A stretch of DNA of 32,623 nt from a virus. How positions within the stretch are numbered: position 1 is the stretch's first letter; each line of letters starts with the position of its first letter. The stretch covers positions 1 to 32,623 of the IMG/VR virus record IMGVR_UViG_3300050821_003637; one strand, written 5' to 3'. Below, one piece after another: positions 1 to 32,623 of this stretch. The position numbers and the translations under genes were made by a program. The notes under the pieces are model-generated. The model was given only the letters and a program-made list of their open reading frames with translations, was not told the DNA's origin and made no database searches.

Positions 1-97
1 TGGCATTATCCACCTATCCAAGTACCAACAAAGCGATTGGATATGATTGGACTTGAAGCGAGTGGGGTTTGTGGCCTATTCTGTGCATCGGCGGCCA
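1..97. repeat. 97-bp direct terminal repeat, left copy
   Basis: Bases 1-97 are identical to 32527-32623. The repeat lies in the 3' end of the tail tube A gene and the joint to tail tube B, so it has no independent function that I can see. It is what a circular or circularly permuted genome gives when the assembly is cut at an arbitrary point. The unique length is then 32,526 bp. A real T7-type terminal repeat is less likely inside two coding genes. Confidence 0.95.
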
Positions 98-590
98 TGG
101 CCTTAGCCAATTCTATATCCCGCTGAGCGATACAGAAAGGCGCATATTGTGCGTTTTGGGCGTTGGATAGGGCAAGTTGTGCCGCTACTTCCCATATTAG
201 ATACTGAGTGAACCAGTCAGGTAGAGCCGTGATTTGAGGCAGATAGCAATATTCCATGAATATCGGCCCATTGAGATTCGAGTACATTAAGCTGTTGTTA
301 TAGAGTTCAAAAGCCCAGTTCATGGGATATTGACGGATATATTTTAGGAAGTCCCCTGGAAGCTGGTAGCTGTACTGCCAATAGCTTACAGGCGGCGGTA
401 ATACGTTTTGGGCGAGCTGGACAATGCGTGTGGCAAATCGCCACGAGTTTTGAGCAATCCTGGTTGGCAAGACCTGTTCTAGCTGTTGCTGTGCCGCGAT
501 ACTCATATCATCTTGTCCAAGCGCGGATATAGGCTTCTTGCCTAACTTCATTAACGCACCGGAAATGATCTGAACTTCAGTTAATGGCAT
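6..590 (-). CDS. Tail tubular protein A (T7 gp11-like)
   Basis: 194 aa. In T7-like phages this protein forms the ring joining the portal to the nozzle of the short tail. The N-terminal pattern is typical of the family: an ALMKLGKKPISAL helix-turn, a central NSWRFA segment followed by LAQN, then a YQLPGDFLKY strand, and a C-terminal helix with WEVAAQLALS. The length fits the family (about 190-200 aa). It lies directly after the head genes and shares a TAATG stop/start with tail tube B, seen at the right end of the window (32532). The last 29 codons and the stop are repeated at 32532-32623 because of the terminal redundancy. No frameshift or missing part is visible. Confidence 0.9.
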   Translation of the reverse strand: MPLTEVQIISGALMKLGKKPISALGQDDMSIAAQQQLEQVLPTRIAQNSWRFATRIVQLAQNVLPPPVSYWQYSYQLPGDFLKYIRQYPMNWAFELYNNSLMYSNLNGPIFMEYCYLPQITALPDWFTQYLIWEVAAQLALSNAQNAQYAPFCIAQRDIELAKAMAADAQNRPQTPLASSPIISNRFVGTWIGG

Positions 591-646
591 AGCACCTCTA
601 AAAAGCGGGGCAGTGGATAAAGCTGCCCCGAATGGGATATCAAGTT

Positions 647-1537
647 TTAGGTTGTCGTATAGACGCTGTAACTTACATACCAGTTGAAAGTACTATCACC
701 AGTTGTAAATGCCTGAGTAGTGTTGGACATGAACACGCCAACGTTTACGGTTGTAGCTGCGGTTAAAGCTACAGGTAGAGCACCTAATGCACCCATGACG
801 CTACTAGCTGCGGCACCGGTGAAACTTGCAGCTGGGATAGTTGCTGAAGCGGCTGGCCCTGCTAGCAATGCAGTTGTGCCGTATTCGAGACCAACGGCAC
901 CACCGGCTGCGAACTGAGTAGTTCCGAACACTAATTCCATTGTGAAATCATGAATTCGGATCAATGTGTTAGCACCTTGTGCGGCAACGATTGGGCGTGC
1001 GGCTGCACCACCTGCGCTCATTCCGTTGAACTGAGCCGCAGTAATCGTACCCGTTGCAAATTGAATAACCGATGGCGCAATCTGAGTTGACGTCAAAGTG
1101 TTATTTGCAATTGATGCAGCGGTGATACCTAATGCCTGGATTTGCGTATCGGTAATGCTGTTGTTAACAAGCTTCGCAGCATTAATGCTGTTGTTGTTAA
1201 TATTAGCGTTACCGATGATACCAATCGCTGCACCAAATGCAGCAAGCGTTACAACACCGGTTGCACCGTATGTAACAACTGTTACTTCATAGATTTGGCC
1301 AACGCCGGTATTGTCAGTGGTGAATATATAATCACCAGCTTGCAAATCTAGGTTGACCGAGTTGAAGTAGTTAGCTGCGGCAAAGTTTGCTTGTGTATCG
1401 GTTGTTGAGCTGTAGGTAAAGATTTTTGGTCCACCTTCACTAACGAGCAATACGCCCGGTGTGACAGTCCAGTCAACAGTGAAGTCAGTAGCATTTGAAG
1501 CGCTGACTCGAGTCCATTTCTGTAGTAAAAAAGCCAT
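647..1537 (-). CDS. Probable head fibre or decoration protein
   Basis: 296 aa, between the capsid and tail tube A genes, with a GGAG ribosome site eight bases before the ATG. I do not recognise a named family. The N-terminal third looks like beta strands. A middle segment (residues about 112-160) is Asn/Ile/Ala-rich with a loose repeat (NNNSINAAKL, NNSITDTQI, NNTLTSTQIA), as seen in shafts of phage fibres. The C-terminal half is a Gly/Ala/Thr-rich beta domain ending in WYVSYSVYTTT. Position and composition suggest a head fibre or decoration protein made in step with the capsid. A short tail appendage is the alternative. Confidence 0.6.
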   Translation of the reverse strand: MAFLLQKWTRVSASNATDFTVDWTVTPGVLLVSEGGPKIFTYSSTTDTQANFAAANYFNSVNLDLQAGDYIFTTDNTGVGQIYEVTVVTYGATGVVTLAAFGAAIGIIGNANINNNSINAAKLVNNSITDTQIQALGITAASIANNTLTSTQIAPSVIQFATGTITAAQFNGMSAGGAAARPIVAAQGANTLIRIHDFTMELVFGTTQFAAGGAVGLEYGTTALLAGPAASATIPAASFTGAAASSVMGALGALPVALTAATTVNVGVFMSNTTQAFTTGDSTFNWYVSYSVYTTT

Positions 1538-1549
1538 TGTAGTCGCTCC

Positions 1550-2392
1550 TTAGTTGTTCACTGATTCGTCACATTGGATGATGAAGGCGCCTCTGGGGTC
1601 CACAACTACAGCACCCGCAAAGAACAAGCCGTTAATGAACCAGGTTGTTTGCTGTGGTAAGTAGTGGATTTCAACGCGCATATCTTGTCCGATACCCATA
1701 CCAGTTGACATCTTGTGCCAAGCTAAGTTGTTTCGGATGGTACCAGCGAGCGGTAAGCCGCCTTCAGTCATGTCAGGAATGGTACGAACATTTGTGGAGA
1801 GTACCTCCTTGTAATTGAGTTGCCCGTCCACAACAGAATCGTTGCTTGTGAAAAAGCGACTTGTGTAGTGGTCATCGAACAATAAGTTTCTAAGACCGTT
1901 AGCGCTGATTGCTAGGAATCGTTCACCGACTGGCACTGCATTCGCTTCAAAGAACTGTAATACAGTTCTGTGTTTTTGATACGTCATGTTCGTGCCACCG
2001 TTAACAATCGTTGTACCCGCACCAGCGTTTACAGCGTTGATAACGATTTGGTCTGAACGACGACCAACAGCCATTGCAACGATCATTGCGAGTTCGCGTT
2101 TGGTATCGAAGTTAACCGTTAAGTCTTGGATTTCATCCACGCCCGTGCCGGCTGCATATTTTTGCAACGTTGCAGTTAAAGCAACAAAGCCTGGGTCTTG
2201 GATATTGATTACGTTCTGGTAACCGACTGGGTTGGCAATTACTTGACCAACACGTCTGAACTGAACTGTGTTACCAATTACGTCTGTTCTTAAACGAATG
2301 GTATCTCTTAATAGAAAGCCGCGTGAGCGGTATTCAATCTTTACGAGTTCATCGAACTCGGTTTGTTGGACGTTCGTTAATGATAAGGACAT
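1550..2392 (-). CDS. Major capsid protein
   Basis: 280 aa. It follows the scaffold gene as in T7 (gene 9, then 10) and is the only good candidate for the coat subunit. It starts MSLSLTNVQQTEFDELVK. It has a basic N-arm and E-loop-like region (residues about 20-50, RSRGFLLRDTIRLRTDVIG) and a long central helix region (ELAMIVAMAVGRRSDQIVINAVNAG). This agrees with an HK97-type fold, but the fold is inferred. A strong AGGAGG site lies upstream. The 138-base gap to the scaffold gene (2393-2530) has no gene. It is the longest gap in the head operon and may hold an mRNA leader or extra promoter for this highly expressed product. Confidence 0.85.
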   Translation of the reverse strand: MSLSLTNVQQTEFDELVKIEYRSRGFLLRDTIRLRTDVIGNTVQFRRVGQVIANPVGYQNVINIQDPGFVALTATLQKYAAGTGVDEIQDLTVNFDTKRELAMIVAMAVGRRSDQIVINAVNAGAGTTIVNGGTNMTYQKHRTVLQFFEANAVPVGERFLAISANGLRNLLFDDHYTSRFFTSNDSVVDGQLNYKEVLSTNVRTIPDMTEGGLPLAGTIRNNLAWHKMSTGMGIGQDMRVEIHYLPQQTTWFINGLFFAGAVVVDPRGAFIIQCDESVNN

Positions 2393-2530
2393 GGCTAGAG
2401 CCTCCTAGATAAATAAAACCAAAATTACTTTTGAGTTTTGCTTTTCATCATCGGGCTCTAGGCATTAGGTAGCGGTTTCCCGGGCTAAGCCGTCAAGGTA
2501 GCAATGTGTTATGCAACACTTAACTTAAGG

Positions 2531-3187
2531 CTAGTTCACTCCCATAACTTGTTCAAGTTTCCGTCGTATCTCTTCTCGATACCCGGGATTGGATTGATAC
2601 TTGTCATAATTGTCTCGCATCTCTTGACGCACCTCAGCCTCAGTCAATGGCTTAAACGTTGTGCTGTTGGTTGCGGCCAATGGCGGGTTAGAACCCATCG
2701 CAATAGACTTTTGACGCAACTCATCCATAAACTTTAAGACCTCGGCTGACTTAGGTAGAATCTCGTAGGTCTTTTGGGCTTCCTCACTTAGAGAGTTCTT
2801 GGCCCACTGGTCAATGATGCCCCGCTTCTTTTGGCCATCAGGTCCTAACTTTGCAACCTCTTGGTTCTCATCAGGCATCATGGACTTTTCATAGTCTACG
2901 AATGCCTTAATAGACCGTGACACCGCCTCTTGGCTGAAGCGTGCTTCCCTTGCGTACTTCAGGTATTCTGCGATGTGCGGGTTGGCTGGGTCTAAATCAT
3001 TCTGGAACTCGTCCAGAACGTACTCGTCTGGCGCACCAGTCATTGCCCCTAACGATTTTCGTGCTTCATTATAAGCCTTGGCTTGTTCAGCTAGGCTCTT
3101 GTATTTTGGTTGTAGATAGTCTGGACGGGGTCCTTGCCCCGCCACACCTTCATCTACCCACCAAATATCAGTTGTGGAATCAGTCAT
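2531..3187 (-). CDS. Scaffolding / capsid assembly protein
   Basis: 218 aa, acidic and mostly helical, placed between portal and capsid as in T7-like phages (gp9 position). The N-terminus (DIWWVDEGVAGQGPRPDYL) followed by PKYKSLAEQAKAYNEARKSLG is typical of this type of podovirus scaffold. The C-terminus is charged and helical (YREEIRRKLEQVMGVN), as expected for a scaffold tail that binds coat protein. It starts two bases after the stop of the preceding small gene. Its role would be to shape the procapsid and leave before DNA fills the head. Confidence 0.8.
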   Translation of the reverse strand: MTDSTTDIWWVDEGVAGQGPRPDYLQPKYKSLAEQAKAYNEARKSLGAMTGAPDEYVLDEFQNDLDPANPHIAEYLKYAREARFSQEAVSRSIKAFVDYEKSMMPDENQEVAKLGPDGQKKRGIIDQWAKNSLSEEAQKTYEILPKSAEVLKFMDELRQKSIAMGSNPPLAATNSTTFKPLTEAEVRQEMRDNYDKYQSNPGYREEIRRKLEQVMGVN

Positions 3188-3189
3188 TA

Positions 3190-3516
3190 TTAACCCCCTA
3201 ATATCCGTTTCTTGTGATTCAAAGCTAACGCCTTGATATGCCTAAAGGCTTCCCTAAAGCCTTCAAAGTAGATAACCTCTTCTTTGAACGAGGCACTACG
3301 TGGCGAACATAGATTAGGGATTAAGAATTGCTCTTCAATCTTTTTCCATAGGTTTTGACCATCTGGATTAACCTCCAAGACTTCATAGCATATGCGCTCC
3401 ATTTCGGTACGCGCTCTCATCATCTCTTCGTGCATCTTCTTAGCCTGTTCCTCCATTCCTGTTGGATGGCCTTCGAAGTAACTATCACCCTGTTGCTGCT
3501 GCATTTCGTTGCTCAT
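3190..3516 (-). CDS. Small hypothetical protein between portal and scaffold
   Basis: 108 aa. Its start overlaps the last 32 bases of the portal gene. The N-terminus is Gln/Met-rich and probably disordered (MSNEMQQQQGDSY). Next comes a charged helix with regularly spaced Met (EEQAKKMHEEMMRARTEMER), then a segment with IYFEGFREAFRHIKAL. Small genes occur in this spot in many podoviruses. I do not recognise a function. It may be a minor head protein or an assembly helper because of its place in the head operon. Confidence 0.75.
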   Translation of the reverse strand: MSNEMQQQQGDSYFEGHPTGMEEQAKKMHEEMMRARTEMERICYEVLEVNPDGQNLWKKIEEQFLIPNLCSPRSASFKEEVIYFEGFREAFRHIKALALNHKKRILGG

Positions 3517-5065
3517 TTTGTAACACTCCTATCTCAGCTTGTTGCATTTCGTTTTGTTGCTTCCCTTTCTCTTCCAAGAACTGTTCTAGCTTTTGTCTAT
3601 CTGGAAGTAATGTTTTATTGATATTCAGTTTCTCAGCTATCCAGCTTGGCACTTCTACTGGATGTTGGATAATCGTGGCTATTTCAGGCCCTAGGATCGT
3701 CTGTATAATCTGTACGTAATCTACATACCCTTGGACATCTTGATGACCCTGTGCCACCACTAGTGGCGACTGATAGCGTATTTGGATTGAACGTCCATTG
3801 ACGACTAAGGGTTCCAATAGTCCGCGGGCTTGTAATAAGTGAATAAAGCGCTGGATAACCTTGGACATGAACTCTTGTTGCAGACGGGTGAAGGCCGGTC
3901 CTATTTCTTCAGCTAGAGTCCGTTGTCTAATGGCAAGCTCTGTGGCAGTTTTGGTTGGGTTGTCGGGCTGTCCGAGGGGCTCGTTGAACATGAGCTTGTT
4001 GATTTGCATTCGGAGGTCATTGGCAGTGAGCTGCATAAAAGCTGGGTTGGCAACGTCGGGCATTGGTTGGATTGGCCACTGACCATTGGATGATGGACTG
4101 ACAGGGATAACGGTATTTGCCTCGATCCTAAAAGTATAAGGGTTAAAAACACCATCAGAATAAGCCATATAAGGCTTGCAAATATTAAGGTTAGCCGACG
4201 TAAGCTCAAGACGCATAACCTCTTGAAGCGACATGATTGAAGGTAATGCCTCAATTGCTGGGCCTCTTCCAAAAATTTCATTGTTCGTTTTGCTCCATCT
4301 AAAGATAATCCACTTAGGACTTGTGTCCTCTTCTTCTAGCAGAATATCAGAGTCTATCCAAAGAACATACTTATATGGCTTCTTGTCGCCGTGCATGTAT
4401 ACAACGCCTTCGTAGAGATTCTTGATTGTGCTATTGGGGTCCATCTTTAACTGTTCGAGCATCCACTGGGGCAACACTGCTTGTGGCCACATAATTTCAA
4501 TCTCGGATATGCGTACCTCGCCCCAAGTTCTGTATGCTGATTCAATGTATCCATTGATACTTTCCTCAAAACAGAGCTGAGCCAAAGGCACTGAATAGCA
4601 GATAAAAGGCATATCGTCGCTATCAGTAGGGTTAATTTGTAAGCATGCAGTTCCAATGACCAAATCGTGGTAGCATTCGTTAATAGCCAAATCGAAATTG
4701 CTATGACGGATATAGTTGAAAATTGTATCAGTAGCATATTGAAGATATTCATTGACTGCCTTCTTTTCTTCAGATGGAAAATCATTACCCGCCTCCAATA
4801 TTGCCCATGTTTGTCCTGGCGGTGTTAAGGTTGATTGTAGTTTTGATGTAAGCGCGCGTGTTGCTGCAACTTGTGTAGTATCATATACTTTCCCGTTTTT
4901 CTGCGCGCCCTGGGTATAATTTGTGTAGTAAAATATATCTCGGTGTGGCACGCAATAATGCTGACAAGCCTGTAAAATAGATATCCATTGAGTAAATATG
5001 CTGTAGGCACGCTTATATCTCCGCTTGTAATATTCTAATTTGTCCATCGTTATTTGATAATTCAC
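3485..5065 (-). CDS. Portal protein (head-tail connector, T7 gp8-like)
   Basis: 526 aa, the usual size for a T7-like connector. It forms the 12-subunit ring through which DNA is packaged and ejected. Family features include the N-terminal helical EYYKRRYKRAYSIFTQWISILQ segment, a TKLQSTLTPPG-type region (SKLQSTLTPPGQTWAILEAG), WSKTNNEIFGRGPAIEALPSI, and a C-terminal NEPLGQPDNPTKTATELAIRQ helix region. The first codon is GTG, placed after a GGAGG that overlaps the end of the gene before it. An in-frame ATG six codons on (5047) is a weaker alternative. The C-terminal tail is Gln/Asn-rich. Confidence 0.92.
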   Translation of the reverse strand: MNYQITMDKLEYYKRRYKRAYSIFTQWISILQACQHYCVPHRDIFYYTNYTQGAQKNGKVYDTTQVAATRALTSKLQSTLTPPGQTWAILEAGNDFPSEEKKAVNEYLQYATDTIFNYIRHSNFDLAINECYHDLVIGTACLQINPTDSDDMPFICYSVPLAQLCFEESINGYIESAYRTWGEVRISEIEIMWPQAVLPQWMLEQLKMDPNSTIKNLYEGVVYMHGDKKPYKYVLWIDSDILLEEEDTSPKWIIFRWSKTNNEIFGRGPAIEALPSIMSLQEVMRLELTSANLNICKPYMAYSDGVFNPYTFRIEANTVIPVSPSSNGQWPIQPMPDVANPAFMQLTANDLRMQINKLMFNEPLGQPDNPTKTATELAIRQRTLAEEIGPAFTRLQQEFMSKVIQRFIHLLQARGLLEPLVVNGRSIQIRYQSPLVVAQGHQDVQGYVDYVQIIQTILGPEIATIIQHPVEVPSWIAEKLNINKTLLPDRQKLEQFLEEKGKQQNEMQQAEIGVLQNEQRNAAATG

Positions 5066-5428
5066 TTAGCCTCCAAGCGTCTGCCTAAATGGTTGATTGT
5101 TAGGCGAACCCTCTTCGAAGATGTTGCCACGACGTGCACGAGCACTACGGGCAAGACCAGCGGCTAGTTTCTGTTTAGAGGCTGCAAGCTCTTTGGTTGC
5201 TCTATCGGCTTCCTTGGCTAACAGGTCACGATGGGCGCGAATGTCTTCATTGATTGGGTTAGGCGCTGCAGCTACGGGTGCTGGCGCAACCACAGGGGCT
5301 GGAGGCGGCGCTGGGGCTGGTTGTGGCGGGGGTGCGGCTTGAACCTCTTGCGGTTCATGTCGTCTATGAAAAAGATTAGTAACGGGTGCTACGACGTTCT
5401 CAACGACTCGTCTTGCGCCTCTTCCCAT
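5066..5428 (-). CDS. Small Pro/Ala-rich virion-operon protein
   Basis: 120 aa, ending exactly where the portal gene begins. The N-terminus is basic. Residues about 33-57 are a Pro/Ala/Val run (PPPQPAPAPPPAPVVAPAP), clearly a flexible linker. Residues 60-95 form a charged helix. The end, RRGNIFEEGSPNNQPFRQTLGG, resembles the Arg-rich plus TLGG tail of small proteins encoded just before portal genes in many phages. The function of that group is not known to me. Its start overlaps the end of the previous gene by 40 bases. Confidence 0.7.
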   Translation of the reverse strand: MGRGARRVVENVVAPVTNLFHRRHEPQEVQAAPPPQPAPAPPPAPVVAPAPVAAAPNPINEDIRAHRDLLAKEADRATKELAASKQKLAAGLARSARARRGNIFEEGSPNNQPFRQTLGG

Positions 5429-5886
5429 ATGACTACCTCCCTGATTCCTCTGTCTCTAAGCCAGCTATCCTTTGACTTAGTTAGCTTGTTATACAATCCC
5501 TGTGCTGTTATTGCTCCTAGCGTAATTCCCGCTAGGTATTGTGTAAGTGTAGAACACGTTTGTAACACTGGCCTTATGAGCCGATTCTTGCGTGTCACTA
5601 GGTATTTGACCTCTACTATCATCTTGCCGGCGCCGGCAAGTTGGTGTAGGAAGTCACTTTCCGCGACTATCTGGGTCTCAGCGGCAAAGTTATATGGCTC
5701 GGTCATGATGACGCATGGCTTACCAAAGTGGTCTATAGGCTGGGCATAGCTTACATGGGTATAGCCTGATAATAGATCACAATACCAACTATCATCATGG
5801 TCAAACACAAAGTAACACCGCCTAAAGCCATTAAACTGTAAACAACACCCATACGACTCCTTGTTCGTCCGTGATATCAGTTTCAT
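5389..5886 (-). CDS. Hypothetical protein in the packaging operon
   Basis: 165 aa. A GAGGG lies about ten bases before its ATG. I do not recognise the family. It is Cys-rich for a phage protein (CC near residue 14, then single Cys around 24, 36, 59 and 110). It has an aromatic N-terminal half, and a hydrophobic stretch at residues about 110-130 (CSTLTQYLAGITLGAITAQG) could be a membrane-inserting helix or a core helix. The first 56 bases overlap the 42-aa gene 5831-5959 in another frame, and its end overlaps the next gene by 40 bases. A papain-like or transglutaminase-like fold could be tested because of the Cys and His residues, but this is only a guess. Confidence 0.6.
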   Translation of the reverse strand: MKLISRTNKESYGCCLQFNGFRRCYFVFDHDDSWYCDLLSGYTHVSYAQPIDHFGKPCVIMTEPYNFAAETQIVAESDFLHQLAGAGKMIVEVKYLVTRKNRLIRPVLQTCSTLTQYLAGITLGAITAQGLYNKLTKSKDSWLRDRGIREVVIWEEAQDESLRTS

Positions 5887-5959
5887 TAAATATAACCCTC
5901 AATGTCTGTTTAGGCTTAATCATCGCCTTTATCTTTTTTAAATCTGTGCGCAAACTCAT
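5831..5959 (-). CDS. 42-aa hypothetical protein coupled to small terminase
   Basis: 42 aa, beginning MSLRTDLKKIKAMIKPKQTL. Its ATG overlaps the small terminase stop as ATGA, the joint used repeatedly in this genome, which is the main reason to accept it. The N-terminal half is basic and helical. The second half looks like beta strands (RVIFNETDI, GVVWVLFTV). It overlaps the start of the following 165-aa gene by 56 bases. No function is recognised. Confidence 0.55.
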   Translation of the reverse strand: MSLRTDLKKIKAMIKPKQTLRVIFNETDITDEQGVVWVLFTV

Positions 5960-6534
5960 TCTGGCATTCCTAAATGTTTCTTAATGTCCTTCATATCTTT
6001 CTTAATTTCTGTGTGTTCCTGAATCTTAACAGTTGATAATGGTATACTCATCAATGCGGTTGCTTCACTTGATGTGTACTTACCTTCCTCAACACCTTTC
6101 ATGATAGTTTTACTCATTTCTTCAGGTGTTTCAGCAGCACTTAATCCTTTCACTTTAACCTTACGTTGTTCAGTGTAACCAAAACGATTACGCATATTGA
6201 TTGACCAAAGTGTTGTGTTGAATGAAACATCGATTGGCATTACGACACCGTTAAGTCCGCCAATAGCTTCCCACTTTGTGCGCGACATCTCACGCGCAAC
6301 ATTGTATGCAGATTTAAATTCTGGGAACTCATCTATCCAGTTGTAGAATGTAGAGCGGCAAATACCGAGCGTAGAACAAAACATAGCAATGTCATCGCCG
6401 CGGTCAAAGACCTCAATCAGTAAAGCGGGATGGACATCGCAATCATATTTCAATGGCGCGCCCATCTTGATACGTCTGACAATCTCTAAAGTCTTCTCAC
6501 TGACTTTAGGCTTATCCTTCATTATCCTGGCCAT
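5956..6534 (-). CDS. Terminase small subunit
   Basis: 192 aa from the ATG at 6534. It binds phage DNA and hands it to the large terminase for packaging. A helix-turn-helix is visible at residues about 30-65: PALLIEVFDRGDDIAMFCSTLGICRSTFYNWIDEFPEF, followed by the family-typical KSAYNVAREMSRTKWEAIG helix. The C-terminus is charged (KKDMKDIKKHL). A longer reading frame runs to 6642, but its extra part would be translated from AT-rich promoter-like DNA, so I take the ATG at 6534. The ATG at 6522 is also possible, and neither has a clear ribosome site. It heads the late leftward operon. Confidence 0.75.
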   Translation of the reverse strand: MARIMKDKPKVSEKTLEIVRRIKMGAPLKYDCDVHPALLIEVFDRGDDIAMFCSTLGICRSTFYNWIDEFPEFKSAYNVAREMSRTKWEAIGGLNGVVMPIDVSFNTTLWSINMRNRFGYTEQRKVKVKGLSAAETPEEMSKTIMKGVEEGKYTSSEATALMSIPLSTVKIQEHTEIKKDMKDIKKHLGMPE

Positions 6535-6540
6535 ATATTT

Positions 6541-6600
6541 TTTGGGTGTCCATTTAAGTGTGTATATTAACTGTAGAATTAATTTAAAATAATTACAAAT
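6541..6600 (-). promoter_or_regulatory. AT-rich probable promoter region for the late operon
   Basis: This 60-bp stretch upstream of the small terminase is strikingly AT-rich. On the minus strand a TTGTAA is followed 17 bases later by TACAGT, and other weak pairs are possible. It is the natural place for the promoter of the leftward packaging and morphogenesis genes. The matches are weak, so the exact promoter is not fixed. A phage-encoded activator might be needed. Confidence 0.35.
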
Positions 6601-6605
6601 AAGTG

Positions 6606-6633
6606 TTGACATGGCATAAATATGTGTTATAGT
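6606..6633 (+). promoter_or_regulatory. Rightward sigma70 promoter for 6787-7758
   Basis: A perfect TTGACA (6606-6611), a 16-base spacer and TATAGT (6628-6633) precede the rightward cluster. The 14 bases AAATAAGTGTTGAC (6597-6610) recur exactly at 13774-13787, in the promoter of the Erf cluster. This suggests the two promoters are controlled together. Confidence 0.7.
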
Positions 6634-6643
6634 GACACACATA
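6621..6643. promoter_or_regulatory. Palindromic operator over the -10 box
   Basis: TATGTGT (6621-6627) and ACACATA (6637-6643) are perfect inverted arms around a nine-base spacer. The dyad covers the -10 box of the rightward promoter, where a repressor would block RNA polymerase. The binding protein is unknown. The ribbon-helix-helix protein at 13577-13738 is a candidate. Confidence 0.5.
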
Positions 6644-6786
6644 AGGATATTGATACAGGCAAGAAGACAAGCAAGGTATTGCCAACTATGTACTGACGGA
6701 TAGCGGTCTTAAGTACAAGCCTCCATACAGCTATCGGCGCGCCTCGGCCTGAGAGAGGCATTTATTAACACTTAAGGGGGAATAGT
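6644..6786 (+). other. Untranslated leader of about 140 bases
   Basis: I see no gene here. If transcription starts near 6640, this is the 5' leader of the rightward cluster. It can pair at several places: GGTATTGCC is a short self-complement near 6678, GATAGC and GCTATC face each other across about 25 bases around 6700-6735, and GCCTC/GAGGC lie just before an AT-rich stretch. A control element is possible, but no known riboswitch class is recognised. The leader ends in a strong AAGGGGG ribosome site. Confidence 0.35.
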
Positions 6787-6951
6787 ATGACAAGCTTAGA
6801 GTTAAAGAATTATAGAGACATGCTAGATTTAGAAACTGAATGCTTAAAGATATATCGTCTTTATGCTTTAAGGATGATTAGAAAGCATGGCATTGCTTAT
6901 GAAGCTATTCGTAAGGTTAAAAAAGATATATTAATTCGAATAGGAGCGTGA
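6787..6951 (+). CDS. 54-aa hypothetical early protein
   Basis: 54 aa (MTSLELKNYRDMLDLETECL...), with an AAGGGGG site six bases before the ATG. It is helical and basic towards the C-terminus (IRKVKKDILIRIGA). It is the first gene of the rightward cluster. Its stop overlaps the possible GTG start of the next gene and lies two bases before that gene's ATG. No family is recognised. Size, charge and position suit a small early protein that binds a host factor or nucleic acid, but this is only inference. Confidence 0.6.
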   Translation: MTSLELKNYRDMLDLETECLKIYRLYALRMIRKHGIAYEAIRKVKKDILIRIGA

Positions 6952-6953
6952 AC

Positions 6954-7139
6954 ATGTTAAACATTAAATTAAGCTTAACTCAAGCTCAATTATTATTTGA
7001 TAGTTTAATGGATTATAGAAGATCGTGGAACAGCGAACCTTATACTCAAGAATTTATTGACCAAAAGAATTCTGAGCTTCACTCACTTCTTGCAGAAATA
7101 AATTATGAATTAATAAATTATAATAAGAAAGTCTCTTAA
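6954..7139 (+). CDS. 61-aa hypothetical early protein
   Basis: 61 aa from the ATG at 6954, with AGGAG seven bases upstream. A GTG at 6948 would sit too close to that site. The protein is helical and polar: it starts MLNIKLSLTQAQLLFDSLMD and continues with a charged helix rich in Glu, Asn and Tyr. No membrane segment or metal motif is seen, and no function is recognised. Like its upstream neighbour it is very AT-rich, in contrast to the outer-membrane protein gene that follows. Confidence 0.65.
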   Translation: MLNIKLSLTQAQLLFDSLMDYRRSWNSEPYTQEFIDQKNSELHSLLAEINYELINYNKKVS

Positions 7140-7206
7140 CACATAATTGCCAATCAGATGATTCCATCCTATGTTGAAACTAACATCAACCAATGGAGTC
7201 ACCGAA

Positions 7207-7758
7207 ATGAAACGATTACTAGCTCTTGCCACACTATCTTGTGCCATGCCTTCTTATGCCACCCCATATCTAGGGGCAGACTTCCAATACCGCTCAGTGA
7301 ACCTACGTGGACTCAATGCCCATGTTTTCGCTAAGCGCGCGCCAGCCATGAACCTATACGGCGGTATCATGCTGAATGATGACCTTGCGTTTGAAGTAGG
7401 CTTCCACTCAGCTAAACAGACAAAGAAGTTCCCAGGAATGAGCGGCGCTAGCCTTAAGATGAAAGGCATACACGGGGCTTTAGTGGCTTACTATCCTCTA
7501 ACCGCGGATGGCAAGTTTAAAGCGCTTGGCGGGGCTGGGTTGGCTCAATTAAGGCACCATGCTCGTCACCCCGCTTATCGGCTAGATTTATCACGCTGCG
7601 TACCACGATTGATTGGCGGCGTTGAATATGCGTTTACCGATGCCATTGGTGTACGTGCATCATTTGTATGGGAGAGCGCTAAGAGTATGAAGAAAAAGAA
7701 CGACCAAAGCTTTAACAATGTTTATGCTTTCGGTGCGGGCTTGAAGATGGTATTCTAG
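7207..7758 (+). CDS. Outer-membrane beta-barrel protein with signal peptide
   Basis: 183 aa from the ATG at 7207, which has TGGAG eight bases upstream; the frame is open further back to 7171 but without support. The first 18 residues (MKRLLALATLSCAMPSYA) form a signal peptide with an A-x-A-like cleavage site. The rest has alternating hydrophobic strands and Gly-rich turns as in OmpA/opacity-like barrels: YLGADFQYRSVNL, MNLYGGIMLNDDLAFEVGFH, GGVEYAFTDAIGVRASFVWE. It ends NVYAFGAGLKMVF, a C-terminal Phe signal for the BAM machinery. A phage gene of this kind probably alters the surface of the infected cell, for example blocking adsorption of other phages. Its base composition is clearly richer in G+C than the small genes before it, which hints at recent acquisition. 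Confidence 0.75.
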   Translation: MKRLLALATLSCAMPSYATPYLGADFQYRSVNLRGLNAHVFAKRAPAMNLYGGIMLNDDLAFEVGFHSAKQTKKFPGMSGASLKMKGIHGALVAYYPLTADGKFKALGGAGLAQLRHHARHPAYRLDLSRCVPRLIGGVEYAFTDAIGVRASFVWESAKSMKKKNDQSFNNVYAFGAGLKMVF

Positions 7759-7770
7759 TTGCGGACTCTG

Positions 7771-7816
7771 GGCTAGCGGTTATGGGTTTTTCTTATTTCC
7801 TTGGTCGCCGCTAGCC
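7771..7816. terminator. 9-bp perfect inverted repeat between convergent genes
   Basis: GGCTAGCGG (7771-7779) and CCGCTAGCC (7808-7816) are perfect inverted arms 28 bases apart, with a T-rich stretch in the loop on the plus strand. The repeat sits where the rightward outer-membrane protein gene and the leftward operon meet, so a transcription-stopping structure is plausible. The right arm lies inside the last codons of the 86-aa gene. The long loop and lack of a T-run after the stem make it unlike a standard terminator. Confidence 0.4.
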
Positions 7817-8040
7817 TGGGGGACATTTAAGAATTCACGCTGTAATGCCTTAATAAACTCTTCTACACACAGTCTTGCATGTTGCTTATTTTTATTCTCA
7901 ACATATTTATATAAGTCAATTAATGAATTACCTAATGCATTTATTCCAACATTAGCTGTTTTTCCAATAAGAATATCACTAATTGCATCTCTTACTTTGT
8001 CAACTTCACAAATGTTATCTACACCAAATACTTCTTTCAT
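7780..8040 (-). CDS. Hypothetical protein, paralogue family member 1
   Basis: 86 aa, last gene of the leftward unit. Its start follows the preceding stop as TAAATG, with GGGG six bases before the ATG. Residues about 20-55 (AISDILIGKTANVGINALGNSLIDLY) match the pattern ILxGKxxNVGIxA also present in the 8509-8727 protein and, more loosely, in 8041-8295. Downstream is a helix, then a polar tail (ASGDQGNKKNP). The shared pattern suggests tandem duplication. No known family is recognised. The proteins are small, soluble and helical. Confidence 0.65.
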   Translation of the reverse strand: MKEVFGVDNICEVDKVRDAISDILIGKTANVGINALGNSLIDLYKYVENKNKQHARLCVEEFIKALQREFLNVPQASGDQGNKKNP

Positions 8041-8295
8041 TTAATGCCCCGCATCTTTATCAAGCTCTTCCTTAAAAAACATATATGCCGTAGCTAGATT
8101 AGTTCTTCTATAATCACGCGCCACAGGTTCATCGATTGCAAACATTAAAGCATTAGTTAAAGTGGTTAAAACAACATACATGTTTTCACCCTCTAACAAT
8201 TCATCAATCTTTTTGTATAATTCTTTTATTCTTTTTTCATTAGTCATACTTAAGCCCCTTGTGTTTCTCTTTAAGTCTTCATCTGCTTCTTTCAT
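8041..8295 (-). CDS. Hypothetical protein, paralogue family member 2
   Basis: 84 aa from the ATG at 8295. An internal ATG 16 codons on (8247) has a better ribosome site (AAGGGG) and gives a 68-aa product starting MTNEKRIKELYKKIDELL. From there the layout parallels its neighbours: helix, ELLEGENMYVVLTTLTNALMFAID, then a second helix. The GK/NVGI core is degenerate here (GENMYVVL). The gene joint GCATTAAATGAAAGAAG at its start is repeated almost exactly at the start of the next gene (8040), which supports duplication of a gene unit. Confidence 0.65.
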   Translation of the reverse strand: MKEADEDLKRNTRGLSMTNEKRIKELYKKIDELLEGENMYVVLTTLTNALMFAIDEPVARDYRRTNLATAYMFFKEELDKDAGH

Positions 8296-8508
8296 TTAAT
8301 GCTTCTCAATAAATTTCGCATATCTATAAACTCCCGGCTCATTAAAGTCCATTATCTTAATAAAACACGGCTCACAAACTGTTGCTCTTTCTTCAGGCGG
8401 TAAATCACCAAAGAGAGCTTGCATTTCAGATATCTTAGCCTCTTCAGTTGTTATTGAATCAAACTCTTTCTTACATGCTTGGCAAAACTTGGTTACTATT
8501 TTTGTCAT
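8296..8508 (-). CDS. Small zinc-ribbon-like protein
   Basis: 70 aa. Two Cys pairs, CQAC (residues about 9-12) and CEPC (about 45-48), are spaced as in a zinc ribbon. Between them lies an acidic helix segment (EEAKISEMQALFGDLPPEE). Zinc ribbons of this size usually bind nucleic acid or a protein partner. It sits between two members of the paralogue family in the same operon. Function unknown. Confidence 0.65.
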   Translation of the reverse strand: MTKIVTKFCQACKKEFDSITTEEAKISEMQALFGDLPPEERATVCEPCFIKIMDFNEPGVYRYAKFIEKH

Positions 8509-8727
8509 TTAATCATATTCAAAGTTTACAATCGATTTAATCGCCCTATTTATCCCCTCTATTTTATCATGCTTTGGTAGACTATCTAACATCTCTACTA
8601 ACACCAATAAAGTGGCTGATATGCCGACATTAAACGGCTTTCCTTCCAAAACTCTTCTTAACTGCTTATTCAATAATTTGCTTTCTTCATATATTTCTTT
8701 TAACTTCTCTTCACTTACTATGGTCAT
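8509..8727 (-). CDS. Hypothetical protein, paralogue family member 3
   Basis: 72 aa. I place the start at 8727, where ATG overlaps the preceding stop as ATGA, rather than at 8739. The protein begins MTIVSEEKLKEIYEESKLL. It has VLEGKPFNVGISATLLVLVEMLDSL, which lines up with ILIGKTANVGINALGNSLIDLY in the 7780-8040 protein. All three members share helix, GK-NVGI core and second helix. No outside family is recognised. Confidence 0.65.
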   Translation of the reverse strand: MTIVSEEKLKEIYEESKLLNKQLRRVLEGKPFNVGISATLLVLVEMLDSLPKHDKIEGINRAIKSIVNFEYD

Positions 8728-8900
8728 AATATTACACACTCACACCACTTCTTTACAGGTTTTGGTTCAGGTCTATTAGGAACACGACCGCGATTATACA
8801 GCGGCACATAAGGCTCAACAGTTGGTTCTTTGAGAGCATTAAGCTTTAGGGTTGATGGAACTATAGTTACAGTTCGGTAGGCTTCAGCTTTCTGTTTCAT
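8724..8900 (-). CDS. 58-aa proline-rich hypothetical protein
   Basis: 58 aa, beginning MKQKAEAYRTVTIVPSTLKL. It overlaps the previous gene by 17 bases and the next as ATGA. It fills what would otherwise be a gap in a packed operon. The middle and C-terminal half are Pro-rich (KEPTVEPYVPLYNRGRVPNR, then PEPKPVKKW). It ends CECVIL, a Cys-x-Cys plus hydrophobic tail. No domain is recognised. It may be an extended peptide that binds a partner. Confidence 0.6.
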   Translation of the reverse strand: MKQKAEAYRTVTIVPSTLKLNALKEPTVEPYVPLYNRGRVPNRPEPKPVKKWCECVIL

Positions 8901-9120
8901 CAAGCAATCCTATGTCATTTATTGATTGATGAATAATGGTTCCTATCCTTTGCAAATCAGATAGTGTAATTGCACTCTTTCGAGTAAAGTTAATTGATTG
9001 ATTATCATCTCTAACATTCATGGTTACATGAAAAGCCGATTGTTGATTGGGTTTCTGAAAAGGGTCTAGCTGGATATCAAATGTAAAACATCCGATTTGA
9101 TATCGTCTAATTATCGCCAT
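8884..9120 (-). CDS. Hypothetical early protein (78 aa)
   Basis: 78 aa, starting at a TAATG joint with the gene before it. The first part looks like beta strands (IIRRYQIGCFTFDIQLDPF, FHVTMNVRDDNQSINFTR). It ends in a helix (TLSDLQRIGTIIHQSINDIG). The layout of strands followed by an LSDL...HQ helix recalls its neighbour 9120-9455 (ALSDLLHQTADQSI), so the two may be distant paralogues. No function is recognised. Confidence 0.65.
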   Translation of the reverse strand: MAIIRRYQIGCFTFDIQLDPFQKPNQQSAFHVTMNVRDDNQSINFTRKSAITLSDLQRIGTIIHQSINDIGLLDETES

Positions 9121-9455
9121 TACTTATCGCTCTTAACATACTTACCAACAACAAACTCACCAGCAGTAGGATGGCTATATCCAACAAAAGGGTTGCATGT
9201 TTCATGCTGTACGCCATCTATGTAACCCGGACGAATGGATTGATCTGCTGTTTGATGCAATAAATCTGATAAGGCTCTACCTTCTTTTAACGACATCCAA
9301 GTTTCAAACACATTGGAACCTGACATATCTTTTATCTCAAAAAGAAACCTATTATTATCGGTTTTCATATGAAAATAATATTGACGCCCGTGATGTTCGG
9401 TTACGGTCAATATCCTTTCCACCTCAGTAACAAATATGTCATTTTTATCAATCAT
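9120..9455 (-). CDS. Hypothetical early protein (111 aa)
   Basis: 111 aa. Beta strands dominate the first half (YYFHMKTDNNRFLFEIKDM, VFETWMSLKEG), followed by a RALSDLLHQTADQSI helix. A C-terminal part has GYIDGVQHETCNPFVGYSHP and a basic end. It may share a fold with the 78-aa protein that follows it. The gene is seven bases after the previous stop, with a weak ribosome site, so translation may depend on coupling. Function unknown. Confidence 0.65.
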   Translation of the reverse strand: MIDKNDIFVTEVERILTVTEHHGRQYYFHMKTDNNRFLFEIKDMSGSNVFETWMSLKEGRALSDLLHQTADQSIRPGYIDGVQHETCNPFVGYSHPTAGEFVVGKYVKSDK

Positions 9456-9461
9456 TATCTA

Positions 9462-9728
9462 TCACAAAAGATTACATAAACCTGTCGTCGATTCTAATAC
9501 GTCAATCTGAGACTGCACAAGCTTAATCTGATAGCTACAGTTCTGAATACGTTTGTAGGCAGCTTGTGCGCCCTGTAACAGAAATAACATTTTCTCTTCT
9601 AGAGCCTTGAGCTCGGCCGCATCTGATAACGCTGCAATCTTTCTTCTACACCCCTCAATTAGTGAGTCAACTTCTATCTCAACTGGTACCTGTAGCCTTA
9701 GCTCCTTCCTTGAGCCTACTGTGTGCAT
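9462..9728 (-). CDS. Coiled-coil hypothetical protein (88 aa)
   Basis: 88 aa, with a strong GGAGG(T) site five bases before the ATG. It is largely helical with heptad-like spacing (ELKALEEKMLFLLQGAQAAYKRIQN, then YQIKLVQSQIDVLE), so a coiled-coil dimer is likely. It has three Cys residues and no catalytic motif. It overlaps the weaker upstream reading frame 9679-9918 by 50 bases. Function unknown. Confidence 0.7.
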   Translation of the reverse strand: MHTVGSRKELRLQVPVEIEVDSLIEGCRRKIAALSDAAELKALEEKMLFLLQGAQAAYKRIQNCSYQIKLVQSQIDVLESTTGLCNLL

Positions 9729-9918
9729 TTTCTACCTCCGTTGTATTTGCCTCCAAATTTGCCCGTGACGCCATCGAATTTCTTAGGATGGCTCTGACAT
9801 CGTCTAAATGCTTTTCGGCCAGCCTTGCATCTCTAGCTCGTGATAATGACGTATCGAACTTCACCATCGAAGCTCTGGTCGCCATAACACTGGGTACTGG
9901 GTGTGTTTTTACTATCAT
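9679..9918 (-). CDS. Possible 79-aa protein at the head of the lower leftward unit
   Basis: An open frame of 79 aa on the operon strand, helical in its C-terminal half (LSRARDARLAEKHLDDVRAILRN, then ANLEANTTEVENAHSRLKEG). The ATG lies almost exactly at the expected start of transcription, so it would be leaderless. Internal ATGs at 9885 and 9867 have no ribosome site. A competing rightward frame (9662-9961) fits the neighbourhood worse. If it is not a gene, this stretch is the long leader of the unit. Confidence 0.35.
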   Translation of the reverse strand: MIVKTHPVPSVMATRASMVKFDTSLSRARDARLAEKHLDDVRAILRNSMASRANLEANTTEVENAHSRLKEGAKATGTS

Positions 9919-9924
9919 GGCTAA

Positions 9925-9953
9925 ATCATATCAGGTAACTAAAAACGAGACAA
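9925..9953 (-). promoter_or_regulatory. Leftward sigma70-like promoter for 9918-7780
   Basis: On the minus strand TTGTCT (9953-9948) and TATGAT (9930-9925) are 17 bases apart. Transcription would start near 9918. It lies just after the end of the replication-initiator unit and before the small-gene unit, so it plausibly gives the lower unit its own control. Confidence 0.55.
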
Positions 9954-9962
9954 GCATGTAAG

Positions 9963-9982
9963 AACTGGTTTTTTATCCAGTT
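9963..9982. terminator. Short hairpin at the end of the initiator unit
   Basis: AACTGG and CCAGTT form a six-base-pair stem around an eight-base A/T loop and contain the stop codon of the 128-aa gene. No T-run follows on either strand, so it would be a weak terminator at best. Its position, between one unit and the promoter of the next, is what makes it worth recording. Confidence 0.3.
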
Positions 9983-10359
9983 GATAGTAGCTTGTCCGTT
10001 TTAAGTTCTTTTCTCAACTTAGCAATAGCGGCTTTTCCTTGCCTTCGTATCTTGGGTATCCGTACCCTCTTTGATTTTGCCTCACGGGCTTTGATAACGG
10101 CATGCGTTGCTACCAGGGCGCCGTGTACGCTCGTGACGCCATCTTTTGTGCTCAGTTGGTAGTTTTTAAAGACTGCATCAGATATCCACGCTGCGCGGCT
10201 CCTAGGCTCGTTAGCGAGCATGTTCATCAGGGATATCTTTTGTTGGACGTACTTGCGCCCGTACTTGATGAACCATGCGTGGTAAGTACTGGGCTTCACA
10301 TTGAGTAATGTGAGTTTGTCTTCTAGTGAAGGTAATCGCTTTTTCTTGGGTTCGGTCAT
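9973..10359 (-). CDS. Basic protein downstream of the replication initiator
   Basis: 128 aa, strongly basic. It starts inside the last codons of the initiator gene (overlap of about four bases), so the two are co-translated. The N-terminus has a helix-turn-helix-like stretch: LEDKLTLLNVKPSTYHAWFIKYGRKYVQQKI, where TYHAWF resembles the recognition helix of terminase or transposase HTHs. The C-terminus is rich in Lys/Arg (KAREAKSKRVRIPKIRRQGKAAIAKLRKELK). A DNA-binding partner of the initiator is the best guess, for example a helicase-loader substitute or a regulator. No lambda P or DnaC motif (Walker A) is present. Confidence 0.65.
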   Translation of the reverse strand: MTEPKKKRLPSLEDKLTLLNVKPSTYHAWFIKYGRKYVQQKISLMNMLANEPRSRAAWISDAVFKNYQLSTKDGVTSVHGALVATHAVIKAREAKSKRVRIPKIRRQGKAAIAKLRKELKTDKLLSTG

Positions 10360-11204
10360 GACATGGTCCTTGCTGGTTTTAAATGGGCGCTTATGAGCGA
10401 TGAAAATACATCCTTGGCCTCTTTTGGCATAGATGGGGATTTATTTCTTTTCCTTTCGTCAGCTTTGGACGTATCTGCTAGGACATGAGAGGCGTGAGTG
10501 CTTGGTATCTCTGTTTGCACAGTCTTTGTGGGTTCTGGATAGTTTTGTTCAATTGCCTTTATCGTAAACCCTGCTAGATTGCTTCTAGGTTTAGACTTGG
10601 CTAAAGCTATCTTTCTTTGAAGGTACTCTTTCTTATGTAGCTTGCTTATATTGGTTGCTACTGTCCTATCGATTCCAATCTTTTCCATCTCTTCAATAAT
10701 TTCTAAATCAACAGCAACAGGTCCTTCACTAGGTATGGGTATATGTTGTTGTTGTTTAATAGATATAGTCTTCTTACAACTTGGTGTTCTTATATGCGTT
10801 GATTTCCCACGCGTGGGTTTTCCACGCATGGCTTGTGGATAACCCATGCGTTGATTTTCAACGCATGGCTTGTGTATAACGTGAACATTGCTAGTTACAG
10901 TAGGAGGGTTTTTGAATATTGAAAAGTAATAATCTCTTCCGGTAGAGCCTTGTAGAAGGTAAAGATATCCGTGGGTTCTTAACTCCCCAGTAACTTTTCG
11001 CCACTTGTAATCTCCCCACTTAAAGTGTTTTTTTAGTTGCGTGGGTCGAGGTTTCCAGGTTGACACATGACTTCTAAGATACATCCCCAGCGCTCTTGCT
11101 TCTGCTGAGAGATTTTCGTTTCTTATAAATTCATTTGGTATTTGTGCGTATGGGACTTCTGTGTTATCTAAGTGAAATACTGGTTCTAATTCTGAAATGC
11201 TCAT
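10356..11204 (-). CDS. Winged-helix replication initiator (lambda O / RepA-like role)
   Basis: 282 aa; GAGG lies eight bases before the ATG. Residues about 15-90 form a winged-helix domain of the phage and plasmid replication-initiator type: IPNEFIRNENLSAEARALG, YLRSHVSTWKP, QLKKHFKWGDYKWRKVTGEL, then GYLYLL. Residues about 105-140 are a basic, low-complexity linker whose DNA carries dyads and two DnaA boxes. The C-terminal part (IEEMEKIGIDRTVATNISKL, KSKPRSNLAGFTIKAIEQNY) resembles the region after the HTH in RepA-like proteins. It probably binds the origin inside its own gene and recruits host helicase. There is no polymerase or primase in the genome, so host replication proteins must do the synthesis. 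Confidence 0.7.
   Translation of the reverse strand: MSISELEPVFHLDNTEVPYAQIPNEFIRNENLSAEARALGMYLRSHVSTWKPRPTQLKKHFKWGDYKWRKVTGELRTHGYLYLLQGSTGRDYYFSIFKNPPTVTSNVHVIHKPCVENQRMGYPQAMRGKPTRGKSTHIRTPSCKKTISIKQQQHIPIPSEGPVAVDLEIIEEMEKIGIDRTVATNISKLHKKEYLQRKIALAKSKPRSNLAGFTIKAIEQNYPEPTKTVQTEIPSTHASHVLADTSKADERKRNKSPSMPKEAKDVFSSLISAHLKPARTMS
10796..10879. other. Probable replication origin: three dyads and two DnaA boxes
   Basis: Inside the initiator gene lie three dyads built from half-sites GCGTKGR: 10796-10812, 10811-10827 and 10844-10868. The last is a perfect palindrome with 11-base arms around TTT. After the second and third dyads come TGTGGATAA (10834-10842) and TGTGTATAA (10871-10879). On the minus strand these read TTATCCACA and TTATACACA, both exact matches to the DnaA box TTATNCACA. 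Units 10811-10843 and 10848-10880 are 37 bases apart and nearly identical over 33 bases. An AT-richer stretch at about 10740-10795 could be the unwinding region. The arrangement resembles the lambda origin, which lies inside gene O. Confidence 0.7.
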
Positions 11205-11219
11205 GTATATGTCCTCAAG

Positions 11220-11237
11220 TAAGTAATTAACTACTTA
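11220..11237. promoter_or_regulatory. 18-bp palindrome in the initiator leader
   Basis: TAAGTA and TACTTA flank six bases, 16 bases upstream of the initiator ATG. It is a possible operator for autoregulation by the initiator or another repressor. It lies next to the larger nested dyad 11235-11305. Confidence 0.4.
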
Positions 11238-11305
11238 ACGCTTGACTTGGGTTACACCATGAGTTATTGTGGTTCTCATGGTGAAACTGCCTTCGGAAGC
11301 GTTAA
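11235..11305. repeat. Nested double inverted repeat upstream of the initiator
   Basis: The outer arms TTAACGCTT (11235-11243) and AAGCGTTAA (11297-11305) are perfect. The inner arms CACCATGAG (11255-11263) and CTCATGGTG (11275-11283) are also perfect. Both dyads have nearly the same centre (11269-11270). The inner dyad encloses the -10 box of a rightward promoter, so it may be an operator. On the other strand the whole element would fold in the leader of the initiator mRNA. Confidence 0.65.
11242..11270 (+). promoter_or_regulatory. Rightward promoter opposing the initiator gene
   Basis: TTGACT (11242-11247), a 17-base spacer and TATTGT (11265-11270). A start near 11277 would give a short RNA ending at the terminator 11328-11364. 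The -10 box lies in the loop of a perfect 9-base dyad, so repression at this site is likely. Confidence 0.5.
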
Positions 11306-11364
11306 ACCTAATGTTGTCTAGGGAACGAAAAGCCTCGTTACATCCAATGTGTCGGGGCTTTTTT
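11277..11364 (+). ncRNA. Possible short regulatory RNA upstream of the initiator
   Basis: Promoter and terminator bracket about 88 bases with no reading frame. The RNA would be antisense to the leader of the leftward initiator gene if that mRNA starts above 11300. This is the layout of plasmid copy-control countertranscripts. Alternatively the terminator acts as an attenuator for the gene at 11421, or the unit is simply the end of readthrough from elsewhere. No known RNA family is recognised, so the function is inference. Confidence 0.4.
11328..11364 (+). terminator. Rho-independent terminator
   Basis: AAAAGCCTCG (11328-11337) pairs with CGGGGCTTTT (11353-11362) over ten base pairs with one G-U, around a 15-base loop that can itself pair ACA with TGT. 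A run of six T (11359-11364) follows. It is the best terminator in the window. On the other strand the stem has one mismatch and ends in TTTT, so it may also stop leftward transcripts. Confidence 0.85.
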
Positions 11365-11420
11365 ATGTGTCCTTCTAGAGACATGTTGTTACACAATAGC
11401 TGAATAGAAGGGATAGATCA

Positions 11421-11687
11421 ATGAGTCATCCAGATAAAGAAAGGTTTCTTATCTGTAATAAAGTCAATAATGAAGAAAAATTTAAAGCAATAAGCGATAT
11501 GTTTGATTGGTTTTGGGAGTGGTCAAAAGAACAAGATCAAACAATGCGCAGTGTGTGCAGTATGATAGATTCTCTAATGGATGATTTTAAGTCACTAGAA
11601 AGCACGCTGGGAGAAGAAATAAAATCTTTACAGAGCACAAATAAAAAATTGATATGGGCTCTTACACACAGAGGTGATAAACCTTAA
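11421..11687 (+). CDS. Coiled-coil hypothetical protein (88 aa)
   Basis: 88 aa, with GGGAT upstream of the ATG. It is acidic at the start, Trp-rich in the middle (MFDWFWEWSKEQDQTMRSV), then a long coiled coil (SLESTLGEEIKSLQSTNKKLI). It stops three bases before the end of the leftward cluster (11691), a tight tail-to-tail meeting that supports both. The strong terminator at 11328-11364 lies just before it, so it needs its own promoter or readthrough. Function unknown. Confidence 0.6.
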   Translation: MSHPDKERFLICNKVNNEEKFKAISDMFDWFWEWSKEQDQTMRSVCSMIDSLMDDFKSLESTLGEEIKSLQSTNKKLIWALTHRGDKP

Positions 11688-11690
11688 CCC

Positions 11691-11762
11691 TCATCCCATC
11701 AATCTTACAATCGTCGCACAGATTATCGCAACACAAACCACTATTACTATCCCAGCGCTCAC
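11691..11762 (-). CDS. Membrane micro-protein, 23 aa (pair B, second)
   Basis: 23 aa, starting at a GTG that overlaps the stop of its neighbour as GTGA. Almost the whole chain is one membrane helix (GIVIVVCVAIICATIV), with a single Arg near the C-terminus. Its VVCVxxIC core resembles VVCVLLIC in the neighbour, so the two look like a duplicated pair. A GAG lies seven bases upstream. At this length the evidence is composition, coupling and similarity, not a known family. Confidence 0.45.
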   Translation of the reverse strand: MSAGIVIVVCVAIICATIVRLMG

Positions 11763-11845
11763 TTATTTATCTCAGTAATCGTTAAACAAATTAATAACAC
11801 ACATACGACTACCGTTAAAGAAACAAACTCAATAGTGTTCAGCAT
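11759..11845 (-). CDS. Membrane micro-protein, 28 aa (pair B, first)
   Basis: 28 aa: MLNTIEF, then a hydrophobic stretch (VSLTVVVCVLLICLTIT), then EINK. One membrane helix is clear. The ATG lies inside the end of the 76-aa gene, with GGGAAAGG just before it. It is followed by the similar 23-aa frame at a GTGA overlap. Tiny single-helix proteins in phages are often holins, antiholins or membrane-complex modulators, but which applies here is unknown. Confidence 0.5.
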   Translation of the reverse strand: MLNTIEFVSLTVVVCVLLICLTITEINK

Positions 11846-12059
11846 CCTTTCCCTCATCATACAGATCTTTTGACTCAACGTTTATGTCACCATCATCATT
11901 TACACTGATAGTGGTTATTACGGTTCCGCTTCCACGAAAAACCAAATTACACAGATGTTCTATATGTGCCTCGGTAGACGTCATGGCCTTGTTCCACTTC
12001 TCTTTCTTTGTGAGCTTAGGCAAAGCTACAGGCCTCTCACGCCTCTCTTTACTCTGCAT
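11829..12059 (-). CDS. Hypothetical early protein (76 aa)
   Basis: 76 aa. The N-terminus is very basic (MQSKERRERPVALPKLTKKEKWNKAM). A helix with EAHIEHLCNLVFRG follows, then beta strands with GTVITTISVNDDGDINVES and an acidic end. It overlaps the previous gene by 11 bases. A basic tail plus small alpha/beta body would suit a nucleic-acid or host-protein binder. No family is recognised. Confidence 0.65.
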   Translation of the reverse strand: MQSKERRERPVALPKLTKKEKWNKAMTSTEAHIEHLCNLVFRGSGTVITTISVNDDGDINVESKDLYDEGKDAEHY

Positions 12060-12474
12060 GGTCTTTACGGCTGGCTATGTAGTAAATCATTTGATACCGG
12101 CCTTCAGAAACAGCTTTTCGTATAGGTACCATCTCTGCATCGAATATCTTGGTTAGGAAGTCATGGTCATAGGTTGCCAGCTCCCCCTTATCCATAGAAT
12201 ATTCTTTAAGCATGTGAGCTAACACATCTACCTTTTGCATCTCTAGACCTTTAAGGTTTCCTAGGATGTGACCCTTAGCGGCATCCCCTTGCATGTACTC
12301 GTGAAAGATTGCCTCTCGTTGTTCGGATGTAAATGCTCTCTTAGATTTTATGTTTGTGTGAGCTTTCATCTTGCCTAGCAAAACAATAACATTGAATGCA
12401 ATAATCTTTTGAATGATTGGGGTAAAAGTAGTCTTGAGAAACGCTTGATAAATAAGTTTCTTATCGTTTTCCAC
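12049..12474 (-). CDS. Hypothetical early protein (141 aa)
   Basis: 141 aa, overlapping both neighbours. It is mostly helical. Residues about 12-35 are hydrophobic (LKTTFTPIIQKIIAFNVIVLLGKM), which could be a membrane-associated or buried helix. The middle has a TSEQREAIFHEYMQGDAAKGHILGNLKGLE segment. No catalytic motif or known domain is recognised. It lies in the cluster behind the ribbon-helix-helix regulator, so it is probably an early takeover or defence-related gene. Confidence 0.65.
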   Translation of the reverse strand: MENDKKLIYQAFLKTTFTPIIQKIIAFNVIVLLGKMKAHTNIKSKRAFTSEQREAIFHEYMQGDAAKGHILGNLKGLEMQKVDVLAHMLKEYSMDKGELATYDHDFLTKIFDAEMVPIRKAVSEGRYQMIYYIASRKDHAE

Positions 12475-12748
12475 GCGCTCTCTCCTCTAGGACTGCTAAT
12501 CTGTTTAAAACCTCTTGAATGCCGGCATCATTAGCTTCGGTGAGCTTCAACACAAAGTCTTCATGCTGGTTACGTAATTTCTTTAGTTGATCTATTTGCT
12601 GTTGAAGGTTTATAAATCTGTTTCTAAATTCTTCCAATATTTCAGCAATATATTCATGATCTGTTTTAAGTTTAATAAATGTACCGTATTGTTTATTGGT
12701 AGACACTTCTTCTAAAGTTAAAGATGTAGGCAATAAATCATTTGACAT
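12461..12748 (-). CDS. Coiled-coil hypothetical protein (95 aa)
   Basis: 95 aa. The N-terminus is polar (MSNDLLPTSLTLEEVSTNKQ). Residues about 30-92 form a long coiled coil (EILEEFRNRFINLQQQIDQL, then LNRLAVLEERARGKR). It overlaps both neighbours by about 11-14 bases. Three adjacent genes here encode coiled coils, so they may form one complex. Function unknown. Confidence 0.65.
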   Translation of the reverse strand: MSNDLLPTSLTLEEVSTNKQYGTFIKLKTDHEYIAEILEEFRNRFINLQQQIDQLKKLRNQHEDFVLKLTEANDAGIQEVLNRLAVLEERARGKR

Positions 12749-13184
12749 AAAGCATCCCCATAATCTCTCCTAGCATATTACAATGTTTTTGTTTCATGTC
12801 TTCCAGTTCTTTAATCCTATTAAACAACAAAATATATTTCTCTAGCATCGCTTGATAATCTGTGTTTACAATAGTTGAAAGTTCTTTGTGCTTGTTTTCT
12901 AGCTGCTGATATTGAGTTTGAATCATGTCTTCAGCGCGCTTAAAGTCTAGACCGCTCGGTAGAAACTTAACTCTATCCTCTAGCGCTCTTAGCCTTTGTT
13001 CTATCCACTGCGCATCTGATTGCGGCTTATCTTCCATAACCACAGCTATCTTCCTTTGCAGCGAATCAAAGAAGCCTTCAATACTGCTCATTCTATCATC
13101 CATGAGCTCGATGCTTTTTTCCATCCCAGTTATTCTTAAATATAGATAGTCAGCGGCCCTTTCTCTTAGCTCTTCTTCAGTCAT
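12738..13184 (-). CDS. Coiled-coil hypothetical protein (148 aa)
   Basis: 148 aa from the ATG at 13184, which overlaps the previous stop as TGATG; a TTG one codon earlier is less likely. Heptad-like helices run through most of the chain (MEKSIELMDDRMSSIEGFF, IEQRLRALEDRVKFL, YQQLENKHKELSTIV, NRIKELEDMKQKH). It is acidic overall. It looks like a structural or scaffold-type early protein. No enzyme motif is seen. Confidence 0.7.
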   Translation of the reverse strand: MTEEELRERAADYLYLRITGMEKSIELMDDRMSSIEGFFDSLQRKIAVVMEDKPQSDAQWIEQRLRALEDRVKFLPSGLDFKRAEDMIQTQYQQLENKHKELSTIVNTDYQAMLEKYILLFNRIKELEDMKQKHCNMLGEIMGMLYVK

Positions 13185-13447
13185 CAATCTTCCTCTTTAG
13201 GTGCCGTATATTCTGAATATCCCACAATACCTTTAACCATCATCTCATCTTCCATTTGAGCGAATATAGCTTTAACTTGACTACAATACTGACTATTAAG
13301 TTCATCTAGCAAAGAAACAAGATTAACTTGGTAATCTTTTTCCTTAGCCGAGTTTTCTCTTATAGTTATTCGTATGAATTTCTTAACAGCTGGTATAATT
13401 GTATCTTTCATGCTGGCTTCTAAAGCCGCAAACATTTTCTGGTCCAT
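13184..13447 (-). CDS. Helical hypothetical protein (87 aa)
   Basis: 87 aa with an AAAGGAG site seven bases before the ATG. It is mainly helical (MFAALEASMKDTIIPAVKKF, then VNLLVSLLDELN-like and CSQVKAIFAQMEDEM segments) with an acidic end (APKEED). Its 5' part overlaps the 59-aa frame 13383-13562 by 65 bases, an unusually long overlap for this genome. No function is recognised. Confidence 0.65.
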   Translation of the reverse strand: MDQKMFAALEASMKDTIIPAVKKFIRITIRENSAKEKDYQVNLVSLLDELNSQYCSQVKAIFAQMEDEMMVKGIVGYSEYTAPKEED

Positions 13448-13562
13448 TGATATACTCCTTTCCCAATAAATTCTTTAGCTCAATTACCTTGACCCTAATC
13501 TCATCTGAAAACATTCCTGCATTGTCTTCTATAAATATACACAAGATTTCTGCGATCTCCAT
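13383..13562 (-). CDS. Possible 59-aa protein overlapping the next gene
   Basis: 59 aa with a good GGAG site five bases before the ATG, nine bases... downstream of the regulator's stop region. The first 40 residues read like a compact helical protein (MEIAEILCIFIEDNAGMFSD, EIRVKVIELKNLLGKEYING). The last 20 lie in the overlap with the next gene and look like read-on past a lost stop. It fills the gap between the regulator and the 87-aa gene. Without it the leader would be 129 bases long. Confidence 0.5.
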   Translation of the reverse strand: MEIAEILCIFIEDNAGMFSDEIRVKVIELKNLLGKEYINGPENVCGFRSQHERYNYTSC

Positions 13563-13576
13563 TTTATCTCCTTAAG

Positions 13577-13738
13577 TCATCTACTTTTCTTTAATCTCTC
13601 CAGACCTTCCCTGATAAATCTTCTTACTACAGCGTTAGCGCTCTCACCTTCGTAATCTGCATAGCCAATAATTTCCTTCCACTGGCGGTCGTCTATAGTG
13701 AGAGAAATACGAGTCTTTGGCAATGGGGTTTTTTTCAT
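13577..13738 (-). CDS. Ribbon-helix-helix regulator (Arc/CopG type)
   Basis: 53 aa, MKKTPLPKTRISLTIDDRQW... with GAGGT five bases before the ATG. The strand RISLTI followed by DDRQWKEIIGYADYE, a turn and SANAVVRRFIREGLERL is the ribbon-helix-helix pattern: one DNA-reading strand and two helices, with a dimer as the working unit. It is the first gene leftward from the opposed promoters at 13783-13825, where it probably binds. It is the only clear transcription regulator seen in the genome. Confidence 0.7.
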   Translation of the reverse strand: MKKTPLPKTRISLTIDDRQWKEIIGYADYEGESANAVVRRFIREGLERLKKSR

Positions 13739-13782
13739 GTGTAACCTCGCGTAAAAATATGTTGATTTAACGAAAATAAGTG

Positions 13783-13811
13783 TTGACTTGATGTCACTTA
13801 TACACTAAAGT
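13783..13811 (+). promoter_or_regulatory. Rightward promoter of the Erf cluster
   Basis: TTGACT (13783-13788), a 17-base spacer and TAAAGT (13806-13811). The 14 bases AAATAAGTGTTGAC at 13774-13787 match those at the 6606 promoter exactly. It occupies the same DNA as the leftward promoter, so RNA polymerase can use only one of the two at a time. Confidence 0.65.
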
Positions 13812-13825
13812 ATGTCTAGTGTCAA
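13797..13825 (-). promoter_or_regulatory. Leftward promoter of the regulator cluster
   Basis: On the minus strand a perfect TTGACA (13825-13820), a 17-base spacer and TATAAG (13802-13797). This is the strongest promoter match in the window and drives the ribbon-helix-helix gene. Partial dyads (TTGAC/GTCAA, CACT/AGTG, TATAC/GTATG) lie in the shared 43 bp and could be operator half-sites. Confidence 0.75.
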
Positions 13826-13846
13826 GAAACAAATAAGGGGCTCAGT

Positions 13847-14413
13847 ATGCAAATGTCGATGGATATAACTCTACTCGCAGTAGGGATGTGTAAGGTTCAA
13901 GCAGAGATAGAGAACGTGGTTAAGGATAAAAAGAACCCATTCTTCAAAAGTTCTTATGCAGACTTAGGGTCTATATTAGATATGTGCCGACCCATTCTTT
14001 CAAAACATGGTCTGTCAGTCGTTCAGTTCCCATGTCATTTGGAAGGACAAGTCGGCGTGAAAACAATGCTTATGCACGAATCGGGTCAATGGATGTATGA
14101 AGAAGTAATCATACCCATTGAATCAGAGAAAGGAAAGTCAATCGCTCAGACATTGGGCTCGATTGTTACTTATCTAAGAAGGTATTCATATGCAGCTTGT
14201 GTAGGGATTGCTCAGGTTGATGATGATGGCAATATTGTTAAACAGGTTTCTGTTCCAGCGCAAAGACTACCGCTTGAGCGATTGTCCGATGCAATGAGAG
14301 CGGATGCAGCATTTAAGGCTCGTGTGTTGGATTACACAAAGAAGCTAGATATAGCTTTATCTGATTTAACTAATGATCAAATAGAAAAGATTTTAAGCAA
14401 AAAAGAGGGGTAA
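13847..14413 (+). CDS. Erf-family single-strand annealing recombinase
   Basis: 188 aa with AAGGGG six bases before the ATG. The ERF superfamily pattern is clear: LAVGMCKVQAEIENVVKDKK, NPFFKSSYADLGSILDMCRP, ILSKHGLSVVQFP, an LMHESGQWMYEE strand, then AQTLGSIVTYLRRYSYAACVGI and an acidic DDDGN. Such proteins form rings on single-stranded DNA and anneal complementary strands, as P22 Erf does, helping the genome circularise and recombine. The SSB-like protein encoded three genes on is the expected partner. The C-terminal third is variable. Confidence 0.88.
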   Translation: MQMSMDITLLAVGMCKVQAEIENVVKDKKNPFFKSSYADLGSILDMCRPILSKHGLSVVQFPCHLEGQVGVKTMLMHESGQWMYEEVIIPIESEKGKSIAQTLGSIVTYLRRYSYAACVGIAQVDDDGNIVKQVSVPAQRLPLERLSDAMRADAAFKARVLDYTKKLDIALSDLTNDQIEKILSKKEG

Positions 14414-14416
14414 TTT

Positions 14417-14527
14417 ATGTTCTGGGATATCGTAGGCGCGTTAATGTTTATAAGTATTGGTATACCAATTATAACAATGATTGGATTTATATTGGTTGGA
14501 TTAATTGGCGGAATAATTAAGAGGTAA
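14417..14527 (+). CDS. Membrane micro-protein, 36 aa (pair A, first)
   Basis: 36 aa, starting four bases after the Erf stop with AGGGG six bases before the ATG. It starts MFWDIVGALMFISIGIPI and continues as one long hydrophobic region (ITMIGFILVGLIGGII), ending KR. One or two membrane helices are likely, with the basic end inside. The N-terminus matches the next gene at MFWDxVGAxMFxxIGxPI. No family is recognised. A holin, antiholin or membrane anchor for replication are possibilities. Confidence 0.65.
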   Translation: MFWDIVGALMFISIGIPIITMIGFILVGLIGGIIKR

Positions 14528-14529
14528 AT

Positions 14530-14676
14530 ATGTTTTGGGATTTAGTTGGTGCATGGATGTTTGTTCACATAGGATTGCCAATATTATTCATAGTGTTTTT
14601 GTTTCTAGTATCAGTTGTGTGGTTTTTTATTAATTATTGTTTTCAAAAAGGTAAGGGGAAAATCGATGGCATTTAA
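14530..14676 (+). CDS. Membrane micro-protein, 48 aa (pair A, second)
   Basis: 48 aa, beginning MFWDLVGAWMFVHIGLPILF and continuing hydrophobic (IVFLFLVSVVWFFIN), then a basic tail (YCFQKGKGKIDGI). The start is two bases after the stop of its paralogue. The end overlaps the SSB-like gene by 11 bases, so all are translated together. Basic C-terminus and hydrophobic N-terminus suggest N-out, C-in. Its placement between Erf and SSB is unusual for a lysis protein. Confidence 0.65.
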   Translation: MFWDLVGAWMFVHIGLPILFIVFLFLVSVVWFFINYCFQKGKGKIDGI

Positions 14677-15157
14677 ATATGATTATGTTCCAGTAGATAA
14701 GCTCGAAGATCAAACCCGGCTAGAGATTAAAATCTTGGCCGAAGGTGATGCAGACTTTAAAGTTAAGGCCGTGTTTGAAAAGGACAAAGATGGTAATCAA
14801 CTAACAACCATGGCCGGTATCTCTAAAATTAGAGTCCTTCTTAGTTGTAAAGATAAGAAAGGCGATAGCGGGGCAATTTTTCATGATATCAGTGCCAATA
14901 TGCCTTGGGCTATTAAGACATTGTGCGACGCGGTAGGATTGCCAGCTCTTTACCATCGATCTGGAACCCTGGATACTGCTAAGCTAGTAGGGCTTGAAGG
15001 TAAGTGCGTATTGCAAACAAAGCCGGCTGAAGGCAAATATGAGGCTAAGACGGTCATTAAGCAGTATGTTCCTCATCCAGGCGGTGTGGCGCCTGAACAG
15101 GCCCATGCGGGTCCAGGTTGGACGCAAGACGATGAAGATGAAGAGATACCATTTTAA
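14666..15157 (+). CDS. Phage single-strand DNA-binding protein (DUF669-like)
   Basis: 163 aa from the ATG at 14666 (MAFKYDYVPVDKLEDQTRLE). A beta-rich body (KILAEGDADFKVKAVFEKD, GISKIRVLLSCKDKKGD, IFHDISANMPWAIKTLCDAVGL, LVGLEGKCVLQTKP) is followed by a flexible Pro/Gly part. The acidic end DDEDEEIPF looks like the C-terminal tip of bacterial SSB (DDDIPF), which binds partner proteins. Being encoded with Erf supports a recombination role. It would coat single-stranded phage DNA and load the recombinase. Family assignment is by pattern only. Confidence 0.75.
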   Translation: MAFKYDYVPVDKLEDQTRLEIKILAEGDADFKVKAVFEKDKDGNQLTTMAGISKIRVLLSCKDKKGDSGAIFHDISANMPWAIKTLCDAVGLPALYHRSGTLDTAKLVGLEGKCVLQTKPAEGKYEAKTVIKQYVPHPGGVAPEQAHAGPGWTQDDEDEEIPF

Positions 15158-15165
15158 GGGAAAAT

Positions 15166-15384
15166 ATGAAAATATTTGATATGAATGATTTTCCAGAATT
15201 GGAAAAAGGTGACATTATTCAATGTATAAACAAATCTTCAGAGTGGTATGGTTGTGTTTGGATAGTGGAAGAAGTTAAAAGTTTTGGGTGTAAGGCATTT
15301 ATTAAGATTCCAGGTGGAAACATCTATTGTAGGTTTAATTTTGATGAATTTATGTACATTGGTTTATCTTATTGCGAAGATTAA
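15166..15384 (+). CDS. Hypothetical early protein (72 aa)
   Basis: 72 aa with a GGGAA site. It reads like a small beta barrel: LEKGDIIQCINKSSEWYGCVWIVEEVKSFG, KAFIKIPGGNIYCRFNFDEFMYIG. The first part recalls an SH3-like or KOW-type fold (KGDIIQCIN... W..G..W.V). It has four Cys without a zinc pattern. It is cotranscribed with Erf and the SSB-like protein. Function unknown. Confidence 0.65.
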   Translation: MKIFDMNDFPELEKGDIIQCINKSSEWYGCVWIVEEVKSFGCKAFIKIPGGNIYCRFNFDEFMYIGLSYCED

Positions 15385-15395
15385 GGAGTTAAAAG

Positions 15396-15632
15396 ATGAT
15401 TAAAGCATCAATTGTTCGTAGAGATTATGATTATGGGACTGTGTGCAGACCCAACGTTTATCACTCATTTATCCCCTATTCTACCGAAACAAGGACAACA
15501 CAGTCTTTAAAAGAGATAGAAACAGTCACAGCATTGATATGCTCGACGTGTTTGCTCCTTGTGGGATTTGATGACCAATACCATCAAATGATGTCTGATA
15601 TTTCCGCGGTGCACTCTGATCAGGCCGACTGA
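15396..15632 (+). CDS. Hypothetical early protein (78 aa) overlapping terminase
   Basis: 78 aa with a strong AAGGAG site. It begins MIKASIVRRDYDYGTVCRPN and contains a CSTC (residues about 48-51) plus a single earlier Cys. The last 107 bases overlap the 3' end of the large terminase on the other strand, so both genes share coding DNA. No function is recognised. The good ribosome site and operon position support it, though its end may be longer than needed. Confidence 0.6.
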   Translation: MIKASIVRRDYDYGTVCRPNVYHSFIPYSTETRTTQSLKEIETVTALICSTCLLLVGFDDQYHQMMSDISAVHSDQAD

Positions 15633-16905
15633 ACTGATTATGCCAGACTATAGCCATATATCGGAAGGAGTCAGCCCCGTTGCTGGCCCACGTGTGGAGG
15701 GGGTTGTCCTTGAAGACTCTATGTTCTTCGTCGTATTCTCTTCGATATTCGGTCAGAGAATCTATCAAACGTTTGCATCGAGTGTGAATACGGACATCCT
15801 TGAAGAGTGAGCGTACCGCCTGTATGCCATCCACAACACTTAGTTGTGGAGTTATCAAGAAGTGAATATTCCAGTCTCTAGCCTGAGCTAGCGTAGACCT
15901 GGCACTAGCGCCCCAGTCTCGTTGTCGCAAGTCATGTGGTCCAAAGTGGTTAGTATATTTGAACCCATACTTTTGGCGCTTCTCTTCTAGGACTCTGGCA
16001 AAGTGATCTACACCCTTGTCGGTCTCTTCATGATAATCAACCACAGATACAAACCCATCCGACATCTGCATCCAAATGATAGCTGTGGAGTCCCTGACAC
16101 CGATATCCCAGAATGTAAAGGTTGGCAGACCAGGACGCACCTCAAAGTCACAAAACCGTTTCTGGTAATACATTAGGTCAAGCTCAGCCGTGTAGTAAGC
16201 TCCCTGAACACCTACATTAAAGTCACAATAATATTCCTGGCGAATAAGCTCTTCAGCAACGCCCATACGTCGTTCGCCGTCAATCATATCCTTGGTGACC
16301 ACTGGCGTTCCATCGTGACGCTTGGTATCATCTACAGTCCATTTGCGAACAAACCAGGAGGGTTCATTCAATGCGTGTTGGTATAGATGATAAGAGTGGT
16401 TCTTGCCTCGGGGAGTTCCTTGAACGATTTCCCATCCACCGTTCTCGACTAATATTGGATTCAGATACTGGCGCGACAATGGGTTATGCAACGAGTGCTC
16501 TGAATACACTATTCCGACTGGGTTTGAACCCATCAGTGCATTGTAATTGTTGCTTCCGCCTAGCTGAATTATTGAACCGTTTATCAGCTCAATGTTCATC
16601 TCAGTCGAATTCGTGCTCTTAATTATTGCCTTGGGTACATAGTCTAAAAACCTACGACCTCCACCATCAATCCCCTTCCAGATAACCTTTCTAGCCTGGT
16701 TATGTTGTGGGAAGAGATATAGGTACACACCCACTCGCTGGCATGCTGCCATTGTGATAGCGTTAATGCAGAGAAGGTCTTTTCCGGCTCGGCGGTGACA
16801 TAGATAGAAAAATCGCTTGTACCCCTCGATGAAGAAGGCTCGCATGAGCTCTTTTTGGTATTCCCGAGGGGTAAAGCAGTGCGGAAGCTGGACGACATTG
16901 CTCAG
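15526..16905 (-). CDS. Terminase large subunit (packaging ATPase and nuclease)
   Basis: About 459 aa if it starts at CTG 16905; the first in-frame ATG is 16845. Between them the frame encodes SNVVQLPHCFTPREYQKEL, which contains the conserved Q-motif (FTPREYQ), so the protein must begin before the ATG. No ATG, GTG or TTG is available up to the stop at 16951. The CTG overlaps the previous gene's stop as CTGA, like the ATGA joints elsewhere. ATPase motifs are HRRAGKD (Walker A, about 37-43), VGIVYSE (Walker B, about 130) and QGTPRGKN (coupling, about 162). The nuclease has FWDIGVRD (about 265), a later HD (FGPHDLRQRDWG) and NGADSFRYM near the end. It drives DNA into the head through the portal. 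Confidence 0.9.
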   Translation of the reverse strand: MSNVVQLPHCFTPREYQKELMRAFFIEGYKRFFYLCHRRAGKDLLCINAITMAACQRVGVYLYLFPQHNQARKVIWKGIDGGGRRFLDYVPKAIIKSTNSTEMNIELINGSIIQLGGSNNYNALMGSNPVGIVYSEHSLHNPLSRQYLNPILVENGGWEIVQGTPRGKNHSYHLYQHALNEPSWFVRKWTVDDTKRHDGTPVVTKDMIDGERRMGVAEELIRQEYYCDFNVGVQGAYYTAELDLMYYQKRFCDFEVRPGLPTFTFWDIGVRDSTAIIWMQMSDGFVSVVDYHEETDKGVDHFARVLEEKRQKYGFKYTNHFGPHDLRQRDWGASARSTLAQARDWNIHFLITPQLSVVDGIQAVRSLFKDVRIHTRCKRLIDSLTEYRREYDEEHRVFKDNPLHTWASNGADSFRYMAIVWHNQFSRPDQSAPRKYQTSFDGIGHQIPQGANTSSISML

Positions 16906-17114
16906 GGCTTTTGTACCGCTGGCGCCGCTTGCTTGGGCGGGATTTTGACATCAATCCCTGTCTCGGTCTCAAGAACCTCCTCAGCGGCTTTCTCTACCGG
17001 GCTATCCATAGGGATAACACCGGCATAGCCTAGACCAAGGACTATGGCACACGCGACTAATAGTGCATATATCATAAGTTTTCCTTTAGTGAGTCCAGGG
17101 AGTTGTAATTTCAT
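16902..17114 (-). CDS. Small membrane protein between endolysin and terminase (holin or spanin-like)
   Basis: 70 aa, MKLQLPGLTKGKLMIYALLVACAIVLGLGY... with one membrane helix (residues about 13-31). A short acidic helix (PVEKAAEEVLETETGIDVKIP) and a Pro/Ala tail follow. It sits where T7 has its holin/spanin genes, between lysis and large-terminase genes. ATGA couples it to the lysine-rich gene before it and CTGA to the terminase after it. Holin and inner-membrane spanin are both possible. The single helix with a soluble tail also fits a virion-associated protein. Confidence 0.6.
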   Translation of the reverse strand: MKLQLPGLTKGKLMIYALLVACAIVLGLGYAGVIPMDSPVEKAAEEVLETETGIDVKIPPKQAAPAVQKP

Positions 17115-17206
17115 TTCTTTTTACCTTTGTGCTCAGCCATCTTTTTTTCCATTTTCTCAGCTTTGCGGCTTTCCTTTTCCTTGGCTTTTTCCTTGTGCTT
17201 TTCCAT
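17111..17206 (-). CDS. Lysine-rich 31-aa peptide
   Basis: 31 aa, starting MEKHKEKAKEKESRKAEKME and ending with a cluster of Lys. About half the residues are Lys or Glu, a single charged helix. AGGA lies about eight bases upstream, and the stop overlaps the next ATG as ATGA. It overlaps the end of the endolysin gene by 50 bases in another frame. It may serve mainly to carry ribosomes to the membrane-protein gene, or act as a small basic peptide. Confidence 0.5.
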   Translation of the reverse strand: MEKHKEKAKEKESRKAEKMEKKMAEHKGKKK

Positions 17207-17693
17207 TGTCTTGTTCCTTACCTATAAAGTGAAAGTAATCAGCAATGAATTCATCCTTAGTGGCGGCTCCCTTGCTGCTGTTATAGTAAGTCTTGTACAG
17301 GTTCCATATTCCGTCAAGGTCACCTGGCATAGGTAACTCATCTCTTAGCTGTAGATAGAATACCCTCGCCATTATCGTAGCGAGCTTAATATTAAAAATA
17401 CAATGCTCGCTTGGAGGTTTCTGAACATATCGCAAGCTGTTAAGTATTTTTGCGGCCAAATCAGCATGGTTACTGAGATAATGATTCCACAGACTATCGT
17501 AGGTAAAAGGTTCCATTTGGAAAATACCAACCGCGGACTTTGCATCACCATGTAACTGAGCAACGTAAGTACCACCTTTGCTTTCATGTGCCATGGTAGC
17601 CACCAAAAGCTCTTCAGCAGAAAGACTATAAAGTCCAACTTCCTTGAGAGCCGGCTGAAGAATCTTTTCCCGAAACTGTTCGTTGTTTAACAT
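17157..17693 (-). CDS. Endolysin (lytic transglycosylase / lysozyme-like)
   Basis: 178 aa, with GGAG before the ATG. MAHESKGGTYVAQLHG (catalytic Glu at about 37), then AKSAVGIFQMEPFTYDSLW, is the pattern of lysozyme-superfamily/SLT enzymes, which cut the glycan strands of peptidoglycan. Residues 80-150 are helical (LRYVQKPPS, ARVFYLQLRDELP, GIWNLYKTYYNSSKGAAT), as in this fold. No signal peptide or membrane anchor is seen, so release would need a holin. The end is a low-complexity Gly/Lys/Gln tail (GKAQGKSQGKGKPQS) that overlaps the next gene and may be an extension. Confidence 0.8.
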   Translation of the reverse strand: MLNNEQFREKILQPALKEVGLYSLSAEELLVATMAHESKGGTYVAQLHGDAKSAVGIFQMEPFTYDSLWNHYLSNHADLAAKILNSLRYVQKPPSEHCIFNIKLATIMARVFYLQLRDELPMPGDLDGIWNLYKTYYNSSKGAATKDEFIADYFHFIGKEQDNGKAQGKSQGKGKPQS

Positions 17694-18054
17694 GAAATTT
17701 ATCTCCTAGATAAGTTTTAACCGCTTCCATTGCTGCCTGTAATGTATCGCATACATAATAATCATAATTCTCTTGTGATAATAATGTCTTAATATATTTT
17801 TGAGCTGGGGACAAACCACTACCTTTTGATTTAAGTTCAATCCAAAGTCCATGATAATCATTGGATGCAATGGCGATAAAAATATCTGGCCATCCAGCAG
17901 TAACGCCTTGTTTCTTTAAATTTACTGCCTCTAATTTATGACGCGATCCACCGTTTGGAATATGGGTTGTAAGCGCGCGAATGTAAGGATAGTATGATAA
18001 CCACTGAAAGAATGCTTTCTGAATTTCAGATTCTTTAGGCCCTTTAACTGGCAT
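17626..18054 (-). CDS. VRR-NUC domain nuclease
   Basis: 142 aa. The VRR-NUC type of PD-(D/E)xK fold is visible: ESEIQKAFFQWL at the start, THIPNGGSR, LKKQGVTAGWPDIFIA (catalytic Asp), LWIELKSKGSGLSPAQKYIKTL (E-x-K and Gln). Such phage nucleases are thought to process branched or replicating DNA, possibly during packaging. The last 68 bases overlap the endolysin start, and the C-terminal tail (GKDSSAGSQGSW) looks disordered. It sits between lysis genes rather than in the Erf cluster. Confidence 0.85.
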   Translation of the reverse strand: MPVKGPKESEIQKAFFQWLSYYPYIRALTTHIPNGGSRHKLEAVNLKKQGVTAGWPDIFIAIASNDYHGLWIELKSKGSGLSPAQKYIKTLLSQENYDYYVCDTLQAAMEAVKTYLGDKFHVKQRTVSGKDSSAGSQGSWTL

Positions 18055-18136
18055 ATGCGCTGACCATAATCATTAAAAAACTAGTGGTTATAATGCCAAT
18101 AATTAAACTAATGACAACCCATATTTCATCAGCCAT
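18044..18136 (-). CDS. Membrane micro-protein, 30 aa, near lysis genes
   Basis: 30 aa: MADEIW, then a hydrophobic stretch (VVISLIIGIITTSFLMIMV), then SAYAS. One membrane helix with an acidic N-terminus. It overlaps the end of the 67-aa gene by eight bases and the start of the VRR-NUC gene by 11. It fills the gap between them. Position two genes before the endolysin makes a pinholin-like or antiholin role possible. The 70-aa membrane protein after the endolysin is a competing candidate. Confidence 0.55.
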   Translation of the reverse strand: MADEIWVVISLIIGIITTSFLMIMVSAYAS

Positions 18137-18332
18137 AATGCTCCACTGCTGCTCCACCGCTGCCTTGTCCAATGCCGGTACCACTTACGCCATTTGGGGA
18201 TATCGAGCTTTTACGTTTTGCGCCGGTGAGCAGCTCTGGACGACCGACATAGACAAACGGGTTTTTCCGTTGTCCACTAATACGGTCGTCATACTGAGCC
18301 GTTAAAGGCTTAACAGGATGTTCAGTTGGCAT
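18129..18332 (-). CDS. Gly/Ser-rich hypothetical late protein (67 aa)
   Basis: 67 aa, sharing a TAATG-type joint with the gene before it. It starts MPTEHPVKPLTAQYDDRISG and ends in a Gly-rich tail (SGTGIGQGSGGAAVEHYG). It is probably disordered. The YDDRISGQRKNPFVYVGRPELL core is unlike any family I know. It could be a minor virion protein, since it is in a late-type operon. Confidence 0.6.
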   Translation of the reverse strand: MPTEHPVKPLTAQYDDRISGQRKNPFVYVGRPELLTGAKRKSSISPNGVSGTGIGQGSGGAAVEHYG

Positions 18333-18553
18333 TAATAAGAACCTTTACCTCTGTTAGAACCTGGCATGCCTAATGGCTCCATTCGGCCCATAGCACGTTC
18401 GTTCTTAGAGTGTAACGGTCCGTAGACAGAGATACAATGAGCATGAGCTCTGTGCATAATGTCACTACCTACAAATGCGGCTACTTCAGAGTCACCCATA
18501 GCATTATGAGCATACATCTTCCAGCCTTGAATGTTTCCAGCGGTTGCAGTCAT
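18332..18553 (-). CDS. His/Met-containing hypothetical late protein (73 aa)
   Basis: 73 aa. I use the ATG at 18553, which has AGGA eight bases upstream and directly follows the previous stop, rather than a longer frame to 18637. It starts MTATAGNIQGWKMYAHNAMG. It has a cluster of His (HRAHAHC) and a Gly/Arg/Met end (RAMGRMEPLGMPGSNRGKG). The composition resembles the 129-aa protein two genes before it, so they may work together. Function unknown. Confidence 0.6.
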   Translation of the reverse strand: MTATAGNIQGWKMYAHNAMGDSEVAAFVGSDIMHRAHAHCISVYGPLHSKNERAMGRMEPLGMPGSNRGKGSY

Positions 18554-18554
18554 G

Positions 18555-18773
18555 TTAGTATTCCTGTGTATGTACGTAGTTGGGGAATATCCTGACCATA
18601 TCAGCATGCCAGGGTTGGGTTTGCTTTTCACTACCAACGGTTAACCGTTGGTCGATAGCTGGGTATACGTCATGGAAACTACCAATCATATACGCGCCAC
18701 GGCCTTCATGCACCATGGCGGGATTGTCATTTACATAGATTTCACCTTTAGCTTTCGCGTCAGATAATCTCAT
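18555..18773 (-). CDS. Hypothetical late protein (72 aa)
   Basis: 72 aa with an AGAGAGGT site six bases before the ATG, overlapping the previous gene by 14 bases. The sequence (MRLSDAKAKGEIYVNDNPAM, GRGAYMIGSFHDVYPAIDQR) looks like a small alpha/beta fold. No family is recognised. It lies between two His/Met-rich genes in the same unit. Confidence 0.6.
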   Translation of the reverse strand: MRLSDAKAKGEIYVNDNPAMVHEGRGAYMIGSFHDVYPAIDQRLTVGSEKQTQPWHADMVRIFPNYVHTQEY

Positions 18774-19149
18774 TATATACCTCTCTTGGCATAGCTATGT
18801 CTTGGTTTGTAGCATTATGACGGCGTGCTTCATGTAGCGTTTGTATCTCATGCGGCGTGCTCATGGCGCGCAACACAGAGCCAAATTCAGCACCTTCGTG
18901 ATGGGCTTTATAGGCCGCTTCGATGTTCATGTGGATTTGGCCTGGGGTAGCTTCAACTAGCACGCCATGCTCCCCCATTTTGCCTCTGTGGGTAGCGTGG
19001 ATAGCTGCGGCTCTAGCTAGGTGTGAACCTTTCATGTGGTCGCCGGTCATCATATGAGCATTGTGGCCATCTGGGGCTTTTTGGGCATGTGACATACCTA
19101 GGCCACCGGCATGGTGACCCATTGGATATTCGCCTACGGTGTTTTTCAT
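18760..19149 (-). CDS. His/Met-rich protein (129 aa)
   Basis: 129 aa from the ATG at 19149, which has AGGAG eight bases upstream. It carries about 16 His and 10 Met. The first half is dense in His, Met and Gly (MGHHAGGLGMSHAQK, HNAHMMTGDHMKGSHL), as in metal-binding proteins. The second half is more ordinary and helical (IHMNIEAAYKAHHEGAEF, EIQTLHEARRHN). Binding of Cu, Ni or Zn is a reasonable test, but the sequence alone cannot prove it. A disordered virion protein is the alternative. Confidence 0.6.
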   Translation of the reverse strand: MKNTVGEYPMGHHAGGLGMSHAQKAPDGHNAHMMTGDHMKGSHLARAAAIHATHRGKMGEHGVLVEATPGQIHMNIEAAYKAHHEGAEFGSVLRAMSTPHEIQTLHEARRHNATNQDIAMPREVYNEII

Positions 19150-19188
19150 AACAATTTCTCCTTGCAAGGTTACTTTAAGTGTAGAACA

Positions 19189-19335
19189 TTATCTCGTTCT
19201 TTCCTTTGGTTTAGGCTTCTTGGGCACACCGGCCTTTCGCATAGCCGCAGCAACCGCAACATCGTGCGGATGGCCAGCGTTTTGCATTTCTTCAATATTG
19301 TGACCTATGTTCTTTTTGCCTGGTAGTAATGGCAT
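19189..19335 (-). CDS. Small basic phage protein (DUF6496-like)
   Basis: 48 aa from the ATG at 19335, with GGAG seven bases upstream. MPLLPGKKNIGHNIEEMQNA, then GHPHDVAVAAAMRKAG, then a Lys/Pro/Arg tail. It resembles small phage proteins of the form MPLLxGKxxxxxxxNIxxEMxxGxPxxQAVAIA, often encoded near structural or lysis genes and of unknown function. It is the first gene of the second late block. Confidence 0.6.
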   Translation of the reverse strand: MPLLPGKKNIGHNIEEMQNAGHPHDVAVAAAMRKAGVPKKPKPKERTR

Positions 19336-19387
19336 AGCGATTCTCCTATGGTAGAATATGTTCAGTATAGGCAAAAAGGATATTTAC

Positions 19388-19615
19388 ATGAGTTACAAAG
19401 ATACATTAGAGCTATTTGATGAATTAGTTGCTATGGGCACACCTGAACACCAAGCGCGAGCTCAAGCAAAACAATTGGGTGCAGTTACTGATTTTCTTGT
19501 TACTATGAAAAATGAAGTCAATAACAAGTTAGATAAAATAGATAGAGATTTAATTTGGATGAGAGTTATAGGAGGCGCTATGACTTTAGCTTTTTTATCA
19601 TCGTGGTTCAAATGA
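19388..19615 (+). CDS. Small coiled-coil protein with C-terminal membrane anchor
   Basis: 75 aa from the ATG at 19388, with AAGGA seven bases upstream. The N-terminal part is helical (MSYKDTLELFDELVAMGTPE, HQARAQAKQLG). A coiled coil follows (MKNEVNNKLDKIDRDLIWMRV), then a membrane helix at the end (IGGAMTLAFLSSWF). The layout recalls DUF1640-like proteins and XhlA-type phage membrane proteins. It starts the four-gene rightward cluster and is divergent from the late block at 19335 across only 52 bases. Confidence 0.65.
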   Translation: MSYKDTLELFDELVAMGTPEHQARAQAKQLGAVTDFLVTMKNEVNNKLDKIDRDLIWMRVIGGAMTLAFLSSWFK

Positions 19616-19824
19616 AATATAGGATTATAGAGTATAAAAATGGTGTTTTTTGTATTCAATCAAAATCACATTTCTTTGATTCATGGAGACCAATTAATTA
19701 TAGTGGTAACTTAGAAACGGCAAGAGCTTGTTTGGAGTCTTGTAAGGTTGGCGATAAAAGAGACATTGAAAACATAAAGGCAAATGTTGATGCGCGAAAA
19801 ATTGTTAATATTTACCCTGGGTAG
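19612..19824 (+). CDS. Hypothetical protein (70 aa)
   Basis: 70 aa from the ATG at 19612, which overlaps the previous stop as ATGA. It begins MKYRIIEYKNGVFCIQSKSH and looks like a small beta-alpha protein. The strand-rich start with aromatic residues (FFDSWRPINYSG) followed by a helix (ETARACLESCK) is typical of short phage accessory proteins. No function is recognised. Confidence 0.65.
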   Translation: MKYRIIEYKNGVFCIQSKSHFFDSWRPINYSGNLETARACLESCKVGDKRDIENIKANVDARKIVNIYPG

Positions 19825-19826
19825 TT

Positions 19827-20009
19827 ATGAAAGACGAACATATCGAATTCGTAATAATGGCCACCTGTCCTCATTGCAGATTAACTGCTAGAGTTGAAAG
19901 GCAGTTAAGGAATGGTGATACAGTCCAGGTAAAGTGCAATAGATGCCCTGAACGATTTGCGCTTAAGATGGAAGATGGATTAATATATCCTTTAGTTATG
20001 GAGTTATAA
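19827..20009 (+). CDS. Zinc-ribbon protein (MJ0042-like)
   Basis: 60 aa. CPHC (residues about 14-17) and CNRC (about 37-40) are spaced as in an MJ0042-type zinc ribbon: MATCPHCRLTARVERQL, GDTVQVKCNRCPERFALK. The ribbon would bind one zinc ion and contact nucleic acid or a protein. The remaining part is too short for an enzyme. It is cotranscribed with the coiled-coil and membrane genes beside it. Confidence 0.7.
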   Translation: MKDEHIEFVIMATCPHCRLTARVERQLRNGDTVQVKCNRCPERFALKMEDGLIYPLVMEL

Positions 20010-20012
20010 AGC

Positions 20013-20207
20013 GTGAGAGAACCAACGCACGATGAAGAAGCGGACGAAGTAGAAATCACCATGAAAGATTTGGAAGGCAAGGTAACCACCCTGCTCAGAC
20101 AGAAATACCAAATCTTGGAATATTGTGATAAGCTGGAAGCAGAAAACAAAGAACTAAAAGAAAAATTAGAGCTAGCCGATATCCCAAAAGACTTAAAATT
20201 ATACTAA
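20013..20207 (+). CDS. Acidic coiled-coil protein (64 aa), GTG start
   Basis: 64 aa starting at GTG with GGAG nine bases upstream, three bases after the previous stop. The N-terminus is acidic (REPTHDEEADEVEITMKDLE). Residues about 25-55 form a leucine-zipper-like helix (LLRQKYQILEYCDKLEAENK, then ELKEKLELA). It probably dimerises. Last gene of the rightward cluster. Function unknown. Confidence 0.65.
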   Translation: MREPTHDEEADEVEITMKDLEGKVTTLLRQKYQILEYCDKLEAENKELKEKLELADIPKDLKLY

Positions 20208-20271
20208 GTTCCGACTAACTTCTTATAACGTCCATTATGTTAAATTTGCACACCAATCACTAGTGTTGTAG

Positions 20272-20294
20272 GCCAATATAATTATTATACTGGC
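20272..20294. repeat. 23-bp near-palindrome in the convergent gap
   Basis: GCCAaTATAATtATTATAcTGGC-type dyad: outer GCCA/TGGC and inner TATAAT/ATTATA pair with small mismatches. It lies in the gene-free gap 20208-20372 between convergent genes. This AT-rich gap also has further TATAAT-like words near 20303 and 20359. It may be a weak two-way terminator or a protein-binding site. Nothing else is recognised there. Confidence 0.35.
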
Positions 20295-20372
20295 TAATGT
20301 CAGATATAATTCTCACACAGTCTTTGGCACATACAGTACTTCTTATACAGTATAATTGGTCAACTTAAGTCA

Positions 20373-20846
20373 TCAACCAAGATAGTTACCAACTGATACC
20401 TGGTAATGGTTCAAAGCAGGATAAACCATCATCCATTCGCTGAAGTTTAGAGTTTGTGCCGTTCCTCTAGCATTAAATGTAACCTGGCTTGTCCCTTGTG
20501 CGGCTGTGTAGCTTATGAAATTAGCTGCACTATTAATACCGATCTGTAATATCCATTCAGCTACAAATGAAACAAAAGCCTCTATTACCTGTGTTTTAGT
20601 GAATGGTGAAGTCTGAAATTGATTAACATTAAAGTTAGATAATATTGCCGTTTGAAATACTTTTATCTGAGCTGTAAAGACATCAAAATCAATATCAGAT
20701 ATTGTAACCCCTGGGGTTATTGAAAATGTAACGGTATTTGCGGATAAATTAAATACTATGTTTTCAACCAATGTGCTGCTATCTGTACAATTTAGTGTTA
20801 CGGTGTTGGCTGACAAATCAACGGTTATTGTGCTTACTAATGACAT
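20373..20846 (-). CDS. Second fibre-like protein after the tail fibre
   Basis: 157 aa from the ATG at 20846, which has AAGGA seven bases upstream; a longer frame to 21134 only overlaps the tail fibre gene. Two repeats near the start (VDLSANTVTLN and FNLSANTVTFS, about 20 residues apart) look like beta-shaft units. The rest is a mixed domain with helices (FVSFVAEWILQIGINSA) and a final strand region. It is the last gene of the long late operon, so it may be a fibre tip, chaperone or second adsorption protein. Confidence 0.6.
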   Translation of the reverse strand: MSLVSTITVDLSANTVTLNCTDSSTLVENIVFNLSANTVTFSITPGVTISDIDFDVFTAQIKVFQTAILSNFNVNQFQTSPFTKTQVIEAFVSFVAEWILQIGINSAANFISYTAAQGTSQVTFNARGTAQTLNFSEWMMVYPALNHYQVSVGNYLG

Positions 20847-20916
20847 AAATAATTTCCTTGAAATTATCAGTATAGTATCGTTCCGTAACAAATACCACTG
20901 ATAATTACTGGGATTA

Positions 20917-22710
20917 TTATCGAACTCGTCTAGCTGATATTGTTCCACATCCAGTACAAGTGCCTGTAGCAAATGCTGCCTGTGCCGATAAGTAAACCGT
21001 TGTTGGCGCGTTAACGCTAACTCGTAAATAAGGCGCTTGAATACCGCAACCTCCATTAGTGGCGGTAGGTCCTGATTCATAATTGAAGTTAGAAACATCG
21101 GGCAATGTTGCCGATGATGTGCTAGTCCAAGCATAAACGGCTGTTAATACCGCAGCACTAGGATTTATTGCTACATTACCAAAAACATCCCAATCACCTG
21201 CTGTTAAACTTATTGAAGTTATATTTTTAGCAGCTCCACTTGATAAGCTTGTAGCGCTACCAACTGGAATATTGCTTGTAACATATTCTCCTACCGAACC
21301 AGCCGCAGCATTCGAAGAATTGCTCACACCAACAATATTTGGTGTTGTGATTGTTGGTGATGTTCCAAGCACGGGCGCTCCAGTTCCTGTGTATGCAACC
21401 CATCCTGGTACACCGCCAGCAGAAGTCAATAACCCGGCGCTGTTAACAGTGGCGAGCGCTGACATAACATTTGCGGATGATGCATATAGTAAAGTATTGA
21501 TTGCGTTAGTAGATGGATAAGTTGATATTGACCAAGTAGGTGCCGCACTTGCTCCGGACTGAAGCATTTGTCCTGCTGTTGCCGTTCCACCAAGAACAGC
21601 AAATGCGCTCGCTGTTGAATAAACTATTCCACCAATGCTGGCCACCAATGCTGCATTAGTTCCGCCTAGGTTCAAAGGTACAACACTGTTTAAAGTTATA
21701 TTAGGAGTTGCGCCGCCACTTGAAGCAAGTGGTGCCGATGCAGTAACGTTTGTTACGGTTCCAACGGTTGTGCTTAATGTTCCGCTTGTTGGGAATGTTA
21801 CATTGGTTCCAGCTGTAAAGTTAAATGTAACACCGAAGGCACCAACAGTTGCTAAAGAGCCAGCAAGCGTTAAAGTGTTTGCTCCGTTATTAATGCCAGT
21901 ACCACCGTTAGCCGACGGGAGTATCCCTGTGACGCCTGTTGTTAAAGGTAGTCCTGTGCAATTAGTCAAGGTTCCACTAGTAGGGGTTCCTAATATCGGC
22001 GTTACTAATGTTGGAGATGTATTTAATACGGGTGAGCCAGTTCCAGTATATGCAACCCACGCTGGAACTCCGGCGCCGTTAGTTAATAATGCAGAGCTTG
22101 CCAAGGTTGCTAGGCTTGCTATCGTTCCAATCGTATCTACAAATATTGCTAAGGTATTAGCAATCGTTGGAAGGACTGCGGTGCCACCTGGAATATTTGT
22201 AGCAACAAAACCTGTGTTGGTTGAATTCTTTGCCCACATTTGGTTAGCGCCAAGGACAGGCAACACGGTATCATTCGGTACAATGGGTGACGCTGATAGA
22301 TTGTATCTTGGCATCACAGTTGTATCGTACATATAATTTTGTTGAATCATTAACACTTCAGTTTCAAAGTCAGTGTTGACAGCATCAGGTGTAAAGTTGC
22401 CGAAGCCTGGAATGTAGAAACCTAATCTTTGATAAGGAGTGTTACGAACAATGGTTATGATATCACCTGCGTTGGCTGGAACGTTTAAGGTTATAGTTCC
22501 TACAAGCGTTACGGGATTTTGAGTAACTGTATAATTTGTTGTAAGTATAAGTAGGTTTGCAATATCATTTGCAACTGTTCCATTAGGAGTATCGAATACA
22601 ACCAAGTCTGTATTCGCAAAGAATATGAATGGTACATTGAATACGGTTTGACCGCCGACGGCAATGTATTGTATTCGTGGTGTCACATTAGTAATCGGTA
22701 GTGATGGCAT
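20917..22710 (-). CDS. Tail fibre protein
   Basis: 597 aa. The N-terminal 150 residues (IQYIAVGGQTVFNVPFIFFANTDLVVF, YTVTQNPVTLVGTITLNVPAN, GDIITIVRNTPYQRL) match the T7 gp17-type attachment domain that joins the fibre to the tail. The centre is a Gly/Thr/Ser-rich shaft with internal repeats: LLTNGAGVPAWVAYTGTGSP recurs as LLTSAGGVPGWVAYTGTGAP. The C-terminal 140 residues (VGEYVTSNIPVGSATSLSSG, ISLTAGDWDVFGNVAINPSA, ending GTISARRVR) form a host-recognition domain seen at the tips of many phage fibres. It starts after the gp16-like gene as in T7. Confidence 0.9.
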   Translation of the reverse strand: MPSLPITNVTPRIQYIAVGGQTVFNVPFIFFANTDLVVFDTPNGTVANDIANLLILTTNYTVTQNPVTLVGTITLNVPANAGDIITIVRNTPYQRLGFYIPGFGNFTPDAVNTDFETEVLMIQQNYMYDTTVMPRYNLSASPIVPNDTVLPVLGANQMWAKNSTNTGFVATNIPGGTAVLPTIANTLAIFVDTIGTIASLATLASSALLTNGAGVPAWVAYTGTGSPVLNTSPTLVTPILGTPTSGTLTNCTGLPLTTGVTGILPSANGGTGINNGANTLTLAGSLATVGAFGVTFNFTAGTNVTFPTSGTLSTTVGTVTNVTASAPLASSGGATPNITLNSVVPLNLGGTNAALVASIGGIVYSTASAFAVLGGTATAGQMLQSGASAAPTWSISTYPSTNAINTLLYASSANVMSALATVNSAGLLTSAGGVPGWVAYTGTGAPVLGTSPTITTPNIVGVSNSSNAAAGSVGEYVTSNIPVGSATSLSSGAAKNITSISLTAGDWDVFGNVAINPSAAVLTAVYAWTSTSSATLPDVSNFNYESGPTATNGGCGIQAPYLRVSVNAPTTVYLSAQAAFATGTCTGCGTISARRVR

Positions 22711-22712
22711 CT

Positions 22713-25700
22713 CTATTCTCCTTTAAGGGCGCGAGCTTCTCCCGCGGTTTCTGGTAATCCAGAATTCTTAAGTAACGTAGACATTGGTCGTCGTAACAAC
22801 ACATTGTCTGCGTACGGCAATAACTTTATCCCTCGAGCCATATCATTTTGATTTATCTCACCACTCAAAAACATGTTAACCATGCGCTGAGCTGATTCTA
22901 ATGTTCCCCCTAATGGTCCGCCCAATATTTGCCAAGGCGTCTTCATTCGATACTTGTCTTGCTTTAGATGTTCCAAATAAGGAATACGTAGCATTGAATT
23001 AAGTTTAGACATAATATCGCCGTTGTGCCCCAGGATGCCTGAATCAAATAGAGCTCCACCCATAAGCGCGCCTGCACTTAAATCTACTTCTCGACCTGAA
23101 GCCAGCTGTCTTAACGGCCCAATGAATGCACCCAATGACATAACCGCAAATAGACCTACTGCCTTTTCGGCATCAAATCTTTGTAGCAATGGAATAGCTA
23201 GATTGTTGGTTGCCCCAAAACCCCAAGACATATATTGGGTAATGCAATCTATGACAGGCTTTCTAAACCACATAGGCATATCGAATGAATTCTGGATGCT
23301 AAGGGATGCCTTAACGTCTCTGTTTAAAGCGATCCGAAATGCTTGTGCCGCATCTATATCACTCCAATTACGTGTATTAGCAATCCAAGAGCCTTCTACA
23401 TTTTCCCCATATTTTTTAACCTGATTTATTATTCTTGTGCCCCACTCGCCTGGGTCTAAGGCTAACTTCCCAAATCGTTCTAATTGCTTTTGGTCTAGTT
23501 TCCCGGTTGTAACAAACTGCTCTAGCTCTCTTAAGGTCTTTGACTGAGACGCCATGGCTACCATGGTCTGAGTGATATCTGAGAACTGATTAGAAAAGTT
23601 TAAGTTGCCTGATAGCTGAGCCAGGTTCTTAGGTATACGTTCCCAGGCAGTCTTTGGTTGATACTGAGTGCCAGAACCCCATTTCTCATCCATCATGCCA
23701 CCAAGGGCGGTTTCAAGTGCCACACGAGCATCACCAAAGTCGGCGCGCTGTGCACCGCCATCTATCATAAGTTTTTTAAAGTTCTTTAAGACAGGAACTA
23801 CACCTTCCTCTAGATACTCTAGAAAACCAAATCTAAATAAAGGTAGAACAGTATCAGTCAGTGATGTTATTAATAATCCACCAAGCTGTGTAGATACAAA
23901 GTAATTCCTAAGTGCTGTGGTTGTTCTCTTTTCAGGTGAGCGCAAGTCAACATAATTACCCATAAAGACTTTGTACATATCTGCCATAAAGTTTTCAGCA
24001 GATTCGAATTCTTTCTTTAATGCCAATAATTCTTTTGTTCGTTCGGGCGAGTCTGGAGTATTCAAAACATTTTGACGCATACCGTCATATTCTTCACGCA
24101 ATGATTTGACTAATGACTGCTTACCATCCTTAGGATTGAGCGCATACTTTTTATACATCTCATCAAGACCGATGACCTTACCCAATCCGTTGGCATAGTT
24201 ATCCATTAGGACATTAACATCATTGACTAAAAACTTCTGAATCTTTTCATCTTCAATTAGATAAGAACGTTCCTTCAATGGATTAGCAGACCCACCTTTT
24301 GAAACCTGCCCGAATATGCGGCCAGCCATCTGCTCTTCATTCTCCTCAAGGATAGTGTCAGCCACTTCTTTAGCTAGTGTTCGTATGTCGGTATCTTTAA
24401 TTGGTTTTCGGAACCATGGTTTCTTTTCTGGGTTGATTAATTTTAACTTTCCTTTTTTGGTCATGTAGAATAGTTCTTCAGATACTTCATCTTGAATTAA
24501 TTTGCTTTGTAACTGCTCTTCGGCAAACTTTACTTGTGTCCTTTTGTTTTTAACAATGGTTCGCGCTTGTGAAGTTCTGGCTTGCTGAGCCTTAACACTT
24601 TCTCTTGTAACACCCTTGGATGCCTTTTGACCTTCCTTGACCACAGCTTCAATTTCTTCAGGTGAAAATAGTTTCCCTTTTAGAACTTCCCGTAGTTCAT
24701 TGATAACTTGCTTTCTAGCTATCTTCTCTCTTTCATAGGTGAGGACTGTCGTCTTTGCTTTCTCATATTCTTTAGCTAAAGTTTCTTTAACTTTCTTTGT
24801 GCTAGATGTATGCATTCGTTCAGATTCGGAACTAACCTTATCTAGCTTTTCCTTCAACGTCTTAAGAGACTCTTTCTTTTCTTTATATAATTTAAGCGAC
24901 TCATTAAAATCAGATTGCATCTTAGCAAGTGTTCCCTTCTTGCCTAAAACATGTATATCTTTTAATGCTTCCCCAATAACTTTTTCGGATATATTTTGTA
25001 GTTCAATATCTGCAAAGTTTTTAAAGTTACCAACAGTGCCTAATTTTATTAATTGCTCTTGCGCCTCTTTTAACTCTTTAGATGCCTTTGTTACTGGCTC
25101 TGTAATAGCTGCGAACTCATCCCTAAGGGCTGGGGATAATTCATCGCGACCCGTTAAAAGCTTTAAGGGGATCTTACCTTCATCAATTAGCTTTTGAAGC
25201 TCTTCTCTCTTGGTATCCCGTTCTTTTATAATTGATTCTAACTCAGCTCTAGATTTATTCTTAACCTCTGGAGTTAATCCTTTTTGCTTTAGCTGTGCGC
25301 GCAACTCTTTAATACGACCATCTGCAATGGTAATGGGTGCAGTATGTGCACCTATTAATCTATTGCAGTCCATAAAATGTTCTACGCCGACATCAATAAA
25401 ATCATCATAATGCGCGGTGACAATACTCTTATCATATACACGATTCAAATAACTAATAGCTGTTGCGACTTCTATATTTGGATCGAGCCGGCCCAATTCC
25501 ACAAGCTTATTAAACATTGGCTCATAGACATGTTTTCGTATATTCTGTGCCTGGGCTGCGACTTCAGGGGTGGCATGTTTGTCCCCATTTCTCATTGCTA
25601 CGGCAATTTCAGACCTGAAGTCCTGCTCAGATAATAGACCTTTCTTCTTAGCCTCAGACCAGGCTCTAGGCCCTTTAACGATGCCACTATCTATGCCTAC

Positions 25701-26771
25701 GTAACCAATCCAGGCATTCTTAATGTCTACCTGGACTGCATCGGACAATCCTTTGTAATCCATATGGATATCTTGTGCTGTAGCAACATTCTCAATATGA
25801 CCCTTTTCAATTGCACCCGTAACTAGATTATGCCTATACATGCGGTTAGTTAATTGACGAATAGTATTAAATTGGCTTGTGAGCCCCTTAACAACTGGGG
25901 ATAAACTAAAAGCTTTCTTGAAGAAATAGTTCTCACCAACGCCCGCTATGCCATTATCTAGAAGAGTTTGAACGGTCTGTGTTCTGGCCGCACTTGCTGA
26001 GCCATTGTTCGACATGGCCTGATAGCCTTCGAACTCGCCTTTAGGTCCGGTCTTAATCTTGATGTCTACGTCGTCAAAATGAGCCGTGAGCGAGCCTTGA
26101 ACCTTTTGGATACCTTTGGCTGTCCACATTCCTTTAAGACCTACAAGGCCGGCAATTCCGCTATTTAGGACAGAATCAAGCATGACTCCTTCAAACCATT
26201 CTTTGGCCCCAAAGGCCTCATGGTTCATAGATTCAGCTGTTCTAGATACCATGCTAGAAACAACTGCTGTGGGTACTATCTGCTTGACGCCTGATACGAA
26301 CCCTTTGCCAGCCTGGGCATATTTGATTGATGCCCCTAGGGGTATTAATGTCGTAGGTGATATTATCCCTGAAGCCAATGACAATGCCCCACCAACGAAG
26401 CCAGACCGGCCTAGGATGTCTTGGTCTCGCAAGTCATCAAACACCCCTTGTCTAGCCTTTTGGACTTCTTTGGAGTTCCCTGTAGCTACAGCATTGGCTA
26501 TCTTTTCTTGGTAAGGGACTGGGATGCCGGCGTAGTGATCTTCAGCATAATAATCAAAATCGTCATCTTGGCTTTGTGCTAAAAAGTTATTCTTAAAAGC
26601 TTTGCCAGCGGCACCGACAATATTAACGATATCGTTATTATTCCACACTGCACCAAAGGTTTCAGTAAAGGTTGGTTTCTCTGTATTCTGTTCTGGGAAC
26701 TGAATTCTGTTATAACCTACTTTAGGTTTCTCAAACTCTTGAAGGACATCATGCTCTTTATCGTCTGCCAT
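22713..26771 (-). CDS. Large internal virion protein (T7 gp16-like ejection protein)
   Basis: 1352 aa, the largest gene. In T7-like phages this protein is stored in the head and enters the cell envelope at infection, where it helps form the DNA channel. The order after the gp14- and gp15-like genes, and the size, fit. Hydrophobic Gly/Ala-rich stretches (FVGGALSLASGIISPTTLIPLG, LNSGIAGLVGLKG) lie in the first 230 residues. A long Lys/Glu-rich helical region (about 480-760) follows. The C-terminal third is more globular. I do not see the N-terminal transglycosylase motif that T7 gp16 carries, so wall cutting may depend on another protein. It overlaps the gp15-like gene by one base. Confidence 0.85.
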   Translation of the reverse strand: MADDKEHDVLQEFEKPKVGYNRIQFPEQNTEKPTFTETFGAVWNNNDIVNIVGAAGKAFKNNFLAQSQDDDFDYYAEDHYAGIPVPYQEKIANAVATGNSKEVQKARQGVFDDLRDQDILGRSGFVGGALSLASGIISPTTLIPLGASIKYAQAGKGFVSGVKQIVPTAVVSSMVSRTAESMNHEAFGAKEWFEGVMLDSVLNSGIAGLVGLKGMWTAKGIQKVQGSLTAHFDDVDIKIKTGPKGEFEGYQAMSNNGSASAARTQTVQTLLDNGIAGVGENYFFKKAFSLSPVVKGLTSQFNTIRQLTNRMYRHNLVTGAIEKGHIENVATAQDIHMDYKGLSDAVQVDIKNAWIGYVGIDSGIVKGPRAWSEAKKKGLLSEQDFRSEIAVAMRNGDKHATPEVAAQAQNIRKHVYEPMFNKLVELGRLDPNIEVATAISYLNRVYDKSIVTAHYDDFIDVGVEHFMDCNRLIGAHTAPITIADGRIKELRAQLKQKGLTPEVKNKSRAELESIIKERDTKREELQKLIDEGKIPLKLLTGRDELSPALRDEFAAITEPVTKASKELKEAQEQLIKLGTVGNFKNFADIELQNISEKVIGEALKDIHVLGKKGTLAKMQSDFNESLKLYKEKKESLKTLKEKLDKVSSESERMHTSSTKKVKETLAKEYEKAKTTVLTYEREKIARKQVINELREVLKGKLFSPEEIEAVVKEGQKASKGVTRESVKAQQARTSQARTIVKNKRTQVKFAEEQLQSKLIQDEVSEELFYMTKKGKLKLINPEKKPWFRKPIKDTDIRTLAKEVADTILEENEEQMAGRIFGQVSKGGSANPLKERSYLIEDEKIQKFLVNDVNVLMDNYANGLGKVIGLDEMYKKYALNPKDGKQSLVKSLREEYDGMRQNVLNTPDSPERTKELLALKKEFESAENFMADMYKVFMGNYVDLRSPEKRTTTALRNYFVSTQLGGLLITSLTDTVLPLFRFGFLEYLEEGVVPVLKNFKKLMIDGGAQRADFGDARVALETALGGMMDEKWGSGTQYQPKTAWERIPKNLAQLSGNLNFSNQFSDITQTMVAMASQSKTLRELEQFVTTGKLDQKQLERFGKLALDPGEWGTRIINQVKKYGENVEGSWIANTRNWSDIDAAQAFRIALNRDVKASLSIQNSFDMPMWFRKPVIDCITQYMSWGFGATNNLAIPLLQRFDAEKAVGLFAVMSLGAFIGPLRQLASGREVDLSAGALMGGALFDSGILGHNGDIMSKLNSMLRIPYLEHLKQDKYRMKTPWQILGGPLGGTLESAQRMVNMFLSGEINQNDMARGIKLLPYADNVLLRRPMSTLLKNSGLPETAGEARALKGE

Positions 26772-29194
26772 TAGAAGTCCCTCGGCGTGGATGTCAGTCT
26801 GCGTAAATCTAAATCAGCTCTGAACTTATCAACTTCACGCATGCGACGAACGTGGTCTTCATTTTTCTTTTTATAATGTTCTGTTAAAGGCTTTGTATCA
26901 GGCTTAAATCTTGCTTGAGCTACACTGCCAGGAATATTGATTGATTCATACTTACCGTTTGAATTAACCATGTAGAAACCATAATCAGGCATATTGCCTT
27001 CAGCGGGCATCCCAGTTGCATTGTCACTATTGATAGCTAAGAAACCATTGCTTACTTTACCATCTGCAAATACTTTTTTGATGGCGATACGCTTTTCACC
27101 CGATGCAATTATTCTAGATGGCTCGAATTTCTCAACAGCTCCGCCATGCTCTTTGGCTGATTTAATGACGTGCTCTTCTATAGGGCGTGATTCTATTTCG
27201 TAATACCAACTTGTATGACCGCCCTTAAAAGCTTCCTTGCTCTTTTCAGCAAGACTTTTAGCATCGGAATACATTTGAAGCTTAAGGTAACTTATTCCTT
27301 GTCCACCTATGTTGTAGAACTTAGAAGGCCCCGCAAACATGACTTGCTTAAAGCCATTGATATCTTCTTCACTATAGGTAGATTGAATGGCCATGGCGGC
27401 TTGTTGCTTGGCTAAATCGACATCGCCTGTTTGTAAGTAATAGGATTCAAAGTCGGAGTTATAGGCATAAAGCATCCCATCAGAGACCGCCCCTTTCTCA
27501 AAGCCTGTAAGGTCTGCTATGTCACTCAATTGCTTTTCAGGCTTATTCCATCCGAGTTCTTTACGGATATCCTTATAGCTCTCTACACGCTGCGAATACT
27601 CGGCCGCCGGAACAGGCTTTAAAGCTTCTTGAATCACAGGAAGCAAATCTTTTTCAGCCATGCCGCCCTTAGCGCCACTAGAGTAATCTTTAAGCGCTTT
27701 AGAGACCTTGGCATCAACACCGTTTAATGCCAAGGGATTATTCTGAGCTAAATAGTCATACGCCTTAGCCGCTTGACCAATATTCTGGATATTGCCAGAC
27801 TTGGCTAAAGATGTGATCTGTTCTTTAAAGTCAGGTATTTCCCTTTGTATATTTTCAGCAATCATGGCCCTTTGTTGCATAGTAGCGGGCTGCCCTGTTT
27901 GCGCTTCTACATTCTTAACTTGCTCGCCATACCATGCATTGATACCTTTGTCGGGAATGTTTGCTAGTATCGCTGGGCTACCAAGGTTAGAGTTTATGAA
28001 TGTCGTATCGGTTAATAGCTTTTCTTTCTTAAGATTAAGCTTAGCAATATCCAAATCTAGCTTAAGGGCAAATGTATCGCCCATTTCAGCTTTGTATTGC
28101 TCGAGCTTTTGTGGTGTTAGCGTTCCTTGTGTTGCTTCAACCTTAGCTTGTGCATATGCAAACTGTTGTTGGTTTTGAACGGCGGCTTGATATTGATTGG
28201 CGTATTGTCCAACGCTCGCCACAACAGCTTCATGCTGAGACGGCGTTACACCTTCAGGCTTATTCTTACGAAGCTCTGCGACATATTTAGCGCCCGCTTC
28301 TTCACCTTCAGACTCCACTACTTTTTTATATTCACCTTGGAACTTTGATGTTTGAAATTCTGCTATCGCTTCATTCTTCTTTTTAAGAATCATATCTTCA
28401 GACCAACCATCACTTTTAGCAACGTTATCGATATGGTTCAAACGTTCTTCAAACTTTTGCTGTGCTGATTCTGTTCTATCATCAAGATTGTTGTCTTGAA
28501 CTTCTTGTGCAAGCTGAGCATCTTGTGCGGCGTGCGCTCCTTGCAGATAACGTCTGTTATTGTCTTCAACACGTTTAGCTATTTGATAATAACTATTTTG
28601 ATACGTGGACATAATATCCCGTTCAAAGTCTTTTCTATTGGCCGGATTTATTTGGTCAACATAAAGTTTTAATTGCTTCGCTGCTGCCACTTGATATGTT
28701 TCTAATGTCTTAGCGTTAGGATTAGGATCATTCAATGCTGTGCTTGCAATCTTGGTTAAAAAACTAGACGCTTCATATTTAGCGCTATTGAATTCTTCTT
28801 GTTGATATGACTTTCTAAACTCTGCATCTGTCTGGTTAATGGCTGGCAAGAATGTCTGTCCACGAGTCTTAGCCGCCTCAATGCCCGCAAGCTTAGCACG
28901 CTCTAATGACGCACTATTAGCTAACTGTAAACCCACGCTACCTATCAATGAACTGATATTCAATTTATGAGCCGTAGCGCCATGCTTAGCAAGCTCTAGC
29001 TCTTGCTCTGCCCCTAGCTTTTGAGCACCTGCCTTGGTTAAATTTCCCTGGCTCTCGGCTAGATTCTGCTTAGAGGCTTGGGCATTGCTACGCGCCTGGT
29101 TAATGGTCTCAGCGGCCTGTACTGCACCTATTTCACCACCCGGCGTCTCTATGCCCTGCTTACGCTTGTATTCTGGGATATCGCCTCTAGCCAT
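26771..29194 (-). CDS. Internal virion protein (T7 gp15-like)
   Basis: 807 aa, mostly helical with Gln/Ala/Asn-rich repeats in the first half (AAETINQARSNAQASKQNLAESQGNL). Size and order between gp14- and gp16-like genes identify it as the middle core protein. T7 gp15 forms a tube from the head into the periplasm. The C-terminal quarter has more beta structure (ESINIPGSVAQARF) and a basic end. No enzyme motif is seen. Confidence 0.82.
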   Translation of the reverse strand: MARGDIPEYKRKQGIETPGGEIGAVQAAETINQARSNAQASKQNLAESQGNLTKAGAQKLGAEQELELAKHGATAHKLNISSLIGSVGLQLANSASLERAKLAGIEAAKTRGQTFLPAINQTDAEFRKSYQQEEFNSAKYEASSFLTKIASTALNDPNPNAKTLETYQVAAAKQLKLYVDQINPANRKDFERDIMSTYQNSYYQIAKRVEDNNRRYLQGAHAAQDAQLAQEVQDNNLDDRTESAQQKFEERLNHIDNVAKSDGWSEDMILKKKNEAIAEFQTSKFQGEYKKVVESEGEEAGAKYVAELRKNKPEGVTPSQHEAVVASVGQYANQYQAAVQNQQQFAYAQAKVEATQGTLTPQKLEQYKAEMGDTFALKLDLDIAKLNLKKEKLLTDTTFINSNLGSPAILANIPDKGINAWYGEQVKNVEAQTGQPATMQQRAMIAENIQREIPDFKEQITSLAKSGNIQNIGQAAKAYDYLAQNNPLALNGVDAKVSKALKDYSSGAKGGMAEKDLLPVIQEALKPVPAAEYSQRVESYKDIRKELGWNKPEKQLSDIADLTGFEKGAVSDGMLYAYNSDFESYYLQTGDVDLAKQQAAMAIQSTYSEEDINGFKQVMFAGPSKFYNIGGQGISYLKLQMYSDAKSLAEKSKEAFKGGHTSWYYEIESRPIEEHVIKSAKEHGGAVEKFEPSRIIASGEKRIAIKKVFADGKVSNGFLAINSDNATGMPAEGNMPDYGFYMVNSNGKYESINIPGSVAQARFKPDTKPLTEHYKKKNEDHVRRMREVDKFRADLDLRRLTSTPRDF

Positions 29195-30019
29195 TTATAG
29201 CCTCCCTATCAAGCGATTGCGTTGTGCCTCAGTGAGTCTTGTACCGTTATAGCCAGGACTGCTACCGACATTGGTCTGATTCAAGAAGATGCCACTCATC
29301 TCTGAGAACGGAACCTGCCCCAATATGCTGCCAAAAAGCTCAATGTTGCTGCGAGATCTAGACTGTTTAATCTCTCCACGCTTACCAGCTAATCCAGCTC
29401 TAGTACCAGCAAAACCGGCCTTTGTTTGCAGATTTGCAGCATTAAGTTGATTTATATTGCCTGACACCTGATTATAAGCGGCTACTCGATTTAGTTCATT
29501 AGCTTTGGATTTAGCATCATAGAGTGCCGCCTGACCCTTCAACTGTAGGTTCCTGAAGTTCTGGCTTATAGCTCTTGCTCGTTCATCCTCGCCGTAAGCA
29601 TGGATAGAAGCCTCTTGAACGGCCCTAGCTGACCCTTGCCCTTGCGCCTGTCCTCTAGCGCCCATAATGGCCCTCTGTGACGATAATACGCCTCTAAGCT
29701 CTTCACTATTGATAGCGCTCGCTTCGGTGAACGCAAGCGCCTCTTGCTCCATTCTAGTCTTCAAAAAGCTCTTTTCTATCCCAAGCGCCTCTTCCATATT
29801 CTTATAGTTCTCATCAGCTATCCCATAACCTTCACGGGCAATCGATAATGCTTGAGCATTATTTAGGTCTGACGCTTGTTCAAAGGCCGATAAATCAGTT
29901 TCATAGTTGTTAATGATATTCTCTTGTTTGCGTAGGAACCTTTGCTCTTTGCGATTCTTATAGATATTGGCACCGATGCCAGCGGCTTGAGCTGCGAGTA
30001 GAAAAAGTGGTAGTGCCAT
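29195..30019 (-). CDS. Internal virion protein (T7 gp14-like)
   Basis: 274 aa from the ATG at 30019, which overlaps the tail tube B stop as TAATG; a longer frame to 30112 is only read into that gene. A hydrophobic N-terminus (MALPLFLLAAQAAGIGANIY) precedes a long Ala/Gln-rich helical region (EALGIEKSFLKTRMEQEALAF, MGARGQAQGQGSARAVQEAS). In T7 the matching protein inserts into the outer membrane at the tip of the ejection channel. Order (gp12, 14, 15, 16) supports the call. Confidence 0.82.
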   Translation of the reverse strand: MALPLFLLAAQAAGIGANIYKNRKEQRFLRKQENIINNYETDLSAFEQASDLNNAQALSIAREGYGIADENYKNMEEALGIEKSFLKTRMEQEALAFTEASAINSEELRGVLSSQRAIMGARGQAQGQGSARAVQEASIHAYGEDERARAISQNFRNLQLKGQAALYDAKSKANELNRVAAYNQVSGNINQLNAANLQTKAGFAGTRAGLAGKRGEIKQSRSRSNIELFGSILGQVPFSEMSGIFLNQTNVGSSPGYNGTRLTEAQRNRLIGRL

Positions 30020-32532
30020 TAGGTTAACTCCAATATGTATGAGATACCTAGGATGGTCATCGGTAGAGGATTCATTTGAGATATCGTGATGTTGTATTGG
30101 GTGTAGTCCCAATCCTCCATCATGTTATATTCATAAACCCCACTAACTGGCTGACCCAATTGAGCTGGTATCTGCTGTGGTATAATTATAGGAAACCCTT
30201 GGATTGTTGCTCCAAGCGTGTTGTAGCAATTGATATAAAGTCCACGAATGTGTTTTCTCTTATAAAGGTTGCTAGGCGTACCTGGAATATTACCAATAGG
30301 TAAAAATTGAATAGTAGAGTTAAATGGCATGCCATAGGTTACGTTTTGGGATACCACTGGCAACGTAAGAACATTATTAAATATTTGAATATTCCCAAGT
30401 GATACACCGTCAGCAAACACACCTACAAAATCACCATTCAAATAATTCGCATTATTGATAACATTACTATTAAGGTTGTTAACAGTCGTTGACGCATCGG
30501 TATTAAGCGTAAAGTCTAATTCTTCTAAAAACTGTGCGTGAGTATCCACGTTATCTATAACGTTTGAGTTGTTGCCAGCATTAATGATTGTGAATGCGTT
30601 TATGTTAGATTCGGCATCAGATTGAAGCGCATATACTCTAAAGTTATTAGCGTCTGTTGCATTAGCAAAGAAGTATTGTGTTGTGTTTATGGGAGGGACA
30701 GTTAGTGGTAATACACCTGTAGTTGTAAAGTAGATAATATTACTGTGACCAATTTCTAATCCATGTCCGTTAGCTTGTAAGGTATTGTTAACCGCGTTGA
30801 ACCCTGTGATCGCAACAGGCGCTTGAGGCACCAAATAATGTCTATCAACAATAAAGAACACGCGCCCTATTGAGCTTGTGATATGATTGAAGCCACCTGT
30901 GAAGCCAAAAGTAACGTTATCAAAAGTGTATTGAGCTGTAGCATTAGTCCAAGCCGCTATGTTCTGTTCGCTTAATGTTTGAAAGATAGCAAGTGAGCCA
31001 TCCGAGTTTACAAACATTGCATAGTACCCATCGGTAAAATTAGGGTCTGTGAAGGCTGCCATATCTACAGGCGATATGATTAGAGAACTGCTGGCTATGG
31101 ATATATTGTTCAAAACATATGAACTTTGGGCTATATCCCACGTCATATTCTTAACATTATTGCCAGATTTATCGACATAGATAATCTGATTATCAATGAA
31201 CAAAGGCTGTAGATTGCTCGTGCCATCTTTGTTTTGTTCAGTTAAAACAAAGTTAGTTGGAGTTAATGGTTGCTCTGTAGCGAATGGTGTGAAGTAGTTG
31301 CCGGTATTGGTATGGACTGTTAGGGTCTTACCAGCCGTTAGAGCTTGGACAACATTGGTCTGTGCGGCTGATGGATACCACGATATAGCATCGCTCGCTA
31401 ACGTTTCGGAATCATCAAAGTTATAAGCGACATTAACAGCACTAAGCCATACTCCGTTAGGAATGGAAGGTGACCCACCAAAGACCAATCTATTCTGAAA
31501 AAAGCTAACACATACTGGCCATCCACGTGCTGTACTCCAAGCTGGTTCACCCAAGAAAGCAAATGCACCCATTATCGCATTTGTGTTGGTAAAGGACTGA
31601 ATCGTAAACCCTGTTACAACTGTCGTGCTATTAAATGTTTGTATTCTGAATATACCGCCATTGCCGGTGAAGAGGCCTCCAACCATGGCGGCGGTAAATA
31701 TTGGGGCGCTGGCGGTAATTGTAACGCCTGTGCCGCTCGTGGCGCTTGGTGTGAATGTGAGGGCACTATACCCACCATTGAAGTCAAAAGCGGGTTCTGC
31801 AATGAAATTTATGGCTGTAAATGTCCAAGTGTTTAGGATATTAACTGTGCTAGTAACGCCCGCCGCTGAGAATGTGTAAAACCCTACTCCGCTTTTAGCT
31901 GCATCAGCAGTTGAATAAATTTGAATGGTTGTGGTTGTTATGAACAGAGCATAGTAAGTTCGCCCTACATATATTTGTGGATTAGATGTTGGCAGTACGC
32001 CGGTTGTGCTAAACGTAATGGGTAAAACTTGCCCAATAACACCGGGCGTTGTGATGGTTAAAGTTTGAGCTGCACCTAATCCAACAATTGCATTGGGTGC
32101 ATTTGCGCTACGAACCAATTGGTATGGATTGAAGTTTAGATTGGCGGTGATGATGCGATCGTTAACCTGCGCCCATCTTAAGTTAACTATATCTTCTTTA
32201 TTGTATGGCGTTGCAAAACTTGCAACCAATATGTCTTCTAGGAATATAACGGTTTGATTGGTCTGCCATACCAACAAATAAATAGCTGAATCATCAAAAG
32301 TTAATGTAGATATTTCTGTGTATTCAGGGTTTGTGTATGGATTAATGTTTGGGTCTAGTGTTGCTATATACCTTGTCCCAAATCTTCTTTGGATGCCGCC
32401 TTGCGGAATAACAACGCAATTCATTGCGGTCTTCACAGAGCGATAGTATTTATCGAAGTCAGTGCGGGCGTAGGCTCTAGGGTCTAATACCCCGTTGGTG
32501 AAGCATGCCTGGTCAAGGTTAACATATGGCAT
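30019..32532 (-). CDS. Tail tubular protein B (T7 gp12-like nozzle)
   Basis: 837 aa from the ATG at 32532, where TAATG joins it to tail tube A; the frame is open to a TTG at 32547, but that lies inside the upstream gene. The N-terminus is typical: MPYVNLDQACFTNGVLDPRA, YARTDFDKYYRSVKTAMNCV, PQGGIQRRFGTRYIA. Most of the rest is beta-rich with propeller-like strand repeats (LPITFSTTGVLP, IIYFTTTGVLPLTVPP, FFANATDANNFRVY). It forms the nozzle of the short tail to which fibres attach. Length is close to T7 gp12 (about 790 aa). Confidence 0.9.
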   Translation of the reverse strand: MPYVNLDQACFTNGVLDPRAYARTDFDKYYRSVKTAMNCVVIPQGGIQRRFGTRYIATLDPNINPYTNPEYTEISTLTFDDSAIYLLVWQTNQTVIFLEDILVASFATPYNKEDIVNLRWAQVNDRIITANLNFNPYQLVRSANAPNAIVGLGAAQTLTITTPGVIGQVLPITFSTTGVLPTSNPQIYVGRTYYALFITTTTIQIYSTADAAKSGVGFYTFSAAGVTSTVNILNTWTFTAINFIAEPAFDFNGGYSALTFTPSATSGTGVTITASAPIFTAAMVGGLFTGNGGIFRIQTFNSTTVVTGFTIQSFTNTNAIMGAFAFLGEPAWSTARGWPVCVSFFQNRLVFGGSPSIPNGVWLSAVNVAYNFDDSETLASDAISWYPSAAQTNVVQALTAGKTLTVHTNTGNYFTPFATEQPLTPTNFVLTEQNKDGTSNLQPLFIDNQIIYVDKSGNNVKNMTWDIAQSSYVLNNISIASSSLIISPVDMAAFTDPNFTDGYYAMFVNSDGSLAIFQTLSEQNIAAWTNATAQYTFDNVTFGFTGGFNHITSSIGRVFFIVDRHYLVPQAPVAITGFNAVNNTLQANGHGLEIGHSNIIYFTTTGVLPLTVPPINTTQYFFANATDANNFRVYALQSDAESNINAFTIINAGNNSNVIDNVDTHAQFLEELDFTLNTDASTTVNNLNSNVINNANYLNGDFVGVFADGVSLGNIQIFNNVLTLPVVSQNVTYGMPFNSTIQFLPIGNIPGTPSNLYKRKHIRGLYINCYNTLGATIQGFPIIIPQQIPAQLGQPVSGVYEYNMMEDWDYTQYNITISQMNPLPMTILGISYILELT

Positions 32533-32623
32533 TATCCACCTATCCAAGTACCAACAAAGCGATTGGATATGATTGGACTTGAAGCGAGTGGGGTTTGTGG
32601 CCTATTCTGTGCATCGGCGGCCA
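32527..32623. repeat. 97-bp direct terminal repeat, right copy
   Basis: Identical to bases 1-97. Shows that the sequence closes on itself. It carries the tail tube B start and the last 29 codons plus stop of tail tube A. Confidence 0.95.
32532..32623 (-). CDS. Partial second copy of tail tubular protein A 3' end
   Basis: This is the end of the tail tube A gene (whole copy at 6-590) repeated by the terminal redundancy. It is not a separate gene. It shows the true junction: the A stop and the B start share TAATG at 32530-32534. Confidence 0.85.
   Translation of the reverse strand, partial: AADAQNRPQTPLASSPIISNRFVGTWIGG

Follow-up and report, generated by a model that had tools for sequence, protein, structure and literature searches.

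A probable DnaA-box-containing replication origin in the linker region of a phage initiator gene

The initiator gene and the elements in its linker

The window, by which we mean the whole 32,623-nt stretch of IMGVR_UViG_3300050821_003637, carries on its minus strand a 282-aa gene, P0001, the product of which is laid out as an N-terminal winged-helix part (HTH_36/DnaD-like), a basic linker and a C-terminal helical part. The features of the locus are as follows.

9973..10359, minus strand: 128-aa gene from the ORF list, overlapping the initiator stop by 4 bp
10356..11204, minus strand: replication initiator gene P0001, 282 aa, assigned by phrog, HTH_36 and tblastn matches
10734..10794, unstranded: candidate unwinding element, from nearest-neighbour stability
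10794..10814, unstranded: dyad 3, sense strand ACGCGTGGGAAATCAACGCAT, sharing ACGCGT with dyad 2
10806..10879, minus strand: two 37-bp units (10879-10843 and 10842-10806), each DnaA box + AGCC + dyad + GGG, from TRF and unit comparison
10809..10829, unstranded: dyad 2, sense strand ATGCGTGGAAAACCCACGCGT, from sequence
10834..10842, minus strand: exact DnaA box TTATCCACA, proximal to the unstable DNA, from sequence
10846..10866, unstranded: dyad 1, perfect, sense strand ATGCGTTGAAAATCAACGCAT, putative initiator-binding iteron
10871..10879, minus strand: exact DnaA box TTATACACA, distal to the unstable DNA, from sequence
10905..11165, minus strand: DNA-binding winged-helix part, residues about 14-100, from the span of family matches and alignment
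11205..11420, unstranded: divergent intergenic region upstream of the initiator, holding the inverted repeat 11251-11287

The first 100 residues of P0001 matched phage replication initiators (phrog_1456, E 2e-8; phrog_4221, 4e-7), the DnaD-like helicase loader family phrog_186 (2e-6) and also phrog_4707, and tblastn returned phage replication initiation proteins and TP901-1 Rep at 26-38% identity. Since the score against Pfam HTH_36 (18.2 bits) lies under the curated 25-bit cut-off, the family assignment rests on the PHROG and tblastn matches, by which P0001 is classed as a phage winged-helix initiator of the TP901-1 Rep/DnaD-like, HTH_36 kind; unlike lambda O, it matched these DnaD-like/HTH_36 families and none of the PHROGs labelled O-like. 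The sole other copy of P0001, found in IMGVR 3300021088_000129 by an IMG/VR search, is identical over the compared stretch, and no further close relative was present in 84,980 genomes or in the PLSDB plasmids. A search by sequence returned no PDB relative of P0001, its AlphaFold2 model from the single sequence (mean pLDDT 46) was left out of the analysis, and the alignment of distant initiators was too variable to support a pattern scan.

Family searches gave no convincing match for the neighbouring 128-aa gene, to a lambda P-like loader or otherwise, and no lambda P homologue was found in the genome; the gene might encode an initiator partner or loader. On the other side of P0001, the count of promoter-like matches around 11205-11420 was not above expectation. 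A 13-bp inverted repeat (GTTACACCATGAG/CTCATGGTGAAAC) lies here at 11251-11287, between the initiator and an 88-aa gene at 11421, and is a possible operator.

Re-examination bore out the coordinates and content given in the preliminary description, namely two exact DnaA boxes, six GCGTKGR half-sites, three dyads and a 37-bp period, and the boxes, half-sites, A-tract-centred dyads and repeat all fall inside 84 bp of 10356-11204(-). Read on the sense strand (codons 109-141), the first unit is TTATACACA-AGCC-ATGCGTTGAAAATCAACGCAT-GGG and the second TTATCCACA-AGCC-ATGCGTGGAAAACCCACGCGT-GGG, after which AAATCAACGCAT completes dyad 3, overlapping dyad 2. The half-sites start at 10796, 10811 and 10848 on the plus strand and occupy 10806-10812, 10821-10827 and 10858-10864 on the minus strand. 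Extended to 10844-10868, dyad 1 has perfect arms of 11 bp, and no other perfect dyad in the window is as long. All three dyads have an A4 or A3 tract in the middle and the centres are spaced 37 and 15 bp apart, so that the dyads do not all lie on one helix face; because the palindrome ACGCGT is common to dyads 2 and 3, these two cannot be filled completely at the same time if they act as simple, independent sites. TRF ranked the repeat (10806-10880) as the top tandem repeat of the window, with a score of 115 against 55 for the next. The two units differ at 5 of 37 positions, and within the box and its next four bases they differ only at the degenerate base of the DnaA box. The boxes are exact with respect to the general consensus, which may not be that of the host, and TTATNCACA occurs three times in the 32.6-kb window, as the two in-gene boxes and once at 18451. 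Directly 3' of the dyads in the sense direction, the stretch 10734-10794 is less stable than any other 60-mer of the gene, and the 60-mer starting at 10740 is among the least stable 3.6% of the genome.

Among 200 Markov-1 genomes simulated with the dinucleotide composition of the window, neither two boxes within 60 bp nor six half-sites within 80 bp occurred (0/200). When the codons of the gene were permuted synonymously, none of 50,000 permutations combined a box pair with four or more half-sites in 90 nt, against six in the gene itself, and six half-sites within 80 nt were likewise never reached (maximum 5), while two exact boxes anywhere in the gene arose in 2% of such permutations (p about 0.02). 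As copies within a single duplicated unit, the boxes are not independent and amount to roughly one observation. As 37 is not a multiple of 3, the reading frame shifts from one unit to the next and the encoded peptides (VIHKPCVENQRMG and YPQAMRGKPTRGK) differ, which makes the 37-bp repeat a feature of the DNA and not of the protein. A protein repeat was rejected on this ground, and chance because the synonymous permutations never came near the observed array. Protein coding does not explain the boxes, the dyads or the repeat.

A complete genome with a T7-type virion

The first and last 97 bases of the record are identical (1-97 = 32527-32623), an exact terminal overlap by which it is a closed or circularly permuted, complete phage genome of about 32,526 bp. 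T7-type tail genes at both ends of the record (6-590 and 30019-32547) join across the overlap, the window encodes a T7-type connector (Head-tail_con, 2.6e-74), and further T7-type virion families, tail tube and internal virion proteins, were matched (phrog_332, 394, 376 and 342). Every ORF longer than about 300 aa either is a terminase or virion gene or lies among such genes. No ORF for an RNA polymerase, a DNA polymerase or a primase-helicase was found in the complete genome by ORF list and family searches, and the DNA-metabolism matches other than the initiator comprised only Erf, an SSB-like protein and a VRR nuclease; no tRNAs were found in the window. A T7-type replication module was rejected since the genome is without a polymerase, and with no polymerase candidate among its ORFs the phage must rely on the replisome of its host. 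T7-type virions in genomes that lack T7-type replication genes are not rare. The 32.6-kb Vibrio phage 284E43-1 pairs such a virion with an integrase and has no annotated polymerase, and several portal and terminase relatives of the phage studied here have O-like or HTH_36 initiators with in-gene repeats, so the description of this combination of virion and replication module as an unusual mix was not supported.

Elsewhere in the genome, 7171-7758 (+), on the strand opposite to its neighbours, encodes an outer-membrane beta-barrel protein (OMP_b-brl, 2.9e-9; OmpA_membrane, 1.9e-5); a search of the genome set gave no relative of this OmpA-like gene, which looks like cargo that could alter the host surface. 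A perfect 20-bp palindrome (ACCAACGGTTAACCGTTGGT) lies at 18633-18652, and the ORF at 18760-19167 (-) encodes a product rich in His, Met and Gly for which there was no family match.

Initiator loci of related phages

The relatives by portal were G004 (L083) and G005 (L084), with 55% and 52% portal identity to the phage of the window, and those by terminase were G006 (L085) and G010. All four have winged-helix initiators other than P0001, those of G004, G005 and G006 matching O-like families. The initiator gene of G004 has repeats at codons 116-138 (three 22-nt copies with a GTGTCA-CCA-TGACAC dyad), that of G005 at codons 99-113 (two GTGCACTSAGTGCAC dyads) and that of G006 at codons 119-148, with synonymous-permutation p values of 0.003-0.01 for the three; the linker repeats of the window, at codons 109-134, are comparably placed. 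G010 has only a dyad at codons 131-143 (p 0.04). Exact DnaA boxes were absent in and near the initiator genes of all four relatives, a comparison that spans different initiators rather than one orthologous initiator. Comparison with related initiator genes, which the preliminary description had proposed, thus showed repeats in the same linker region, whereas the boxes were missing from 4/4 genes. With linker repeats in the same place and no boxes, an in-gene origin looks from these sequences like the norm of the group, with swapped initiators, and the boxes, as far as sequence comparison goes, are particular to the phage of the window within the portal and terminase group. In G004, G005 and G006, the winged-helix initiators are non-orthologous, and each comes with a set of dyads or repeats peculiar to it at these linker codons, an apparent exchange of initiator-plus-origin cassettes. 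A search for relatives of the G004 initiator recovered only itself.

A different picture was obtained with more distant Streptococcus phages that have related HTH_36 initiators, in which the iterons are closely preceded by TTATCCACA in five of the six loci fetched (phiJH1301-1, phi891591, Javan268, Javan42 and IPP15). The order in L074, L075, L076 and L078 is TTATCCACA, iterons, AT-rich DNA and a second TTATCCACA about 250 bp on; L077 has the first box only. As in the window, the same initiator domain goes with iterons about 30 bp apart, an exact TTATCCACA before them and an AT-rich stretch after them. The streptococcal initiator, by contrast, is about 120 aa long and ends before the iterons, so that the origin lies mostly behind the gene, and the second box, in 4/5, is about 250 bp off and not in each repeat. 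Around and after the initiator stop codon, L074-L078 carry the iterons about 30 bp apart and a TAATAATAA-rich stretch that resembles DnaA-trio sequence. No DnaA box was present in the fetched initiator loci of TP901-1, Oenococcus and Paracoccus.

Eleven initiator loci were scanned for DNA stability in 50-bp stretches. In seven of them, namely the window, G010, TP901-1, Paracoccus Pyei1 and all three streptococcal phages included, the minimum was found past the repeats at a distance of up to about 110 nt; such an arrangement was not seen in G004, G005, G006 or Oenococcus. A scan of viral contigs for paired DnaA boxes turned up at least 120 stretches; among the matches listed, L149 alone has an HTH gene of initiator type nearby, so that P0001-type initiators are not characterised by paired boxes. 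Immediately behind this HTH gene, at 11215-11310, L149 has DnaA boxes and near-boxes in an array that resembles a chromosomal oriC.

A lambda-like layout with a possible role for host DnaA

The lambda ori consists of iterons and an AT-rich tract in the middle of gene O, and in lambda and Stx phages, as in the window, the iterons are dyads with a central A4 or A3 tract (PMC7466680). Lambda also uses the host replisome, and DnaA both footprints two DnaA-box-like sites near pO and stimulates transcriptional activation of the origin (PMC3985674). The window differs from lambda, with four, and the Stx phages, with six separate iterons, in having three dyads of which two overlap, and in having an exact DnaA box inside each repeat unit. 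TP901-1 Rep shares a homologous N-terminal domain (31% over 99 aa), and the linker repeats of its gene, at codons 104-114, precede the gene's stability minimum; the fetched TP901-1 locus, however, has no DnaA box, and its 15-bp direct repeats are weakly supported (p 0.09). The TP901-1 origin has been established experimentally. The staphylococcal plasmids pSK41 and pPR9 (RepA_N or HTH_36 initiator) likewise combine a DnaD-like winged-helix N-terminal domain, in pPR9 an HTH_36, with an ori in a dispensable central linker, although no DnaA boxes were detected in those plasmids according to a review (PMC5703833). The iteron plasmids P1, F, pSC101 and RK2 resemble the window in joining Rep iterons, DnaA boxes and an unwinding element (PMC4980987). 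Their initiators are different, that of F, RepE, having two WH domains. As far as is known, the origin of these plasmids lies outside the rep gene.

That the element is a replication origin within the linker part of its own initiator gene, as had been proposed from the sequence, is very probable and well supported, by the dyads, the repeat, the adjacent unstable DNA, the winged-helix initiator, a complete genome without a polymerase of its own and the relatives' repeats in the same linker. Given such an origin, the boxes are likely to be functional. It is best read as a theta origin on the plan of the lambda ori, probably assisted by host DnaA. The winged-helix N-terminal domain of P0001 would bind, probably in dimeric form, to the three dyads with their central A-tracts, host DnaA would bind the two boxes preceding them, and the two proteins together would strain and open the unstable DNA at 10734-10794, at which the host helicase and replisome would be loaded, a step proposed because the phage makes no polymerase. 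We infer helicase loading and the part of DnaA as well as binding and opening, the last two from lambda (PMC7466680, PMC3985674), pSK41 (PMC5703833) and DnaA-dependent iteron plasmids (PMC4980987). For this reading as a whole, an in-gene origin with initiator on the dyads, DnaA on the boxes, joint opening and host replisome loading, we estimate a probability of roughly 0.65.

The part given to DnaA is a plausible proposal. The perfect boxes and the order of box, dyads and unstable DNA, as in the streptococcal phages, speak for it, and the four portal and terminase relatives without boxes against it. An in-gene origin served by the phage initiator alone, with the box-like 9-mers being either the flank of a composite 37-bp site or a duplicated chance match, would accommodate those relatives, at least three of which have in-gene repeats without an exact box, as well as the box-less loci of TP901-1, Oenococcus and Paracoccus. 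It also agrees with the 2% of permutations that yielded two exact boxes and with their location in one duplicated unit. Both 9-mers, however, are perfect and differ only at a base that DnaA tolerates, and in streptococcal phages whose initiators are related the identical TTATCCACA, the iterons and the AT-rich DNA follow one another in the same order, which leaves this account at about one chance in five.

There is considerably less to be said for the dyads being a control element of initiator expression, either an operator or an mRNA hairpin, with the boxes letting DnaA repress and no origin present. Initiators often autoregulate and a dyad was called terminator-like on the plus strand, though such calls were no commoner than in shuffles; the hairpin has no clean T-run, on which ground a terminator was rejected, the site is 325 nt into the gene rather than at a promoter, unstable DNA adjoins it, and the repeats of the relatives occupy the same linker. 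We consider such control improbable, and hardly more so the view that the boxes titrate or sense host DnaA, timing replication to the state of the host, without a part in origin opening. In mobile elements, DnaA boxes can serve regulation instead of initiation. In lambda, moreover, what DnaA stimulates is transcriptional activation of the origin (PMC3985674), but two boxes are few for titration and these sit inside the repeat unit beside the dyads. Chance or a protein repeat, even in a low-constraint basic linker, can practically be dismissed in view of the 50,000 permutations, the different reading frames and the rank of the repeat as the top tandem repeat of the genome.

The DnaA-assisted in-gene origin that we favour is a variant of the lambda/TP901-1/pSK41 type, set apart by a DnaA box in each repeat unit; the kind of origin is fairly ordinary and the DnaA-box twist uncommon. 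More speculatively, the unit may be a composite iteron of one DnaA box and one initiator dyad, on which DnaA and initiator would alternate along one array. We hold this only tentatively. If true, initiation would depend jointly on the phage initiator and host DnaA, and the streptococcal HTH_36 phages would represent a second, perhaps independent, recruitment of DnaA to this initiator family. No tie to DnaA has been reported for the in-gene origins of pSK41-type DnaD-like initiators, and the boxes raise the question of whether a phage without a polymerase ties its initiation to host DnaA as iteron plasmids do. An origin of about 150 bp and its initiator would be held compactly in one gene, and since the origin thereby travels inside the initiator gene, the comparison suggests that phages of one virion type keep swapping whole initiator-plus-origin cassettes.
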